Assembly: GCA_903879335.1 (NCBI GenBank)
Contig: CAIRLC010000031.1
Coordinates: 1-64,000, forward strand
Source of the DNA: an uncultured Pseudomonadota bacterium
GTDB taxonomy: Bacteria; Pseudomonadota; Gammaproteobacteria; Steroidobacterales; Steroidobacteraceae
Direction: 5' to 3'
Length of the DNA stretch: 64,000 nt
Every line of letters starts with the position of its first letter. Position 1 is the stretch's first letter. The position numbers and the translations under genes were made by a program. Shown in pieces: positions 1-64,000 of the stretch. The notes beneath the pieces are model-generated. The model did not search any database and had not been told where the DNA came from. It saw nothing but the letters and a program-made list of their open reading frames with translations.

Positions 1-107
1 CCGATGTCGTCTAGGATCAGCACGTCAGGTTTGGCAAGCCGGTCGCGGTACCGCAAGTAGGTACCGGTCGCGCGGGCGAGTGCGAGGTTTTCAAGCCACG
101 TCGTGAC
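1..107 (-). pseudogene. IstB-like transposition helper ATPase, internal fragment (IS21 family)
   Basis: The complement of the first ~107 bases reads in one frame through an ALARATGTYLRYRDRLAK-like stretch followed by the Walker B motif LILDDIG. This is the pattern of IstB helper ATPases of IS21-family elements, just before and at Walker B. Going upstream, similarity to IstB stops near 105: the expected Walker A loop is absent and a different gene scrap begins on the other strand. The piece runs off the left edge, so what lies beyond (the rest of istB, or more decay) is not visible. I read it as an insertion sequence remnant with a broken 5' part. The motif is short, so a related DnaC-type ATPase remains possible. 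Confidence 0.5.
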
Positions 108-300
108 GCTGAGGTATAACGCCGACTTGCCGTGCTGGCAGTCTCTCGTCGAGGCGAGGCAATATCATCCCAAGCTGATTCGCCTTGAGATTGGAAATTT
201 GACCAACGATCACGTGTTAGACGTGTTGTTGACGTCAGCTGAGCGATTGGAAGCCGCGCTTGGACAATCGGATATCGGTGTCGTGGTGATCAGTGCTTGA
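103..300 (+). pseudogene. C-terminal scrap of a DUF5615 (PIN-like toxin) protein
   Basis: The 65-residue reading frame ends in PKLIRLEIGN, a helix rich in E, A and L, and a GVVVIS tail. This is the C-terminal half of DUF5615 proteins, small PIN-nuclease-like presumed toxins, where PK(V/L)I-x-L-x-(L/I)GN follows the KDxDF motif. The N-terminal half with the acidic nuclease residues is missing. Its place is taken by the antisense istB fragment, with the junction near 105-125. The natural reading is a toxin gene broken by an IS21 insertion that later decayed. The GTG at 103 is probably not a real start. The family match is from memory of the motif pattern, so confidence is limited. Confidence 0.42.
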
Positions 301-398
301 TGGCCGACTGCGGATGGGGCGCTCTCGGCCGCATTAATGCGCCTTGTGCAGGAGAGGGTGATTGAGGGATTCGCCCTCTCCCTAACTCCTGAGTAGAT

Positions 399-443
399 TG
401 GTTGGCGGTGCAGGGCTTGAACCTGTGACCCTGCTGTGTGAAG
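399..443 (-). repeat. Duplicated 3' part of tRNA-Val: candidate attachment site
   Basis: These ~45 bases match, with a few substitutions and one gap, the anticodon-loop-to-CCA part of the tRNA-Val gene at 1970-2044, in the same orientation. The central block CAGGGCTTGAACCTGTGACC is identical. The 5' half of the tRNA is absent, so this is not a functional tRNA. A 3' tRNA fragment facing a complete copy is the usual trace of an element that integrated by site-specific recombination into a tRNA gene (attL/attR). The stretch from here to 585 holds no gene I can support. Confidence 0.65.
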
Positions 444-585
444 GGCTCGCCTGAAGCAGGCTTGATGCAAAGGTGAAGCAAATTAGGCACAAATTCAAGC
501 AATTCGCCAGGAAGGACCCGTTTCGCCTGGGGCAGCCGATCGGGCCGCGAAACGAGAGGGCACCAGCGTCCCCGCAGGCCAACCG

Positions 586-915
586 TCACGTATCGCCAGG
601 TTCCCGCATCCAAGCTGGGATATCGCGCTGCCCATGCAGCACACGCCAGACGTCGACGTGGTCGGGGTGCTCGACGTAGAAGACCAGATAGGGATACCGA
701 GTCAGCGGCCAGGAGCGAAGGCCCGGCAGGTTCAACTCATGAGCGTATCGTGGCGAGCCCGCGGCCGGATGCCGGCCGATGTGACGGTACGCGTTCTCCA
801 GGGCGTCGATGAATCCCAGCGCGGCAGCCCCGGCGTCTTCGGCCCTGTAGTACGCGAGTGCGTCCTCGATATCCTGCTGCGCCTGCTCGCGGGGGGCAAC
901 GGGCTTGGTCTTCAC
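586..915 (-). CDS. parE: RelE/ParE-family toxin
   Basis: This 109-residue protein shows the compact RelE/ParE fold signature: an N-terminal helix with QAQQDIEDALAYY, a middle GSPRYAHELNLPGLRSWPLTRYPYLVFY segment (the family's R-x-W-P-(L/V)-x-x-(Y/F)-P-Y-(L/V)-(V/I)-(F/Y)-Y core) and a final DVWRVLHGQRDIPAWM strand. ParE toxins poison DNA gyrase, while RelE relatives cut mRNA at the ribosome. The sequence alone does not decide which, but the partner type favours ParE. The start codon overlaps the stop of the upstream antitoxin gene in an ATGA, so the two are translationally coupled. The pair lies between the tRNA-Val fragment and the tRNA-Val gene, as expected for stabilising cargo of an integrated element. 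Confidence 0.85.
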   Translation of the reverse strand: MKTKPVAPREQAQQDIEDALAYYRAEDAGAAALGFIDALENAYRHIGRHPAAGSPRYAHELNLPGLRSWPLTRYPYLVFYVEHPDHVDVWRVLHGQRDIPAWMREPGDT

Positions 916-1175
916 GACCGGTTGCGTGTCTTGCTCGCCACCTGCGCCGCGCCGCGTACCCGCTCGCGCAAGCCTTCGAAGTAGGCCTCGGTCACCGGCG
1001 CCGTGGGAACTGAAGACGCGCCCGCCAGCAGCAGGTTGCGCAACTGCAGCCGGTCCTGATCACGGCGAATCAGCTCGCGCACGTATTCGCTGCTGGTGCC
1101 ATAGCCACGCTGGCTGACCTGTTCATCCACGAAGGACTTCAAGGTGTCGGGCAGGGAAATGTTCATCGTGCTCAT
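912..1175 (-). CDS. parD: ParD-like ribbon-helix-helix antitoxin
   Basis: This 87-residue protein begins MSTMNISLPDTLKSFVDEQV, the ribbon-helix-helix strand plus first helix of ParD/CopG antitoxins. It continues with RGYGTSSEYVRELIRRDQ, the second helix with the conserved S-E-Y-(V/I)-R. The C-terminal half is the flexible toxin-binding tail. It should neutralise the downstream ParE and repress its own promoter as a dimer or oligomer. The promoter found just upstream places the likely transcription start at or next to the ATG at 1175. Either the mRNA is leaderless, or translation starts at the second ATG (1166) behind a very short leader. Confidence 0.85.
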   Translation of the reverse strand: MSTMNISLPDTLKSFVDEQVSQRGYGTSSEYVRELIRRDQDRLQLRNLLLAGASSVPTAPVTEAYFEGLRERVRGAAQVASKTRNRS

Positions 1176-1181
1176 ACCGAC

Positions 1182-1210
1182 AGACTAGATGGTTTGGCAA
1201 AATTTGGCAA
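1182..1210 (-). promoter_or_regulatory. parDE promoter with direct-repeat operator
   Basis: On the minus strand a -35 TTGCCA (1205-1210) and a -10 TAGTCT (1182-1187) are 17 nt apart, directly in front of parD. Two direct repeats TTTGGCAA on the plus strand (1193-1200 and 1203-1210, period 10 nt) overlap the -35 and the spacer. Ribbon-helix-helix repressors usually bind such short tandem sites spaced by about one helical turn, so autoregulation by ParD is a fair inference. Confidence 0.5.
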
Positions 1211-1895
1211 TCCCGTCCCGCAGAGGTGCCCCATCAGACGCGAGGGAGGTGAGGGTTCCCGATGCCGCCCGCGGGAGAAAGCATCCTGGCGTTGCCCCCG
1301 TTACGCCGGACAGGTCGCGGGTTGAAATCATGTATGTCGCACGCGTGTCTGAGCCCCCCGCCTTGGGCGCATTGACCTATGTCTACCCTGCCATTGAAAC
1401 AGCGGGAGCAGTGGAGTTACCTAAGCCCGGCGGCGGACGGCTATTGCATGGAGCCATAGCGCCCTCTTCAATGACGAAAGCTTCAGTGATCTGACCTGTG
1501 AAGAAACCGGAGGGTCATTTCAGAATCACACCGATGGACTATGAGCGCCAAGGTCAGTTAGCTAAAGGTGATTTCCACTGAACCGGGTGCAGCCCACGTC
1601 GAGGTATCTCTTGGTACTAAAGAAACAGAGGTTGGATCCCGCTCTCGGTGCCGGAATGGCTGCTGGCGATCCTTCGGCCAGCTTGTCCGATTGGTAATTG
1701 CTCTAGCGACCGAACGCCGTTATCGCAGTACGTTTGCTCAAGATGCAATCTGGTAACCAACAGTGGCCTTGTCAGGTCGTTCTAGAAACAACCTGATGTC
1801 GTAGCAGTGAGCTGCTGATGGAGCCAGCTATCAGGGTACTGTCGTGAGCAGGTAGGGCATTGACTGAGCCCAAATCGCCCTGCGGAAAAACCGAT
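1211..1895. other. No supported gene; probable decayed element DNA
   Basis: About 700 bases without a convincing gene on either strand. The open frames here are short, lack recognisable motifs and have no ribosome binding sites. Given its place between the toxin-antitoxin pair and the tRNA-Val attachment site, it is most likely residue of the integrated element. I see no terminal inverted repeats or complete insertion sequence. Confidence 0.5.
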
Positions 1896-1916
1896 TTTTC
1901 ACACGGTTTTCACACG
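1896..1916. repeat. Tandem TTTTCACACG repeats beside tRNA-Val
   Basis: TTTTCACACG occurs at 1896-1905 and again at 1907-1916, a period of 11 nt, about 55 bases from the 3' end of tRNA-Val. Short direct repeats at helical spacing near an attachment site are typical of the arm-type sites bound by tyrosine integrases. Similar 11-nt-period repeats occur beside the other integration site in this window (18137-18155). The function is inferred. Confidence 0.4.
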
Positions 1917-1969
1917 AAATGTTTTGGTGTTTCTATATCTCCCTAAGTACTTAAATTCCTTAGGGTATT

Positions 1970-2044
1970 TGGTGGGCGGTACAGGGCTTGAACCTGTGAC
2001 CCCTGCCGTGTGAAAGCAGTGCTCTACCGCTGAGCTAACCGCCC
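1970..2044 (-). tRNA. tRNA-Val (anticodon CAC)
   Basis: The complement folds as a full cloverleaf of 75 nt. The acceptor GGGCGGT pairs with ACCGCCC, the D stem is GCTC/GAGC, the anticodon stem is CTGCT/GGCAG with loop TTCACAC (anticodon CAC), and the T stem carries the loop TTCAAGC. The CCA end is encoded (1970-1972). It reads GUG codons. The gene serves as integration target: a copy of its 3' part lies at 399-443. Confidence 0.95.
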
Positions 2045-2066
2045 GCCATGTGCGGAGAAGCCCGCG

Positions 2067-2095
2067 AGTTTACGGATCTTCGATCTCAACCGCAA
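2067..2095 (-). promoter_or_regulatory. Candidate promoter for tRNA-Val
   Basis: On the minus strand TTGCGG (2090-2095) and TAAACT (2067-2072) are separated by 17 nt. A GC-rich discriminator follows, ahead of the tRNA 5' end at 2044, as is common for stringently controlled tRNA promoters. The -35 is only a partial match. Confidence 0.4.
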
Positions 2096-2172
2096 TCACT
2101 GTGTGCAGGGTCACGATCCACGGCCGTAGCGGGTCTGGTAAAGTCTTCTCCCCTTTTGAATTGAGCCTCACC

Positions 2173-3573
2173 GTGACCGTCAGAACCCGTTTTGCCCCAA
2201 GTCCTACCGGCATGCTGCATATTGGCGGCGTACGGACCGCTCTATTTTCTTGGCTGTATGCCCGGCGCCATGGGGGCGAATTCATCCTACGCGTTGAGGA
2301 TACCGATCGAGAACGGTCAACCGATGAGGCTGTCCAAGTCATATTAGACGGCATGGAATGGCTCGGACTCACACCTGACGAGGGTCCGTTCTATCAGACC
2401 AAACGATACGACCGTTATCACGAGGTGATTGGTCACTTTCTTGCCGCCGGTCACGCTTATCACTGCTATTGCTCAAAGGCAGAGCTGGATGACATGCGGG
2501 CGCAGCAGATGGCCCGTAAGGAAAAGCCGCGTTACGACGGTCGCTGCCGTCATCGCCCCGCACCGCTGGAGGGCGTGACGCCGGTCGTGCGTTTTCGCAA
2601 TCCGGATGAGGGACAGGTCGTCGTGAATGATGTCGTGCACGGGCCGATCGTGTTCGACAGTCAGGAGCTCGATGATCTGATCATTCTGCGCTCCGACGGT
2701 AATCCGACCTACAATTTCTGCGTGGCGGTCGATGACTGGGATATGGGCATCACCCACGTGATCCGCGGCGACGATCACATCAATAACACGCCGCGCCAGA
2801 TCAACATGCTACGCGCCATGGGCGCTACGCCACCGGTGTATGCGCATCTACCCATGATTTTAGGTCCGGATGGCACCAAGCTGTCGAAGCGCCACGGCGC
2901 GGTGAGCGTGCTCGAATATAAGAACGCGGGTTTCCTGCCGGAAGCGCTGCTCAATTATCTGGGACGCCTGGGCTGGTCGCACGGCGATCAAGAACTCTTC
3001 AGCATCGACGAGTTGATTCAGTTCTTCGATCTGGATGCCGTGAACAAGTCCGCATCGGCGCTCAACCCAGACAAGCTGGCGTGGACCAACCAACAGCACA
3101 TGATGCGGCGCAGCGGCAGTGAACTCGCGCCACGGCTGGCCACAGTGCTGGCGGAGCGGGGCGTATCGGTGGGTGCGATGGATCTGGCGGCGATTGCTGA
3201 TTGCCTTAAGGAGCGTGCCAAGACTTTGGTCGAGATGGCCGACGGTGCCGCCTTCTTCTTCGCGGATCCAACAACCTATGATGCGAAGGCTGCGGCGAAG
3301 AACCTGAATGCTGAAACTGCTCCGGTACTCGTTGAGGCTCGATCGGCGCTGGCCGCGTTGGAGGAGCCTTGGACGGCGGCTTCGGTACACGGGGTTTTGG
3401 ATGCACTCGTGGCCAAGCTCGGCGTGGGCTTGGGTAAGGTGGCGCAGCCGCTACGCGTGTCGGTGGCCGGAAGCGGCGTGTCGCCGCCGATCGACGCGAC
3501 GCTTGCGATTTTGGGTGCGGAGGCGACCCTGCGGCGCATCGATCGCGCGATTGGTTTTGCCGTCACGAATTAG
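2173..3573 (+). CDS. gltX: Glutamate--tRNA ligase
   Basis: Charges tRNA-Glu with glutamate in the cytoplasm (class I aminoacyl-tRNA synthetase). The N-terminus TVRTRFAPSPTGMLHIGG contains the HIGH-type motif, and DGTKLSKRHG near residue 240 is the KMSKS-type loop that binds ATP. A CYC and H cluster near residues 100-125 resembles the zinc-binding insert. I start at GTG 2173, which gives 466 residues, the family's usual length. The frame stays open upstream, but that part has no family similarity and covers the promoter region. The next genes are tRNA-Ala and tRNA-Glu, so the enzyme sits beside its own substrate. Confidence 0.96.
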   Translation: MTVRTRFAPSPTGMLHIGGVRTALFSWLYARRHGGEFILRVEDTDRERSTDEAVQVILDGMEWLGLTPDEGPFYQTKRYDRYHEVIGHFLAAGHAYHCYCSKAELDDMRAQQMARKEKPRYDGRCRHRPAPLEGVTPVVRFRNPDEGQVVVNDVVHGPIVFDSQELDDLIILRSDGNPTYNFCVAVDDWDMGITHVIRGDDHINNTPRQINMLRAMGATPPVYAHLPMILGPDGTKLSKRHGAVSVLEYKNAGFLPEALLNYLGRLGWSHGDQELFSIDELIQFFDLDAVNKSASALNPDKLAWTNQQHMMRRSGSELAPRLATVLAERGVSVGAMDLAAIADCLKERAKTLVEMADGAAFFFADPTTYDAKAAAKNLNAETAPVLVEARSALAALEEPWTAASVHGVLDALVAKLGVGLGKVAQPLRVSVAGSGVSPPIDATLAILGAEATLRRIDRAIGFAVTN

Positions 3574-3586
3574 TTGCGTCGGGTAA

Positions 3587-3616
3587 TTGACAGGAGGCTC
3601 GGATCCGATCAAGATT
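3587..3616 (+). promoter_or_regulatory. Candidate promoter for tRNA-Ala/tRNA-Glu
   Basis: A perfect -35 TTGACA (3587-3592) is followed after 18 nt by the weak -10 AAGATT (3611-3616) and a GC-rich discriminator, 15 nt before tRNA-Ala. The -35 is strong and the -10 is the doubtful part. Confidence 0.4.
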
Positions 3617-3631
3617 CGCGGCCTCTCGCGT

Positions 3632-3707
<76 letters not shown>

Positions 3708-3735
3708 CGTTTAGAGAGACATTGCTGGTTGCCTC

Positions 3736-3811
3736 GTCCCCATCGTCTAGAGGCCTAGGACACGACCCTTTCACGGTTGTAACAGGGGTTCGAATCCCCT
3801 TGGGGACGCCA
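3736..3811 (+). tRNA. tRNA-Glu (anticodon TTC)
   Basis: A 76-nt cloverleaf. The acceptor GTCCCCA pairs with TGGGGAC, the anticodon stem is CGACC/GGTTG with loop CTTTCAC (anticodon TTC), and the T loop is TTCGAAT. The gene ends in GCCA. It is the substrate of the gltX product encoded just upstream. Confidence 0.95.
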
Positions 3812-3903
3812 CTCCGTGGCGTACACGGACGCCATTTAGGCGTCTAATTGTGTAGAGTGCTTGCGGCCGGGAGAGTGTCGCTCCCAAGACTGCGGTGTTA
3901 CTC

Positions 3904-5073
3904 ATGACGAAGATGACCGTTCCGCTGCTCGACTTGCGTCGTCAGTACCACACATTCAAATCGGATGTTTTGCCGGTACTTGAGCGGGTCTGCGAAAGCC
4001 AGATGTTCATTCTAGGCCCCGAGGTGTCTCGTCTCGAGGTGGCAATCGCCGCGTATTGCCATTCGGATCATGGCATCGGCGTGTCGTCCGGTACCGATGC
4101 CTTGTTACTGGCACTCATGGGCTTGGATATCGGCCCTGGAGACGCCGTCGTGACGTCGCCGTATACGTTTTTCGCCACTGGCGGAACGATTGCGCGCACC
4201 GGTGCCCGTCCTATTTATCTCGACATCGATCCGGTCAGTTTCAATCTCTGCCCAGTCATACTCGCCCGCTACTTGGCCGAATCGTGCGATCAGCGTGACG
4301 GCGCCTTGTTTGATCGAGTCAGTGGTGCGCGCGTGCGGGCCATCATGCCAGTCCATCTATACGGACAAATGGCGGACATGGATCCGATCATGGACTTGGC
4401 CAAGCAGTATGGTCTCGCGGTCGTCGAAGACGCAGCGCAGGCGATAGGTGCGGAGTACGGTGGCCGCCGAGCGGGCAGCATCGGCGACATTGGGTGCTTT
4501 TCGTTCTTTCCCACCAAGAATCTCGGTGCCTTTGGAGACGCGGGCCTTGTGACCGCTCGAGATGCCGAACTGGCTGAGCGCCTGCGGGTCATGCGCGTTC
4601 ATGGCGGTAAGCCCAAGTATTACCACGCGCTGATCGGCGGCAACTTCCGCATCGACGAGCTGCAGGCAGCCGTTTTGAACGTGAAACTGCCGCTGCTCGA
4701 GTCTTGGAGCGAGGGACGTCGCCGCAACGCGGTGCGTTACGGTGAGCTTTTTGCGGCTGCCGGACTGACTGACACTATAGGACTACCGGTGGCTTTGGCC
4801 GGGCGCCGTCACATTTACAATCAGTACGTGGTGCGGGTTCCTGACCGTGATCGCCTGCGGACGTTCCTGGCACAGGAAGGTATCGGGACGGAGATTTACT
4901 ACCCGGTATCGCTGCATCAGCAGGCGTGCTTTGCATACCTGGGTTATCAGACCGGTGATTGTCGGGAGTCGGAGCGGGCAGCAGCTGAAACAGTGGCGCT
5001 GCCGATCTTTGCGGAACTTGAGGCTGCCGAGATTGAATATGTAGTCGATGCGATCCGCCGCTTCTACGCCTGA
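3904..5073 (+). CDS. DegT/DnrJ/EryC1-family PLP aminotransferase
   Basis: A 389-residue PLP enzyme of the sugar-aminotransferase (AHBA synthase) superfamily. Members usually move an amino group onto a keto-sugar nucleotide for surface glycans. Landmarks are VPLLDLRRQY at the N-terminus, SSGTDALLLAL (cofactor phosphate binding), VVEDAAQAIGAEY, and FSFFPTKNLGAFGDAG, which carries the lysine that holds PLP. GGNFRIDELQAA is also typical. The start may be ATG 3904 or ATG 3913, and neither has a clear ribosome site. A flippase-like membrane protein follows after 6 nt, so the pair may serve a cell-envelope glycan or lipid. No sugar-nucleotide dehydratase is nearby, so the substrate is unknown. Confidence 0.88.
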   Translation: MTKMTVPLLDLRRQYHTFKSDVLPVLERVCESQMFILGPEVSRLEVAIAAYCHSDHGIGVSSGTDALLLALMGLDIGPGDAVVTSPYTFFATGGTIARTGARPIYLDIDPVSFNLCPVILARYLAESCDQRDGALFDRVSGARVRAIMPVHLYGQMADMDPIMDLAKQYGLAVVEDAAQAIGAEYGGRRAGSIGDIGCFSFFPTKNLGAFGDAGLVTARDAELAERLRVMRVHGGKPKYYHALIGGNFRIDELQAAVLNVKLPLLESWSEGRRRNAVRYGELFAAAGLTDTIGLPVALAGRRHIYNQYVVRVPDRDRLRTFLAQEGIGTEIYYPVSLHQQACFAYLGYQTGDCRESERAAAETVALPIFAELEAAEIEYVVDAIRRFYA

Positions 5074-5079
5074 TCGTTT

Positions 5080-6054
5080 ATGAAGGCCGTGCTGTCGCGT
5101 GTCCTCGGCCTACTCGTGGGTATCGCCATCGGTGGTGTGCTGCTGACCTTGGCGTTTCGGAATACCGACTGGGCCAGCGTGAGCGCGGCATTGCGGGCTG
5201 GCAACTGGGGCTGGCCTGCGCTGGGTGTGCTGTGCGGGACCACGCTCTTCGTGGTCGCCAAAGCGGTTCGTTGGCGTTGGCTGTTGGGTGCTGATCAAGT
5301 CCTGACGATTGCGGAACTGGTACGACCCGTCACCGCTGGGCTTGCGTTAAACGCGCTGATACCGCACGCCGGTGAATTTGTTCGAGCGTTTTCCCTGAAT
5401 CGACGCCGGGGTTTCGTGGCGTCCGCGGTGCTGTCGTCCATTGTGGCCGAGCGTGTGTTTGATCTCTTCGCGGTGCTGTTGCTCGCGGCGTGCGCCCTGG
5501 CCCTTGTACCCGTTCCTGAGGCGGTGGCAGCGGCTGTACGTTCGATCGGGTTCGTCGCCATCGTCGGCTCCGTGGGCATTGTTGCGATACTCGCGTGGCC
5601 CAAGCCTTTTTACCGGTTGGCCGAGGTGGTGGTTCGCCCCTTGCCTGATCGACTTGCACACGCACTACTGCGCGAGGTCAATGCGGCCATTGCCGGTTTT
5701 AGGCCAGTACGCTCATTGAGGACCAGTGCCTTCGTGCTCGTCTGGTCTTTGGTGCAGTGGCTTGCCATCGCACTGTGTGCCGGATGCTCGGCGTGGGTCA
5801 TCGGTGACGCCGTGGGCGTCGGTGGCTCGTTACTGGTTGTCGTTGGGATCGTCGTGGCCTTTCTACTGCCCAATGCGCCCGGTTATGCAGGTTCTGCGCA
5901 GTTAGCGTTTCTGCTTGCGCTCGGTGCGAGTGGTGTGACTCCCTCGCACGCGCTTGCTGCCTCCGTCGTGTATCAATTGCTGATGATTTTGCCGGTAGTT
6001 CTACTCGGTCTGTATTGGCTGCGTGGCAGTTTTAGTCCGACGATCGAGACTTAA
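5080..6054 (+). CDS. Lysylphosphatidylglycerol synthase-type (UPF0104) integral membrane protein
   Basis: A 324-residue protein with about eight hydrophobic segments in the pattern of the LPG synthase transmembrane/UPF0104 family. It has an N-terminal TM helix, RW(R/L)LLG after the second, GLALNALIPHAGEFVRAF (the family's polar re-entrant motif) and VAERVFDLFAV. Relatives act as lipid or lipid-linked sugar flippases, or are uncharacterised. There is no cytosolic aminoacyl-transferase domain, so it is not a complete MprF. It starts 6 nt after the aminotransferase, so cotranscription is very likely. Its 3' end overlaps the convergent response regulator gene by 23 nt. Confidence 0.8.
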   Translation: MKAVLSRVLGLLVGIAIGGVLLTLAFRNTDWASVSAALRAGNWGWPALGVLCGTTLFVVAKAVRWRWLLGADQVLTIAELVRPVTAGLALNALIPHAGEFVRAFSLNRRRGFVASAVLSSIVAERVFDLFAVLLLAACALALVPVPEAVAAAVRSIGFVAIVGSVGIVAILAWPKPFYRLAEVVVRPLPDRLAHALLREVNAAIAGFRPVRSLRTSAFVLVWSLVQWLAIALCAGCSAWVIGDAVGVGGSLLVVVGIVVAFLLPNAPGYAGSAQLAFLLALGASGVTPSHALAASVVYQLLMILPVVLLGLYWLRGSFSPTIET

Positions 6055-7381
6055 AGTCCTCTGGCGACAGTTGGTGCCGGTTCAGCAATTTGTAGAAATC
6101 CGTACGGTTTCGCTTCGCCAAGCGCGCCGCTTGGCTGACATTGCCACCCGTAATTTGCAGCAGTTGTACGAGATAATTACGCGTGAATTCTTCACGCGCA
6201 TCATCGTAGGAGGGCAGGGCGCTCGCCCCTTCGCCAACGGCGCTTTTCGCGATTTCACGACTGATCACCGGTGATGGTGTGAGCGCTGCGTTTTGTCGCA
6301 CCACGGTTTCCAGTTGCCGCACGTTGCCTGGCCATTCGGCGGTGGCCAGAAACTCAATGGCATCCGGTGCGTAACTGAGGCGCCGACCCATTGGATCCTG
6401 TACGAGCTCAAGGAAATGGGCGACCAGCAGCGGTATGTCCTCCCGATGCCGCGCGAGTGTCGGTACTTCAATCTGCAGCGTATTCAGAAGATATAAGAGG
6501 TCTTCGCGGAATAAGCCTTGGGCCACTAGATGCGCTAAGTCCGAACGACTCGTTGCGATCACACGGGCATCGAAATGGGTGCCCTGACCATTGGCTTCAT
6601 CCGGCAAGCGATGGTCGGCGAGCGCACGGGCCAAACGGGCCTGCACCGACAGCGGTAGGTCGGCGACCTCATCCAAGACGAGTGTCCCACCATTGGCCGC
6701 GTTGACGAGACCGCGGCCGCCCGATTCGATCGTCCCGAACAGGTCATGCTCGATATCGCTACCGGTAAATTCAGCACAGGCCGCAATGACTAGGGGGCCA
6801 TCACGGCGACTACTGGCCGCATGGATGGCGGCCGCAAAAGCTTTCTTGCCCGTGCCGGCTTCACCCGTAATCAACACTCGAGCATCACTCGCCGCTGCCA
6901 TCTGCGCTTGGCCTAAGCGCTGCTCGATCACTGGCGAGCGGGTGACGATGCCGGCGCGCCACGCTTCATCGATGGCGGCAAACCCCGAGACTTTCAGGGC
7001 CTTTTGGACTTGGTCCAACAGTTGCTGTTTTTCAACCGGCTTGGTCAAGAAGCTGAAGGCGCCGCTTTGCGTGGCGCGCACCGCGTCTGGGATGCTGCCA
7101 TGTGCGGTCAGCAGAATGACTTTAAGACCCGGGCGTCGGATCTGGATTTCTTCCAGCAAGGCGATGCCGTCCATACGATCCATGCGTAGGTCAGTGACGA
7201 CGAGGTCCGGTCGGAATTGATCGAGTTGGGCTAGGGCGTCGTGCCCATTACTGACCGGCAAGACTTCGTAGTTTTCTGAGCGCAGTCGGATAGACAGTAG
7301 GCGGAGTAGTCCTGGGTCATCATCGACGGCCAATATTCGTGGCGGACGCTTTTGCTTCGCTTTGCGGGTATATAAGGCCAC
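6032..7381 (-). CDS. glrR: GlrR/QseF-type response regulator with degenerate AAA+ domain
   Basis: A 449-residue, three-domain protein: receiver (residues ~14-130, phospho-acceptor D64 in VVTDLRM, switch lysine in TKPVE), AAA+ domain (~150-370) and a Fis-type DNA-binding helix-turn-helix (~410-440). The domain order and the upstream kinase and lipoprotein match GlrK-QseG-GlrR. The AAA+ domain is altered. Walker A (TGEAGTGKK) and a Walker B-like TLVLDE remain, but between LFG (214-216) and GGT (231-233) there are only 14 residues and no GAFTGA motif. The usual FREDLYYRLN reads FREDLLYLLN. GAFTGA contacts sigma-54, so this protein probably cannot remodel sigma-54 polymerase. It may act at sigma-70 promoters or as a repressor. 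Confidence 0.85.
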   Translation of the reverse strand: MALYTRKAKQKRPPRILAVDDDPGLLRLLSIRLRSENYEVLPVSNGHDALAQLDQFRPDLVVTDLRMDRMDGIALLEEIQIRRPGLKVILLTAHGSIPDAVRATQSGAFSFLTKPVEKQQLLDQVQKALKVSGFAAIDEAWRAGIVTRSPVIEQRLGQAQMAAASDARVLITGEAGTGKKAFAAAIHAASSRRDGPLVIAACAEFTGSDIEHDLFGTIESGGRGLVNAANGGTLVLDEVADLPLSVQARLARALADHRLPDEANGQGTHFDARVIATSRSDLAHLVAQGLFREDLLYLLNTLQIEVPTLARHREDIPLLVAHFLELVQDPMGRRLSYAPDAIEFLATAEWPGNVRQLETVVRQNAALTPSPVISREIAKSAVGEGASALPSYDDAREEFTRNYLVQLLQITGGNVSQAARLAKRNRTDFYKLLNRHQLSPEDFKSRSSD

Positions 7382-7397
7382 GGTGTCCTCTTCAATA

Positions 7398-8030
7398 TCA
7401 CGGCTTCGGCGGGTTCCCCCTGCCTAGCATTGAGCGCTCAACTTGAGTGACGGCGTCCAGCTTGCGCTGCGCATCATCCAGCGCCCGTTTCAAGCGGGCA
7501 ATTTCTTCAACATCGCCCGGTACGCGTTTCGGCGCCGGAGCGGCTTGACGTTCTTTGTCGCGGTTGGCGAGATCTAGCCGGAGACGATCCGCTTCAGCCT
7601 GCAAGACCAGTCGATCATCGACCTCGTCAAGCAGTATAGCGGCAAGGATCCGGTCAGCCGGACGCAGTAATTCTGGCTGCGCCAGAATTTCTGACAACTG
7701 TCTTCGCGCGGCGACAGGGTCTGCCGTCGGTTGTCGCGGCAGGGCAAGGTAAGCGGCATAGCGCAGGCGGTTCGTCACGCTGGGGTCCGACTGCGCCGTA
7801 TCTTTCGCGGCCGACGCCAACTCTGCTTGGGTCGAGGCTGAATCCACCTGCATTAAGGCAAGGGCGTCGATGAGTGTGCGGCTACTGTCGCTATCCCGGT
7901 CGTTGCGATTGGCAGCCGTACCTTTAGCGCCACCGCCGGGGACCCAGGTGTGCAGGGTGCCGCAAGCACCGACGAGGACGGTGCTTGCGATGACAGTGAG
8001 CAGGGCAGTCAGGAGGCGGCTTCGGCTCAT
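7398..8030 (-). CDS. QseG-like outer-membrane lipoprotein
   Basis: A 210-residue protein with a signal peptide ending in the lipobox LVGAC. A tetratricopeptide-like helical middle follows (paired with a segment reading LRYAAYLALP), then a C-terminal coiled coil (RLKRALDDAQRKLDAVTQVERSML). It sits between the kinase gene (ATGA overlap at 8027-8030) and the response regulator gene (16 nt gap), exactly where QseG lies in glrK-qseG-glrR operons. QseG is an outer-membrane lipoprotein that binds and activates the kinase from the periplasm. Similarity is in layout and composition more than sequence, so the assignment rests on context. Confidence 0.65.
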   Translation of the reverse strand: MSRSRLLTALLTVIASTVLVGACGTLHTWVPGGGAKGTAANRNDRDSDSSRTLIDALALMQVDSASTQAELASAAKDTAQSDPSVTNRLRYAAYLALPRQPTADPVAARRQLSEILAQPELLRPADRILAAILLDEVDDRLVLQAEADRLRLDLANRDKERQAAPAPKRVPGDVEEIARLKRALDDAQRKLDAVTQVERSMLGRGNPPKP

Positions 8031-9499
8031 TCGTGGTCTGCGATCGTCGTTCGTCTGACTGCCCGGGGATAGGCAGGTAAAAGTAGCCGAAAATGGGCTC
8101 CTGTGCCTTCCTTATCCACTAAATCGATACGTCCGCCGTGCGCTTCTGTGAACTCCAGCACGACTGATAGCCCGATCCCGGTGCCTCGCAATGGCCCCAT
8201 GGCTTGGGAGCGGCCGGTATAGAACGCCTCAAATAGTCGCGGCCGGTCCTCAGGGGCAATGCCTGGGCCCGTGTCGATCACTTCCATGATCAGTCCCGAG
8301 CCATCGGACGTCGCTTTGACCGTGATGGAGCCATCATGCGGCGTGTACTTCACGGCATTGGAGACCAAGTTATCCAGGATCAAGCGCAATTTAGCCCGAT
8401 CAGCGGTCACGGTGAAATCGCCGACCTCGATTGAAAGCCGCAACCGGTGCGCCAAGATGGTCATCCGGTGAGCTTCGATGACGCCCCGGACTAAGTCTCG
8501 GATCGGGAACTCTTCCAGATCGAGTCCTACCGTTTTCGCCTCCCACGCACTGTAGGAGAGCAGGTTTTCGATATGTCGCTGCAGGTGAATGCCGTTGTCA
8601 CGCAGGATGCCGACAACCTCCCGCTGTTCAGGTTGCAGTGTGCCTACCGCCCCCTCCAATAATAACTCTGTGCCTTCGCGGATACTGGCTAAGGGCGTTT
8701 TGAGTTCGTGCGACATGTGGCGCAGAAATCTGTTTTTTGCTTCGGCGACCTCGATCAGGCGCAGTCTTAACCACTCCAGTTGCTCGCCTAATTTGACGAG
8801 ATCGGTAGGCCCGCGGATTGCGATGGGCGACTCATAGCGACCACGGCCGAGCGCATCAATGGCCGCGTCGATCCGTCGTAGAGGTCGACTGAGTGCGGAG
8901 AGGAAGCCGATCACGACGAGGATGGTCATCGGCAGCAAGACGGACAACTCTTTGAACAGTCGCGACTCGGTTTGGGCCGTCGAGGCTTGTATCTCCTCCA
9001 GCGCGGCCGCTGTGCGTTGCGCCAATCGTTGATTGATTCGATTGATGAGGTCGGTGAGGTCAGCCAATTTGCCGATGGCTGCGCTCAACGCGGGATCTCC
9101 GACTTTGGCGTGCCGTGCACTAGCCGCTTGATCCGCCTCATTCAGATCCTTGATCTGCGCTCGAATGCGGGCGCAGTCGTCGGCAATTTCGCGACCTCCG
9201 ATCGCGATAACCGCATCCACGGCGTCCAGCGTACGGGACACATTATCCGCCAAAAGGTCATCGTAAGCCGGGTCGACCGCGCGCAACTTGGCTGCCCGTT
9301 CGAGGGCGTTGGCGGCGCGCTCGAGCTCATCGCCGGCGCGCGTGGTCTCAGCGGTGTGGGCGATCAGCGCGGCGCTGCGTTTCGACAGGGCCCGCGTTTG
9401 CACCATGGAGTTCCCGAGCGCAATCAGCATCGGTATCGCCAGAAGCAGCGTGCCGAGCACAATGAGACCGCGTAGCGAGGCGAGGCGTGGAAATCGCAT
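8027..9499 (-). CDS. glrK: GlrK/QseE-type sensor histidine kinase
   Basis: A 490-residue membrane kinase. A TM helix lies at ~10-30, followed by a helical periplasmic sensor rich in A and R to ~180, a second TM helix at ~187-203, HAMP (RPLRRIDAAIDALGRGRY), a HisKA dimerisation domain with the phospho-accepting H264 (MSHELKTPLASIREGTELL), and a HATPase with NLVSNAVKYTP, DTGPGIAP and GTGIGLSV. It is the first gene of a three-gene minus-strand operon with a lipoprotein and a response regulator. In relatives the system senses envelope stress and controls small RNAs for amino-sugar synthesis. Those targets may not apply here, because the regulator lacks its sigma-54 motif. Confidence 0.85.
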   Translation of the reverse strand: MRFPRLASLRGLIVLGTLLLAIPMLIALGNSMVQTRALSKRSAALIAHTAETTRAGDELERAANALERAAKLRAVDPAYDDLLADNVSRTLDAVDAVIAIGGREIADDCARIRAQIKDLNEADQAASARHAKVGDPALSAAIGKLADLTDLINRINQRLAQRTAAALEEIQASTAQTESRLFKELSVLLPMTILVVIGFLSALSRPLRRIDAAIDALGRGRYESPIAIRGPTDLVKLGEQLEWLRLRLIEVAEAKNRFLRHMSHELKTPLASIREGTELLLEGAVGTLQPEQREVVGILRDNGIHLQRHIENLLSYSAWEAKTVGLDLEEFPIRDLVRGVIEAHRMTILAHRLRLSIEVGDFTVTADRAKLRLILDNLVSNAVKYTPHDGSITVKATSDGSGLIMEVIDTGPGIAPEDRPRLFEAFYTGRSQAMGPLRGTGIGLSVVLEFTEAHGGRIDLVDKEGTGAHFRLLLPAYPRAVRRTTIADHE

Positions 9500-9551
9500 G
9501 GCTAATCATAGCAGCGCTGGCGTCTCGGCCGTCAGCACTGACGACGGCCGG

Positions 9552-10550
9552 TCAGGCCGTTCGGCGGCTCGCCAAAACGCGCTCCCAGCGCAGCGCATCG
9601 CTGACCAGTTGCTCGAGTTGATCGTGCTGTGGCACCCAGTCGAGTACGCCACGAATCCGATCGGCTTTGGCGACGAGCATCGACGGATCGCCCGCCCGAC
9701 GCGGCTCTTCCCGGATCACGAGCCGTTGACCTGCGACGCGCTCCACCGTGTCCAAGACCTCCCGAACGCTTGCGCCACGCCCATAACCGACGTTGAGAAC
9801 GATGGGTCGTCCACCACCGCGCAGGTAGCGTAGGGCTGAGAGATGGGCCGACGCCAGATCCTCGACATGGATGTAGTCGCGCACGCCCGTACCATCTGGG
9901 GTGTCGTAGTCGGTGCCGAAGATCGATACGTGGGATCGAAGGCCCACGACGTGTTCTGCGGCCACTTTGGTGAGCAGGGTAGCTTGGGGGGTCGATTGGC
10001 CGATCCGACCGCTCGGATCCGAGCCGCCCACGTTAAAGTATCGGAGCATCACTGGCCGAAGCCGGCTGGCCGCAGCCACATCGCGCAGCATCCATTCACT
10101 CATCAGTTTCGACGTTCCATACGGATTGATCGGAACTGTGGGGGAGTCCTCGGCCGCGATCCCACCGGGAGGGAGTCCGTATACGGCGGCGCTGGACGAA
10201 AAGACGAATTCATCAACGCCCTCGGCCAAGGCCGCATCAATCAGTGCGCGGGTGCCGAGAACGTTGTTATCGTAATACTTCAGCGGTTCGGCAACCGATT
10301 CGGGCACGATCGTGAATGCCGCAAAATGCATGATTGTGCCGACATCGTGTTCGCGCAAGACCCGGCGCACCAGCTGTTGATCAGCGATATCTCCGACCAC
10401 CAGTGGCCCGTAGGTCACCGCATCCGCAAAGCCGCGCGACAAGTTGTCCAAGGTCACCACACGCCAACCTTCGCGGCCCAGTTGCTGAACCACGTGGCTG
10501 CCGATGTAGCCGGCTCCGCCGGTTACTAGGATGGCCTTTGCTTGCGACAT
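9552..10550 (-). CDS. galE: UDP-glucose 4-epimerase
   Basis: A 332-residue short-chain dehydrogenase-type epimerase. It interconverts UDP-glucose and UDP-galactose, or the N-acetyl forms, for surface polysaccharides. The NAD-binding GGAGYIGSHV is at the N-terminus, and SSSAAVYG plus the NPYGTSK catalytic tyrosine/lysine pair lie in the middle. LNVGYGRGASV is also characteristic. I place the start at ATG 10550 (MSQAKAILVTGG), behind an AAGGG. The frame stays open for 110 more codons upstream, but those are not GalE-like and overlap the divergent srkA gene. It lies 52 nt upstream of the glrK operon on the same strand, and a GGCCGTC/GACGGCC inverted repeat in the gap might separate the transcripts. 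Confidence 0.93.
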   Translation of the reverse strand: MSQAKAILVTGGAGYIGSHVVQQLGREGWRVVTLDNLSRGFADAVTYGPLVVGDIADQQLVRRVLREHDVGTIMHFAAFTIVPESVAEPLKYYDNNVLGTRALIDAALAEGVDEFVFSSSAAVYGLPPGGIAAEDSPTVPINPYGTSKLMSEWMLRDVAAASRLRPVMLRYFNVGGSDPSGRIGQSTPQATLLTKVAAEHVVGLRSHVSIFGTDYDTPDGTGVRDYIHVEDLASAHLSALRYLRGGGRPIVLNVGYGRGASVREVLDTVERVAGQRLVIREEPRRAGDPSMLVAKADRIRGVLDWVPQHDQLEQLVSDALRWERVLASRRTA

Positions 10551-10618
10551 GATAGAAGCCCTTACTGCAAACGATTGCAGTCTGATGATTCCTAGATACT
10601 CGCGGCGTTCGGGAGTGG

Positions 10619-11638
10619 ATGCAAGCGCATAATGCTCATATGTCGACATCGCGCACAGTTCGCTCCTCTGAAGTTCCCTACGACCGTCTTTCCCCGGATC
10701 TGATGATGGCCTCACTGGAGGCGCTCGGGTTGGTGCCTGACGGCCGGATGCTGGCCTTGAATAGCTACGAAAACCGCGTCTACCAGATGGGCCTTGAGGA
10801 TGCCGCGCCGATCGTCGTGAAGTTTTACCGCCCCGGCCGATGGACGGTCGCAGCCCTTGAGGAAGAGCATGCCTTCGCAACGGAGTTAGCCGCTGCGGAT
10901 ATCCCGGTGGTGGCGCCGCTCGCCCTTGCCGGGGCGACCTTGCATCAGTACGAAGGTTATTTTTACGCGATTTATCCCCGCCGCGGCGGACGTTGGCCCG
11001 ATCTCGACACCCGCGAGGACCGCGAGCTCATGGGGCGGTTTCTCGGTCGTATCCACCGCGTCGGCGCGACCCGCCGCTTTGAGCACCGCGTTCGTTTTGA
11101 CCCCATTGGGCAGACGGAAGCGGCCATTGAGACGATTGAGGCCGGCGAGTGGTTGCCGGACTATCAGCAGGACCGCTATGCCGAGGTCGCTCGCGAGATC
11201 GGCGAGCGAGTGGCGGATGCCTTCGAGGCCGTCATGCCGCGGACCTTGCGTATTCACGGGGACTGTCATCGCGGCAACATCCTTTGGACGGATTCAGGGG
11301 CACATATCGTCGATCTGGATGACTGCGCGACCGGGCCTGCAGTTCAGGACCTGTGGATGCTGTGCGCTGGAACTCCCGATGAACGTCGTCGCCAGTGGCT
11401 TGATGTGCTCGAAGGTTACGAGCAGTTCGCTGTGTTTGACCGGTCCGAATTGGCCCTCGTTGAGCCGCTGCGCGCGTTTCGGATGCTGAACTACGCGGCG
11501 TGGCTGGCGCGGCGCTGGCAAGACCCGGCCTTCCCACGGGCCTTTCCGTGGTTCGGTGCTGCGCGCTATTGGGAGGACCACGTGCGTGAGCTTTCGGACC
11601 AGCTGGAATTGCTCGATGAGCCCACGCTGCGGTTATAG
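10619..11638 (+). CDS. srkA: Stress response kinase A (RdoA/YihE)
   Basis: A 339-residue APH/choline-kinase-fold Ser/Thr kinase. E. coli SrkA counteracts stress-induced death and is Cpx-controlled. Landmarks are NSYENRVYQMG (glycine-loop equivalent), IVVKFYRPGRW (ATP-binding lysine), IHGDCHRGNILW (catalytic loop) and IVDLDDCATGPAVQDLWML (metal-binding DxD). Length and motifs match the family. The start at 10619 has a GGGAG only 3-4 nt upstream, and ATG 10640 is an alternative. It is divergent from galE across 68 nt. The lipoprotein gene follows after 36 nt. In enterics srkA precedes dsbA, which is not the case here. Confidence 0.9.
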   Translation: MQAHNAHMSTSRTVRSSEVPYDRLSPDLMMASLEALGLVPDGRMLALNSYENRVYQMGLEDAAPIVVKFYRPGRWTVAALEEEHAFATELAAADIPVVAPLALAGATLHQYEGYFYAIYPRRGGRWPDLDTREDRELMGRFLGRIHRVGATRRFEHRVRFDPIGQTEAAIETIEAGEWLPDYQQDRYAEVAREIGERVADAFEAVMPRTLRIHGDCHRGNILWTDSGAHIVDLDDCATGPAVQDLWMLCAGTPDERRRQWLDVLEGYEQFAVFDRSELALVEPLRAFRMLNYAAWLARRWQDPAFPRAFPWFGAARYWEDHVRELSDQLELLDEPTLRL

Positions 11639-11674
11639 TGGAGGTCAGGGAGGGCTGAGAGCAGGGAGGTCAGC

Positions 11675-12178
11675 ATGCAGCGGTCGAACCAAGGTCAAAG
11701 AGCGTCCGGATGGGTCGCGGCGGGGCTGATGGTCGCTGTTGCGCTATTGGTCGCTTGCCATAGCGGCAACTCCGGGAGTACATCCCATGCGGTGCAGTCC
11801 GCGACTCGGACCCCACCGGCCGCTTCGAACTTAACCGCTGCAGTCAGCGGTGATGGCGCCTTACCCGTTGAGGTCAGATTCGGAATCGGGTCACTGCCCG
11901 TGGTGGGGCAGCCCATTCCTGTCAAAGTCGTGGTGTCGACCAATCAGGCCCAACCGGCGCTGTGGGTCCACCTGCATGGCGACGAGGGGCTCGACGTGAA
12001 GGAGCCCCTAGACCGGCGGCTCGAGCGAATTGATGCGGGTGAAGCCGAGGTCTTGGACCTCGCGCTCACCGCAAGCAGTCCCGGTGCGCACCTCGTGACG
12101 GTGGATGTCGTCTTGGATTTGCCGACCGCCGCCCCGGACAGAACCTTCCAGTTTCCGGTACTTGTCACCGCGCGGTAA
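11675..12178 (+). CDS. Putative lipoprotein, unknown function
   Basis: A 167-residue protein with a signal peptide ending in the lipobox ALLVAC, a S/T/A-rich linker to ~55, then a beta-rich domain (LPVEVRFGIGSLPVVGQPIPVKVVV, ALWVHLHGDEG, GAHLVTVDVVLDLP). The pattern suggests an immunoglobulin-like beta sandwich with LPVVGQP resembling turns of such folds. I do not recognise the family. The start is well supported by GGGAGG 8 nt upstream. It follows srkA by 36 nt and precedes typA, which seems to have its own promoter. Confidence 0.7.
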   Translation: MQRSNQGQRASGWVAAGLMVAVALLVACHSGNSGSTSHAVQSATRTPPAASNLTAAVSGDGALPVEVRFGIGSLPVVGQPIPVKVVVSTNQAQPALWVHLHGDEGLDVKEPLDRRLERIDAGEAEVLDLALTASSPGAHLVTVDVVLDLPTAAPDRTFQFPVLVTAR

Positions 12179-12211
12179 GACGTTTGCAATGCCAAAAGAG
12201 GGCTTACCCGG

Positions 12212-12217
12212 TATAAT
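12212..12217 (+). promoter_or_regulatory. Consensus -10 (TATAAT) upstream of typA
   Basis: A perfect TATAAT lies 49 nt before the typA start. No good -35 stands at 16-18 nt; the best hexamer there is TGCCAA. It could be a weak or activator-helped promoter. Confidence 0.35.
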
Positions 12218-12265
12218 GGGCGGCTAACCAGTGGGCCCGCTCCAAGGGTCCTGAGTACTCCCTCT

Positions 12266-14083
12266 GTGATTTCCAATCTTCGTAATATCGCCATTATCGC
12301 CCACGTCGACCATGGCAAGACCACGCTCGTTGACCAATTGCTCAAGCAGTCGAACACGCTTGATGCGCGCGCCATCATGCCTGAGCGTGTCATGGACTCG
12401 AATGATTTGGAAAAGGAGCGCGGTATCACGATTTTGGCCAAGAACACGGCCATCCGATGGAATGACTATCGCATTAACATCGTGGATACGCCGGGGCACG
12501 CTGACTTCGGTGGTGAAGTCGAGCGCGTGCTTTCGATGGTCGATTCGGTGCTTTTGCTCGTCGACGCCGTTGACGGACCCATGCCGCAAACGCGCTTTGT
12601 GACGCAGAAGGCATTCAAGCACGGCCTGCGCCCAATCGTTGTGATCAACAAGGTCGATCGCGATGAGGCTCGCCCAGGTTGGGTGCTGGATCAGACCTTT
12701 GATCTCTTTGATCGCCTGGGTGCGACTCACGAACAACTCGATTTCCCAGTGGTTTATGCGTCGGCCATCAAGGGCTACGCATCGCTCGATCCTGCGCATC
12801 GCGGCGGCGATATGTCGGCCCTGTATGAAGCGATCGTTAAGCATTGCCCGCCGCCTAACGTCGATCCGGAAGGCACCTTCCAGCTGCAAGTCAGTCAGCT
12901 GGATTACTCACCCTACGTGGGCACGATCGGCATCGGTCGTATCGCTCGCGGCAAGATGCGCCGCGGCATGCAAGTGGCCGTGGTTGATCGTGATGGCGCG
13001 GTGCGTCAGGAGCGCATCGGTCAGGTGCTCGGCTTCCTCGGTCTAGACCGAGTCGAGATAGAAGAAGCGCAGGCCGGTGACATTGTGGCGTTCTCCGGTA
13101 TTGCGGCACCGAAAATTTCCGACACGATCTGTCTGCCGGATGCGATTGATCCGTTGCCGCGACTCGTGGTCGACGAACCGACGATCAACATGACCTTTGA
13201 AACCAACACGTCGCCGTTCTTCGGCCGTGAAGGTAAGTTCGTGACCAGCCGACAAGTGCGTGAACGTCTGGAGCGTGAGATGCTTCACAACGTCGCCTTG
13301 CGAGTCGAGGATACTGAAGATCCTGACAAGTTCCGCGTCTACGGACGTGGCGAGTTGCATCTCGGCGTGCTGATCGAAAACATGCGTCGCGAAGGCTATG
13401 AGCTCGCGGTCTCGCGCGCACAGGTCGTTGTCCGCGTTGTGGATGGTGAACGCCAGGAGCCATGGGAACAAGTCACCATTGATATCGAAGAACGTTCGCA
13501 GGGTGGCGTTATGCAAGCCCTTGGCGAGCGTGGCGGTCAGATGACGAATATGACGCACGACGGTCGTGGTCGTGTTCGCATCGAATACATGATGCCGTCG
13601 CGTGGTCTGATTGGTTTCCAGACGGATTTCCGTACGCTGACCTCGGGCACCGGCCTGCTGTATCACGTCTTTGATCACTACGGCCCGGTCGTCGACAAGA
13701 AGTTGGCGCAGCGCCAGTTGGGTGTTTTGATTTCGAACGGCGAGGGCCAAGCGTTGGCCTACTCTCTGTTCGCGCTGCAGGAGCGGGGTCGTTTGTTCAT
13801 CGGTCACGGTGACGAGGTGTATGAAGGCCAAGTCATCGGCATCCATACGCGCGACAACGACCTCGTGGTCAACCCGCTCAAGGGTAAGAAGCTGACGAAT
13901 ATGCGCGCAGCGGGTAAGGACGAGAACATGGTGTTGAGTCCGCCCATTCGCTTCTCGTTGGAGCAGGCGATGGAGTTCATCGACGAAGACGAACTCGTTG
14001 AGGTCACGCCTGACAATATCCGTATACGCAAACGTCACCTCAAGGAAGGTGACCGCCGTCGCGCTGAGCGCGCCGACGACTAA
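12266..14083 (+). CDS. typA: Ribosome-associated GTPase TypA/BipA
   Basis: A 605-residue translational GTPase that binds the ribosome at the EF-G site and helps 50S assembly and stress adaptation. G1 is [10 protein letters not shown]3 is [16 protein letters not shown]4 is NKVDR and G5 is SAIKG. The EF-G-like domains follow, and the C-terminal domain contains the conserved [21 protein letters not shown] region. Length is normal. The start is GTG at 12266. A long open frame on the opposite strand is an artefact of codon bias. Confidence 0.97.
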
Positions 14084-14119
14084 AACGGCAATAGCCGGCG
14101 CGAGTGCTGCACCTTGGGC

Positions 14120-14896
14120 ATGACACCACACGGGCTGCTCGCGCCGGATGAACCGGCGCCCGCGCGCCTCATTGGGGCCGACACCAAGGGCCGCGCCTTA
14201 TTGATTTGCGATCATGCGTCGCCACGGATCCCGCAATCACTGGCGGGTTTAGGCCTGCCCGTTGAGGCGATGGCTCGGCATATCGCTTGGGATATTGGTG
14301 CTGCCGCTCTCACCAAGGCGCTTTCCGAGCGTTTGACGACGCCGGCCTTTCTGGCGAATTACTCACGCCTCGTCGTCGATTGCAACCGGGCCTTAACGGC
14401 GGAAGACCTGATCACGACTGACGGTGATGGCCACCGGATCGCGGGCAATGAGGCACTGGACCCGGCCGGACGGGATTTGCGAGTGACGGCCATCCATCAC
14501 CCATATCATGCGGCTTTGAGTGCTTTGATCGATCGCTTGGCGCATTCCGGCCCAGTGGCATTGATTGCCATCCATTCGTTCACGCCGGTGTTTAGGCGAC
14601 GAGCTCGGCCGTGGGTGGCGGGTGTGCTGTACGGGGACGATGATCGACTGGCGATACCGCTGCTTGGGGCCTTGCGCCAACAAAAAGACGGCGCGATCGG
14701 CGACAACGAGCCGTACAGTGGGCGTAATCCTGGCGCTTACACGCTGCATCGGCATGGGTCCGCTCGCTTAATTCCTCACGTGAGTTTGGAAATCCGGCAA
14801 GACGAATTGGTCACGCCGAACGGGGTACGGCGTTGGGCCGATCGATTATCGCGGGCACTGCGTCCTCTGCTCGGCACCGCAGGCATCTCTCCATGA
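14120..14896 (+). CDS. N-formylglutamate amidohydrolase
   Basis: A 258-residue FGase-family (HutG-like) metallohydrolase that removes formyl from N-formyl-L-glutamate or acts on related amides. The family's ICDHAS(P/N)RIP motif is at ~28-37, DIGAAALTKALSERL follows, then NYSRLVVDCNR and IAIHSFTPVF, with H/D/E metal ligands. No hut genes are nearby, so it is probably not part of histidine breakdown. It overlaps ybdK by ATGA, and FGase next to YbdK-type ligases is a recurring pair. This suggests a shared role in small amide chemistry. The frame opens at TTG 14114, but ATG 14120 is more likely. Confidence 0.88.
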   Translation: MTPHGLLAPDEPAPARLIGADTKGRALLICDHASPRIPQSLAGLGLPVEAMARHIAWDIGAAALTKALSERLTTPAFLANYSRLVVDCNRALTAEDLITTDGDGHRIAGNEALDPAGRDLRVTAIHHPYHAALSALIDRLAHSGPVALIAIHSFTPVFRRRARPWVAGVLYGDDDRLAIPLLGALRQQKDGAIGDNEPYSGRNPGAYTLHRHGSARLIPHVSLEIRQDELVTPNGVRRWADRLSRALRPLLGTAGISP

Positions 14897-16038
14897 TGGA
14901 TTTTCCGAATTTTACGATTGGGGTTGAGGAAGAGTATCTCCTGATCAACCGAGACACCCGGTCGCTGCGGGAGGATCCAGATCCCCGCTTCTTTGCCGAT
15001 TGCGAAACGCTCGGCGAAGGCTGTGTCGGCCATGAGTTTCTTCGCTCTCAAGTCGAAGTGGGTACGCGTGTATGCCAAAGTGCAGCGGAAGTGCGCACAG
15101 AACTGGTGCGACTGCGAGGCCTCGTCCATGGTGTGGCGCAAAAATATGGATTGGCCATTATGGCCGCATCGACCCACCCATTCGCGCGAGTCATTGACCA
15201 AAAGCACACGGCTAAAGCGCGTTATTTTGCGTTAGCTGAGGAGATGCAGGCAGCTGCGCGGCGGATGCTGATCTGCGGTATGCACGTGCACGTGGGCGTA
15301 GGCGATGACGATACGCGTATCGACCTGATGAATCAGGTGGCCTATTTCCTGCCGCATCTCTTGGCGTTGTCCGCCTCGTCGCCCTATTGGGAGGGGGAGG
15401 ATACGGGCTTTCGCTCCTTCCGCACGTCTGTGGTGAGCGGGTTGCCGCGCTCGGGCTTGCCGGCGCGTTTTGCGAGTTGGGGTGAATATCGGCGGCACGT
15501 CGATATGCTGATCCGCAATGGCTTAATCGAAGATACGTCAAAGATTTGGTGGGACATCCGTCCAAGTTGGCGCTATCCGACCCTTGAAGTGCGCGTGATG
15601 GATTGCTGCACGTCGTTGGACGACGCCGTGTGTATTGCTGCGCTGGTACAGTCTTTGCTGCGGGCTCTGTGGCGATTGCGGGCGGGTAACCGCCAGTGGC
15701 GAACCCATGCCGATCTGTTGATCCAGGAAAATCGTTGGCGAGCGATGCGTTACGGGCTTGAGGCTGGATTATTGGACTTGGCCCGCGGTGAAATCGTCTC
15801 ATGCCAACAGTTGGTGGATGAGTTGATCGACTTTGTGCGGGAGGATGCGCTCGAGCTCAATTGCCTCGCCGAGGTGAGTCATGCCCGCACAATTTTGGGT
15901 CGAGGCACGAGCGCCATGCGCCAGCGCGCCGTGTACGCCGCAGCGCGGTCGGAACATGCTGATCATGAAAACGCGTTGGCCCACGTTGTGGATTGGTTGG
16001 TGGCTGAAACGATTGCCGCATTGCCGGAGCGCGCATGA
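14893..16038 (+). CDS. ybdK: YbdK-type carboxylate-amine ligase (GCS2 family)
   Basis: A 381-residue ATP-grasp-like glutamate-cysteine ligase type 2 family protein. TIGVEEEYLLI at the N-terminus carries the metal-binding glutamates. ICGMHVHVGV, SSPYWEGEDTGFRSFR and WWDIRPSWRYPTLEVRVMD are the signature blocks. E. coli YbdK shows weak gamma-glutamylcysteine synthetase activity, and its true substrate is uncertain. The start ATG 14893 overlaps the stop of the upstream amidohydrolase. Its own stop overlaps the ATG of the broken dusA 5' end (16035), so the ancestral order was amidohydrolase-ybdK-dusA with overlapping ends. Confidence 0.92.
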   Translation: MMDFPNFTIGVEEEYLLINRDTRSLREDPDPRFFADCETLGEGCVGHEFLRSQVEVGTRVCQSAAEVRTELVRLRGLVHGVAQKYGLAIMAASTHPFARVIDQKHTAKARYFALAEEMQAAARRMLICGMHVHVGVGDDDTRIDLMNQVAYFLPHLLALSASSPYWEGEDTGFRSFRTSVVSGLPRSGLPARFASWGEYRRHVDMLIRNGLIEDTSKIWWDIRPSWRYPTLEVRVMDCCTSLDDAVCIAALVQSLLRALWRLRAGNRQWRTHADLLIQENRWRAMRYGLEAGLLDLARGEIVSCQQLVDELIDFVREDALELNCLAEVSHARTILGRGTSAMRQRAVYAAARSEHADHENALAHVVDWLVAETIAALPERA

Positions 16039-16109
16039 CGACGTCGGCTTCGAGGATAGAGCGTCGTCTCAGTGTGGTGCCGATGATGGACTGGACCGAC
16101 GATAACTAA
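16035..16109 (+). pseudogene. dusA: dusA 5' stub cut by an integrated element
   Basis: From ATG 16035 the frame reads 24 residues ending RRLSVVPMMDWTDDN and then a stop. The intact dusA at 18209 has RRLSVAPMLDWTDRH at the matching place, so this is the original N-terminus of dusA. The break lies within or just after the WTD codons. The stub keeps the ATGA overlap with ybdK. It marks the left boundary of the element that now separates the two copies by about 2.2 kb. Confidence 0.85.
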
Positions 16110-16180
16110 AATACTCCGTGCTTCAATGGGTTGGCGCTACCCTGGAATGCGTGTCTCCTTTACGTCTCCTCAATTCAAAC

Positions 16181-17365
16181 TCACAAGCCATTCCACGGCA
16201 CTACGTGGACGCCGCTGCGAACCAAAGCCTCGGTGCCGCCGTACACCAGCTGCTTTTCGATCTTCTCGCTCGCACCCCTGTCTACCAGCAATTTCTCCAA
16301 CGCGTGCATGCCCTGGAAGTAGTCGCTCCCCAGGGTTTCGCCGGACTTGGCTTCCACCAGCAGCAATCGATCTGTCTGGGGTTCGATGAAATCCACTTCG
16401 ATTCCGCGCGATTCCCTGAAATGAAACAGCTGCGGCACTTCGCCGCGGTGAATTTTCATCTTATAGAGCTCGGAAAATACCCAGGTTTCAAACACCGCTC
16501 CGCGTAGCGGATGGTGCCGCAATTGCGCTGGCTCCTTGATTCCCAGCAGGTAGCAGACCAGGCCGGTGTCGAAGAAATGCAGCTTCGGTGCTTTCACGAT
16601 CTGTTTCTTGATGTTTCGATGCCATGCCGGCAATCGACAACACAGGAAGCTCGATTCCAGTACCGACAGCCACGCATTGGCGGTGTTATGCGAGATGCCC
16701 GCATCGGCACCCAATGCAGACAAACTCAGCTCTTGAGCGGTGTGCGCTGCGCACAGCCGCAGGAAGGTGGTGAAGCGGCCCAGATCGCCGACGTTGAGGA
16801 TCTGCCGCACGTCACGCTGAACGTAGGTAGCCACGTAGTCGGCCAGCCACTGCTGTGCTGGAATGCTGCGATCGTAAATGCGCGGGTAGCAGCCGCTCCA
16901 CAGCAGCTCAAACAGATCCTTGGGCGCATTCGAAAAGCCGGCAAGCTCCGCGCGGCTGAAGGGCAATAGATGCAGTATTCCGGCCCGCCCCGCTAGCGAT
17001 TGCGATACGGCGTGGGAAATCGCCAGGTTCTGCGAGCCCGTCAGAATGAATCGTCCCGGCGTGGGATCGCGATCGACTTCATCCTGGAGATAGCTCAATA
17101 GGTCCGGTGCGTGCTGCACTTCGTCGATGATCGCGCCGGCGCGGTATTCCGACAGGAAGCCCCGCGGGTCGGTGCGGGCAAAGTCCCGGGTATCCAGGGG
17201 TTCCAGCGTCACGTAGGCCTTGTCGGGGAAAGCGGCCCTGGTCAGCGTCGTCTTGCCTGATTGGCGCGGTCCGTCCAGCAGCACAACCGGGTAATACCCA
17301 GACGTAATAGTCAGCTTATTCAATAAGGTACGTGGGTTCACAATACCGCCCGAAGTAGTCTGCAT
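16181..17365 (-). CDS. AAA ATPase with DUF4143 domain
   Basis: A 394-residue protein. The P-loop LLDGPRQSGKTTL lies near residue 25, Walker B-like AGAIIDEVQHAPDLL near 75, and sensor FILTGSQN near 105. The C-terminal DUF4143 nuclease-like part has GAVFETWVFSELYK and REIEVDF-like RGIEVDFIE...LLLVEAKSGET, as in PD-(D/E)xK folds. This family is scattered and often carried on mobile DNA. Its function is unsettled, with defence or toxin-type roles proposed. I start at ATG 17365 (MQTTSGGIVNPRTLL); the open frame extends 38 codons further up, but that part is unlike the family. It is cargo of the dusA element. Confidence 0.85.
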   Translation of the reverse strand: MQTTSGGIVNPRTLLNKLTITSGYYPVVLLDGPRQSGKTTLTRAAFPDKAYVTLEPLDTRDFARTDPRGFLSEYRAGAIIDEVQHAPDLLSYLQDEVDRDPTPGRFILTGSQNLAISHAVSQSLAGRAGILHLLPFSRAELAGFSNAPKDLFELLWSGCYPRIYDRSIPAQQWLADYVATYVQRDVRQILNVGDLGRFTTFLRLCAAHTAQELSLSALGADAGISHNTANAWLSVLESSFLCCRLPAWHRNIKKQIVKAPKLHFFDTGLVCYLLGIKEPAQLRHHPLRGAVFETWVFSELYKMKIHRGEVPQLFHFRESRGIEVDFIEPQTDRLLLVEAKSGETLGSDYFQGMHALEKLLVDRGASEKIEKQLVYGGTEALVRSGVHVVPWNGL

Positions 17366-17598
17366 AAATTGTAAATGCGATTGACAAGTTATGCAAGGCG
17401 CCTGCCGAGAACCGAGGCGGCCCAAACCCTCAACGCGTCGTCCCTTACCGATTTGCCTCAACAGCGCCCGGCCGGTCAATCGCTCATGTTGCGCTTCGCA
17501 GGTGTCAATGCGAACTGCCGGCGTTCAGCAACCTGATCCAAACGATGGTCGCGCCCGGCATCAATACTCGGCGAACGGCTGTTAGGTTTTGGGCTGTT

Positions 17599-18117
17599 TT
17601 AGCATGTATGCAGGATAGCCTCGCGGCTGCCGTTTATAACAACATGGTTGCCGTGAACGGCGGCCCGCGGGACGACGCCGATCCAGATGAGGTCGTTGAT
17701 GACGGTCGCTGGGCCGGCGCCGTCGGCGCGGCGCGCCTGAACGTGCCGAATAAGCTCACCGGAGGTCAGCTTGACGGCATCGGCCTTGCCGAGCGCGTGG
17801 CGCTCTAGGAATTCCAGATGGGTCTGCTTGCAGCGCTGCCAGCGCGCGACCGTCTCGAATGTATCGATGTACCAGCGGATCAACTCGGCGACGGTGGGCG
17901 TGCCGTGTTGTACGCGAACCAGGGCTGCCGGGTCTTCAAGCGCGACTTCGCGGTGTTTTGCCCATCTCTGGGCCGCGGTGCGATGATTGAACGTTTTGCT
18001 TTCCTGGTGCAGCACCATTGCTCCGCGACGAAGACGGACCACATCCGTATAGCGCGTGACACCATTCGCTTGCCGGCGTGCTTTGATCGTGGGCCTGATG
18101 AATCCTTGAGGGGACAA
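17599..18117 (-). pseudogene. Tyrosine integrase, N-terminal fragment
   Basis: 172 residues. A small N-terminal arm-binding domain (GVTRYTDVVRLRRGAMVLHQESKTFNHRTAAQRWAKHREVALEDP) is followed by the SAM-like core-binding domain (TVAELIRWYIDTFETVARWQRCKQTHLEFL...), ending at ATVINDLIWIGVV. The catalytic domain with R-H-R-Y is absent: after about residue 148 the sequence becomes unrelated and stops. The start lies 170 nt from the right dusA boundary, pointing into the element, which is the usual place for such integrases. The protein cannot recombine DNA. It is the decayed integrase of the dusA element. Confidence 0.8.
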
Positions 18118-18136
18118 GCGGTGCGCAAGGCATTCT

Positions 18137-18155
18137 TGTCCCCTTTATGTCCCCT
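18137..18155. repeat. TGTCCCCT repeats near the dusA integration site
   Basis: TGTCCCCT occurs at 18137-18144 and 18148-18155 (period 11 nt), with a third copy on the opposite strand at 18109-18116, at the integrase start codon. They lie 130-180 nt from the dusA core site and next to int, where arm-type integrase sites are expected. Confidence 0.45.
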
Positions 18156-18208
18156 CGGCAACCTGTAAACTCCCCGGAATCCGCAGAAATAGCGCAGCAA
18201 CTACACAA

Positions 18209-19252
18209 GTGGAAAACGCTGAGAAAATAGGCATTTCCTCCGGGAAAAGCGGCGCCGGACTCGACCGGCGGCTGTCGGTCGCCCCCATGTTGGACTGGAC
18301 GGATCGCCACTATCGGCATTTCGTACGGCTCATTGCGCCACGCACGCTGCTGTATTCGGAGATGATCGTCGCGGAAGCGATTCTGCGTGGGGATCCGGCC
18401 CGGCTCTTGGGTTATTCAGCGCAGGAGCATCCGCTCGCACTTCAATTAGGGGGCAGTGATCCGCAGCGCTTGGCTATGGCAGCGCGTGTTGGCGAAGAGT
18501 TCGGTTATGACGAGATCAACCTCAACGTGGGTTGTCCGAGCGAACGCGTCCAAAATGCAACCTTCGGCGCCTGTCTGATGGCGGCTCCACAACGAGTCGC
18601 CGAGTGCGTCGCAGCCATCCAGCACGCCGTAGCAGTTCCGGTCACGGTGAAGTGTCGGATCGGGATTGATGACCAAGATCAGTACGAATTTCTATTGCGC
18701 TTTGTGGAGTCGGTGGCGGAGGCGGGCTGTAAGCATTTTATTGTGCACGCGCGTAAAGCCATCCTGTCGGGACTCACGCCGCGCCAGAATCGCGACATTC
18801 CACCCTTGCGTTATGAGGTGGTTTACCAATTAAAGCGCGAGCGACCGGACCTACACATTGCGATCAATGGCGGCATCCGCTCGGTGGCAGAAGCAACGGA
18901 GCATGTTCGGGTGGTTGATGGCGTGATGGTCGGGCGTGAGGCCTACCACAACCCTTACGTGCTGGCGGACTTGGAAGCTGCGCTCTTGGGCAATGTGGCG
19001 ACTCCGCCCATGGAACCCGCGTTATTGGTTGAAACAATTCGCGGATATGTTGAGACAGAACTAAAGGCTGGCGTCCGTCTGCACTCCATGACCCGACATT
19101 TATTGGGCCTGTACGCCCACCGTTCAGGCGCCCGATCGTTTCGGCGAGTAATCTCCGAATTTGCGACACGTCCCGGCGTGGGATTTGAAGTACTGGACGC
19201 AGCGGTCCGAGCAGCCGAGGGTCAAACCGGAATTCCGAGCGTTATTTCCTAG
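18209..19252 (+). CDS. dusA: tRNA-dihydrouridine synthase A
   Basis: A 347-residue FMN enzyme that reduces U20/U20a in the tRNA D-loop. RRLSVAPMLDWTDRHYRHFVRLI is the DusA N-terminal block, NLNVGCPSERVQNATFGACLM carries the catalytic cysteine, and INGGIRSVAEA and VDGVMVGREAYHNPY form the FMN phosphate site. Length is normal. The first ~26 residues (from GTG 18209) lie inside the element. They replace the original N-terminus left at 16035, so the gene is restored but now separated from ybdK. A promoter must lie within the element. The cyclase gene follows after 22 nt. Confidence 0.93.
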   Translation: MENAEKIGISSGKSGAGLDRRLSVAPMLDWTDRHYRHFVRLIAPRTLLYSEMIVAEAILRGDPARLLGYSAQEHPLALQLGGSDPQRLAMAARVGEEFGYDEINLNVGCPSERVQNATFGACLMAAPQRVAECVAAIQHAVAVPVTVKCRIGIDDQDQYEFLLRFVESVAEAGCKHFIVHARKAILSGLTPRQNRDIPPLRYEVVYQLKRERPDLHIAINGGIRSVAEATEHVRVVDGVMVGREAYHNPYVLADLEAALLGNVATPPMEPALLVETIRGYVETELKAGVRLHSMTRHLLGLYAHRSGARSFRRVISEFATRPGVGFEVLDAAVRAAEGQTGIPSVIS

Positions 19253-19274
19253 TGACCGGACTATACTCAGTCTG

Positions 19275-20177
19275 ATGCGCACGGATGTACAACTCGCAGT
19301 GCTCTTCGCCGACGTCGTTGGATCGACCCGACTGTATGAACGCTTGGGTGATGCGGCTGCCCGTGAACTGATTGCGGCGTCCTTGGACTTAATGAAAGAC
19401 GCCACGAGCCATCACGGCGGCACCGTCGTGAAGACCATGGGCGATGAGATCATGGCCACCTTCGCTCACGCCAGTGATGCGATTTCGGCAGCCGCGCGAA
19501 TGCAGCGGCAAATCGGCGAAGATTCTAAATTCACCGCCGCTCAATCACGGATCGCGCTGCGAATTGGTTGTCATTTCGGGCCCGTTGTGTGGGAGCAACA
19601 CGACGTGTTCGGTTCCACGGTTCACACGGCTAATCGCCTGACGAGCCAAGCCAAGGCCGGTCAGATTATGGTCACTGAGGCGGTGGTCTCTCGACTGCCG
19701 CCCGATTGGCGCTCTTCCATCCGCCACGTTGATGTCGCGACGCTGCGAGGTTTTCAGGACGAAGTCGAATTATATGAGGTGATTTGGCACGCTGAGGATG
19801 TCACCAACGTCTTGCGGCTGCCCGCAGCCTTCGGATCTGGGCGTACCCGGGCAACGCGATTACGGCTCAGCGTCAACGGGACGGAGATCGAGCTCTGTGA
19901 GGAGGGTGGCGCCATTCAGATGGGCCGAGCCGATACCTGCGAATTGGTGGTGCAGGGCAGCCTAGTTTCTCGATTGCATGCGCGAATCGACGTTTCCAAA
20001 GGCGGTTTCCGGTTCGTCGATCAGTCCACGAACGGGAGTTTTGTGCAGGTAGACGGTGGCGACCCCGTCTTTGTCCGCCGTGATTCAATGACCCTTGAAG
20101 GTAACGGCTGGATTGGACTCGGCCGGGAGCCTGATGACCAGGATCCCGGCAGTATCCGTTATGCCTGCGAGGACTGA
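19275..20177 (+). CDS. Class III nucleotide cyclase with C-terminal FHA domain
   Basis: A 300-residue soluble protein. Residues ~5-175 form a class III adenylate/guanylate cyclase domain: the metal aspartates are in LFADVVGST and MGDEIMATF, and the lysine in VVKTMGDE is as in adenylate cyclases. In DVFGSTVHTANRLTSQA the position usually held by Asn (VN) is His, while the Arg is kept. Residues ~200-290 form an FHA phosphothreonine-binding domain (IQMGRADTCELVV, SRLHARI, FVDQSTNGSFV). The start is ATG 19275, 22 nt after dusA. The FHA tail suggests recruitment or control by a Ser/Thr kinase. No such kinase is adjacent. The 3' end overlaps convergent pckG by 19 nt. Confidence 0.86.
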   Translation: MRTDVQLAVLFADVVGSTRLYERLGDAAARELIAASLDLMKDATSHHGGTVVKTMGDEIMATFAHASDAISAAARMQRQIGEDSKFTAAQSRIALRIGCHFGPVVWEQHDVFGSTVHTANRLTSQAKAGQIMVTEAVVSRLPPDWRSSIRHVDVATLRGFQDEVELYEVIWHAEDVTNVLRLPAAFGSGRTRATRLRLSVNGTEIELCEEGGAIQMGRADTCELVVQGSLVSRLHARIDVSKGGFRFVDQSTNGSFVQVDGGDPVFVRRDSMTLEGNGWIGLGREPDDQDPGSIRYACED

Positions 20178-21946
20178 GCACCTAAGCGTGTGATGGCCAT
20201 GTCGATCCGCGCATGAAACTCGGCCGGTACGCGATCGCCGTAACTATTGAATTCCCGCCGCAGATCCTCGAACTCAGCGCGCCAATCGTCCGCATCTACG
20301 GCGAGCAGTTCCTCGATGCTTGCAGGATCGATCGGGAGGCCCTCAAGTGGCAGATCATCGGGTGTGGGCATTCGACCGATAGGCGTTTCGATCGCGCCGG
20401 CGCGTCCAGCAACACGTTCTAAAATCCAGGCTAAAACCCGCAAGTTCTCGCCGAAGCCGGGCCAGATGAAGCGGCCATTGGCGTCCCGCCGGAACCAATT
20501 GACGTGATATACGCGCGGCGGGTTCGCCAGCTTGGCTCCGACATTCATCCAATGCTGCCAGTAATCACCAAAGTGATACCCACAGAACGGCTTCATGGCC
20601 ATAGGATCGCGACGGAGCACACCAACGGCACCGGTCGCGGCGGCGGTGGTTTCAGAGGCGACGCTGGCGCCGAGCAGAACGCCATGCGTCCAGTCGGCAG
20701 CTTCACAGACGAGTGGCGCGAGTGAACGGCGGCGACCACCAAATATGATGGCTGACAAAGGTACGCCACCGGCTTGATGCGCTTCGTTCGCATAGACCGG
20801 ATTGTTCAATGCGGAGACGGTGAAGCGTGCGTTTGGATGCGCAGCAGGACCCTTCTCTGCATCGTAAGGTTGACCTCGCCAGTCGATGGCGGGTGTTCCC
20901 TCTAAGCCTTCCCACCACGGCTTACGGTCTTCAGTCAGCGCGACGTTGGTGAAGAGGGTGTCGCTGCGCACCATGTCATGGGCATTGCGATTGCTGCTCG
21001 CATTTGTGCCGGGTGCGACGCCAAAATATCCGGCTTCCGGATTGATAGCCCACAGGCGGCCATCCGTGCCGGGGTGGAGCCACGCGATATCGTCCCCTAA
21101 GGTTCGGACGGTCCAGCCCGGCATGGAGGCGGGTGGAATCAGCATGGCTAAATTCGTTTTGCCGCACGCAGACGGAAAGGCCGCTGCAACGTAATGAGTC
21201 TCTCCAGCCGGGTTGGTGATTGCGACCAGCAACATGTGCTCAGCGAGCCAACCTTCATCACGCGCTTGCCAACTGGCGATACGCAGAGCGTGGCATTTCT
21301 TACCGAGCAGCGCGTTGCCGCCGTAGCCGGAGCCGAAGCTCTTGATGGACAGCTCCTCCGGGAAATGCATGATGAAGCGGCGGTCGGGATCAAGATCGCC
21401 GGTGGAGTGCAGGCCCCGCACGAACTTGGATTCCCGCCGAATGCGGTTTAGGGCGGCTGCCCCCATACGTGTCATGAGCCGCATATTCAGGACGACATAG
21501 GGGCTGTCCGTGATTTCGACGCCGCACCGTGCGAAGGGTGAATCGATCGGTCCCATGCAATACGGCACGACATAGAGGGTGCGCCCACGCATACAGCCTT
21601 TGAAAAGACTGTCCATGCGGGCGTGGGCTTCGGCCGGGGGCAGCCAGTGATTGTTGGGTCCGGCATCAGCTTGCGATTGCGTGCAGACGAAGGTGAGATG
21701 TTCGACGCGAGCCACATCGTTTGGATGCGAACGGTAGAGATGGCAGCCTGGATAGTCCGCATGCAGCGTTTCCAGATCTCCGGCGGCTAAGAGCGCCGAG
21801 GTCAAGGCCTGAGCCTCTTCAGCGGTGCCGTCGCACCAATGGACGGCGGTGGGCTCGGTGAGAGCCGTGACTTCGCTCACCCATTGATCAAGATCGGTGG
21901 GGGAATTAAAGGGACTCGATTGCTGATTCACTGGAAGACTACTCAT
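20159..21946 (-). CDS. pckG: Phosphoenolpyruvate carboxykinase (GTP)
   Basis: A 595-residue GTP-type PEPCK that converts oxaloacetate to PEP, the first step of gluconeogenesis. FPSACGKTNLAMLIPP is the kinase-1a P-loop of this family, with PWWEGLEG, NTNAHDM-like NASSNRNAHDM and NWFRRD...GFGENLRVL further on. The ATP-type enzyme of enterics is shorter and unrelated in these motifs. The start is ATG 21946 (MSSLPVNQQ); a 17-codon upstream extension is not family-like. An AT-rich 276-bp strip upstream probably holds its promoter. Confidence 0.95.
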   Translation of the reverse strand: MSSLPVNQQSSPFNSPTDLDQWVSEVTALTEPTAVHWCDGTAEEAQALTSALLAAGDLETLHADYPGCHLYRSHPNDVARVEHLTFVCTQSQADAGPNNHWLPPAEAHARMDSLFKGCMRGRTLYVVPYCMGPIDSPFARCGVEITDSPYVVLNMRLMTRMGAAALNRIRRESKFVRGLHSTGDLDPDRRFIMHFPEELSIKSFGSGYGGNALLGKKCHALRIASWQARDEGWLAEHMLLVAITNPAGETHYVAAAFPSACGKTNLAMLIPPASMPGWTVRTLGDDIAWLHPGTDGRLWAINPEAGYFGVAPGTNASSNRNAHDMVRSDTLFTNVALTEDRKPWWEGLEGTPAIDWRGQPYDAEKGPAAHPNARFTVSALNNPVYANEAHQAGGVPLSAIIFGGRRRSLAPLVCEAADWTHGVLLGASVASETTAAATGAVGVLRRDPMAMKPFCGYHFGDYWQHWMNVGAKLANPPRVYHVNWFRRDANGRFIWPGFGENLRVLAWILERVAGRAGAIETPIGRMPTPDDLPLEGLPIDPASIEELLAVDADDWRAEFEDLRREFNSYGDRVPAEFHARIDMAITRLGAQSSQA

Positions 21947-22222
21947 GTAGTGCCGGACTCCGTGCTGGACAGGTAAATAATACGGAAAAAATAACAAATT
22001 GACGCAATGCGGGATTAAAAATGTAGTGACTTCTGTAGTGCTTTAAATAATAATAAAAACAGGGGATTAGACGATTCATTTGGCAACCGAAAAGGTTGTT
22101 TTTCTTGTTCATCGACTGAAATCGTTTGCATGCCCAGAAAGGCAGTGCGCATCGCTTGCGTCGGTTGATGGTGACGGGGATGATGCTGCGGCGCCGCAGG
22201 TGTACCTTTTGCGGTTGGAGCG
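21947..22222. promoter_or_regulatory. AT-rich divergent intergenic region pckG/yoaA
   Basis: About 276 bp with no gene and a conspicuously AT-rich core (21970-22060), unlike its surroundings. On the minus strand a TATTAT near 21980 could be the -10 of pckG. The heptamer TGTAGTG recurs (21946, 22023 and 22034 regions), possibly an operator half-site. Confidence 0.4.
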
Positions 22223-24175
22223 TTGATTCTCGTGATCTCGGCATGGCGATCGCTCCTCTTACCCGATAGCCCTTTGGCCGATGTGCTTCCGGGGTACCAA
22301 CCGCGTGTCGAGCAACAGGTCATGGCCGAGGCCGTCACTGAGGCGATCGAACAACGGACGCATCTCGTGGTTGAAGCGGGAACGGGAACCGGCAAAACCT
22401 TTGCCTATCTGATCCCGGTGCTCCTGAGCGGCGCCAAAGTGTTGGTTTCGACCGGTACGCGAAATCTTCAGGACCAATTATTTCACCGCGATTTGCCGAT
22501 GCTATGCGGGCTCGTGGGTCGACCGGTTCGGATTGCCGTGCTCAAAGGCCGCTCCAACTACCTCTGTCGTCATCGCCTGTCGCTTGAGGTGGCCGCGCCG
22601 CCACTGCCGGGATTTGAACGCGGCCGCCAGCGGGCCCTCGGCCGAATCGTTCGCTGGTCGGAGTCGACCGAGACGGGCGATATTGCAGAAGTGGATTCGA
22701 TTGCCGATAACGATCCGATTTGGCCCGCCGTGACGTCGACTCGTGACAATTGCCTCGGCCAGGATTGCCCTGAATTCCGACGCTGTCATGTCTTGCTGGC
22801 CCGGCGCGAGGCGCAAGCGGCCGATGTGGTGGTCGTGAACCATCATCTTCTGTTAGCGGACATGGCCTTGCGTGAAGAGGGTTTTGGCGAGCTCTTGCCC
22901 GGCGCCCAAGCGGTGATTCTGGACGAGGCACATCAGTTTCCAGAGGTGGCCGCACAGTTTTTTGGTACCCGGTTTGGTTCCCGAGCAGCGCTAGGGCTCG
23001 TGCGTGATGCTGAGCTTGAAGTGACGCGTGCCGGTTTGTTGGACGGTGCAGCCCGGGCGCAATTGGCTGAGATAGAGACGGCCGTATCGGCGATTAGTCT
23101 CGCGTTATCCGGTTTGGGCGACCGAATTGAGTGGGGGCGCTTACCAGACGCGGTGCTTGAAGCTGCGGAGGAGCTCGCCCTTGGCTTAGAGACCATTGCC
23201 GAGCGCTACGATGATCCGGCGATCGAAGTGCCGGCGGTCCGACAATGTGGGCGACGCGCCTTTGAGGCGGCGGGTCGATTGCGCGGTCTACTCACGCTTG
23301 ATGAATCGACCGGGCTCCAGTGGGTCGATAATGCGGCTCGATATTTTAGTTTCGAGTTTATTCCTTTTGAGGTGGCCGATCGTTTGAGGCTACAAACGCA
23401 AGAGCGACCGTGCGCCTGGGTGCACACCTCGGCAACCTTGGCGGTCGGCGACAACTTCGGCCACTACGTGCAACGCGTGGGGGCAGATAACGCCCGTACC
23501 TTGCAGATCGCGAGTCCCTTCAACTACGCCGATCAAGCCCGCTTGTATTTGCCACCTGATATGCCGGACCCTGCGGATCGCGCTTTCAATCGGGCGTTGA
23601 TCGAGGCGGCAATGCCGCTCTTGCGGGCTGCAGGTGGGCGCGCGTTTTTGCTGTTCACGAGTCACCGAGCCTTAAGCGAAGCCGCTTATTTATTGCGAGA
23701 GGCCATGCAGGGTGACGACCCGTTTCCGTTGCTGGTGCAGGGCGACATGCCACGAGATGCCCTGGTCAAGCGGTTCCGGGAGATCGGTCACGCGGTGCTC
23801 TTGGGAACGTCCAGTTTTTGGGAGGGTGTTGATGTGCGAGGTCCCGCACTGTCAATTGTAGTGATCGACAAGCTGCCATTCGCATCCCCAGACGATCCAT
23901 TGCTGAAGGCGAGGCTGGAGGGCTTGCGGCGCGCCGGTCGCAATGGCTTCGCGGAGCATCAAATTCCGCAAGCGGTGCTGACCCTCAAACAGGGGGTCGG
24001 GCGCCTGATCCGTGATCCAACCGATTTCGGGGTGGTGATGATCGGTGATCCGCGGTTGCGCTCCAGAAGTTATGGCCGGACTTTTCTCAAGAGTCTGCCG
24101 GCAATGCCGGTCACGACCAAGGTTGAGGAGGCCACGGCTTTTCTCAGGCATCATTTAGACGGACTGATTGAATAG
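22223..24175 (+). CDS. yoaA: DinG-family ATP-dependent helicase YoaA
   Basis: A 650-residue superfamily 2, XPD-like 5'-3' DNA helicase. E. coli YoaA works with the clamp-loader chi subunit in damage tolerance. Walker A is EAGTGTGKTFAYLIP, and the iron-sulphur cysteines are in NYLCRH and NCLGQDCPEFRRC. The DEAH box is VILDEAHQ, and the C-terminal motifs are LLGTSSFWEGVDV and QGVGRLIRD. The nuclease domain of some DinG proteins is absent. The start is uncertain: TTG 22223 is very close to a GGAG, and GTG 22232 is better spaced. It overlaps the open frame of tsaB, so coupling is likely. Confidence 0.9.
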   Translation: MILVISAWRSLLLPDSPLADVLPGYQPRVEQQVMAEAVTEAIEQRTHLVVEAGTGTGKTFAYLIPVLLSGAKVLVSTGTRNLQDQLFHRDLPMLCGLVGRPVRIAVLKGRSNYLCRHRLSLEVAAPPLPGFERGRQRALGRIVRWSESTETGDIAEVDSIADNDPIWPAVTSTRDNCLGQDCPEFRRCHVLLARREAQAADVVVVNHHLLLADMALREEGFGELLPGAQAVILDEAHQFPEVAAQFFGTRFGSRAALGLVRDAELEVTRAGLLDGAARAQLAEIETAVSAISLALSGLGDRIEWGRLPDAVLEAAEELALGLETIAERYDDPAIEVPAVRQCGRRAFEAAGRLRGLLTLDESTGLQWVDNAARYFSFEFIPFEVADRLRLQTQERPCAWVHTSATLAVGDNFGHYVQRVGADNARTLQIASPFNYADQARLYLPPDMPDPADRAFNRALIEAAMPLLRAAGGRAFLLFTSHRALSEAAYLLREAMQGDDPFPLLVQGDMPRDALVKRFREIGHAVLLGTSSFWEGVDVRGPALSIVVIDKLPFASPDDPLLKARLEGLRRAGRNGFAEHQIPQAVLTLKQGVGRLIRDPTDFGVVMIGDPRLRSRSYGRTFLKSLPAMPVTTKVEEATAFLRHHLDGLIE

Positions 24176-24182
24176 GCAATCC

Positions 24183-24884
24183 ATGCGATTACTGGCTCTT
24201 GATACGGCAACCGAGGCGCTGAGCGTCGCCCTCATGGACGAGTCCGGCGTGATCGCCGATCGCTTCGAGGTCATCGGTCGCGGGCATGCGGAGCGCGTAT
24301 TGCCTTGGGTTCAGGCACTCATGACCGATGCTGATTGGCCGATGAGTTCTCTAGATGCGATTGCCGTCGGTCGGGGGCCGGGCGCGTTTACTGGGGTCAG
24401 GATCGGCGTCAGCGCGGCGCAGGGCCTTGCGTTCGGGCTGAACGTGCCCTTACTCGGGGTGTCTGATCTGGCGGCGGTCGCGGCGGGCGCTGCGGCTCGA
24501 GCCACGCAGGCTCGGATGTCCTTTGGCGGCGTGTTGGTGGCACTCGACGCACGGATGGGTGAAGTCTACGCGGCCCTAACACGTCATGACCAAGGCCGAG
24601 TCATATTGGAATGGGAAGCTTTGTTGTCACCTCCGGCGCTACACGCCCGAGTCGGCGGACTGGAATCGCTGGTGTTGGCCGGTCACGGGTTTTCCGCGCA
24701 TCCGACCCTGGCCGAGGCCTTTTCGGGGTCGGTGGCGTGTTACGTGGATGAATTGCCCAGCGCTCGGCTTGTCGCCCGGTTGGCGGCTGCGGACTATGCG
24801 GCGGGTCATCGCCCGGCGGCTGAGGCGCTTGAGCCAGTGTATTTGCGTGACGATGTGGCCAACCGCGCGACGCCTAAGACATGA
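24183..24884 (+). CDS. tsaB: tRNA threonylcarbamoyladenosine biosynthesis protein TsaB
   Basis: A 233-residue ASKHA-fold partner of TsaD in making the t6A modification of tRNAs that read ANN codons. LLALDTATEALSVAL at the N-terminus and AIAVGRGPGAFTGVRIGVSAAQGLAF are diagnostic. It lacks the metal-binding histidines of TsaD, as expected. The start is ATG 24183 (MRLLALDT), 7 nt after the yoaA stop. A PhoB-controlled unit follows. Confidence 0.94.
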   Translation: MRLLALDTATEALSVALMDESGVIADRFEVIGRGHAERVLPWVQALMTDADWPMSSLDAIAVGRGPGAFTGVRIGVSAAQGLAFGLNVPLLGVSDLAAVAAGAAARATQARMSFGGVLVALDARMGEVYAALTRHDQGRVILEWEALLSPPALHARVGGLESLVLAGHGFSAHPTLAEAFSGSVACYVDELPSARLVARLAAADYAAGHRPAAEALEPVYLRDDVANRATPKT

Positions 24885-24917
24885 ATCTGTAGTCTGTTAT
24901 GTGTCAATCACATCACG

Positions 24918-24951
24918 CGGTAATCTAAGTGTCACATTACTTAGGTCTAAT
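24918..24951 (+). promoter_or_regulatory. PhoB box and -10 upstream of phoB
   Basis: CGGTAAT-CTAA-GTGTCAC (24918-24935) fits the 7-4-7 PhoB box (CTGTCAT-AWAW-CTGTCAY), with 6 of 7 matches in the second half. After a 10-nt spacer comes TCTAAT (24946-24951), a 5/6 match to the -10. No -35 is needed in such promoters. It implies autoregulation of phoBR. The same spacing appears at three other sites in this locus. Confidence 0.65.
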
Positions 24952-24980
24952 GATGTCAACCACTTGAAGGGATGTGACAC

Positions 24981-25676
24981 ATGACCGCACGTCGAATTTT
25001 GATCGTTGAAGACGAAAAGCCGATCCGCGATATGATCGCTTTCGGTCTGCGGCGTGCAGGATTTGACGTCACCGAAGCCGAGGATACCCGGGCGGCTCGT
25101 ACCGCGATTGCGGACGCCCGTCCGGATCTGATTTTGGTTGATTGGATGCTGCCCGATGCCAGTGGTCTCGAACTCACCCGCGCGATCAAGAAGGACAAGG
25201 ACACCAAAGAGGTGCCGGTCATCATGCTTACCGCCCGGGCCGAGGAGCAGGATAAAGTGGCGGGGCTGGAGGGAGGCGCAGATGACTACGTCACCAAGCC
25301 GTTCTCACCGCGCGAGTTACTGGCCCGCATTAACGCTGTGCTGCGTCGCTCATCGACGGTCAGCACTGAGGAAGTCATTGACGCGGGCCAACTGCGCTTG
25401 GATGCCGCCGGTCACCGGGTGCTGTGTGGTGAGGCCACGGTTGCGCTCGGACCGACCGAATACCGGCTGTTGTCATTTTTCATCACTCACGCCGAACGGG
25501 TCTATACGCGCAGTCAGTTGTTGGACCGCGTTTGGGGTGGCAATGTCTATGTGGAAGAGCGCACGGTGGATGTGCATATCCGCCGCCTGCGTAAAGCCTT
25601 GGAGGCATTTGGCTGCGACGCTTATGTTCAGACTGTTCGCGGCTCCGGGTATCGATTCTCGACCCGTTCACTCTAA
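24981..25676 (+). CDS. phoB: Phosphate regulon response regulator PhoB
   Basis: A 231-residue OmpR-type regulator. The receiver (1-120) has phospho-acceptor Asp in [13 protein letters not shown], and [10 protein letters not shown] is present. The winged-helix effector (~130-230) contains [30 protein letters not shown] and [14 protein letters not shown], typical of PhoB. Phosphorylated by PhoR in low phosphate, it binds Pho boxes and recruits sigma-70 polymerase. A good candidate Pho box lies upstream. The neighbours phoR, pstS, phoU and pstCAB settle the assignment. Confidence 0.96.
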
Positions 25677-25694
25677 GGCGATAGGTTTGAGCGC

Positions 25695-26993
25695 GTGACC
25701 ACTGCCGTCTGGAAGTCCGCGCTGCCGAGGTTGCTGACGGTTATTCTGATCGCCCTGCTGGTCGGCTTGGCGACCGGCTATGCCGCCGTGGCAATCGGCG
25801 TGGCGTTGGCCGGCACACTGGGCCTTAACTACTACCGCCTGCATTTACTGGAGCAATGGCTGCGACATCGTCGCCAGCTCGATCCGCCCGATTTATCGGG
25901 TCCTTGGGGCGATGTCGTCGCGCTGATTGTCCGCATCTATCAGCGTAAGAAGTACCACAAGAAGCGGATGTTGGAGGTGGTACGAGAGTTCAGGGAACTC
26001 ACCTCTGCCTTGCCGGACGGCATTGTGGTGTTGACCGGCGATCGGGTGATTCAGTGGTTTAACCCGCGCGCGGGCCGAATGTTAGGGTTGCGGCGCAAGG
26101 TCGATTTCGGTCATCGGATCGATAACTTGGTGCGCAATCCTGATTTTCAAAATTACCTCGATAAAGGCGATTACTCCTATCCGGTCGTGATTCGGAAGTT
26201 GACCAGCACGGACGTGCATTTGTCGCTGCAAATGGTCGACTACGGAAAGGGGCAGAAGTTACTGGCCGTGCGCGATGTGAGTCGCGAGATCTTGGTCGAA
26301 GCGATGCGCAAGGATTTCGTTGCGAACGCATCTCATGAATTACGCTCGCCACTGACGGTCATCGTCGGATATGTGGATACGCTGGCCGATGATCCGCTCT
26401 TGGATTCTGATGTGCGACTCGCGTTGCAGGAAATGCGACGTCAGTCGGCGCGGATGCAGGCTGTGGTGGACGATCTCATCGAATTGTCTCGTCTCGAGTC
26501 CGGCGCGTCCGAAGCGCCTTACGTCTTTGTGGACGTGGCAGGCTTACTCAGTCTCATGAAGCGCGATGTGTTGGCTAGACCTCAGCGGACTTGTGAATTT
26601 ATCTATGAGGAGGAGTCGGAAGAGGGGCTCTTGGGCGCCGAATCTGAGCTGCACTCCATCTTCTCCAACTTGATTGGTAATGCGATCAAGTACACGCCAG
26701 CGATCGGTGGTCGCGTGATCGCTCGTTGGTGGACCGACGCGACGGGCGGACATTTCTCCGTGTCGGATTCGGGCGTTGGGATCGCGCCGGAGCACATTCC
26801 ACGACTCACCGAACGTTTCTACCGAGTGGATCCTGGTCGCTCAAGAGACTCTGGCGGTTCGGGTCTTGGGCTGTCGATCGTGAAGCATGCGCTACAGCGT
26901 CACGGCGGCACTTTGCATATTGAAAGCACGGAAGGAGTGGGCAGTCGCTTTCAGTGTGATTTCCCTGAGTCCCGCTTGGCCCGACGAGGCTGA
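25695..26993 (+). CDS. phoR: Phosphate regulon sensor kinase PhoR
   Basis: A 432-residue inner-membrane kinase with the PhoR layout. Two N-terminal TM helices (~13-47) have almost no periplasmic loop. A short charged linker, a PAS domain (~95-190, VREFRELTSALPDGIVVL), HisKA (FVANASHELRSPLTVIVGYVDTL, with the phospho-histidine) and HATPase (NLIGNAIKYTP, DSGVGIAPEHI, GSGLGLSIVKHAL) follow. It begins at GTG 25695, 18 nt after phoB. It controls PhoB according to signals relayed from PstSCAB through PhoU. Confidence 0.95.
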   Translation: MTTAVWKSALPRLLTVILIALLVGLATGYAAVAIGVALAGTLGLNYYRLHLLEQWLRHRRQLDPPDLSGPWGDVVALIVRIYQRKKYHKKRMLEVVREFRELTSALPDGIVVLTGDRVIQWFNPRAGRMLGLRRKVDFGHRIDNLVRNPDFQNYLDKGDYSYPVVIRKLTSTDVHLSLQMVDYGKGQKLLAVRDVSREILVEAMRKDFVANASHELRSPLTVIVGYVDTLADDPLLDSDVRLALQEMRRQSARMQAVVDDLIELSRLESGASEAPYVFVDVAGLLSLMKRDVLARPQRTCEFIYEEESEEGLLGAESELHSIFSNLIGNAIKYTPAIGGRVIARWWTDATGGHFSVSDSGVGIAPEHIPRLTERFYRVDPGRSRDSGGSGLGLSIVKHALQRHGGTLHIESTEGVGSRFQCDFPESRLARRG

Positions 26994-27016
26994 TGTCCGT
27001 CCTTCGCGTAAGAAAT

Positions 27017-27061
27017 CTGAAGCATTAGCGTCATAGTCGTGTCAACCCGGCACGGCAGCAT
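27017..27061 (+). promoter_or_regulatory. Candidate tandem PhoB boxes upstream of plcP
   Basis: Three 7-mers with 4-nt spacers: CTGAAGC-ATTA-GCGTCAT-AGTC-GTGTCAA (27017-27045). The second and third end in GTCA(T/A), like the PhoB half-site. Exactly 10 nt later is CAGCAT (27056-27061), a weak -10. The register is the same as at phoB, pstS and pstC, which supports PhoB control, though the -10 is poor and plcP could also be reached from phoR. Confidence 0.45.
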
Positions 27062-27092
27062 AGGTCATCCAAGCTGCTCGAAAGAGGACACG

Positions 27093-27920
27093 ATGACACG
27101 CAGAGCTTCTCCTAAGGGTCGCGTACGTACGGTTTTTATTTCCGACGTTCACTTGGGCTTTCGCGGTTGCCAAGCAGAACTGCTCCTCGATTTCCTTCGT
27201 GGGGTAGATACAGAAAAATTAGTGCTGGTTGGCGACATTGTCGATTTATGGAGCTTGAAGCGTAGTTTTTTCTGGCCCTCCCAGCACCAAGAGGTTTTGC
27301 GTGAGATTTTGCGCATGGCTCGCAGCGGGATTGAGGTGATCTACGTGCCTGGGAACCACGATGAGGGTTTTCGAGAACTCTGTGGCGGTCGCCTTGAAGG
27401 CATTGATATCCGTCGTGACTTTATCCACGAAACGGCGAACGGCCAGCGCTACTTGGTGGTGCATGGCGATGAGTTCGATGGCAACGTTAAATTTGCCGGC
27501 TGGTTGAAGTGGATTGGCGAGCACCTCTACGATTTTATCCTCTGGCTCAGCCGCTCGGTCCAAGACATCAGGCATCGGTTCGGCTACGGCTATTGGTCGT
27601 TATCAAATTGGATCAAAGACCAAGTGCCGGATGCCCGCCGCTACATCAGCCGCTTCGAGCACGCGGCGGCTACGGCCGCGCTGCGTCACGGCCTCGATGG
27701 TGTGATTTGCGGTCATATCCACCACCCCGGTATTCGTGAAGTGGATGGCGTACGCTATTGCAACGACGGCGACTGGGTGGAGAATTGCTCCATGCTGTAT
27801 GAGGATCAGGCCGGTCAACTGCACGTTGGATTTCATCATTCAGCGGCAGACAGCGGTCTGCGCCCGGAAGAGGGAGCGATCAAAGCGGTCGAAGCGATGG
27901 CCTATGACGAGGCGGCCTAA
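27093..27920 (+). CDS. plcP: PlcP-type phospholipase C (calcineurin-like metallophosphoesterase)
   Basis: A 275-residue binuclear metallophosphoesterase. The metal ligands are in SDVHLG, VGDIVDLW, PGNHDE, VHGDEFD and CGHIHHPGI, followed by NDGDWVENCS. This arrangement, with the GYWSLSNWIKDQV block, is that of the family often annotated as UDP-2,3-diacylglucosamine diphosphatase-like. Its studied members (PlcP) cut phospholipids to diacylglycerol in phosphate starvation. It has a good ribosome site (AAAGAGGA) before ATG 27093. A glycosyltransferase gene follows after 5 nt and the pair lies between phoR and pstS, which favours lipid remodelling over lipid A synthesis. No biochemical proof can come from sequence. 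Confidence 0.8.
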   Translation: MTRRASPKGRVRTVFISDVHLGFRGCQAELLLDFLRGVDTEKLVLVGDIVDLWSLKRSFFWPSQHQEVLREILRMARSGIEVIYVPGNHDEGFRELCGGRLEGIDIRRDFIHETANGQRYLVVHGDEFDGNVKFAGWLKWIGEHLYDFILWLSRSVQDIRHRFGYGYWSLSNWIKDQVPDARRYISRFEHAAATAALRHGLDGVICGHIHHPGIREVDGVRYCNDGDWVENCSMLYEDQAGQLHVGFHHSAADSGLRPEEGAIKAVEAMAYDEAA

Positions 27921-27925
27921 GCGTT

Positions 27926-29005
27926 ATGCGTATCGCGATTGTCACCGATGCTTGGAGTCCACAGACGAACGGGGTGGTCACCACCTTGCAACGGACGGTC
28001 GCTGATCTCAAATCCTTTGGTCACGACGTCCGGGTGCTGAACCCGCATGGTTCTTGGACCATGCCATGCCCGACTTATCCTGAGATCCGCTTGGCGCCTT
28101 TCGCCAGGTCGCGCGTGAGGCAGTTCTTAGATGAGTTTTCCCCCGAGGCCCTGCATATCGCGACAGAAGGTCCGCTCGGGGTCTGGGCTAGGGCCTACGC
28201 GGTTGGTCGAGGCAGATCGTTTACCACCTCGTATCACACGCAGTTTCCTCAGTATATCCGGGCTCGATTGCCGATCCCGGAAGCTGTGACCTACGCGTAC
28301 CTGCGCTGTTTCCACTCGCGCGCGACGCGTGTCATGGTGGGGACTGAGGAAATGCGGCGCGATCTACGCTTGCACGGATTTAGGCGAGTGGTACCTTGGA
28401 CTCGTGGGGTCGACACCACGCTCTTTCATCCGTCGTCCACGCCTGAGACCCGCGCAGTCCCCGAGTTGCTTTACGTAGGCCGGGTTTCGGTCGAAAAGAG
28501 TGTTGAGGACTTCTGCCGCCTTGATGTGCCGTCTCGCAAAGTAGTGGTGGGGGATGGGCCCGATCTCGTGATGCTGCGGCGGCGCTACCCGGAGGTCCAG
28601 TTTCGTGGCTATCTGTACGGCGAAGCACTGGCTGCCGCGTATCGGTCGGCGGACTGCTTTGTATTCGCCAGTCGCACGGACACCTTTGGTCTCGTGATGC
28701 TTGAGGCCATGGCCAGTGGAGTGCCGGTCGCCGCTTATCCAGTCACCGGACCGCTCGATGTGGTGCAACACGGCGTGAGTGGGTGGTTGGATCATGACCT
28801 GCGGGCGGCCGTATTGGGGGCCCTCACCTTGGATCGGACGGCTTGTCGGCGCCAAGCGCTGGAGTACAGTTGGGAACGTGCGTCTCGCCAATTTGAGTCC
28901 AATCTGGTCGAGTTCCGCACCTTGCCCGCGCGACGTGCAGCAAGGCGCCAAATGGCGGCAAAGTTGCGGCCAAATCAACGCCGCTCACCAACCGGTCAGA
29001 TGTAA
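27926..29005 (+). CDS. GT4 glycosyltransferase, probable diacylglycerol glycosyltransferase (Agt)
   Basis: A 359-residue GT-B fold family 4 glycosyltransferase. TDAWSPQTNGVVTTLQ at the N-terminus, TSYHTQFPQYI, LLYVGRVSVEKSVEDF (nucleotide-sugar domain) and FVFASRTDTFGLVMLEAMASGVPVAA (E-x7-E region) match the MgtA/Agt group. Agt enzymes add glucose or glucuronate to diacylglycerol released by PlcP, giving phosphorus-free glycolipids. It is 5 nt after plcP and upstream of pstS. Alternative substrates, such as mannosyl lipids or LPS, remain possible because sugar specificity is not readable here. Confidence 0.75.
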   Translation: MRIAIVTDAWSPQTNGVVTTLQRTVADLKSFGHDVRVLNPHGSWTMPCPTYPEIRLAPFARSRVRQFLDEFSPEALHIATEGPLGVWARAYAVGRGRSFTTSYHTQFPQYIRARLPIPEAVTYAYLRCFHSRATRVMVGTEEMRRDLRLHGFRRVVPWTRGVDTTLFHPSSTPETRAVPELLYVGRVSVEKSVEDFCRLDVPSRKVVVGDGPDLVMLRRRYPEVQFRGYLYGEALAAAYRSADCFVFASRTDTFGLVMLEAMASGVPVAAYPVTGPLDVVQHGVSGWLDHDLRAAVLGALTLDRTACRRQALEYSWERASRQFESNLVEFRTLPARRAARRQMAAKLRPNQRRSPTGQM

Positions 29006-29053
29006 GTTACTGATAGTTATAAATATAAAATAATTCTTACAATCGCCGGTATT

Positions 29054-29087
29054 TTGAAAGATAACTGTAACAATCTGGTTTCATACT
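29054..29087 (+). promoter_or_regulatory. PhoB box and -10 upstream of pstS
   Basis: TTGAAAG-ATAA-CTGTAAC (29054-29071) has the 7-4-7 form with a good A/T spacer. After 10 nt follows CATACT (29082-29087), a 4/6 -10. The site closely resembles the one before pstC (both TGAAA...TGTAACA). The region 29006-29053 is AT-rich and otherwise empty. Confidence 0.6.
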
Positions 29088-29149
29088 GATTTTAGGTAGG
29101 TTGACGATCCCTTTTCGTCTCACTCAACCCCGAATTATTGGAGATCACT

Positions 29150-30199
29150 GTGCTTAAGCGCTCAATTCTTGCTCTTTCCTTGGTTGGTCTGTCGGTATCC
29201 AGCGTATCGCTGGCCGATGGTGGCCGTGATTACGTGGCCTTGGCCGGCTCGTCCACGGTATTTCCGTTCGCGTCGGCGGTGGCCGAGCACTTCGGTAAGG
29301 CGAATCCCAAGTTCAAGACCCCTAAAGTGGAAAGCACGGGCACCGGTGGCGGTATCAAGCTGTTCTGCGGCGGCGTTGGCGTCCAGTACCCGGACATCGC
29401 CAATGCGTCGCGCCGCATCAAGGCCGGCGAGTTAGAGACCTGTGCTTCGAACGGCGTGAAAGACGTCGTTGAAGTGAAGATCGGCTACGACGGCATCACC
29501 ATCGCCACGAAGAAGGGCGCGCCAGCCTTCAAGCTGACCCGCAAAGAATTGTACTTGGCGCTGGCCAAGCAGGTTCCAGACCCGCGTGATTCCAACAATC
29601 TGATCACGAATCCGTACAAGACCTGGAAGCAGGTCGATGCGTCTCTGCCGGATCTCCCAATCCAGGTCTTCGGTCCTGGTCCAAACCACGGCACCCGTGA
29701 CGCCTTTGCGGAACTCGTGTTGACCAATGGCTGCGAGTCCTACGCCTGGATCAAAGCCCTCAAGGAAGTGGACGATAGGCGCTTTGCCAAGGTCTGCACG
29801 CAGGTTCGCGAAGACGGCGCTTGGACCGACGTCTCGGAAGATTACGCCTTGGTTCTCAGCAAGTTGCAGTCCAACCCGACGGCGGTCGCCGTGTTCACGT
29901 TCTCCTACCTCGATCAAAACGGCGACAAGATTTCTGCCGCCACGGTTGAAGGCAAGGCGCCCACTTTTGCGACGATCGCGGATGGCTCCTACCCACTTTC
30001 GCGTCCTCTGTACTTCTATGTGAAGAAGGCGCACGTTGGCGTGATCCCGGGCATCACGGAGTTTGTTGCTGAATTCCTTAGCGACAAGGCCATGGGTGCT
30101 GATGGTTACCTCGCCGAGCGTGGCTTGATCACGATGAAGCCATCTGAGTTGGCCAAATCGCGTAAGGATGCGAACGATCTGCGAGCTGTCCGCCTCTAA
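29150..30199 (+). CDS. pstS: Phosphate-binding periplasmic protein PstS
   Basis: A 349-residue solute-binding protein of the high-affinity phosphate ABC transporter. A signal peptide (to ~22, cleavage after SLA) is followed by AGSSTVFPFASAVAEHF (phosphate-binding loop), ESTGTGGGIKLFC and GPNHGTRDAFAELVL. Several cysteines (CGG, ETC, GCES, VCT) suggest disulphides, which fits the nearby dsbB. I start at GTG 29150, 6 nt after GGAG; a TTG at 29138 is less likely. It has its own Pho box and a strong terminator, so it forms a single-gene unit apart from pstCAB. Confidence 0.94.
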   Translation: MLKRSILALSLVGLSVSSVSLADGGRDYVALAGSSTVFPFASAVAEHFGKANPKFKTPKVESTGTGGGIKLFCGGVGVQYPDIANASRRIKAGELETCASNGVKDVVEVKIGYDGITIATKKGAPAFKLTRKELYLALAKQVPDPRDSNNLITNPYKTWKQVDASLPDLPIQVFGPGPNHGTRDAFAELVLTNGCESYAWIKALKEVDDRRFAKVCTQVREDGAWTDVSEDYALVLSKLQSNPTAVAVFTFSYLDQNGDKISAATVEGKAPTFATIADGSYPLSRPLYFYVKKAHVGVIPGITEFVAEFLSDKAMGADGYLAERGLITMKPSELAKSRKDANDLRAVRL

Positions 30200-30225
30200 A
30201 ATAGGCATGGACTGAGCGGATATGG

Positions 30226-30262
30226 CGCCGGGGCGGCTCACGAGCTACCCCGGCGTTTTTTT
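30226..30262 (+). terminator. Rho-independent terminator after pstS
   Basis: GCCGGGG (30227-30233) pairs with CCCCGGC (30248-30254), with a 14-nt loop, followed by G and a run of seven T. It lies 27 nt after the pstS stop. Confidence 0.88.
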
Positions 30263-30345
30263 GATGAGGTCTGTCGCTGCGCTTCGCCGAAACATGATCG
30301 CGGTCAGGGCCACGCCAAAGCCATTGAGACGAACATTGCACGTTG

Positions 30346-30366
30346 AACCGCAGCGCTGCTGCGGTT
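30346..30366 (+). promoter_or_regulatory. Perfect inverted repeat in the phoU leader
   Basis: AACCGCAGC (30346-30354), a 3-nt loop GCT and GCTGCGGTT (30358-30366) form a 9-bp hairpin 30 nt before the phoU start. No T-run follows, so it is not a standard terminator. It may be a protein site or an RNA structure in the leader. Confidence 0.45.
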
Positions 30367-30395
30367 ATAAGTTGTAGGACTCTTGGAGGATCGCC

Positions 30396-31118
30396 ATGGA
30401 CGCTAATACACTCGGCCCGCACATTTCGCGCCGGTTCAACGAGGATCTCGAGAAGCTGCGCACACACGTGCTGCAAATGGGCGGACTCGTCGAGCAGCAG
30501 ATGTCTGACGCCGTTGTGGCGCTCGTTGACGGCAATGGTGCGCTCGCGGACGAAGTGAGCCGCAATGACCATCGTGTCAACGCGATGGAAGTGGCTATTG
30601 ACGAGGAATGCAGTCGTATCTTGGCCACCCGTGCCCCGGCGGCCTCCGACCTGCGCTTGATTGTTGCGATTATCAAGACCATTACCGATCTCGAGCGCAT
30701 TGGCGATGAGGCGGAGAAGGTGGGCTATATCGCGGCGCGCCTGGCGTTGATGGAGCGGCCTGTGGGGCGATATCGGGAAATTAAAAACCTGGGCCGTCTG
30801 GTGCACCAAATGTTGCATTCGGCTCTGGATGCGTTCGCCCGCCTTGATGCCGAAGCTGCGCTCAACATCGTCCAAGATGATCGAATCATCGATGAAGAGT
30901 ACGACGCGATCCAACGCCAGTGCATCACCTTCATGATGGAAGATCCCCGTACGATCACACGGTCAATTGAGGTCCTCTGGGTCTCACGCGCGCTTGAGCG
31001 AATTGGCGATCACGCAAAAAATATCTGCGAATACGTGGTCTTCATGGTGCACGGCAAGGATATCCGGCATACGGCGCAAACCGATTCCAAGCGCAATAAT
31101 TTGGGCACCGTCCTTTGA
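30396..31118 (+). CDS. phoU: Phosphate signalling protein PhoU
   Basis: A 240-residue all-helical protein made of two PhoU repeats. The first contains the metal-binding VNAMEVAIDEECSRILATRAPAASDLRLI and ITDLERIGDEAEKVG; the second has EEYDAIQRQC and VSRALERIGDHAKNICEYVVFMV. PhoU links the Pst transporter to PhoR and keeps the regulon off in high phosphate. Here it lies after pstS and away from pstCAB. dsbB overlaps its stop. Start ATG 30396 has a GGAGG 8 nt upstream. Confidence 0.95.
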   Translation: MDANTLGPHISRRFNEDLEKLRTHVLQMGGLVEQQMSDAVVALVDGNGALADEVSRNDHRVNAMEVAIDEECSRILATRAPAASDLRLIVAIIKTITDLERIGDEAEKVGYIAARLALMERPVGRYREIKNLGRLVHQMLHSALDAFARLDAEAALNIVQDDRIIDEEYDAIQRQCITFMMEDPRTITRSIEVLWVSRALERIGDHAKNICEYVVFMVHGKDIRHTAQTDSKRNNLGTVL

Positions 31119-31624
31119 TGGCGATCACGCGTCGGATGATCAATGGCGCTGGCCTCGCCGGCGTCATGGCTCTCATGGCTGGCGCCCTGGTCTTTCAGCA
31201 TGTGCTGAAGCTGAATCCATGCAATATGTGCATGCTGCAGCGGGGCGCTACCTTGCTATTGGGCGCCGTATTTCTGGTCGCCCTGGTGCACGATGCAGGA
31301 CGTATCGGTGCACGGATCTATGGTCTACTGATCTTGATCGCAGCCGCCGGATTGGTCGCGTTGTCGGCTCGACATGTCTGGATGCAGATGCAGCCATTGG
31401 GCAGCTTGGCGTCTTGCGGCGCGGACTTCTGGACCATGGTCGACATGTTGCCGCCGTTGGAAGTCGTCAGCCGAATCGTCAATGGCGGTGGCGACTGCCA
31501 GGAAATTGGCTGGTCCTTATTCGGTCTCTCCATCCCGGCTTGGTTGGGGATCGCGGCGTCGCTCCTGGGTGTGGGCGGACTATGGGGTAACTTCCGTTTG
31601 CCGCCGGCTAACGGACGACCTTAA
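31118..31624 (+). CDS. dsbB: Disulphide bond formation protein B
   Basis: A 168-residue inner-membrane quinone reductase that reoxidises periplasmic DsbA. It has four TM helices. The first cysteine pair is in LNPCNMCMLQR after TM1, and the second, periplasmic, pair is in ASCGADF and GGDCQEIGW. Start ATG 31118 overlaps the phoU stop (TGATG), so it is cotranslated with phoU. Being part of a phosphate operon is unusual for dsbB. A link to folding of disulphide-rich phosphate-scavenging proteins is possible. No dsbA is in the window. Confidence 0.92.
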   Translation: MAITRRMINGAGLAGVMALMAGALVFQHVLKLNPCNMCMLQRGATLLLGAVFLVALVHDAGRIGARIYGLLILIAAAGLVALSARHVWMQMQPLGSLASCGADFWTMVDMLPPLEVVSRIVNGGGDCQEIGWSLFGLSIPAWLGIAASLLGVGGLWGNFRLPPANGRP

Positions 31625-31629
31625 TCCGC

Positions 31630-32763
31630 TCACTGTTCCGAGCAAAGGATCTCGATCAGGCGCTGGTAGATGCGCGCGAGTGCGACGACGTCCTCAACCT
31701 TCACGTGCTCATCAATTTTGTGGATTGACGCGTTCACCACACCAATTTCGACAACCTCGGCGCCCATCGGCGCGATGAAGCGACCATCCGAAGTTCCTCC
31801 GGACGTTGAAAGTTGAGGGGTGATACCGGTCACTGACTGAATGGATCGAACCGTCGCCTCGGAGAGGCGACCGGGCGGTGTGTAGAACGGCAGCCCCGAA
31901 ATCTTCCAGTCCAGCGTATAGCGGATGCCGTGGCGATCCAGTATGTCGGTCGTAGCCGCCTGTAGGCTTGCAACGGTTTGCTTTGGGCAAAAGCGGAAGT
32001 TGAACCTGACGTTCAGTTCTCCAGGGATCACGTTGACCCCGGTTCCTGCCTGAATTGTGGCGATTTGGAACGATGTGGGTTGGAAGTGGGCGTTGCCGTC
32101 GTCCCAGTGGTGTGTGCAGAGTTCTGCCAGTGCCGGTGCAAAACGGTGGATCGGGTTGTCCGCCAAATGAGGGTAAGCGATGTGCCCTTGTATGCCGTGC
32201 ACCGTCAAAATCCCGCTCAGCGAGCCACGGCGCCCAATCTTCACCGTATCCCCAAGGGTTTGATCGCTGGTTGGTTCGCCAATGACACACCAGTCAATGC
32301 GTTCGCCGATAGCCATCAGGTGTTCAACGACTTTCTTCGTACCCTCGATTGAGGGGCCTTCCTCATCGCTCGTAATGAGGTAGGCGAGGCGAATGCGGTG
32401 AGCGGGGTTTTGGGTGACGCAGGCTTCTGTCGCAGTGATCATGGCAGCCAGAGCGCTTTTCATATCCGCAGCGCCACGGCCGTATAGGACGCCATCGCGA
32501 ATGGTCGGTTCAAATGGAGGACTCGACCAGGCCTCTAGCGGACCGGAAGGGACGACGTCCGTATGGCCCGCGAAGCAGAGCGTCGGCGCAGTTTTAGGGC
32601 CGCGAGTCGCCCAGAAGTTCTGTACTGGACCAAACGGTAGTCGCTCGATCTCAAAGCCGATTTTGGACAGTCGTGCAATCATCTGAGTCTGGCAGTCAGC
32701 GTCATCCGGGCTCACCGACGCGCGGCGCATCAGATCTAGAGTCAAATCAAGGGTGGTGCTCAT
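31630..32763 (-). CDS. dapE: Succinyl-diaminopimelate desuccinylase
   Basis: A 377-residue M20-family zinc amidase of the succinylase route to lysine and meso-diaminopimelate. FAGHTDVVPSGPLEAW, YGRGAADMKSALAAM and TSDEEGPSIEGT carry the His, Asp and Glu ligands. STSGGTSDGRFIAPMGAEVVEIG is the DapE C-terminal block. The start is ATG 32763 (MSTTLDLTLDLM); 30 upstream codons are not family-like. It is convergent with dsbB (5 nt between stops) and divergent from pstC. Its pathway partners dapD and dapC lie on the same strand beyond pstCAB. Confidence 0.95.
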   Translation of the reverse strand: MSTTLDLTLDLMRRASVSPDDADCQTQMIARLSKIGFEIERLPFGPVQNFWATRGPKTAPTLCFAGHTDVVPSGPLEAWSSPPFEPTIRDGVLYGRGAADMKSALAAMITATEACVTQNPAHRIRLAYLITSDEEGPSIEGTKKVVEHLMAIGERIDWCVIGEPTSDQTLGDTVKIGRRGSLSGILTVHGIQGHIAYPHLADNPIHRFAPALAELCTHHWDDGNAHFQPTSFQIATIQAGTGVNVIPGELNVRFNFRFCPKQTVASLQAATTDILDRHGIRYTLDWKISGLPFYTPPGRLSEATVRSIQSVTGITPQLSTSGGTSDGRFIAPMGAEVVEIGVVNASIHKIDEHVKVEDVVALARIYQRLIEILCSEQ

Positions 32764-32898
32764 ATCGTCTCCCAAAGCGCACGCAGTTATACGGGGCTTG
32801 GCGCGAATCGGCAATCGCCGAGCGCGGCGGTTTGAGTAGCGGCCCAAAGCCACCGGGGGTATAGCTGTAACTAGCTGAAAAAAAAGGAAACTATGCGA

Positions 32899-32932
32899 CT
32901 GAAATAAAAATGTAACATTCGTTGGCGATAAT
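32899..32932 (+). promoter_or_regulatory. PhoB box and -10 upstream of pstCAB
   Basis: CTGAAAT-AAAA-ATGTAAC (32899-32916) has the 7-4-7 form with a perfect A spacer. After 10 nt comes GATAAT (32927-32932), a 5/6 -10. The start of pstC is 80 nt further on. It is the best-formed of the four sites. The rest of the 249-bp gap between dapE and pstC shows nothing else I recognise. Confidence 0.68.
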
Positions 32933-33012
32933 GCGTCGCGCGTGCGTTTAGGCTCCTTTGGACCTCAATATGCACGAGGCTTGCACCACTCAGCTTCAAG
33001 ACTTGGGCAATC

Positions 33013-34401
33013 ATGCAGAGTTCTACGGTTGTCGTTGTCATTGTGCTGCTCGCGAGTTTTGCCTACCAGTGGGCCCGTCGGCGCTCCATAAATTTGGTGG
33101 GGGGGACCCGGGGCGTTCGTAATCTCCATTCCTTGCCCGCCTATTACGGTATGTACGTCGCCTTGTGGTGCGCACTACCGGCGCTGGCTTTACTGGGGCT
33201 TTGGCACCTTTTCGGTGATCGCGTCATCCTGCAAATGGTGTTGGCGCAGATGCCGACCGAATTTCAGCATCTCCAGGCCGGCGAGGCAGGCTTGGTTTTG
33301 AATGACATCCGAAACGTGGTGTCGGGCGCTGTCCCTGCTGAGATGGCGCGGCCCGCTGTGGTTGCTGCGGCTCAGCACTGGCGCCAATTGAGCCACCAGG
33401 GCGATTTGGTCGGTGCCGTCCTGGCCTTTTCGTCGGCCATTGTGGTGGGCTTCCTTGCACTGCGCTCCGTCAAGCCTGAAATGCGCGCGCGCAATCAGGT
33501 GGAAAAGATTGCCGAATGGGCGCTGCTGGCGTGTTCGGGCGTGGCCGTACTGACGACGATCGGGATCATCGTTTCGGTCTTGTACGAAGCGATGCACTTC
33601 TTCCACTTTGTATCCCCGATCGAGTTTTTGTTCGGTACCACGTGGAGCCCACAGATCGCGATGCGGGCGGACCAGGTGGGGTCGTCCGGCGCCTTTGGCG
33701 CGGTACCGCTTTTTACGGGCACGCTGCTGATCGCGGGAATCGCTTTGCTCGTTTCGGTGCCGGTGGGCCTGTTCTCCGCGATTTATCTGGCGGAATACGC
33801 CGCTCGCGGCGTCAGGACGGTGGTCAAGCCACTGCTGGAGATTCTGGCGGGTATTCCGACCGTTGTTTATGGCTTCTTTGCGGCCATGACGGTGGGACCG
33901 TTGCTGCGCATTTTGGGTGAGCGATTGGGCCTCGTCGTTGCCTCCGAGAGTGCCCTGTCGGCAGGCCTCGTCATGGGAATCATGATCATCCCCTTCGTTT
34001 CATCACTCGCGGACGACATGATCACTGCGGTGCCGCAATCGTTGCGTGATGGTGCTTATGCCTTAGGTGCAACCCGTTCGGAAACGATCCGAAATGTGGT
34101 CTTGCCAGCAGCGCTGCCCGGTATTGTGGGCGGTGTGCTCTTAGCAGCTTCGCGCGCGATCGGCGAAACGATGATCGTGGTCATGGCGGCCGGTTTGGCC
34201 GCCAATTTGACCGCCAACCCATTCGAGGCCGTGACAACGGTTACGGTACAAATTGCCACCTTGCTGGTGGGCGATTCTGAGTTCGACAGCCCGAAGACTT
34301 TGGCGGCATTTGCGCTTGGTCTGGTGCTGTTCTTTGTGACACTCGCTCTGAATATCGTGGCTCTTAAAGTCGTGCGTAAATATCGAGAGCAGTATGACTA
34401 A
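33013..34401 (+). CDS. pstC: Phosphate ABC transporter permease PstC
   Basis: A 462-residue inner-membrane permease, longer than the ~320 residues of E. coli PstC. The extra N-terminal ~150 residues add TM segments and a soluble stretch (the long PstC variant common outside enterics). The conserved core includes FLFGTTWSP, GAFGAVPLFTGTLLI, VPVGLFSAIYLAEYA, EILAGIPTVVYGFFA, PQSLRDGAYALGATRSET (the EAA-type loop that docks to PstB) and AASRAIGETMIVVMAAG. It overlaps pstA by 8 nt. A PhoB box lies upstream. Confidence 0.93.
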   Translation: MQSSTVVVVIVLLASFAYQWARRRSINLVGGTRGVRNLHSLPAYYGMYVALWCALPALALLGLWHLFGDRVILQMVLAQMPTEFQHLQAGEAGLVLNDIRNVVSGAVPAEMARPAVVAAAQHWRQLSHQGDLVGAVLAFSSAIVVGFLALRSVKPEMRARNQVEKIAEWALLACSGVAVLTTIGIIVSVLYEAMHFFHFVSPIEFLFGTTWSPQIAMRADQVGSSGAFGAVPLFTGTLLIAGIALLVSVPVGLFSAIYLAEYAARGVRTVVKPLLEILAGIPTVVYGFFAAMTVGPLLRILGERLGLVVASESALSAGLVMGIMIIPFVSSLADDMITAVPQSLRDGAYALGATRSETIRNVVLPAALPGIVGGVLLAASRAIGETMIVVMAAGLAANLTANPFEAVTTVTVQIATLLVGDSEFDSPKTLAAFALGLVLFFVTLALNIVALKVVRKYREQYD

Positions 34402-35698
34402 TCTCGTTGGATCAACGGCCAAGTCGTCCAGTCAGGCGAAGGTCGCAGCGTCGCTGCGACGTCGCTACGCCGCAGAATTGCGCTTCCGGGCCTACGGTAT
34501 TGTCGCGATCGCGATCGGTCTTGCCTTCGTTGTGTTCTTGTTTTCTTCGATCATTTCGAAGGGCTACACCTCATTCCAACAAACGTACCTCGCGGTCGAT
34601 ATCGACTACGCCGCCGATACGATTGATCCGGAGGGCACTCGGCTCCCTGACACGCTGTCCGCTGCGGATTATCAAGCGGTCATCAAGGCTTCGTTACGTG
34701 CTCAGTTTCCGAACGTGGAGGGGCGGGCGTCGCTTCGCCATCTGTACGGCTTGGTCAGCAACGCCGCGGAAACCACGCTACGCGATCAGGTTGTGAGCGA
34801 TCCGAAGTTGATCGGCAGTCACCAGCGGATCTGGCTACTGGCAGACGATCATGTGGATTCCTTTATCAAGGGCCAGATCGATCGAAAACTGCCGGAGTCG
34901 GATCGTCCGATATCCGATGAAGAAATAGCCTGGTTGGATGCGCTGAAGGCCAAGCATGGGGTAGAGACCAAGTTCAACCTCGCATTCTTTACCTCAGGTG
35001 ATTCTCGCGAGCCAGAGCAGGCCGGTGTTGCTGGCGCATTGGCCGGTAGTGCGCTGACGTTGATTGTCACGCTGATCTTGTCGTTCCCCATCGGGGTTGC
35101 AGCGGCGATTTACTTGGAAGAATTCGCGCCGCGAAATTTTTGGACCGACGTCATTGAAGTGAACATCAATAACTTGGCGGCCGTTCCCTCCATCGTGTTC
35201 GGTTTGCTCGGCTTGGCGATGTTCATTCAATTCTTCGGTTTGCCACGGTCAGCGCCGCTCGTCGGCGGACTGGTGCTCTCGTTGATGACCTTGCCGACGA
35301 TCATCATTGCCGGTCGCGCTTCTTTGAAGGCCGTTCCGCCGTCCATTCGTGAGGCGGCTTTAGGTATGGGCGCATCTCGAATGCAGACCGTGGCCCATCA
35401 TGTCTTACCACTCGCGCTGCCTGGAATGCTGACCGGAACCATCATCGGTATGGCGCGTGCCTTGGGCGAAAGCGCGCCGTTGTTGATGATCGGTATGGTG
35501 GCCTTCATCGTTGATGTGCCGCATGGACTTTCCGATCCAGCGACGGCGCTGCCGGTACAAATTTATCTTTGGGCTCGCAGCCCTGAGCGCGCCTTTGTGG
35601 AGCGGACCTCGGGCGCCATTATGGTATTGCTTGGGTTCTTACTCCTCATGAATGCCGTGGCTGTGGTGCTGCGTAATCGTTTCGAGCGTCGTTGGTAG
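34394..35698 (+). CDS. pstA: Phosphate ABC transporter permease PstA
   Basis: A 434-residue permease, again the long form. After TM1 a ~170-residue periplasmic insert (DYAADTIDPEGTRLPD ... SGDSREPEQAGVAGAL) precedes the conserved core: FPIGVAAAIYLEEFAPRN, NNLAAVPSIVFGLLGLA, PPSIREAALGMGASRMQT (docking loop) and ARALGESAPLLMIG. With PstC it forms the membrane channel. The start overlaps pstC by 8 nt and pstB follows after 16 nt. Confidence 0.94.
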   Translation: MTNLVGSTAKSSSQAKVAASLRRRYAAELRFRAYGIVAIAIGLAFVVFLFSSIISKGYTSFQQTYLAVDIDYAADTIDPEGTRLPDTLSAADYQAVIKASLRAQFPNVEGRASLRHLYGLVSNAAETTLRDQVVSDPKLIGSHQRIWLLADDHVDSFIKGQIDRKLPESDRPISDEEIAWLDALKAKHGVETKFNLAFFTSGDSREPEQAGVAGALAGSALTLIVTLILSFPIGVAAAIYLEEFAPRNFWTDVIEVNINNLAAVPSIVFGLLGLAMFIQFFGLPRSAPLVGGLVLSLMTLPTIIIAGRASLKAVPPSIREAALGMGASRMQTVAHHVLPLALPGMLTGTIIGMARALGESAPLLMIGMVAFIVDVPHGLSDPATALPVQIYLWARSPERAFVERTSGAIMVLLGFLLLMNAVAVVLRNRFERRW

Positions 35699-35714
35699 GA
35701 TATAGAGACAATTT

Positions 35715-36593
35715 ATGACCATCGAAAAGCACCAGCACGTGACCGAAGTTTCCCGAAGCGTCGTCTTCAATGAGTCGGATCATTCGTCGCCAGGAGAACA
35801 GGTGGATACGAAGACCGTAGGCCAAGTGACCGTCGACTCGCCGGTCATCAGCGCGCGACATGTGAACGTCCATTACGGCGAGAAGCACGCGATCAAGGAC
35901 GTCAGCATTGACGTCGCTAAAAACGCGGTGATCGCCTTCATCGGCCCCTCGGGCTGCGGTAAGTCGACGTTCCTACGTTGCCTGAACCGTATGAATGACA
36001 CGATCCCCAATGCCAAGGTCACCGGATCGATCACGCTGGATGGCAGTGATATCTACGATCGTTCGCAAGACATCGTGCAGCTGCGTGCGCGCGTCGGTAT
36101 GGTCTTCCAAAAGCCTAACCCCTTCCCCAAATCAATCTATGAGAACGTCGCCTATGGCCCACGGATTCATGGATTGGCGGGTACCCGTGCGGACTTGGAC
36201 GACATGGTGCAGTCCTCCTTGCGTAAGGCGGGTCTCTGGGAAGAGGTGAAGGATCGCCTCGATAATCCCGGCACGGGTCTTTCGGGTGGTCAGCAGCAGC
36301 GCTTGTGTATTGCCCGCGCGATCGCCGTCGACCCTGAAGTGATTCTGATGGACGAACCGTGTTCAGCCTTGGATCCAATTGCGACTGCAAAAGTTGAGGA
36401 TCTTATCGACGAGCTGCGTGAAAACTATGCCATCGTGATCGTCACCCACAGTATGCAGCAGGCGGCCCGAGTGTCGCAGCGCACTGCATACTTCCATCTG
36501 GGCGACCTTATTGAAGTGGGTCCCACCGAACAAATCTTTACGAATCCGGTACACAAGTTGACCGAAGACTACATCACCGGCCGATTCGGTTAA
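35715..36593 (+). CDS. pstB: Phosphate ABC transporter ATP-binding protein PstB
   Basis: A 292-residue ABC ATPase. Walker A is GPSGCGKST, the signature is [14 protein letters not shown], Walker B is [13 protein letters not shown] and the switch histidine is in [33 protein letters not shown] is diagnostic of PstB. About 35 extra residues at the N-terminus precede the usual start of the domain. An alternative start nearer [19 protein letters not shown] is conceivable. It is the last gene of pstCAB, and phoU is not downstream as it is in E. coli. Confidence 0.96.
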
Positions 36594-36601
36594 CCGTATC
36601 G

Positions 36602-36636
36602 TTTGGCGGCGGCCGGATCCACGGACTGCCGCCAAA
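36602..36636. terminator. Inverted repeat between convergent pstB and dapD
   Basis: TTTGGCGGC (36602-36610) pairs perfectly with GCCGCCAAA (36628-36636) across a 17-nt loop, between two convergent genes. There is no T-run on either side, so it may be a factor-dependent or bidirectional end signal. Confidence 0.45.
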
Positions 36637-36649
36637 TATGGATTCGCTT

Positions 36650-37474
36650 TTAGTCTCGCAGCAGTTCGTTGATCGATGTCTTAGCGCGAGTTTGCGCATC
36701 GACTCGTTTGACGATTACGGCCGCATAAAGCGAATATCGACCGTCCTTCGACGGGAGATTGCCGGGTACAACGACGGCGCCGGCAGGCACTCGGCCGTAG
36801 CTGACTTCGCCCGATTCGCGATCATAAATTTTTGTGCTGGCACCGATATAAACGCCCATCGAGATCACAGCGCCGGTCTCAACGATCACGCCTTCAACAA
36901 TCTCGGACCGAGCACCGATAAAGCAGTTGTCCTCAATAATCGTTGGGCTCGCCTGTAAGGGTTCCAACACGCCGCCGATGCCAACGCCACCCGAGAGGTG
37001 GACGTTCTTACCGATTTGGGCACAAGAACCGACGGTCGCCCACGTGTCCACCATCGTGCCTGAATCGACATAGGCGCCGATATTCACATAGCTCGGCATG
37101 AGCACAACGCCGGAGGCGACGAAGGCGCCGCGACGCGCCACGGCGGGCGGCACGATGCGTGTGCCTCCGGCGCGCAGCGTATCTTCATCTTGGCCGCTGT
37201 ATTTGAGTGGCACCTTGTCGAACCACCGAGCAGGATCGGCGCCCATGGCGACGTTGTCATGGGTGCGGAAATAGAGCAGGACGGCTTTTTTTAGCCACTC
37301 ATGAACGGTCCAGACGCCTGATTCGGTTCGCGTGGCCACTCGTTGGCTGCCTTTATCCAACAGATCAATGACCGCTTCTGTCGTGTGCACGAGTTCGACA
37401 GGCGTATTGGTGGGCGAAATCTCGGCACGGCGTTCCCAGTAGCCTTCGATAGTTTCTTTCAGTGCATTGATCAT
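36650..37474 (-). CDS. dapD: Tetrahydrodipicolinate N-succinyltransferase
   Basis: A 274-residue left-handed beta-helix acyltransferase: succinyl-CoA + tetrahydrodipicolinate to N-succinyl-2-amino-6-oxopimelate. The N-terminal helical domain contains [18 protein letters not shown]. The hexapeptide coil follows with [50 protein letters not shown] and [14 protein letters not shown]. Length is normal. ATGA-type overlap (37471-37474) with dapC upstream means the two are cotranslated. Confidence 0.96.
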
Positions 37475-38667
37475 GAGTGTCTCGATTCGATAAAAGTTTT
37501 AATACGTTGAGCCGCCTCGATACATTGATCCAGCGGCGCGACCAGTGAGATGCGGATGTAGCCTTGGCCCGGATTGCCATGCCCGGCGTCGCGGCCGAGG
37601 TAGCTTCCGGGCAGAACAATAACGTTCTGAGTCGCAAACAATTCTCGGGCGAATTGCTCATCGTCCATCCCGACACGCGGCCAGAGATAAAAACTCGCCG
37701 ACGGCGCAGTGACGTCGAGTACCGGTTTAAGGATTGGGAGCACCGCGTCAAATTTTGCGCGATAGAGCGCGCGGTTCGTCACCGCGTGGCGGTCGTCGGC
37801 CCACCCGGCAATGCTCGCTTTTTGGACGTGCACCGGCAGGGCGCAGCCGTGGTACGTCCGATAGAGGCGGAACGCTTCCAGAATCGTTGGATCGCCAGCA
37901 ACGAATCCAGAACGCAGGCCAGGCACGCTTGAGCGCTTCGATAGGCTGTGGAAGACAACGACGCGATCGAAACTACGGCCAAGACGCACACAAGTACCCA
38001 GCAATCCGGGGGGTGGATTGGCTTCGTCGAGATAGATGTCGCCGTAACATTCATCAGCAGCAATCACGAAGTCGAATCGATCAGCCAGCTCAAGTGCCTG
38101 GGCAAGATAGGCCTCGTCGGCCACGGCTCCGGTGGGGTTGCCTGGCGAGCAGAGGTATAGCAATTTGCAGCGCTTCCAGATCGTGTCTGGTACGCCGTTG
38201 AGGTTCGGTAAGAACTGGTTTGCTGCTGTGGTGTCGAGAAAATATGGGGTGGCACCGGCCAGCAGCGCTGCACCCTCATAGATTTGATAGAAGGGGTTAG
38301 GCATCGCCACCAGCGAATTTTCGCTGGGATCGATCAGGCACTGCGCGAAGGCAAACAAGGCTTCACGGGTACCATTGACCGGCAACACCATCCGACTCGG
38401 ATCGAGTTGTCCACCGAGATTGAATCGTCGATCGAGCCAATCGGCCACGGCGGTTTTGAACGCCGGTAAGCCACCGGTGGCTGGATACGTTCCAAGGTCG
38501 CCCATGGCGCCCAGTAGCGCGTCGATGATGACCCGTGGCGCTTCATGCTTGGGTTCACCGATCGACAGCGAGATCGGCGCCAGATGATGTGGGGGCACGA
38601 CTCCACGGTGCAGTTGCGCGAGACGCTCGAAAGGGTAGGGTTGCAGTGCAGTCAGCGCCGGATGCAT
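37471..38667 (-). CDS. dapC: Succinyldiaminopimelate transaminase
   Basis: A 398-residue fold-type I PLP aminotransferase. [45 protein letters not shown] and [16 protein letters not shown] (PLP lysine) match the proteobacterial DapC family. It performs the step after DapD, and the overlap with dapD supports the role. It starts one codon after the glnD stop, so glnD-dapC-dapD form one transcript on the minus strand. Confidence 0.94.
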
Positions 38668-38668
38668 C

Positions 38669-41371
38669 TTAAATCCGATGGTCGAGCGCAGTGCGCAGCG
38701 CCGACGCTAGTCGTTCACGCGTGGCTGGGTTCAACGGTTCGCCATCCGCGTCAGCGACGTAGAACACGTCCTCGGCGCGTTCGCCAACGGTGACCACTCG
38801 TGCTGCCAGCAGCTGAATTTTTTCTTGCGTGAAGATTTTGCCGAGTTCACACAGCAGCCCTGGGCGGTCTGCGGCGATGAGTTCCAAGGCGGTGCGGTGA
38901 TTGCGATTGTCATCGCTCCACGTGATTTGTGTCTGCGTGGCGAACATCCGCACTTGCCGAGGCGCGCGTCGAGTCACGGTATAGGTCGTACCCGCATCGG
39001 CTCGTAATGCCCGATAAAGTCCCTGTTCGATCTCGTGGACGCGGGTTCGATCTTGAATGGCGCCGCCGGTATCTTCCAGAACGAGGAACGTATCGATGGT
39101 GAAACCGTTGGTCGTTGGCGTGATACGCGCGTCCAAGACGGTCAGACCCATCTGGTCAAGCACACCGGTCGCCCGGGCAAAACTGTTAACGCGGCGATGT
39201 GTGTAGCTGAAGATAGCCGTTCCGCCACGCCCAGTTTCCTGACGGACCGCGACGATCGGATCTTCGTCAAACGGATCTCGGCTCGCCAACAGCGACGTAT
39301 GCCAGGCGATCTCTTCTGCCGTGTGCCGTAGGAAGTAGGCGCCGGTTAAGTCTTTCCAGACGCGGTTAATTTCGGACGTCGATACGCCGTCGCGACCGAG
39401 TATTTCTCGGGCCTCCACTTGCGTCTCTGCGATCAGTTCGGCTTCGCCCAGCGGGCTTTCGAGCCCTCGGCGCAAAGCGCGCTTCGTCCGCTCGAAGAAT
39501 TCCTCAAACAGCGAGGCTTTCCACGTATTCCAAAGTTTGGGATTGGTGCCGCGAACGTCCGCCACGGTCAGGACGTATAGATAATCTAAGTGAGTGCTAT
39601 CACCCACACGTCGGGCGAACTCATTCACGACTTCAGGATCCGTGATGTCCTTCTTTTGAGCCGTGACCGACAATATAAGATGGTGCCGCACGAGCCAGGC
39701 GACAAGACGGGCGTCGTACCTTGAGAGCCCTTGTTCTAAGCAGAACGCTTCCGCGTCGACGGCGCCGAGTTCGGAATGATCGCCACCTCGGCCTTTCGCG
39801 ATATCGTGGAAAAGCGCAGCTAAATAGGCCAGTTCGGGTCGCGGCAGTGAGCGAAATACGGCCGACAATTTTGGCAGTTCATGGTCGAAACGAGTCTGCG
39901 AGAGACGGCGCAGGTTGCGTAACACGAATAGAGTATGCGCATCGACTGTATAGGCGTGGAAAAGATCGTACTGCATACGACCGACGATGCGGCCAAAGGC
40001 GGGGATATAGCGACCGAGGACGCCATATAAGTTCATCCGACGCAGAGCACGCGAAATACCCTGAGTCTCTCTTAAGATGTCGATGAACAACCGGTGGTGA
40101 CGCGGATTCTGACGGAACTCCTCGTCGACCATCCACAGGTGCTGTTGCAGGTTGCGAATGGTTTCGGCGCGAACGCCTTTCAGATCTGTGTTTTGGCACA
40201 GCAGCTGGAACAGCTCTAGGATGGCCGATGGATTACGCTGAAACACGTCATCCGCCGTCACTTCGAGATAGTCATTGCGTGACTGGAAGCGGGGGTTGAT
40301 GGACGTGGGTACCGTGGGTACTGGGTTCAGAATGGCTTCACTGAACAGTTGTAGGAGCATTTCGTTCAGCAAGGAAATATCCATTGCCGTTCGATAATAG
40401 CGCTGCATCAACTGTTCGACCGCTAAGGTGTAGGTGGCGTCTTCATAGCCAAATTGGCGAGCTATTTTGATTTGATGGTCAAATAGCAGACGGTCTTCGC
40501 GGCGGCCTGTCAGGACGTGTAAAGCAAATCGCACTTTCCACAGAAAGCCTTGAGCGACCTTTAGTTTTCGCAATTCAGCGTCTGTTAGAAACCCGTAGTG
40601 GACGAGTTCATCCAGCGATTCCGCGCCGAAATGATGTTTAGCCACCCAAGCGATGGTCTGGATGTCGCGTAAACCGCCGGGACTTGCTTTGACATTCGGC
40701 TCTAAATTGTAGGCTGTGTCGTAAAAACGCTGGTGCCGTTGCTGCTGTTCGCGGACTTTGGCTTCATAAAACTCAGCGGCACTCCAAACGAGATCTGGCG
40801 CGAGCGCGCGCTTCATGGCGCTAAACAGAACCTCGGGTCCGACGAGTAGGCGTGCTTCCAACAAGGTGGTGGCGACTGAAATGTCTGCCAGACTTTCGCT
40901 CTGACACTCATCAATCGTGCGCGTGCTGTGGCCCACTTCAAGACCGATGTCCCAAAGGAAGGTTAAAAATCGCTCTAGCGCGGCTTCCCACGGCGCTTCT
41001 TCACTCTTGGGGAGCAGCGCCATGACATCAATATCTGAGCAGGGGTGCAATTCCCCACGACCGTACCCACCGACCGCCAATAGGGCGAGATCGTCAGTAT
41101 GGCCGGCGAGATGTAAAGTCCAGGCACGAGTTAAGACCAGATCGATGAGTCGGGCGCGGGCACGGACTAGATCTTCGACCGGTTCATCAGTAAAAAAACG
41201 GGCTTTGAGGTCTGCGTCTGCGGTCTCAATGACCGAGCGGAATGCAACGATGGCATCCGCTGGCACCGCGAGCGACATGTCCGCGAGCCGTAAGGTGGCC
41301 TCCAAAAGAATTGGCCAAGCGTCGCCATCGACGGCGCCAGCCCCGTCGCCGGTAGAAGAAGTCGGCTTCAT
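38669..41371 (-). CDS. glnD: PII uridylyltransferase/uridylyl-removing enzyme
   Basis: A 900-residue bifunctional nitrogen sensor that adds UMP to PII proteins when glutamine is low and removes it when high. Nucleotidyltransferase motif: AVGGYGRGELHPCSDIDVM (~85-105). The HD hydrolase domain contains LFHDIAKGRGGDHSELG and LVRHHL. Two C-terminal ACT domains (ARITPTTNGFTIDTFLVLE and LELIAADRPGLLCELGKIF) bind glutamine. The start is ATG 41371 (MKPTSSTGDG), 3 nt after the map stop; 44 further codons upstream lie inside map and are not part of it. Confidence 0.96.
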   Translation of the reverse strand: MKPTSSTGDGAGAVDGDAWPILLEATLRLADMSLAVPADAIVAFRSVIETADADLKARFFTDEPVEDLVRARARLIDLVLTRAWTLHLAGHTDDLALLAVGGYGRGELHPCSDIDVMALLPKSEEAPWEAALERFLTFLWDIGLEVGHSTRTIDECQSESLADISVATTLLEARLLVGPEVLFSAMKRALAPDLVWSAAEFYEAKVREQQQRHQRFYDTAYNLEPNVKASPGGLRDIQTIAWVAKHHFGAESLDELVHYGFLTDAELRKLKVAQGFLWKVRFALHVLTGRREDRLLFDHQIKIARQFGYEDATYTLAVEQLMQRYYRTAMDISLLNEMLLQLFSEAILNPVPTVPTSINPRFQSRNDYLEVTADDVFQRNPSAILELFQLLCQNTDLKGVRAETIRNLQQHLWMVDEEFRQNPRHHRLFIDILRETQGISRALRRMNLYGVLGRYIPAFGRIVGRMQYDLFHAYTVDAHTLFVLRNLRRLSQTRFDHELPKLSAVFRSLPRPELAYLAALFHDIAKGRGGDHSELGAVDAEAFCLEQGLSRYDARLVAWLVRHHLILSVTAQKKDITDPEVVNEFARRVGDSTHLDYLYVLTVADVRGTNPKLWNTWKASLFEEFFERTKRALRRGLESPLGEAELIAETQVEAREILGRDGVSTSEINRVWKDLTGAYFLRHTAEEIAWHTSLLASRDPFDEDPIVAVRQETGRGGTAIFSYTHRRVNSFARATGVLDQMGLTVLDARITPTTNGFTIDTFLVLEDTGGAIQDRTRVHEIEQGLYRALRADAGTTYTVTRRAPRQVRMFATQTQITWSDDNRNHRTALELIAADRPGLLCELGKIFTQEKIQLLAARVVTVGERAEDVFYVADADGEPLNPATRERLASALRTALDHRI

Positions 41372-41373
41372 GC

Positions 41374-42153
41374 TCAGGCTCCGGTCACTAGCGGGGACGT
41401 CTCGTTGGCACCCAAGGTCAGAATCTCGCAGCCCGTTGGGGTGACGAGTAGGGTGTGTTCCCACTGCGCCGAGAGACTGTGGTCTTTGGTTACGACGGTC
41501 CAACCATCACCCAATAGGCGCACTTGGCGACCTCCCGCGTTGATCATCGGCTCAATGGTAAAGGTCTGGCCGACTTCCAAGGTGGCGCCTGTACCCGGTT
41601 TACCATAATGCAAAATCTGGGGGTCTTCGTGGAAAACCTGGCCGATGCCATGGCCGCAATACTCGCGCACGACGGAATAACCCAGCCCCTCAACGAAAGT
41701 TTGGATGGTATGGCCAATGTCGCCCAATTGGGCACCGGGCCGGACGACCCCGATACCGAGCCATAAGGCCTGACGGCAGGTCTCGACGAGCCGTTTCGCC
41801 TGAACCGAGGGCGGGCCCACGATAAACATGCGGCTCGAATCGCCGAACCAACCGTCCTTGATGACGGTCACGTCAACATTGACGATATCGCCGTTTTTAA
41901 GGCGCTTATCGCCGGGGATGCCGTGACATACGACATGGTTCACCGAAGTACAGATCGACTTCGGGAACCCGTGATAGTTCAGTGGCGCGGGAATGGCGTG
42001 CTGAACATTGACGATATAGTCGTGGCAGATACGGTCGAGTTCGTCGGTGGTCACGCCGGCGGCAACGTATTGACCGATCATGTCGAGTACGTCGGCAGTC
42101 AGGCGGCCGGCGAGGCGCATGGCCTCCTCTTGGGCGGGTGTCTTTAGGCTCAC
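41374..42153 (-). CDS. map: Methionine aminopeptidase, type I
   Basis: A 259-residue enzyme that removes the initiator Met from new proteins. NYHGFPKSICTSVNHVVCHGIPGDKRL is the family signature. The metal ligands are the Asp residues in VNVDVTVIKDGWFGDSSRMF, the His in GHGIGQVFHEDP and the Glu residues in FTIEPM and AQWEHTLLV. It is divergent from rpsB, as in most gammaproteobacteria, and heads the map-glnD-dapC-dapD unit. Confidence 0.97.
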   Translation of the reverse strand: MSLKTPAQEEAMRLAGRLTADVLDMIGQYVAAGVTTDELDRICHDYIVNVQHAIPAPLNYHGFPKSICTSVNHVVCHGIPGDKRLKNGDIVNVDVTVIKDGWFGDSSRMFIVGPPSVQAKRLVETCRQALWLGIGVVRPGAQLGDIGHTIQTFVEGLGYSVVREYCGHGIGQVFHEDPQILHYGKPGTGATLEVGQTFTIEPMINAGGRQVRLLGDGWTVVTKDHSLSAQWEHTLLVTPTGCEILTLGANETSPLVTGA

Positions 42154-42209
42154 GGGTGGGGGGGTGGGCTCGGCAAGGTGACGGTAAACGGTTAGGGCGT
42201 CCTAAACCG

Positions 42210-42238
42210 TTGTTTGCACGGGGCTAACATGGTATAAA
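42210..42238 (+). promoter_or_regulatory. Promoter of rpsB-tsf
   Basis: TTGTTT (42210-42215) and TATAAA (42233-42238) are 17 nt apart, followed by a GC-rich discriminator. This leaves a leader of about 160 nt before rpsB, room for the ribosomal-protein autoregulation known for this operon. The rest of the 251-bp map/rpsB gap contains the leader hairpin listed below. Confidence 0.65.
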
Positions 42239-42328
42239 GCGCGGCGTTTTTTCGCAATCAAATCCACACGCGTACCGGCGTCGCTCGCAAGGCGAAGTCA
42301 ACCGGACGGTCGGGTGTCGGTCGGCCCG

Positions 42329-42347
42329 CTCCACGAGCCTCGTGGAG
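42329..42347 (+). promoter_or_regulatory. Hairpin in the rpsB leader
   Basis: CTCCACGAG (42329-42337) and CTCGTGGAG (42339-42347) are perfectly complementary around one central base, about 57 nt before the rpsB start. The S2 leader is known to be a target of S2 autorepression in gammaproteobacteria. Whether this hairpin is part of that element is inferred. Confidence 0.45.
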
Positions 42348-42404
42348 CCCCCGAGCGACTACCGGACGGGGCACGCGGAGGAAATAACCCGGGAGAGTGA
42401 GACA

Positions 42405-43274
42405 ATGTCCGTATCGATGCGTCAGATGTTAGAAGCCGGTGTCCACTTTGGTCACCAGACCCGCTTCTGGAACCCGAAGATGGCTCCCTATATCTTCGGC
42501 GAGCGTAACAAGATTCATATCATCAACCTCGAGAAGACCCAGCCGATGTTCACGGAGGCCGCTGCCTTCATCAAGAACGTCGCCGCTGACGGTGGTCGAG
42601 TGATGTTCGTCGGCACCAAGCGTTCTGCTCGCGAAGCGATGCAGCGCGAAGCCGCCCGTTCAGGTATGCCGTACGTCAACCAGCGTTGGTTGGGCGGCAT
42701 GCTCACCAATTTCAAGACGATTCGTCAGTCCATCAAGCGCCTCATGGAGCTTGAGGACCTTGCGGTCACCGGGGCGCTAGATCGCCGCGGCAAGAAAGAG
42801 GCGCAGGTCATGCGTCGCGAGATGGAGAAGTTGAATCGCAGCCTCGGCGGTATCAAGAACATGAGCTCGCTGCCCGACGTTCTGTTCATCGTCGATGTCG
42901 GCCACGAGTCGATCGCGATCCAAGAAGCAAACAAGCTCGGAATACCGGTTGTGGCGATCGTTGACACGAACAGCTCGCCTGCTGGTGTTGACTACGTTAT
43001 CCCCGGTAACGACGACGCGATGCGTGCGATCAATTTGTACGCTTCGGCTGTTGCTGACGCGATCATTGATGGCCGTGCGGCGGTGCCTGAAGTGCCGACG
43101 GGTGAAGACGATTTCGTCGAACTCGACGATGCCGGTAACCCGCGCCGCAAGGCCGGTGGCCGTCGTCGCCCAGCGCCGAATGGTGGCGCGCGTGGCAAGA
43201 AGGGGCCGGCGCAGGGTGCCGGCGATGCTGACGGTGCGGCCGATATGGCTGGCGACAGCGCAGCAGCTGAGTAA
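42405..43274 (+). CDS. rpsB: 30S ribosomal protein S2
   Basis: A 289-residue small-subunit protein. [45 protein letters not shown] and [24 protein letters not shown] with the helical coil are family hallmarks. The core ends near residue 235. A ~50-residue tail then follows that is rich in G, A, R and K and ends in acidic residues, longer than the E. coli protein (241). I start at ATG 42405, behind GGGAGAGTGAG; upstream codons are leader. It is cotranscribed with tsf (9 nt gap). Confidence 0.97.
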
Positions 43275-43283
43275 GAGATTACG

Positions 43284-44171
43284 ATGAACATTACTGCAGA
43301 AAGCGTAAAGCAACTTCGTGAGCGCACCGGCGCTGGCATGATGGAATGCAAGAAAGCGCTCGTGGAAGCCAATGGCGACCTCGAGGCTGCTGCCGAGATC
43401 ATGCGTAAGTCGGGTCTCGCGAAAGCCGATAAGAAGGCTGCCCGTGTGGCCGCCGAAGGTCGCGTGGTTTACTCCGGTAGCGCCGATGGTAAGTCGGGCG
43501 TGCTGGTTGAAGTGAACTGCGAGACGGACTTCGTGGCTCGTGAAGCCGATTTCACTGCATTCGCCGAGGACGTTGCAGCCGTAGCGCTGAGTTCGGGCGC
43601 TGAAACCATCGAAGCTGTACTGGCTCATCCAGGCAGCGATGGCACTTTGCTCGAAGAGCGTCGCCGTGCACTGATCGCTAAGATTGGTGAGAACATCACC
43701 GTTCGCCGTTTGGAACGCATCACCACCGCAGGCGTGCTGGGCAGCTATCTGCACGGCATGCGCATCGGTGCAGTCGTCGCCATCGAAGGCGGCGATGTGG
43801 CGTTAGCGCGTGATCTTGCGATGCACGTGGCCGCGATTAACCCGGCATTCGTCGACTCGACGTCGGTTCCTGCAGAGCATTTGGCCAAGGAGCGCGAGAT
43901 TCTGATCGCTCAGGCCGCGGGCGAGGGCAAGCCGGCCGCTATCGTTGAAAAGATGGTTGAGGGTCGCATCCGCAAATTCTTGGCCGAGATCACCTTGGTG
44001 GGTCAGCCGTTTGTGAAGGATCCCGACACTTCGGTCGAGAAGCTTCTCAAGCAAGCCGGCGCGACCGTGAAGTCTTTTGTTCGCCTCGAAGTCGGTGCCG
44101 GCATCGAGAAGAAGCAAGAGAACTTCGCTGATGAGGTCATGGCGACCGTCAAGAGCAGCGAGAAGAAGTGA
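43284..44171 (+). CDS. tsf: Elongation factor Ts
   Basis: A 295-residue nucleotide exchange factor for EF-Tu. The N-terminal UBA-like domain is [46 protein letters not shown] (TDFVA touches EF-Tu), HVAAINP and [13 protein letters not shown] are the other signatures. Length is standard. It overlaps pyrH by 4 nt. Confidence 0.98.
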
Positions 44172-44896
44172 CAGAACCCGCACCAGCACCTCGGTACCGG
44201 AGAATCCTGCTCAAGTTGAGTGGGGAAGCGTTGCTCGGTGACGCAGACTACGGAATTGATCCTGAGGTGCTGCGCCGGCTAGCGACCGAGATTATCGAGG
44301 TCCAAAGCCGGGGGGTTCAGGTTGCCGTCGTGATTGGCGGCGGCAACATCTTCCGGGGCGCAGGTCTTGCTCGTCGAGGCATGGACCGCGTCACCGGGGA
44401 CCATATGGGAATGCTGGCGACCGTGATGAACGCGCTCGCTATGCAGGATGCCCTGGAATCGCTCGGGACTTACGCGCGCGTCATGTCTGCACTGCGGATT
44501 CATGAAGTCTGCGAGGATTACATACGCCGTCGTGCCATTCGCCACCTAGAAAAGGGGCGCGTTGTGTTGTTCGCGTCGGGCACCGGCAATCCATTTTTTA
44601 CGACCGATTCGGCAGCGACTTTACGCGGTATCGAGATCGGCGCCGATATTTTGTTGAAGGCGACTAAGGTCAACGGCATTTACGATGCCGATCCAATGAC
44701 CACACCGACGGCGGTGCGTTACCAGCGCATTTCCTTTGATAAGGTGCTCACCGACCGCCTGAATGTGATGGATGCGACCGCCATCGTGATGTGTCGTGAC
44801 AACAATCTGCCGTTGCAGGTTTTCAATCTGCACAATTCGGGCGATTTGATGCGGATCGTGAACGGCGAAGACGTCGGAACGGTCGTACACACTTAA
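44168..44896 (+). CDS. pyrH: Uridylate kinase
   Basis: A 242-residue hexameric UMP kinase of the amino acid kinase fold (UMP + ATP to UDP). [61 protein letters not shown] and [15 protein letters not shown] are typical. Start GTG 44168 overlaps the tsf stop. Confidence 0.97.
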
Positions 44897-44926
44897 GACT
44901 GATGCGGATGCGGGGAGGGGTAAGCA

Positions 44927-45484
44927 ATGCTCGATGACCTCAAAAAAGATGCGGCGGAACGAATGGCAAAATGCGTCGTTGCGCTCAAATCCGAGTTCAA
45001 GCGGATGCGTACAGGTCGGGCCAGCACGGCCTTGCTCGAACATTTCAAGGTCGAGTATTACGGCTCGGATATGCCGCTGTCGCAGGTTGCCAATATCGTT
45101 GTCGAGGATGCTCGCACACTCACGGTTACGCCATGGGACAAGTCCATGGTGCCGATCATTGAGAAGGCGATCATGAAGTCCGATCTCGGACTGAACCCGA
45201 ATACGGCCGGAAGCGTGATTCGCCTGCCGATGCCTGCGCTCACTGAGCAGCGCCGCAAGGAGCTCGTCAAGGCCGCCAAGCATGAGGCTGAAGGCGCTCG
45301 AGTTGCTGTCCGCAACGTCCGTAGGGATGTGATGCAGGAACTCAAGGAGATGCTCAAAGAGAAGCTGGTCTCCGAAGACGATGACCGTCGCGCGCAGGAA
45401 GATGTCCAAAAGCTGACTGACAAATATGTCGCCGAGATTGATTCCGTGCTCGCAGACAAGGAGAAGGATCTCCTCCAAGTGTGA
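44927..45484 (+). CDS. frr: Ribosome recycling factor
   Basis: A 185-residue factor that, with EF-G, splits post-termination ribosomes. FKRMRTGRASTALLEHFKVEYYG, WDKSMVPIIEKAI, NPNTAGSVIRLPMPALTEQRRKELVK and the long three-helix bundle with VRNVRRDVMQELKE match exactly the family's layout. Length is standard. It has GGGAGGGG before the start. Confidence 0.98.
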   Translation: MLDDLKKDAAERMAKCVVALKSEFKRMRTGRASTALLEHFKVEYYGSDMPLSQVANIVVEDARTLTVTPWDKSMVPIIEKAIMKSDLGLNPNTAGSVIRLPMPALTEQRRKELVKAAKHEAEGARVAVRNVRRDVMQELKEMLKEKLVSEDDDRRAQEDVQKLTDKYVAEIDSVLADKEKDLLQV

Positions 45485-45501
45485 GGAGGTACACTGCCGC
45501 C

Positions 45502-46218
45502 ATGACCGTACCCCGGCATGTGGCTATCATCATGGACGGCAACGGACGCTGGGCATCACGTCGTGGCCTGCCGCGATCGGCTGGCCATAAGGCGGGCCTT
45601 AAGCCTGTGCGCACGTGTATCGAACTGTGCCGACGCTTAGGAATTCCGTATCTAACGCTGTTTGCGTTCTCCAGTGAGAATTGGAGCCGCCCGGTGACCG
45701 AAGTCGGGTTTCTGATGAACCTGTTTATCGAGACGATCGAGCGTGAGCTTGACGATCTCGCTCAACAGTCCGTTGAAGTTCGATTTATTGGCGATCGCGC
45801 TGCCTTGGGCGCGCCTATTGTTGAGCGCATCGTCGCAGCGGAAGCGCGCGCAGTGCCTGATGCTCAATTGCGGTTGACGATCGCGATTGCCTACGGCGGA
45901 CGCTGGGATATCGTCCAGGCGGTACGCGGATTGGCCACGGATGTGGCCGAGGGGCATCTTGCAGCCGATGAGATTAGCGAAGCCGAATTGGCAAAACGCT
46001 TGGGTTTAGGTTCTTTGCCTGACCCTGACCTCTTTATTCGTACTGGCGGCGAAAAACGGATCAGTAATTTTTTGCTCTGGAATCTCGCGTATTCCGAGCT
46101 GTGGTTCTCTGATCGTTTGTGGCCTGAGTTTTCTGCCGATGATTTTGCTGAAGCAGTGGCCGACTTTTCGGGACGAGAGCGCCGTTTCGGCGGCGTGCCG
46201 AGCGTAGAGAGGACCTGA
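45502..46218 (+). CDS. uppS: Undecaprenyl diphosphate synthase
   Basis: A 238-residue cis-prenyltransferase that makes the C55 carrier for peptidoglycan and O-antigen. HVAIIMDGNGRWASRRGLPRSAGHKAG has the catalytic Asp, with FAFSSENWSRP and FIRTGGEKRISNFLLWNLAYSEL further on. ATG 45502 gives the usual MTVPRHVAII start. A GTG at 45481 overlaps the frr stop and is an alternative. Confidence 0.96.
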   Translation: MTVPRHVAIIMDGNGRWASRRGLPRSAGHKAGLKPVRTCIELCRRLGIPYLTLFAFSSENWSRPVTEVGFLMNLFIETIERELDDLAQQSVEVRFIGDRAALGAPIVERIVAAEARAVPDAQLRLTIAIAYGGRWDIVQAVRGLATDVAEGHLAADEISEAELAKRLGLGSLPDPDLFIRTGGEKRISNFLLWNLAYSELWFSDRLWPEFSADDFAEAVADFSGRERRFGGVPSVERT

Positions 46219-46219
46219 G

Positions 46220-47029
46220 ATGTTGAGAGCTCGCGTCTATACCGCCATCGTATTGGTCAGCCTGATCGCGGCGGTGATGTTTGCCTTGCCGCCGGTTGCT
46301 GGGCAAATCACGCTCGCGGCACTGTTGGCGATCGGCGCTTGGGAATGGGCTGCTTTTGCCGGATTCCACACCATCGCAACGCGCCTCGGCTACGTGCTGA
46401 CGAGCTTAGTCCTCGGTTACCTCACGGTGCATGATTTACAGTCCAACGGCATCTATCAATTGATGCTGGTGGCGGCAGCGTGGTGGGTCGTGGCCGCACT
46501 GCGCATTATTCTTGCCCATGACCGCGTTTCGACGGGAATGACGCTGGTGGCGGGATGGTTAACGTTGCTCCCGGCGTTGGCCGCCGTCGGTCATTTATAT
46601 GTCGGTGCTGTGCAACCGGCGTCCGGTAACGGATTGTTCTTGATGCTATTGGCCCTCGTTGCTGCGGCAGACATCGGCGCCTATTTTGCAGGCCGCCGTT
46701 TTGGGCATACCAAGCTCGCGCCATCGGTGAGTCCGGGCAAGACCTGGGAGGGTGTGATTGGTGGTGCCATTGCGGTGACGCTGTTGTCGCTCGCATTCGC
46801 CTCGGTTATGGGCTTGTCTAAACTCGGCTTCGTGGGCATCGCCGGGATAGTCTTCGTGGCCTCGGTCGTTGGTGATCTGACTGAGAGTCTCTTTAAGCGT
46901 GGCGCTGGCTTAAAGGACAGCGGGTTTATTTTGCCCGGCCATGGCGGTCTGTTGGATCGGATCGATAGCCTCACAGCCGCAGCGCCGTTTTATGTGCTTG
47001 GTCTGCACTGGCTCGGGATTCTGCAGTGA
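46220..47029 (+). CDS. cdsA: Phosphatidate cytidylyltransferase
   Basis: A 269-residue integral membrane enzyme: CTP + phosphatidate to CDP-diacylglycerol. About seven TM helices are present. The C-terminal signature KRGAGLKDSGFILPGHGGLLDRIDSL has the conserved Asp pair, and SPGKTWEGVIGG precedes it. It starts 1 nt after uppS ends, and its stop overlaps dxr. Confidence 0.96.
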   Translation: MLRARVYTAIVLVSLIAAVMFALPPVAGQITLAALLAIGAWEWAAFAGFHTIATRLGYVLTSLVLGYLTVHDLQSNGIYQLMLVAAAWWVVAALRIILAHDRVSTGMTLVAGWLTLLPALAAVGHLYVGAVQPASGNGLFLMLLALVAAADIGAYFAGRRFGHTKLAPSVSPGKTWEGVIGGAIAVTLLSLAFASVMGLSKLGFVGIAGIVFVASVVGDLTESLFKRGAGLKDSGFILPGHGGLLDRIDSLTAAAPFYVLGLHWLGILQ

Positions 47030-48204
47030 TTGCCCGCAAGGGCGTCTCGGTCCTCGGATCGACCGGAAGCATTGGCCGCAGCACCTTGGATGTCATTGCG
47101 CGGCATCCTGATCGTTTTAAGGTCACGGCACTGACCGCTCGTAGTCAGTGGAAATTACTCCTAGAGCAGGCGATTGACCATCGGCCTGAATTAGTCGTGT
47201 TGGTTGAGCCGGCGAATGCGCCGGAATTGCAGCAGGGGCTACGCGCTGCCGGGCTTTCGACGGAGCTCATGACTGGCGCTGAAGCCCTTGAAACCGCGGC
47301 TACATTGGCCAGTGCAGATTGCGTGATGGCCGCTATTGTTGGCGCTGCGGGGCTTGCCTCCACGCTCGCCGCCGCGCATGCCGGGCGGCGGGTACTGCTC
47401 GCGAACAAAGAAGCGTTAGTGATGTCTGGGCCGCTGTTATTGGATGCAGTGCGCGCCAGTGGCGCTGAATTACTTCCGATCGACAGTGAGCACAACGCGA
47501 TTTTTCAGTGTCTACCCCCGATTCGTCCCGGAGTCGCGGCTCCCGGTGTTCGACGGCTCTGGCTGACCGCCTCGGGTGGACCTTTTTTACGATTGCCTGC
47601 GAGTGAATTTCCGCAAGTCACGCCGGAATCGGCGGTCGCCCATCCTCGCTGGCGCATGGGGCAAAAAATTTCGGTCGATTCAGCCACCCTCATGAATAAG
47701 GGGCTTGAGTTGATCGAAGCGCAACTGTTGTTTGGAATGTCTCCCGGTACTGTAGAAGTCGTTGTGCATCCGGAGAGCATCGTGCATTCGCTGGTCGAAT
47801 ACACGGACGGCTCGACCTTGGCGCAACTGGGCAATCCCGATATGCGTACGCCCATTGCCCATGCATTGGGATGGCCGGATCGTCTCGAGTCTGGTGTACA
47901 ATCACTGGATATGTTGGCGCTAGGCTCGCTGCGATTTGAGGCGCCGGACCGTGACAAGTTCCGCTGCCTCGTGCTTGCCGAAGCGGCAGGACGAGTAGGG
48001 GGGACTGCGCCTGCGATCCTTAACGCGGCCAATGAAGTCGCGGTGGAGGCTTTTCTTGAGCGTCGATTGAACTTCGATGGCATACCGATGGTCATTGATC
48101 ATGTGCTCAGCCAGATCGCCACTGAAGCGGTGACGGGATTGGCGGATGTGCTGGCGGCTGATGGTGCCGCTCGGCGAGCAGCCGCAGCTTTGATTGCAGG
48201 TTAA
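47026..48204 (+). CDS. dxr: 1-deoxy-D-xylulose 5-phosphate reductoisomerase
   Basis: A 392-residue NADPH enzyme for the second step of the MEP isoprenoid pathway. GSTGSIGRSTLDVIARHPDRF is the cofactor fold, LLANKEALVMSG and PIDSEHNAIFQCL are active-site blocks, and SATLMNKGLELIEAQLLF carries a substrate loop. Start GTG 47026 overlaps the cdsA stop. Its place after cdsA, not before uppS, differs from E. coli. Confidence 0.97.
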   Translation: MIARKGVSVLGSTGSIGRSTLDVIARHPDRFKVTALTARSQWKLLLEQAIDHRPELVVLVEPANAPELQQGLRAAGLSTELMTGAEALETAATLASADCVMAAIVGAAGLASTLAAAHAGRRVLLANKEALVMSGPLLLDAVRASGAELLPIDSEHNAIFQCLPPIRPGVAAPGVRRLWLTASGGPFLRLPASEFPQVTPESAVAHPRWRMGQKISVDSATLMNKGLELIEAQLLFGMSPGTVEVVVHPESIVHSLVEYTDGSTLAQLGNPDMRTPIAHALGWPDRLESGVQSLDMLALGSLRFEAPDRDKFRCLVLAEAAGRVGGTAPAILNAANEVAVEAFLERRLNFDGIPMVIDHVLSQIATEAVTGLADVLAADGAARRAAAALIAG

Positions 48205-48215
48205 GGGGACAAAGA

Positions 48216-49586
48216 TTGTTTAGCGGGTTGCTCGAGATTCTCGCGTACGTTTTGGTGATCAGTGTGCTGGTAACAGTGCACGAGTTCGGCCATTTCTGGG
48301 TCGCGCGTCGCCTCGGCTTTAAAGTCCTGCGCTTCTCCATCGGCTTCGGTCGTCCATTGGTGACCCGTATTGGCCGAGATGGTGTGGAGTACGTCCTGTC
48401 GGCCATACCCTTGGGTGGCTACGTACGATTAGCCGACGAGCGCGACGGCCCTGTCGCGGACGAAGACCTGCCCCGAGCCTTTACTCGCCGGCCAATACCG
48501 CACCGCATTGCGGTTCTTGTCGCGGGTGCTGGCGCCAATTTCTTGTTCGCTTGGCTGGCCTACACCGCGCTGTACATGCACGGGGTACCTGGCATCCGAG
48601 CGATTGTCACGCAGGTGCATGCCGGCACGCTGGCGGAGCAAGCCGGGTTGCGCGCTGGGGATGAGATTACTGCGGTCGGTGGACACGCCGTGCGTGGCGT
48701 CGACGAAGCGGTCATGGAAACCATCTCGGAAATGCTCGATTCCGGGGTTATTCACTACGAGGTTCGTCGCAACGGTGGTGTGGCCTCGAATGTGATTACG
48801 GTGCCCCCCGAACAGCGTCGAGGTCTGACCGAGCCTGGCGAGCTGGAGATGCGGCTTGGCTTGATCTTTGTGCAGCCTATCTATCCCGCGATGATCGGTG
48901 CCATGGCGCCGAATTCATCGGCGCGTGCTGCCGGATTGACGGTGGGCGATGTGGTCCTGTCCGTTGATGGAGCACCAGTGGCCGATTTTGCAGGCCTTAG
49001 AGCGCACATTCTGCCGCGCGCCGGTCAACCTGTGACGCTGCGAGTGCGCCACGACGGCATCGAGCGCGATGTGCCGGTCACGGTAACGGCAGAGGCAGAC
49101 GCTGGAGCGCCGGGGCATTTCTTGGGGCGACTCGGCATTTTGCCGGGCGGGCAGGGCGCTTGGCCGGCTGGCGTGGAGACGATCGAGCGTTATGGCCCGT
49201 TGGGTGCGGCGGCAGCGGGCGCGCACCTGTTCTGGAAGACCATCACTGTGACGGGTTCGCTTGTCCGCCACATGGTCTCCGGCGAGGCCTCGTCGCGGAA
49301 TATCAGCGGCCCGGTCGGTATCGCGAAGGTGGCTGCAGCCAGCCTCTTGGCCGGTTGGCCCGCGTTTCTGTCCCTTTTGGCCGGCATCAGCATCGGCCTC
49401 GGTATCCTCAATTTGTTGCCCTTGCCGCTGTTAGATGGCGGTCAAGTGGTCTATCAACTGTTTGAAGCTCTGACGGGAGGTCCCCTGACGGATCGAACTC
49501 AGGGTATGCTCCAGCGGGTCGGATTTGCGATTCTGATCCTCATGACGGTGCTGGCCGTCTACAATGACTTGTCGCGGCCCGGCTAG
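48216..49586 (+). CDS. rseP: Site-2 metalloprotease RseP
   Basis: A 456-residue inner-membrane zinc protease that cleaves RseA to free sigma-E and also clears signal peptides. VTVHEFGHFWVARRLGFKV is the HExxH TM segment. Two PDZ domains (~120-310) follow, then NLLPLPLLDGGQVVYQLFEALTG, the third zinc ligand motif LDG. The start is TTG 48216 after GGGGAC. It directly precedes bamA, whose product is a client of the same stress pathway. Confidence 0.95.
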   Translation: MFSGLLEILAYVLVISVLVTVHEFGHFWVARRLGFKVLRFSIGFGRPLVTRIGRDGVEYVLSAIPLGGYVRLADERDGPVADEDLPRAFTRRPIPHRIAVLVAGAGANFLFAWLAYTALYMHGVPGIRAIVTQVHAGTLAEQAGLRAGDEITAVGGHAVRGVDEAVMETISEMLDSGVIHYEVRRNGGVASNVITVPPEQRRGLTEPGELEMRLGLIFVQPIYPAMIGAMAPNSSARAAGLTVGDVVLSVDGAPVADFAGLRAHILPRAGQPVTLRVRHDGIERDVPVTVTAEADAGAPGHFLGRLGILPGGQGAWPAGVETIERYGPLGAAAAGAHLFWKTITVTGSLVRHMVSGEASSRNISGPVGIAKVAAASLLAGWPAFLSLLAGISIGLGILNLLPLPLLDGGQVVYQLFEALTGGPLTDRTQGMLQRVGFAILILMTVLAVYNDLSRPG

Positions 49587-49618
49587 CCGCCTTTAACGAC
49601 CAAGGGACATAGATTCGC

Positions 49619-52063
49619 ATGCGACCCCGGCTTGTCCGCGCCGTTTCGATGGCAGTTGCCCTGACCTTGGGGGCTGCTGCTACCCATGCACAGACCCTTC
49701 CGGCTGAATCCACCGACTTTACGGTGGGTGATATCCAGGTGGAGGGTCTGCAGCGCATCGCTGAAGGCACCGTTTTTAATTACTTACCGGTTGCCATTGG
49801 CGATCGCATGACCCATCAGAAAGTCGATGAGTCGCTGCGTGCGCTCTATGCGACCGGCTTTTTCCGTGATGTCGAAATGCGACGTGACGGCAATACGCTC
49901 CTGATTGCTGTCCGCGAGCGTCCTTCTATCGAAAGCTTTGAGATGAAGGGCAATAAGGACATCAAAACAGAGGATCTGCAGAAGAGCCTTAAGAATGTCG
50001 GCCTTGCGACTGGCAAGACCTTCGATCGCAGCGTCCTCGAGGACGTCACCCAGTACCTCACGGATCAATACTACTCACGCGGCAAGTACGCCGTAAAAGT
50101 GGAGACGAAGGTCGAGGACGTTCCGGGTAACAAGGTCAAGATCACGGTTGATATCAAGGAAGGCAAACGCGCCGTCATCCGCGAAATCAATTTCGTCGGC
50201 GATACGAAGTACTCCGAGAAAGATATTCGCCAATCGCTGGAACTCAAGACGCCAAATTGGCTGTCTTGGTACAAGCAGGATGACCGGTATTCGCGTGAAA
50301 CGCTGCAAAGCGATCTGGAGAAGGTCCGCTCCTACTACATGGATCGCGGGTACGCCAACTTCCAGATTGAGTCGACTCAGGTCGAAATAGCGCCGGAAAA
50401 AGATGACATCTTTATCACCGTCAATGTGAACGAGGGTGAGGTGTATCAGGTGTCCGAGGTGAAGCTCGCGGGCACCATGGTCGTTCCCGAGGAAGAACTG
50501 AAGAAGCTGCTGATTGTGCAGCCGGGGCAGACCTACTCGAAGAAGATGGTGACAGCGACCCAAGAGCTGTTGAACTACAGGCTGGGTTCGGAAGGCTACT
50601 CGTTCGCCAAAATTGAACCCGTGCCGACCACGGATGCTGAAAAGAAGACGGTTTCATTGACCTTCTTTATCGATCCAGGCAACCGCGCTTACGTTCGCGA
50701 TATCAATTTCAAGAACGTCAACGCCATCAATGATGAGGTGTTGCGTCGAGAAATGCGCCAATTGGAAGGCAGCTGGCTGTCCAACCAAGCGGTCGACCGG
50801 TCCAAGCAACGGTTGCAGCGCCTCCCGTACATTGAGAAGGTGGAGTCATCGAATAAGCCAGTCCCGGGCACCCCGGATATGGTGGACGTTGAGTACGACA
50901 TCAAGGAAGGCCTGCCAGGTCAGTTTGGCGGCGGCATCGGCTATTCGGCGTCGCAAAAGCTGATGCTGAACGGGAACTTCGTGCATTCAAACTTCATGGG
51001 GCGCGGTGAGCGTGTCGCCATGGAGGTCAACGCCGGCAAATATTCCAGCATTTACAGCCTGGCCCACACCGATCCGGCGACAACCATCGACGGCATTGCA
51101 CGCACCGTTTCGGTGTCGTACGTCAAAACGACGCAGTTTGTGTCCCAGGCCTCGCAGTTCTCGACCACTCGTTTCACGGCGGCGTTGGAATACGGGGTTC
51201 CCATTTCGGAATACCAAGGTCTGCGTTTCGGCGTCTCCGCGTCCAGCAACGAATTGCTGGCCTCGGATTCCACCTCGGCCGCTCAGGCCGTGGACTGGGT
51301 GCGCTCGAATGGTTCGAACTTCCTGCGCACCGGCACCACAATGGATTACACCGGTACAATTACGACGGTCAACTTCTACGGCTCGCGCTTTAACGTGCTC
51401 GAGACGACAGCGGGTTGGAGTTACGACTCACGCAATCGGTCGATCTTTGCGGACCGTGGTACCCGCGTATCGGTCGGCGGATCCTATGCCTTGCCAGGCA
51501 CGTCAGTGCGCTACTACATGGCCAACTTTGACTTCCTCAAGCTGCAGCCGCTGCCTAAGAAGTTCACGCTCGCCTTGAAGTCGCAGGTGAGCTACGGCAA
51601 CAAGATGGGCAATACGACGGCGTTGCCGCCTTTCCGCCAGTTCTTTGGCGGCGGCCCGGACACCGTACGTGGCTATCGCGAAAGCCGCTTGGGACCCAAG
51701 GATAGTTTCGGCAATCCCTATGGCGGCAATCTGCTGACCGTCGCGAGCGCTGAGATCTTGTTCCCCACCCCAGACAAGTGGAAGGCTAACGTCCGGGTGA
51801 GTGCGTTCTACGACATGGGTAACGTGTTCTCGACCTGCTGCGTGAAGTTCTACGGCATCGACCGTGTAACGCCGGTGGACTACAAATTCCGGTATAGTGA
51901 TCTGAAGCGTTCGACCGGTATTGCCGTCCAATGGCTTGCGCCTATGGGTATCTTCCGGTTCAGTTACGCCGTGCCGCTCAGCACGACCACGACGTCCGCG
52001 AGCGACATTCGTTGGCCGGACGAGCGCGAGGGCTTCCAGTTCTCTATCGGCTCGGCGTTCTAA
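49619..52063 (+). CDS. bamA: Outer-membrane protein assembly factor BamA
   Basis: An 814-residue Omp85 protein. A signal peptide (cleavage near THAQ) and five POTRA domains (~28-425; FTVGDIQVEGLQRIAEGTVFNYLPV starts the first) precede a 16-strand barrel. The barrel has GGGPDTVRGYRESRLGP (the VRGF-type L6 loop, here VRGY) and the terminal FQFSIGSAF with aromatic end residue. It inserts beta-barrel proteins into the outer membrane. The chaperone gene skp follows. Confidence 0.97.
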   Translation: MRPRLVRAVSMAVALTLGAAATHAQTLPAESTDFTVGDIQVEGLQRIAEGTVFNYLPVAIGDRMTHQKVDESLRALYATGFFRDVEMRRDGNTLLIAVRERPSIESFEMKGNKDIKTEDLQKSLKNVGLATGKTFDRSVLEDVTQYLTDQYYSRGKYAVKVETKVEDVPGNKVKITVDIKEGKRAVIREINFVGDTKYSEKDIRQSLELKTPNWLSWYKQDDRYSRETLQSDLEKVRSYYMDRGYANFQIESTQVEIAPEKDDIFITVNVNEGEVYQVSEVKLAGTMVVPEEELKKLLIVQPGQTYSKKMVTATQELLNYRLGSEGYSFAKIEPVPTTDAEKKTVSLTFFIDPGNRAYVRDINFKNVNAINDEVLRREMRQLEGSWLSNQAVDRSKQRLQRLPYIEKVESSNKPVPGTPDMVDVEYDIKEGLPGQFGGGIGYSASQKLMLNGNFVHSNFMGRGERVAMEVNAGKYSSIYSLAHTDPATTIDGIARTVSVSYVKTTQFVSQASQFSTTRFTAALEYGVPISEYQGLRFGVSASSNELLASDSTSAAQAVDWVRSNGSNFLRTGTTMDYTGTITTVNFYGSRFNVLETTAGWSYDSRNRSIFADRGTRVSVGGSYALPGTSVRYYMANFDFLKLQPLPKKFTLALKSQVSYGNKMGNTTALPPFRQFFGGGPDTVRGYRESRLGPKDSFGNPYGGNLLTVASAEILFPTPDKWKANVRVSAFYDMGNVFSTCCVKFYGIDRVTPVDYKFRYSDLKRSTGIAVQWLAPMGIFRFSYAVPLSTTTTSASDIRWPDEREGFQFSIGSAF

Positions 52064-52102
52064 ACTTTTCTTTAAAATACAGTAACTAAGGTCCGACTCT
52101 TT

Positions 52103-52648
52103 ATGCGTATTCAGACTCTTGCACTGATCCTTGCGGGTAGCCTCGGTTTAGGCTCGGTTGCCCTGGCGGATAGCCAGAAAATCGCCGTGGTGAACATCCA
52201 GCGCGTACTTGCGGAAGCTCCGCAGGCTCGTAATGCAAGCCAGACCCTCGAATCCGAGTTTGGTCCTCGCGGTAAGGCATTGGAATCGCAGAAGAAAGAG
52301 TTTGAGACTCGCGCTCAGAAGTTCGAGCGTGATCAGGCGACCATGTCGGAGTCGGAGCGGACGAAGACCAGCCGCGAGCTGCGCGATGCGCAGTTGAGCT
52401 ACGAGCGCCGCGCAAAGGAATTTCAGGAAGACGTGCAGTTGCGTCAGAACGAGGAACTCCAGAAGGTCCAGAAGACGATCGTCGAAGCGGTTCGCGTCTA
52501 CGCGAAATCGCAGGGCTTTGACATCGTGTTGGCCGACGGCGTGATCTACAGCAGCGACTCGGTGGACATCACCTCGCAGCTGCTCGCGAGCCTGACGGCT
52601 AAGGCACCAGCTGCGGCCGCGCCAGCGGCGCCTGCGCCGAAGAAATAA
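52103..52648 (+). CDS. skp: Periplasmic chaperone Skp/OmpH
   Basis: A 181-residue periplasmic holdase for outer-membrane proteins. The signal peptide ends at ALA (~22). KIAVVNIQRVLAEAPQARNA is the OmpH beta core, a long charged coiled coil (~45-125) forms the tentacles, and FDIVLADGVIYSSDSVDITSQLLASL closes the core. A C-terminal tail of A and P ending in PKK is specific to this lineage. It lies between bamA and lpxD, as usual. Confidence 0.94.
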   Translation: MRIQTLALILAGSLGLGSVALADSQKIAVVNIQRVLAEAPQARNASQTLESEFGPRGKALESQKKEFETRAQKFERDQATMSESERTKTSRELRDAQLSYERRAKEFQEDVQLRQNEELQKVQKTIVEAVRVYAKSQGFDIVLADGVIYSSDSVDITSQLLASLTAKAPAAAAPAAPAPKK

Positions 52649-52663
52649 TTCGGTAGGCCGCGC

Positions 52664-53695
52664 ATGGCCGGGGCGTCGCTCGGTGATCTCGCCACACGCT
52701 TCGGCCTGACCCTTCGGGGAGACCCGGAGGTCGTGGTGCGTTCGGTCGCAACCTTGCAAGGGGCGACCGAAGGCACCCTCAGTTTTCTGGCCAACAAAAA
52801 GTACCAACGCCATTTAGCGACGACCGCGGCGTCTGCTGTCGTCGTTGACGACGCGTCAGCCGCCGATAGCCCGGTGGCCGTCTTGATCGCGCGCAACCCC
52901 TATGCGGCCTACGCTCGCATTGCCGCGGTCTTACACCCAGCGCCCACCGCGGCTCCCGGGGTGCATCCCACGGTCGTCATTGATCCCACAGCCCAGGTCG
53001 CGGCCTCGGCCACTATCGGGCCCTACGTCGTGATCGAGGCCGGGTGCCAGGTGGGTGAGCGTGCGGTCATCGGTGCCGGGACCTATCTCGGTCCAGGGTG
53101 TGTTGTGGGCGACGACACACGTCTAGCGCCCAGGGTCACCTGTTATGCGGGTGTCCGAATCGGCAGTCGCGGGTTGATCCATGCCGGCGTCGTGCTGGGT
53201 GCGGATGGGTTTGGCTTGGCCCAGGATCGCGGCGAGTGGGTCAAGGTGCCCCAAGTAGGCGCGGTTTGCATTGGGGATGACGTCGAAATCGGTGCGAATA
53301 CGACGATCGATCGCGGCGCGATCGACGATACGACCATTGGCAATGACGTCAAGCTCGACAATCAAATTCAAATTGGCCACAACGTGCGTATCGGAGATCA
53401 CACCGCGATCGCGGGTTGCGTGGGCGTGGCCGGCAGTACGACGATTGGCAGTCGCTGCATGATCGGCGGGGCGGTCGGGATCGCAGGCCATCTTGAGATT
53501 GCTGATGGCGTGGTCGTGACGGGTCTGACCCTCGTGAGTCGGTCACTGACTGCGCCCGGCGTGTACTCCTCAGCGACGCCGGCGATGGACGCCGGCGATT
53601 GGCGCCGAGTGGTGGCGCGCCTGCGTCACATCGATGAATTATTTGATCGGGTTCGCTCGCTGGAAGGAGCGGGCTCAAAGACTGTTCCGGAGTGA
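52664..53695 (+). CDS. lpxD: UDP-3-O-acylglucosamine N-acyltransferase
   Basis: A 343-residue third enzyme of lipid A synthesis. The N-terminal uridine-binding domain includes [19 protein letters not shown] left-handed beta-helix of hexapeptides follows ([78 protein letters not shown]). The catalytic His is in [16 protein letters not shown]. Length is standard. FabZ starts 3 nt later. Confidence 0.96.
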
Positions 53696-53698
53696 GTC

Positions 53699-54166
53699 AT
53701 GAGTACTGAGAAGCAGGTTCCTGTGCTGGATATCGATGAAGTCAGAAAGCTGTTACCGCACCGGTACCCGTTCTTGATGATTGATCGCGTGCTCGAGATT
53801 GAACACGGCCAGTTCATCCGTTGCCTGAAAAACGTGACCATCAACGAACCGTTCTTTCAGGGCCATTTTCCGCATCGCCCCGTCATGCCAGGCGTCATGA
53901 TTCTTGAGGCGTTGGCGCAGGCGGCGGGTATTCTTGCATTCCGCACCGCGGGCGTTGTCCCCGACGATGACACCCGGTTCTATTTCGTTGGCATCGACGG
54001 TGCCCGTTTTCGGCGCCCGGTGTTTCCGGGCGATCAGTTGATTCTCAATGCCAAAGTCGAGCGCATCATGCGCGGCATCTGGAAGTTCACCACCAGCGCC
54101 GAAGTGGATGGTGTGGAAGTCTGCAGCGCTGAAATGATGGTCGCGCCTGAGACGAAGAAGGCTTGA
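53699..54166 (+). CDS. fabZ: 3-hydroxyacyl-ACP dehydratase FabZ
   Basis: A 155-residue hot-dog fold dehydratase of fatty acid synthesis, which competes with LpxA for 3-hydroxyacyl-ACP. [47 protein letters not shown] (catalytic His and Glu) and [21 protein letters not shown] are diagnostic. The start ATG 53699 directly follows the lpxD stop. Confidence 0.97.
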
Positions 54167-54168
54167 TC

Positions 54169-54945
54169 GTGACGGGGATTCATCCGACGGCGATCATTGA
54201 TCCGACAGCGTTGCTAGCCGCGGACGTGACGGTCGGTCCGTACTCGATCATCGGCGCGGGCGTCGAGGTTGGTGCGGGCACGGTGATTGGTCCGCACGTG
54301 GTCATTCAAGGACCGACACGCATCGGGCGTGAAAATCGCATTTTTCAATTCGCGTCCATCGGCGACATTCCGCAAGACAAGAAATTTGCGGGCGAAGACT
54401 CGCGTCTGGACATTGGCGATCGCAATGTGTTTCGCGAGTGCTGCACGGTGAATCGAGGCACGGTCACCGGCGCACTGGTCACTCGGATTGGCCACGACAA
54501 TCTGTTCATGGCCTATACCCACGTCGCCCATGATTGCGTGGTGGGTTCGCACTGCATCTTGGCGAACTACGCCACCTTGGCCGGTCACGTCGAGTTGGAC
54601 GATTGGGCCATTCTCGGTGGGTATGCTGGCGTCCATCAGTTCTGCAAAATTGGCGCACATGCGTTTCTGGCGAATAACACGGCAGCCACTCGCGACGTGC
54701 CACCGTATGTGATGGCGGCGGGCGCACCTGCAGAGCCGAAGGGCATCAACACCGAAGGATTGAAGCGACGCGGCTTTGATGCGGAGGCGATCGCTCGCAT
54801 TAAGAACGCCTACAAGGTGCTTTACCGGTCCGGATTGAAATTCAACGAGGCCACAGAACAACTGGGCGCACTTGTCCTTGAGCAACCGGAACTTCAATTG
54901 CTCGTGGACTTTTTGCCGCGAGTCACCCGCAGCCTGATTCGTTAG
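54169..54945 (+). CDS. lpxA: UDP-N-acetylglucosamine acyltransferase
   Basis: A 258-residue first enzyme of lipid A synthesis. The hexapeptide helix begins IHPTAIIDPTALLAADVTVGPYSIIG. The catalytic His is in MAYTHVAHDCVVGSHC, with GQFCKIG-like VHQFCKIGAHAF and the C-terminal helical domain. I choose GTG 54169, just past the fabZ stop; TTG 54163 overlapping that stop is possible. Confidence 0.96.
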   Translation: MTGIHPTAIIDPTALLAADVTVGPYSIIGAGVEVGAGTVIGPHVVIQGPTRIGRENRIFQFASIGDIPQDKKFAGEDSRLDIGDRNVFRECCTVNRGTVTGALVTRIGHDNLFMAYTHVAHDCVVGSHCILANYATLAGHVELDDWAILGGYAGVHQFCKIGAHAFLANNTAATRDVPPYVMAAGAPAEPKGINTEGLKRRGFDAEAIARIKNAYKVLYRSGLKFNEATEQLGALVLEQPELQLLVDFLPRVTRSLIR

Positions 54946-54961
54946 ACGAGGCGACACCGGC

Positions 54962-56110
54962 GTGTCTGAGCGTATTGTCATCGTGGCGGGCGAGACCTCT
55001 GGCGACAATTTAGCCGCCGGCTTGATTCGCGCCTTGCGCGCACGCCGTCCCGACTTACAGTTTGAGGGCGTTGCGGGTCCTGCGATGGCCGCGCAAGGGT
55101 GTCGCGTCTGGGCTCACTCTGAAGCCTTGGCCGTGATGGGCCTTTTCGAGGTGATCCCACACCTGGCTCGCATGTTGCGTTTGCGCCGTGATGTGGTCCG
55201 CCAAACTTTAGCGAGTGCGCCGCGGGTCTTTATCGGCGTCGATGCGCCATCGTTCAATCTAGGCCTCGCCGCGCGATTGCACGCAGCGGGAATCCCCACC
55301 GTTCAGTACGTGAGCCCACAGGTTTGGGCATGGCGTCAGGGGCGGGTGGCGCGTATGGCCAAAACGCTTGATCTCGTGCTGTGTGTGTTGCCGTTTGAAA
55401 AGCCGTTTTACGAAGGGCGTGGCCTCGCCGCTGAATTTGTCGGCCACCCACTGGCGGACCGTTTGCCACTGGTGCCGGATCGAGTGGCCGCGCGCGCGGC
55501 GTTAAGGTTGCCGCAAGAGGGTGAGGTGGTCGCCATTTTGCCCGGCAGTCGCCGCGGCGAAGTGCAGCGCTTGGCCAAAGATTTTATCGGTGCAGCTCGG
55601 TTGCTCCGCGCGAGTCGTCCAGGCATTCGCTTCATTGCACCGATGGCGAATGCCTCGGCCCGAGCGTTGTTTGAGGCGGCCCTGGCTGAGGTGGGCGGTG
55701 TCGAGATCGACATTTTCGATGGCGGTTCCGCACTCGCCCTCACGGCGGCGGACTGCGTACTGGTGGCCTCAGGGACCGCGACCTTGGAGACGATGCTCTG
55801 TAAACGGCCGATGGTCGTGGCTTATCGGCTTGGTCGAGCCACGGCCTGGATCATTCAGCGCTTGATGCGGGCGCCATTTTTCTCGCAGCCCAACCTGCTG
55901 GCTGGTCGCGCAGTGGTGCCTGAGCTATTTCAAGACGCGGTAACGCCGGACGCTTTGGCCGATGCATTGGCGCGCTGGCTTGATGACCGTGCGGCACGCA
56001 GTGAAACGGAATCGTTGTTTACCGCATTGCATGAACAATTGAAGCTCGGCGCCAGCGAACGCGCTGCCGAAGCGGTACTCGCGCTGATTGATCGGTCTCG
56101 GCCACAGTGA
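54962..56110 (+). CDS. lpxB: Lipid-A-disaccharide synthase
   Basis: A 382-residue GT19 glycosyltransferase that joins lipid X and UDP-diacylglucosamine. AGETSGDNLAAGLIRAL at the N-terminus, GVDAPSFNLGLAARLHAAGIPTVQYVSPQVWAWRQGR and LPGSRRGEVQRL are the family blocks. SGTATLETMLCKRPMVVAYR follows. Its stop overlaps rnhB. Confidence 0.97.
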   Translation: MSERIVIVAGETSGDNLAAGLIRALRARRPDLQFEGVAGPAMAAQGCRVWAHSEALAVMGLFEVIPHLARMLRLRRDVVRQTLASAPRVFIGVDAPSFNLGLAARLHAAGIPTVQYVSPQVWAWRQGRVARMAKTLDLVLCVLPFEKPFYEGRGLAAEFVGHPLADRLPLVPDRVAARAALRLPQEGEVVAILPGSRRGEVQRLAKDFIGAARLLRASRPGIRFIAPMANASARALFEAALAEVGGVEIDIFDGGSALALTAADCVLVASGTATLETMLCKRPMVVAYRLGRATAWIIQRLMRAPFFSQPNLLAGRAVVPELFQDAVTPDALADALARWLDDRAARSETESLFTALHEQLKLGASERAAEAVLALIDRSRPQ

Positions 56111-56733
56111 CCGTCGCCTGGCCGACGGCGCCGGGTATGGCCGGGGTCGATGAGGCAGGCCGGGGACCACTCGCGGGGCCGGTCGTTGCGGCTGCTGTGA
56201 TTCTCCCATCGGAACCCCTCATTCTCGGGTTGAACGACTCCAAAAAACTGACTGCTGCACGCCGCGAGGAGCTCGCGGTGCAGATTCGGGCGCGGGCGGT
56301 GGCCTACGGGCTCGGCTGGGTCAGCGCGGAAGAGATTGATGCGCTTAATATTCTGAAGGCGACCTATCTCGCGATGCGCCGGGCGCTCCTAGCGCTTTCC
56401 GTCTATCCGCAGGAAGTCCTGATCGATGGAAATCGTCTGCCGCCCACCGACGGATTGCCGTTTACGGCCCAATGGCGGGCCATCGTCAAGGGGGACGGCA
56501 AGGAAGCGGCCATCGCTGCAGCCTCCATCCTCGCCAAAACGGCGCGGGACGACTTTATGCTCGGCGCCGAGGCGGCCCTCCCCGGGTATGGCTTCGGCCA
56601 GCACAAGGGCTATGGCACGGCCCAACATATCGCTGCTCTGCGTGAATTAGGTGTCACTCCGCTGCATCGGCGGACCTTTGAGCCGGTAAAATCGATGTGC
56701 CTTAGCCGACCGTCGAGTGTAGATAGCCCGTGA
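56107..56733 (+). CDS. rnhB: Ribonuclease HII
   Basis: A 208-residue enzyme that removes ribonucleotides from DNA. GVDEAGRGPLAGPVVAAAVIL holds the Asp-Glu pair, NDSKKLTAARREEL follows, and further acidic residues are in VLIDGN and DDFM. HKGYGTAQHIAAL is typical of HII. It overlaps lpxB upstream and dnaE downstream by 4 nt each. Confidence 0.96.
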   Translation: MTVAWPTAPGMAGVDEAGRGPLAGPVVAAAVILPSEPLILGLNDSKKLTAARREELAVQIRARAVAYGLGWVSAEEIDALNILKATYLAMRRALLALSVYPQEVLIDGNRLPPTDGLPFTAQWRAIVKGDGKEAAIAAASILAKTARDDFMLGAEAALPGYGFGQHKGYGTAQHIAALRELGVTPLHRRTFEPVKSMCLSRPSSVDSP

Positions 56734-59700
56734 CCGCCTTCGTCCATCTCCGCGTCCATACCGAGTATTCCTTAGTCGATGGCGTTGTGCGCATCGACGA
56801 GTTGGCTGCCGCGACCGCGGCAGCCGGAATGCCGGCGGTGGCCGTCACCGATCAGGCGAATTTGTTCGCGATGGTGAAGTTTTACAAGGCGGCTCAGGCG
56901 GCCGGTGTTAAACCCATCATCGGTGTCGACCTATTGATCCGCGAGTTGGGCGATCGCGCTGAACCCTCCCGGCTGACGCTGCTGTGCATGAATGCCGCAG
57001 GTTACGGCAACCTGGCGCGGCTCGTGACTAAGAGTTACCTGGAAGGGCAACGCCGCGACGGTATTCCTTTGGTCGAACGGGATTGGCTGCAGCCTGAGAC
57101 CGTCGATGGATTGATCGCGTTATCCGGTGCCGCAGATGGCGACGTGGGTCGATTCATCGGTAACGATAAGACGGCGGACGCGCACCGTGCGGCGCGGGCT
57201 TGGCGCGCGTTATTTGGCGATCGCTACTACTTGGAGCTGACCCGCACCGGACGCGCCGACGACGATGTGATCGTCGATGGCATGTTGGGTTTGGTCGCTG
57301 AGTTGGGCTTGCCGGCCGTAGCAACCAATGACGTGCGCTTTTTAAAGCAGGAAGACTTCGAGGCGCATGAAGCCCGGGTTTGTATTCACGACGGCGAGCA
57401 GCTCGGCAACCCTAATCGTGCGCGCCGATACACCGACGATCAATATCTGAAGTCCCCGGCCGAGATGGCGGCCTTGTGGTCCGACGTCCCTGGGGTCCTC
57501 GAGCAATCGGTGCAGATTGCGCGTCGCTGCTCACTCGAATTAAAGCTGGGTAATCCGCAATTGCCGCGTTATCCGGTGCCGGAAGGGCAGACAACGGCGG
57601 ATTTCTTGCGCACGGAATCGGCCCGTGGATTGAAGGAGCGCCTCGAGGCTATCGCCAAGGGTGTGCCGATCGTGCGTGAGGTGCCGCTCGGCGACTACGA
57701 CGCTCGACTCGAACGCGAGCTAGGCGTGATTACCTCGATGGGTTTTGAAGGCTACTTCCTCATCGTGGCCGACTTTATTCGTTGGGCCAAACACAACGGC
57801 GTGCCGGTCGGCCCGGGACGTGGATCGGGTGCAGGCTCGTTGGTGGCCTATGCGCTCGGCATCACAGACTTGGATCCCTTACAGCACGATCTGCTGTTCG
57901 AGCGCTTCCTGAATCCTGAACGTATCTCGATGCCCGACTTTGACGTCGACTTCTGCACCAACGGCCGGGACCGCGTCATCGAATATGTCGCAGAAAAATA
58001 TGGTCGCGAGCGTGTTTCGCAGATCATCACCTACGGCACGATGGCCGCGAAAGCGGTTGTGCGTGACGTCGGTCGTGTACTTGGCCACGGCTACGGTGCG
58101 GTGGATCGGATCGCCAAGCTCATTCCTTTTGAGCTCGAGATGACGCTGGATAAAGCGCTCGAGCAAGAGGAAGAGTTGAAACGGGCCTACGACGCTGAGG
58201 ATGACGTACGCGCGATCATCGATCTCGGTCGCTCGCTGGAGGGACTGACGCGTAATGCCGGCATGCATGCGGGTGGCGTGGTCATCGCGCCCTCGGTTCT
58301 GACGGATTTTGCGCCACTCTTCGTTGAAGAAGGCGGGACCTCGGTCGTCACTCAATTCGACAAGGACGACGTTGAGGCGACTGGTCTCGTCAAGTTCGAC
58401 TTTTTGGGCTTGCGCACGCTAACGGTCATCGATTTGGCCGTGCGGATCGTGAACGCAGAGCGAGCGAGCAACGGCGAGGCGCCGTTGGATATGGCGCTAT
58501 TGCCTTTTGATGATCCGAAGACCTTCGAACTACTGAAGGCGTGCCGCACGACGGGCGTGTTCCAATTGGAATCGCGCGGCATGCGGGATCTATTGCGGCG
58601 CCTGCAGCCCGATCGCTTTGAAGACATTGTGGCGCTCGTGGCGTTGTTCCGCCCGGGTCCGCTGCAGTCCGGCATGGTCGATGACTTCATTGAGCGTAAG
58701 CATGCGCCGCGGGGTCAGAAGATCGATTACCTCCATGCCGATCTTGAGCCTGTATTGACGCCCACTTACGGCGTCATCTTGTACCAAGAGCAGGTGATGC
58801 AGATCGCTCAGGTTCTGGCGGGCTACACCTTAGGCGGCGCCGATCTGTTGCGTCGCGCCATGGGTAAGAAAAAAGCCGAGGAGATGGCCGAGCAACGCGC
58901 CGTTTTCACGACGGGTGCGACCGCCCGCGGTGTGCCAGAGGCGCAGGCGACCCACATCTTCGACCTGATGGAGAAATTCGCCGGCTACGGCTTTAATAAG
59001 TCGCACTCGGCCGCGTATGCCGTTCTCACGTATCACACCGCCTGGATCAAAGCACATTACCCCGCGGCCTTTGCCGCGGCGGTGTTGTCCTGCGATATGG
59101 ACAAGACCGATAAGGTCGTCGTCGGCGTTGAGGACTGTAAGGAAATGGGCATCACGGTGTTGCCACCGGATGTCAACGCGTCGAATCTGCGCTTTGAGGT
59201 CGCGGGTCCCAAATCAATACGCTATGGGCTTGGCGCGATCAAAGGCGTGGGCTCGGCGGCGGTACAGTCCATCGTGGATGCGCGGGTCGCGGGTGGGTTA
59301 TTCCGCGATGTGCAGGACCTGTGCATGCGGATCAGTCTCTCGGCGGTGAATCGGAAGTGCTTGGAAGCGTTGATCAAGGCCGGCGCCTTGGACGGCATGG
59401 GTCCGAACCGCGCGAGCCTCATGGCGCAATTGCCGGCGGCTATGCAGGCCGGTGAGCAGAGCAGTGAGGCGCTTGCGATTGGTCAAGAGGATATGTTCGG
59501 CGTCGCCGCGCCAACGCCCCAAGTCGTCAATCGAGCGGCCCTCGGACCTGCGATACCGGATTGGCCCAAAGGCATACGGCTGGGCTTTGAGCGCGAGACG
59601 CTCGGGTTCTATCTGTCGGGCCACCCGATGGATGAGTTTCGCAATGATTTGAAATACATCGCTCCAGCCACGATTGCGGATGTGGGTGGACCAAAGCCTG

Positions 59701-60299
59701 CCGGCGGAGGCGGGTGGGGCTCGCCGCAGCGCCAAGTGACGGTGGCCGGTCTTGTGCTCGAGGTGAAGAAACGAAACAACCGCAATATTCTCGTCCTTGA
59801 CGATGGTACGGGTCGTCTTGAAGTGTCGATTTTTGATGACCTTGCGCAGAATCACCGGGATCTGGTGGCCAAAGACGCCTTGTTGGTGGTCGAGGGTGGT
59901 CTCAAATGGGACGACTACAGTGAAGGCTGGCGTCTCTCGGCCAAAAAGCTCGTCGGCCTTGAATCCGCCCGTGAAAACCAAGCGCGCCGATTGCTGTTGC
60001 GCTGGCCTGCCGGCACCGAGGGGCGGGATGTATTGGCGCGCCTCGAGGGCGCGCTGCGCCCAGCACGCGGCGGGCGCTGTGCCGTGGCGGTCTACTATCC
60101 GGGCGGTGCGGCGCGGGCGTTGCTGGAATTTTCAGCGGATTGGAATGTGCGACCAACCCGGGCGCTATTAGATGAACTTGTCAGCCAGTTTGGCGAAGAT
60201 GGCGTCAAAGTATCGTATCATCCCCGCGATCAGGAGGCCTGTTTGCGCGACTGGGGTGCCCGCGGCGTGGTGGAACGACGCCAGGTTGCGATCACTTAA
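56730..60299 (+). CDS. dnaE: DNA polymerase III subunit alpha
   Basis: An 1189-residue replicative polymerase (C family). The N-terminal PHP domain starts FVHLRVHTEYSLVDGVV. The palm has GPGRGSGAGSLVAYALGITDLDP and MPDFDVDFC with the catalytic aspartates. FNKSHSAAYAVLTYHTAWIKAHYP leads to the helix-hairpin-helix region. An OB domain (VTVAGLVLEVKKRNNRNILVLDDGTGRLEVSIF) and a tau-binding tail close it. Length is close to E. coli DnaE (1160). Confidence 0.98.
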   Translation: MTAFVHLRVHTEYSLVDGVVRIDELAAATAAAGMPAVAVTDQANLFAMVKFYKAAQAAGVKPIIGVDLLIRELGDRAEPSRLTLLCMNAAGYGNLARLVTKSYLEGQRRDGIPLVERDWLQPETVDGLIALSGAADGDVGRFIGNDKTADAHRAARAWRALFGDRYYLELTRTGRADDDVIVDGMLGLVAELGLPAVATNDVRFLKQEDFEAHEARVCIHDGEQLGNPNRARRYTDDQYLKSPAEMAALWSDVPGVLEQSVQIARRCSLELKLGNPQLPRYPVPEGQTTADFLRTESARGLKERLEAIAKGVPIVREVPLGDYDARLERELGVITSMGFEGYFLIVADFIRWAKHNGVPVGPGRGSGAGSLVAYALGITDLDPLQHDLLFERFLNPERISMPDFDVDFCTNGRDRVIEYVAEKYGRERVSQIITYGTMAAKAVVRDVGRVLGHGYGAVDRIAKLIPFELEMTLDKALEQEEELKRAYDAEDDVRAIIDLGRSLEGLTRNAGMHAGGVVIAPSVLTDFAPLFVEEGGTSVVTQFDKDDVEATGLVKFDFLGLRTLTVIDLAVRIVNAERASNGEAPLDMALLPFDDPKTFELLKACRTTGVFQLESRGMRDLLRRLQPDRFEDIVALVALFRPGPLQSGMVDDFIERKHAPRGQKIDYLHADLEPVLTPTYGVILYQEQVMQIAQVLAGYTLGGADLLRRAMGKKKAEEMAEQRAVFTTGATARGVPEAQATHIFDLMEKFAGYGFNKSHSAAYAVLTYHTAWIKAHYPAAFAAAVLSCDMDKTDKVVVGVEDCKEMGITVLPPDVNASNLRFEVAGPKSIRYGLGAIKGVGSAAVQSIVDARVAGGLFRDVQDLCMRISLSAVNRKCLEALIKAGALDGMGPNRASLMAQLPAAMQAGEQSSEALAIGQEDMFGVAAPTPQVVNRAALGPAIPDWPKGIRLGFERETLGFYLSGHPMDEFRNDLKYIAPATIADVGGPKPAGGGGWGSPQRQVTVAGLVLEVKKRNNRNILVLDDGTGRLEVSIFDDLAQNHRDLVAKDALLVVEGGLKWDDYSEGWRLSAKKLVGLESARENQARRLLLRWPAGTEGRDVLARLEGALRPARGGRCAVAVYYPGGAARALLEFSADWNVRPTRALLDELVSQFGEDGVKVSYHPRDQEACLRDWGARGVVERRQVAIT

Positions 60300-60350
60300 G
60301 CGCCGCCCCCTCTTGACTGAATCGTCGCCGTCTGTGACCTTGCCGCCCCC

Positions 60351-61313
60351 ATGGACCTGAACTTCCTAGATTTCGAACAACCGATCGCCGAGCTCGAGGC
60401 GAAAATCGACGAATTGAAGTACCTCGGAGAGGACAACTCCGAGATCAACATCGTCGAGGAAATCGCTCGGCTGCGCGCGAAAAGCCAGACGCTGACCAAG
60501 AGCTTGTTCGCCAATTTGACACCCTGGCAGGTGGCCCAGTTGGCGCGCCATCCACAGCGACCGTATACCCTCGACTACATTCCGCAGCTGTTCACCGATT
60601 TCGATGAGCTGCATGGCGATCGAATGTATGCCGATGATTCTGCCATTGTCGGTGGGCCGGCGCGTCTTTTGGGTCGGCCCGTGATGGTCATCGGTCAGCA
60701 AAAAGGCCGAGACACCAAAGAGCGAGTGCGCCGTAACTACGGCATGCCGAAGCCTGAGGGTTACCGCAAAGCGTTGCGCTTAATGAAACTGGCGGAACGT
60801 TTTTCGATGCCGATCGTTACGCTCATTGATACCCCCGGGGCATACCCAGGTGTGGGCTCAGAGGAGCGCAATCAAAGCGAGGCGATCGCTCGAAATCTCT
60901 TCGAGATGGCGCGTCTGCGGGTGCCGATTGTCAGTTGCGTGATTGGTGAAGGCGGCTCAGGTGGCGCGCTCGCCATCGGCGTCTGCGATCGACTGTTCAT
61001 GCTGCAGTATTCCGTGTACTCGGTGATTTCGCCGGAGGGTTGCGCATCGATCCTCTGGAAGAGCGCCGATAAGCGCGAATTGGCGGCCGACGCCATGGCC
61101 ATCACGGCCGTGCGTTTGAAGCACAATAATCTCGTCGATGAAGTGATCGAAGAACCACTCGGCGGCGCACACCGTGATCCTTTGCTGATGGCCGAGCGAG
61201 TGCGTGCAGCGTTGGCGGCTGCGGTAGACGATCTGTCTGATCGACCGGTGGACACGTTGTTGGACGAGCGGGCTCGTCGCTTCGATTCCTTCGGCGTGTT
61301 CCGCGCGACCTGA
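60351..61313 (+). CDS. accA: Acetyl-CoA carboxylase carboxyltransferase subunit alpha
   Basis: A 320-residue subunit that, with AccD, transfers carboxyl from biotin to acetyl-CoA. The N-terminal [20 protein letters not shown] is the coil typical of Acc[45 protein letters not shown] and [39 protein letters not shown] form the crotonase-fold active site. Length is standard. Confidence 0.97.
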
Positions 61314-61323
61314 CGTATCGGGC

Positions 61324-62685
61324 ATGACGGCGCGCGCGGCAACGCCGTTCTCGCCGACGATGCTCGCCGAGCGTCTCGGCGACGCAGTGGCGGCCGATCG
61401 CCTCGTGATTGGGTTATCGGGCGGTGCCGACTCGGCGGCGCTGCTCGCAGCTGCGGCCAACTTGGCGTCCACCTATGCCGTTCGCGCCGTGCATATCGAT
61501 CACGGACTCCCGGGCTCACCGCGCTTGCGGGCCGCAGCTCAGTCGGCGGCCGCGCATTGCGGCATTCCCCTGCAGATCATTGCGGTGGAATTGCAGAACA
61601 TCCCAGCGCTCGGTGTGGAGGCCGCGGCTCGGGACGCCCGCTACGCAGCCTTTAAGTCCACGCTGCAACCAGGCGAGGATCTCCTCACAGCCCATCATGT
61701 CGAGGATCAGGCCGAGACTCTGCTGTTGCAGTTGCTGCGTGGTGCCGGTGCGCGCGGCCTTGCTGCGATGCCGGTCATGTCCGCACTCGGATCTGGCCGC
61801 CTGGTGCGGCCCCTGCTCAACGTCGGGCGCGACGCCTTGCGCGCCTACGCGGTGGCCATGGCGGTGCCGTGGTGTGAGGACCCCAGTAACGATGACCGCG
61901 ACCTTGATCGGAATTACCTGCGACATGAAATCTGGCCTGCTTTGTGCGCCCGCTGGCCTTCGGCCGGCGTAACGCTCGGGCGTTCGGCCGGCCACTTGGC
62001 TGAGACCGTGCGATTGCTCGACACCGAATTGGAGCAACGCCTAGCCGAGGCTGCGGCGGGTGACGGTTTGCGCCTATCGGCACTCCAGGCGATGGAGCCA
62101 GCCTGGCGGCGTGAGGTCGTGCGCAGTTGGCTGCGTGGCCGCGGATTGTCCGTTCCCTCGACGCGGCGATTGGCGCAATTGGAGGCGCAGTTTTTTAACT
62201 CGAACGCCGATACGCAGCCGCTGCTCGCCTGGGGTGGATGGGAGCTACGGCGGCATGACGGGCGCCTCGTGGTCCATCAAAGCTTGCCGCCTTTAGCGTT
62301 GCCGGCACAGGCCGCGCTGCGCGTTGGCGAGGCGGTTGATCTCGCCGGTCTCGGCCGGTTGGTGGTTGAGTCGGGTGGGGTGGGCAATTTACGTCTCCGA
62401 TCGACGGGTGAGTATCGTTTGGCGGTGCGGCAGGGCGGAGAGCGCTGGCAAAGCGACCCCAATCGCCCGATGCGGCCGTTGAAGGACTGCCTCCGGGAGG
62501 CTCGCATCCCACCGTGGGTGCGGGAGCGGGTCGTGTTGGTCTGGGCGGGGGAGGCTGTGGCTGCCGTGGTCCTTCCGCACCAGGCCTGGGTGGCTGCCGC
62601 CCATCAGGCTCGGGGGGCTGAGGACGCGATGGTGTTGCGGTGGATCAATCCGCCCGACGCGTTATTGGGTCCTCTTTTGCGTTGA
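61324..62685 (+). CDS. tilS: tRNA(Ile)-lysidine synthetase
   Basis: A 453-residue enzyme that converts C34 of tRNA-Ile(CAU) to lysidine so that it reads AUA. The PP-loop SGGADSAALLAAAANL is near residue 31. HHVEDQAETLLLQLLRGAGARGLAAMP and DPSNDDRDLDRNYLRHEIWP are signatures of TilS. The C-terminal substrate-binding domain carries RPLKDCLREARIPPWVRERVVLVW. It lies 10 nt after accA. Confidence 0.95.
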   Translation: MTARAATPFSPTMLAERLGDAVAADRLVIGLSGGADSAALLAAAANLASTYAVRAVHIDHGLPGSPRLRAAAQSAAAHCGIPLQIIAVELQNIPALGVEAAARDARYAAFKSTLQPGEDLLTAHHVEDQAETLLLQLLRGAGARGLAAMPVMSALGSGRLVRPLLNVGRDALRAYAVAMAVPWCEDPSNDDRDLDRNYLRHEIWPALCARWPSAGVTLGRSAGHLAETVRLLDTELEQRLAEAAAGDGLRLSALQAMEPAWRREVVRSWLRGRGLSVPSTRRLAQLEAQFFNSNADTQPLLAWGGWELRRHDGRLVVHQSLPPLALPAQAALRVGEAVDLAGLGRLVVESGGVGNLRLRSTGEYRLAVRQGGERWQSDPNRPMRPLKDCLREARIPPWVRERVVLVWAGEAVAAVVLPHQAWVAAAHQARGAEDAMVLRWINPPDALLGPLLR

Positions 62686-62710
62686 GGCCGGCACGCCTTT
62701 CCGATAGACT
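62682..62710 (+). promoter_or_regulatory. Candidate pyrG promoter
   Basis: TTGAGG (62682-62687) and TAGACT (62705-62710) are 17 nt apart, right at the end of tilS. The predicted start near 62717 lies before the terminator-like hairpin at 62726-62749, so the hairpin would be in the pyrG leader. Confidence 0.4.
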
Positions 62711-62725
62711 GGTTTCCCGTCGAAC

Positions 62726-62749
62726 AGGGCCCTTCTGTGGCCCTTTTTT
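62726..62749 (+). terminator. Terminator hairpin between tilS and pyrG
   Basis: AGGGCC (62726-62731) pairs with GGCCCT (62739-62744) over a 7-nt loop and runs directly into six T. It may end the long upstream transcript. If the promoter just before it is used, it could also work as an attenuator of pyrG. Confidence 0.75.
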
Positions 62750-62751
62750 AG

Positions 62752-64000
<1,249 letters not shown>

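Follow-up and report, generated by a model that had tools for sequence, protein, structure and literature searches.

Between the phosphate-sensing genes phoBR and the phosphate-binding gene pstS of the window (the whole 64,000-nucleotide stretch of DNA analysed here), two adjacent genes for a metallophosphoesterase and a GT4 glycosyltransferase are found. This raises the question of whether the pair is a PlcP-Agt membrane-lipid remodelling operon that has been built into the phosphate-sensing locus, as the original prediction proposed. We consider it highly probable that it is.

Gene order of the Pho locus

The window belongs to a draft genome of 3.14 Mb in 46 contigs, which is 97% complete. 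The features of the locus are as follows.

24918..24935, + strand: Pho box-like site before phoB (PWM score 13.4 bits, 63 nt ahead of the ATG)
24981..25676, + strand: phoB, response regulator (TIGR02154 PhoB, 348 bits; cut-off 296)
25695..26993, + strand: phoR, sensor kinase (TIGR02966, 371 bits; cut-off 334; PF11808 PhoR)
27028..27045, + strand: Pho box-like site GCGTCATAGTCGTGTCAA before plcP (9.3 bits, starting 65 nt before the ATG)
27093..27920, + strand: plcP, predicted PlcP-type metallophosphoesterase (phospholipase C), 275 aa (identity to PlcP copies, tree, motifs)
27926..29005, + strand: agt, predicted GT4 diacylglycerol glycosyltransferase, 359 aa (identity to Agt1; 14 of 14 checked residues)
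29138..30199, + strand: pstS, phosphate-binding protein, start at 29138 or 29150 (PF12849; position in the Pho locus)
30396..31118, + strand: phoU (PF01895)
33013-34401, + strand: pstC-type transporter gene (PF12501 and PF00528)
34394-35698, + strand: pstA-type transporter gene (PF11812 and PF00528)
35715-36593, + strand: pstB-type transporter gene (PF00005)

The order on the + strand is thus phoB, phoR, plcP, agt, pstS, phoU and dsbB, and the pstC-, pstA- and pstB-type genes come later, behind an opposite-strand M20 peptidase (dapE-like) gene that lies between dsbB and the pstC-type gene. The names of the three transporter genes (33013..36593) were given from their domains, their order and the locus, and PstS scored 145.7 bits with TIGR02136, under its cut-off of 206.6. 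The ATG of plcP at 27093 lies 99 nt past the end of phoR, its stop codon occupies 27918-27920, and the ATG of agt at 27926 leaves a gap of 5 nt. The coordinates, profile matches and strands all agree with the proposed placement of the pair between phoBR and pstS. The span given for the pair, 27017..29005, ends with agt; position 27017 falls in the phoR-plcP gap with the Pho box region, and plcP itself starts at 27093. The DsbB gene (31115-31624) directly follows phoU, and 10 of 37 family loci show this phoU-dsbB adjacency.

Identity of the hydrolase

Judged by its sequence, the hydrolase is PlcP and not LpxH. The window protein is 46.5% identical to PlcP of P. aeruginosa and 42.9% to that of S. 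meliloti, as against 21.8% to LpxH of E. coli. The P. aeruginosa sequence comes from strain HPA0698, where the gene is carried by a plasmid, and the S. meliloti sequence from strain Ak57 (record name pSymB); both were accepted as the studied genes by their neighbours and their mutual identity of 46.6%, not by accession, and the text of PMC8528852 gives 46% for the two proteins. In a PlcP tree of 75 rows (L169, L171 and the near-duplicates L098, L061, L059, L073, L068 and L072 left out), all 12 LpxH proteins were united in a single clade with 100/100 support; on the other side of this split lay the window protein, along with PlcP of P. aeruginosa and of S. meliloti.

The calcineurin-type metal-binding motifs DxH, GDxxD, GNHD, HGD and GHxH were all found in the window protein. 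LpxH (UDP-2,3-diacylglucosamine diphosphatase) shares the metallophosphoesterase fold with it, but carries GNRD, GHTH and HGDxLC where PlcP has GNHD, GHIH and HGDxFD. GNHD was present in 69 of 69 PlcP rows and GNRD in 12 of 12 LpxH rows; GHIH was found in 68 of the 69 PlcP rows (one row gave no GHxH match), as was HGDxFD, with HGDQLE in the remaining row.

The LpxH model TIGR01854 gave the window protein 37.2 bits, far from its cut-off of 190.35, and its matches listed at plcP places in family genomes lay at 25-48 bits. A different gene on contig C19, which scored 268 bits, is the genome's own LpxH gene, and it sits behind a cyclophilin (PF00160) gene, as lpxH does behind ppiB in E. coli. LpxH scored above the cut-off in 56 of the 60 family genomes; among the other four, G057 had it in sub-cut-off pieces and TIGR01854 found none in three. 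Of the seven PF00149 proteins encoded in the genome, none but the window protein gave a match to window PlcP at E 1e-20, so that no second plcP was detected at this threshold in the 97% complete draft. Neither a grouping with true LpxH nor, at E 1e-20, a separate plcP elsewhere, which together the original prediction named as being at odds with it, was observed.

It had also been expected that PlcP would normally be annotated as LpxH. Among 24 matching plasmid-collection records, 19 were named UDP-2,3-diacylglucosamine diphosphatase, and the remaining five showed no listed gene; automatic annotation hides PlcP under the LpxH name. An Agt-PlcP fusion, considered for L057 and L059 from an apparent open frame of 610 aa, was rejected because its translation has a stop between the two genes.

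Identity of the glycosyltransferase

The glycosyltransferase has the sequence characters of an Agt-like enzyme. Its identity to Agt1 of P. aeruginosa (the copy of strain HPA0698) amounts to 49.2%. For GTcp of the SAR11 strain HTCC7211, the text of PMC8231724 describes 14 residues at which mutation removed activity or lowered it strongly. All 14 are kept in window Agt, namely G16, G82, G85, H104, T159, R160, R186, K191, D252, T253, F254, G255, E260 and W316 in window numbering, the positions having been carried over from the published description by motif and spacing, not by alignment to the GTcp sequence. The TDT motif with its D was found in 57 of 59 Agt-group rows, and the pattern was not found in two. 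In a tree of 52 of 77 rows, which had been thinned by script and contained several long outgroup branches, the split between Agt and other GT4 proteins received 90/89, under the starred level, and the window protein was placed with Agt. L155, a contig-end Agt that had been filed as other by its score, also landed on the Agt side.

The genome encodes a UDP-sugar dehydrogenase (TIGR03026, 476 bits), which makes UDP-glucuronate plausible. By analogy with characterised enzymes, window Agt may synthesise MGDG or GADG.

Recurrence of the phoBR-plcP linkage

The position of plcP in the Pho locus is a conserved arrangement and not a one-off. A sample of 60 genomes of the family, probably Steroidobacteraceae, was surveyed, and PlcP was found at E 1e-20 in 38 of them. 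In 15 of the 37 other family loci, phoB and/or phoR lay within 5 kb of plcP; agt was directly downstream of plcP in 14, phoU was within 5 kb in nine and pstS in five. These counts are lower bounds, as some contigs end near plcP. The survey of relatives called for by the original prediction thus gave a recurrent linkage in the family and an occasional one outside it.

Among the best 80 named plcP loci, agt was directly downstream in 48 and phoBR nearby in five; four of these five loci lie on contigs that the family count also includes, and L080, the remaining one, clusters with the window's genus. In the class sample, PlcP was detected at E 1e-50 in 78 of 276 genomes, and 76 loci were outside the family. 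Of the latter, 34 had agt directly downstream and five had phoBR within 5 kb. Three of these five belong to one genus and show the order phoB-phoR-plcP-agt followed by a second glycosyltransferase gene (GT2, described below) on the - strand, with phoU further on in two; of the remaining loci, one has phoR 3.9 kb upstream and one has phoBR on the other strand. On the 75-row PlcP tree, the Pho-locus state was clustered and required 2-3 changes, with L082, whose contig begins at dsbB, labelled by kinship and dsbB adjacency.

The two genes also occur together. With PlcP at E 1e-20 and Agt at E 1e-40, 30 of the 60 family genomes had both, 13 had one and 17 had neither (Fisher p 2.7e-5); eight of the 38 plcP genomes lacked Agt at this threshold. 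Within the text searches of the open-licence literature, no report of the phoBR-plcP-agt-pst layout was found.

Some other neighbourhoods were encountered in the survey. Four family members in which plcP lies away from the Pho locus (L048, L049, L064 and L067) carry another OmpR-family response regulator gene, 36-42% to PhoB, immediately ahead of plcP. An opposite-strand pstS follows plcP-agt in L089, L102 and L152 (titled Phenylobacterium and Robiginitomaculum), which is another approach of the pair to phosphate transport genes. L138 (= L068) is titled Candidatus Planktophila lacus but has a Steroidobacteraceae-type Pho locus and is assigned to G035 of the window's family, and the title looks mislabelled.

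Predicted Pho boxes

Direct control of the pair by PhoB had been proposed as well. For scoring, a PWM was refined on the plcP upstreams of 109 loci in other genomes, after five duplicate loci and those with less than 100 nt upstream were dropped; the window was excluded and its near relatives were included. At least 8 bits were reached by 87 of the 109 training upstreams, compared to 36-49 when shuffled upstreams were used for retraining; with a threshold of 4 bits, the PWM did no better on these upstreams than the retrained shuffles. Random 200-bp stretches reached 8 bits in 8.7% of cases. In the 76 class loci outside the family, which were not used in training and had no upstream resembling a training upstream, 57 reached 8 bits before plcP where about 8 were expected, and 32 reached 12 bits versus about 1.2-1.3 in shuffles.

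Compared with shuffles, the published Pho box consensus was enriched before plcP with a z of 15.6 in 79 named loci and of 7.8 in the 37 family loci (two of which, L072 and L078, were mis-sliced), and also before phoB (z 8.4, 12 loci) and pstS (z 4.3, 5 loci). No clear enrichment was seen before phoR (z -0.4), phoU (0.4), agt (1.7) and pstC (0.6). Among control upstreams scored with the PWM, those of agt scored at least 9.3 bits in 6 of 19 loci of the family and in 9 of 37 of the class, and those of pstC at least 8 bits in three of six.

Taken alone, the box before window plcP is modest: its 9.3 bits rank 17th among all window places, which is not significant, and the chance of such a score is about 0.024 per 200 bp. 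The plain consensus matched the window at 10 or more of 14 positions 19 times, where about 30 matches are expected by chance. A predicted Pho box at promoter distance, 65 nt before the ATG, is nonetheless present with comparative support. Weaker 11-bp repeats lie upstream of the box from 27006, and the plcP upstream is partly conserved in the alignment with L079 and L080. In the relatives L042, L080, L043 and L044, the best site before plcP scored 8.2-11.1 bits at 60-84 nt; the phylogenetic neighbours L045 (5.0 bits) and L046 (6.7 bits) had no good box there. L042-L046 and L080 all belonged to the training set of the PWM. The upstream of window pstS had no good Pho box (best 5.9 bits). A motif kept before plcP across genomes supports the predicted PhoB control of the pair, the box of the window being modest. 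The idea that boxes are weaker at phoR-adjacent plcP genes was dropped, as these did not differ from the others (p 0.45).

The top-scoring Pho box-like site of the window (1896-1913, + strand, 15.3 bits) is located left of a tRNA-Val gene (1970-2044, - strand) and a glutamyl/glutaminyl-tRNA synthetase gene (2050-3573, + strand), and may be due to chance.

Alternative explanations

Since PlcP and LpxH share a fold, the hydrolase could be an additional lipid A enzyme of the LpxH type, with the GT4 protein acting on lipopolysaccharide or another glycan, so that the pair would serve the making of envelope polysaccharide. The AlphaFold model of the window protein (mean pLDDT 83.5) resembles LpxH most strongly, the top 11 PDB matches all being LpxH, and its best NCBIfam matches are LpxH models, though far under their cut-offs; the fold alone therefore cannot separate PlcP from LpxH. 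What separates them is the clade of LpxH at 100/100 and the GNHD versus GNRD difference in all rows, and the genome already has its LpxH gene behind the cyclophilin gene. The Pho box and the co-occurrence of PlcP with Agt also argue against an envelope polysaccharide role, which we regard as very improbable.

The other alternative accepts a true PlcP-Agt pair but takes its place in the Pho locus as a neutral rearrangement, the genes having their own promoter or hardly responding to phosphate. It agrees with the modest box of the window, with the fact that most plcP genes are not beside phoBR (five of the best 80 named loci and five of the 76 class loci adjoin) and with a box strength that is independent of phoR adjacency (p 0.45). 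Against it, the linkage is repeated in 15 of the 37 other family loci, clusters on the PlcP tree and is also met in other families of the class, and L042, L080, L043 and L044 each have a box scoring 8 bits or more 60-84 nt before plcP. We consider a neutral position unlikely, and a remodelling operon that belongs functionally to the phosphate-sensing locus remains the favoured reading.

Proposed mechanism and relation to known systems

For this remodelling operon, gene identities, gene order, active-site residues and the conserved motif were read from the DNA and protein sequences. The enzyme activities, the induction, the read-through and the lipid change are proposed by analogy with work on P. 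aeruginosa, Methylosinus and SAR11, as described in the texts of PMC8528852, PMC9239053 and PMC4796936. In phosphate shortage, PhoR would phosphorylate PhoB, which would then activate the operon that encodes it as well as the promoter of plcP-agt, the latter through the Pho box before plcP; read-through from phoR may add to the expression of the pair, which would thus be induced by low phosphate. PlcP would remove the phosphate headgroup of membrane phospholipids and leave diacylglycerol, to which Agt would join the sugar of a UDP-sugar to give a glycolipid, and the phosphorus of the headgroups would be freed for other uses. PF13444 (OlsB-type; a stand-in for OlsB) and PF11899 (BtaA-type) had no match in the genome; therefore, glycolipids are the likely substitute lipid.

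The plcP-agt pair, its Pho box and a two-glycosyltransferase system are already known. In P. aeruginosa, plcP-agt1 (PA3219-PA3218) has agt directly after plcP and a Pho box before plcP, as in the window, and makes a glycolipid (text of PMC8528852). The same order is found on the plasmid record of strain HPA0698, but no phoBR or pst occurs in the 8.7 kb around that copy, in contrast to the window. Marine type 2 plcP-agt clusters (SAR11 HTCC7211 and Erythrobacter NAP1) likewise combine plcP with agt and predicted Pho boxes, and in E. coli the HTCC7211 Agt yields both MGDG and GADG; the text description of their context types does not mention phoBR adjacency (PMC4796936). In Methylosinus trichosporium OB3b, plcP is also upstream of agt, and deletion showed that plcP-agt is needed for GADG; no phoBR linkage was met in the text of PMC9239053, the term pst being absent from it and phoB appearing twice. 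The recurrence in the family and a second GT4 gene are additions beyond the original prediction. Phosphate-driven membrane remodelling would thereby extend to a gammaproteobacterial family, represented here mostly by draft metagenome genomes, with the remodelling genes built into the sensor-transporter locus.

A second glycosyltransferase gene

At E 1e-5, the genome has a single other match to Agt (34%), a GT4 gene on contig C22 that is unlinked to the Pho locus and is here called GT2. Its features are given below.

L182:5185-6333 (G000:C22, about 213184-214333), - strand: GT2, alpha-MGlcDAG-synthase-like GT4
L182:6383-6400, - strand: Pho box CTGTCACAGAAGCGTCAC of GT2 (19.4 bits, starting 67 nt before the start codon)

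Scored with the PWM, which was trained on plcP upstreams only, this is the highest-scoring Pho box among the scanned stretches of the genome, and a further repeat (10.0 bits) adjoins it. The best NCBIfam match of GT2 is alpha-monoglucosyldiacylglycerol synthase (124 bits, under the cut-off of 400), and its best PDB sequence matches are PimA.

The upstreams of GT2 orthologues were covered for 28 of 30 family loci, own included, and two further matches had no locus. A site of at least 12 bits preceded 13 of the 28 (own included), where 0.16 were expected, and all four GT2 genes of the window's genus had such a site at 63-67 nt. Since 14 of the 28 orthologues had no site of 8 bits, PhoB control of GT2 is not universal. 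In 12 of the 76 class loci, GT2 and plcP were no more than 5 kb apart. GT2 lies by plcP inside the Pho locus in genus g13 (L056, L060 and L061), and in L050 it is located on the upstream side of plcP. At E 1e-60, 25 of the 60 family genomes had GT2 together with plcP, 13 had plcP only, seven had GT2 only and 15 had neither (p 0.011). Either Agt or GT2 was present in 37 of the 38 plcP genomes versus 11 of the 22 others (p 2e-5). GT2 occurred in seven of the eight plcP genomes lacking Agt, which was not significant within the plcP genomes (p 0.15).

These sequence comparisons suggest that GT2 is probably part of the remodelling system as a second lipid glycosyltransferase. With its own Pho box, it probably makes a second glycolipid, as does Agt2 of P. 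aeruginosa (PA0842), an unlinked second glycosyltransferase with its own Pho box to which GT2 was likened by its description in the text of PMC8528852. We advance more tentatively, with slightly more doubt than belief, a system that is wired into the phosphate-sensing locus and has a second arm, in which a strongly PhoB-controlled GT2 of a separate family is able to replace Agt. If so, GT2 would represent a separate family of phosphate-starvation lipid glycosyltransferases. The GT2 family, in which Pho boxes are conserved, offers a concrete candidate for a second enzyme that makes glycolipid in phosphate starvation; for UGL, one such lipid of P. aeruginosa, the enzyme was still unknown in 2021 according to the text of PMC8528852. 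On the plasmid record NZ_CP020371.1 of Candidatus Thiodictyon syntrophicum (about 410725-412790), plcP and a relative of GT2 (58%) are adjacent on opposite strands.
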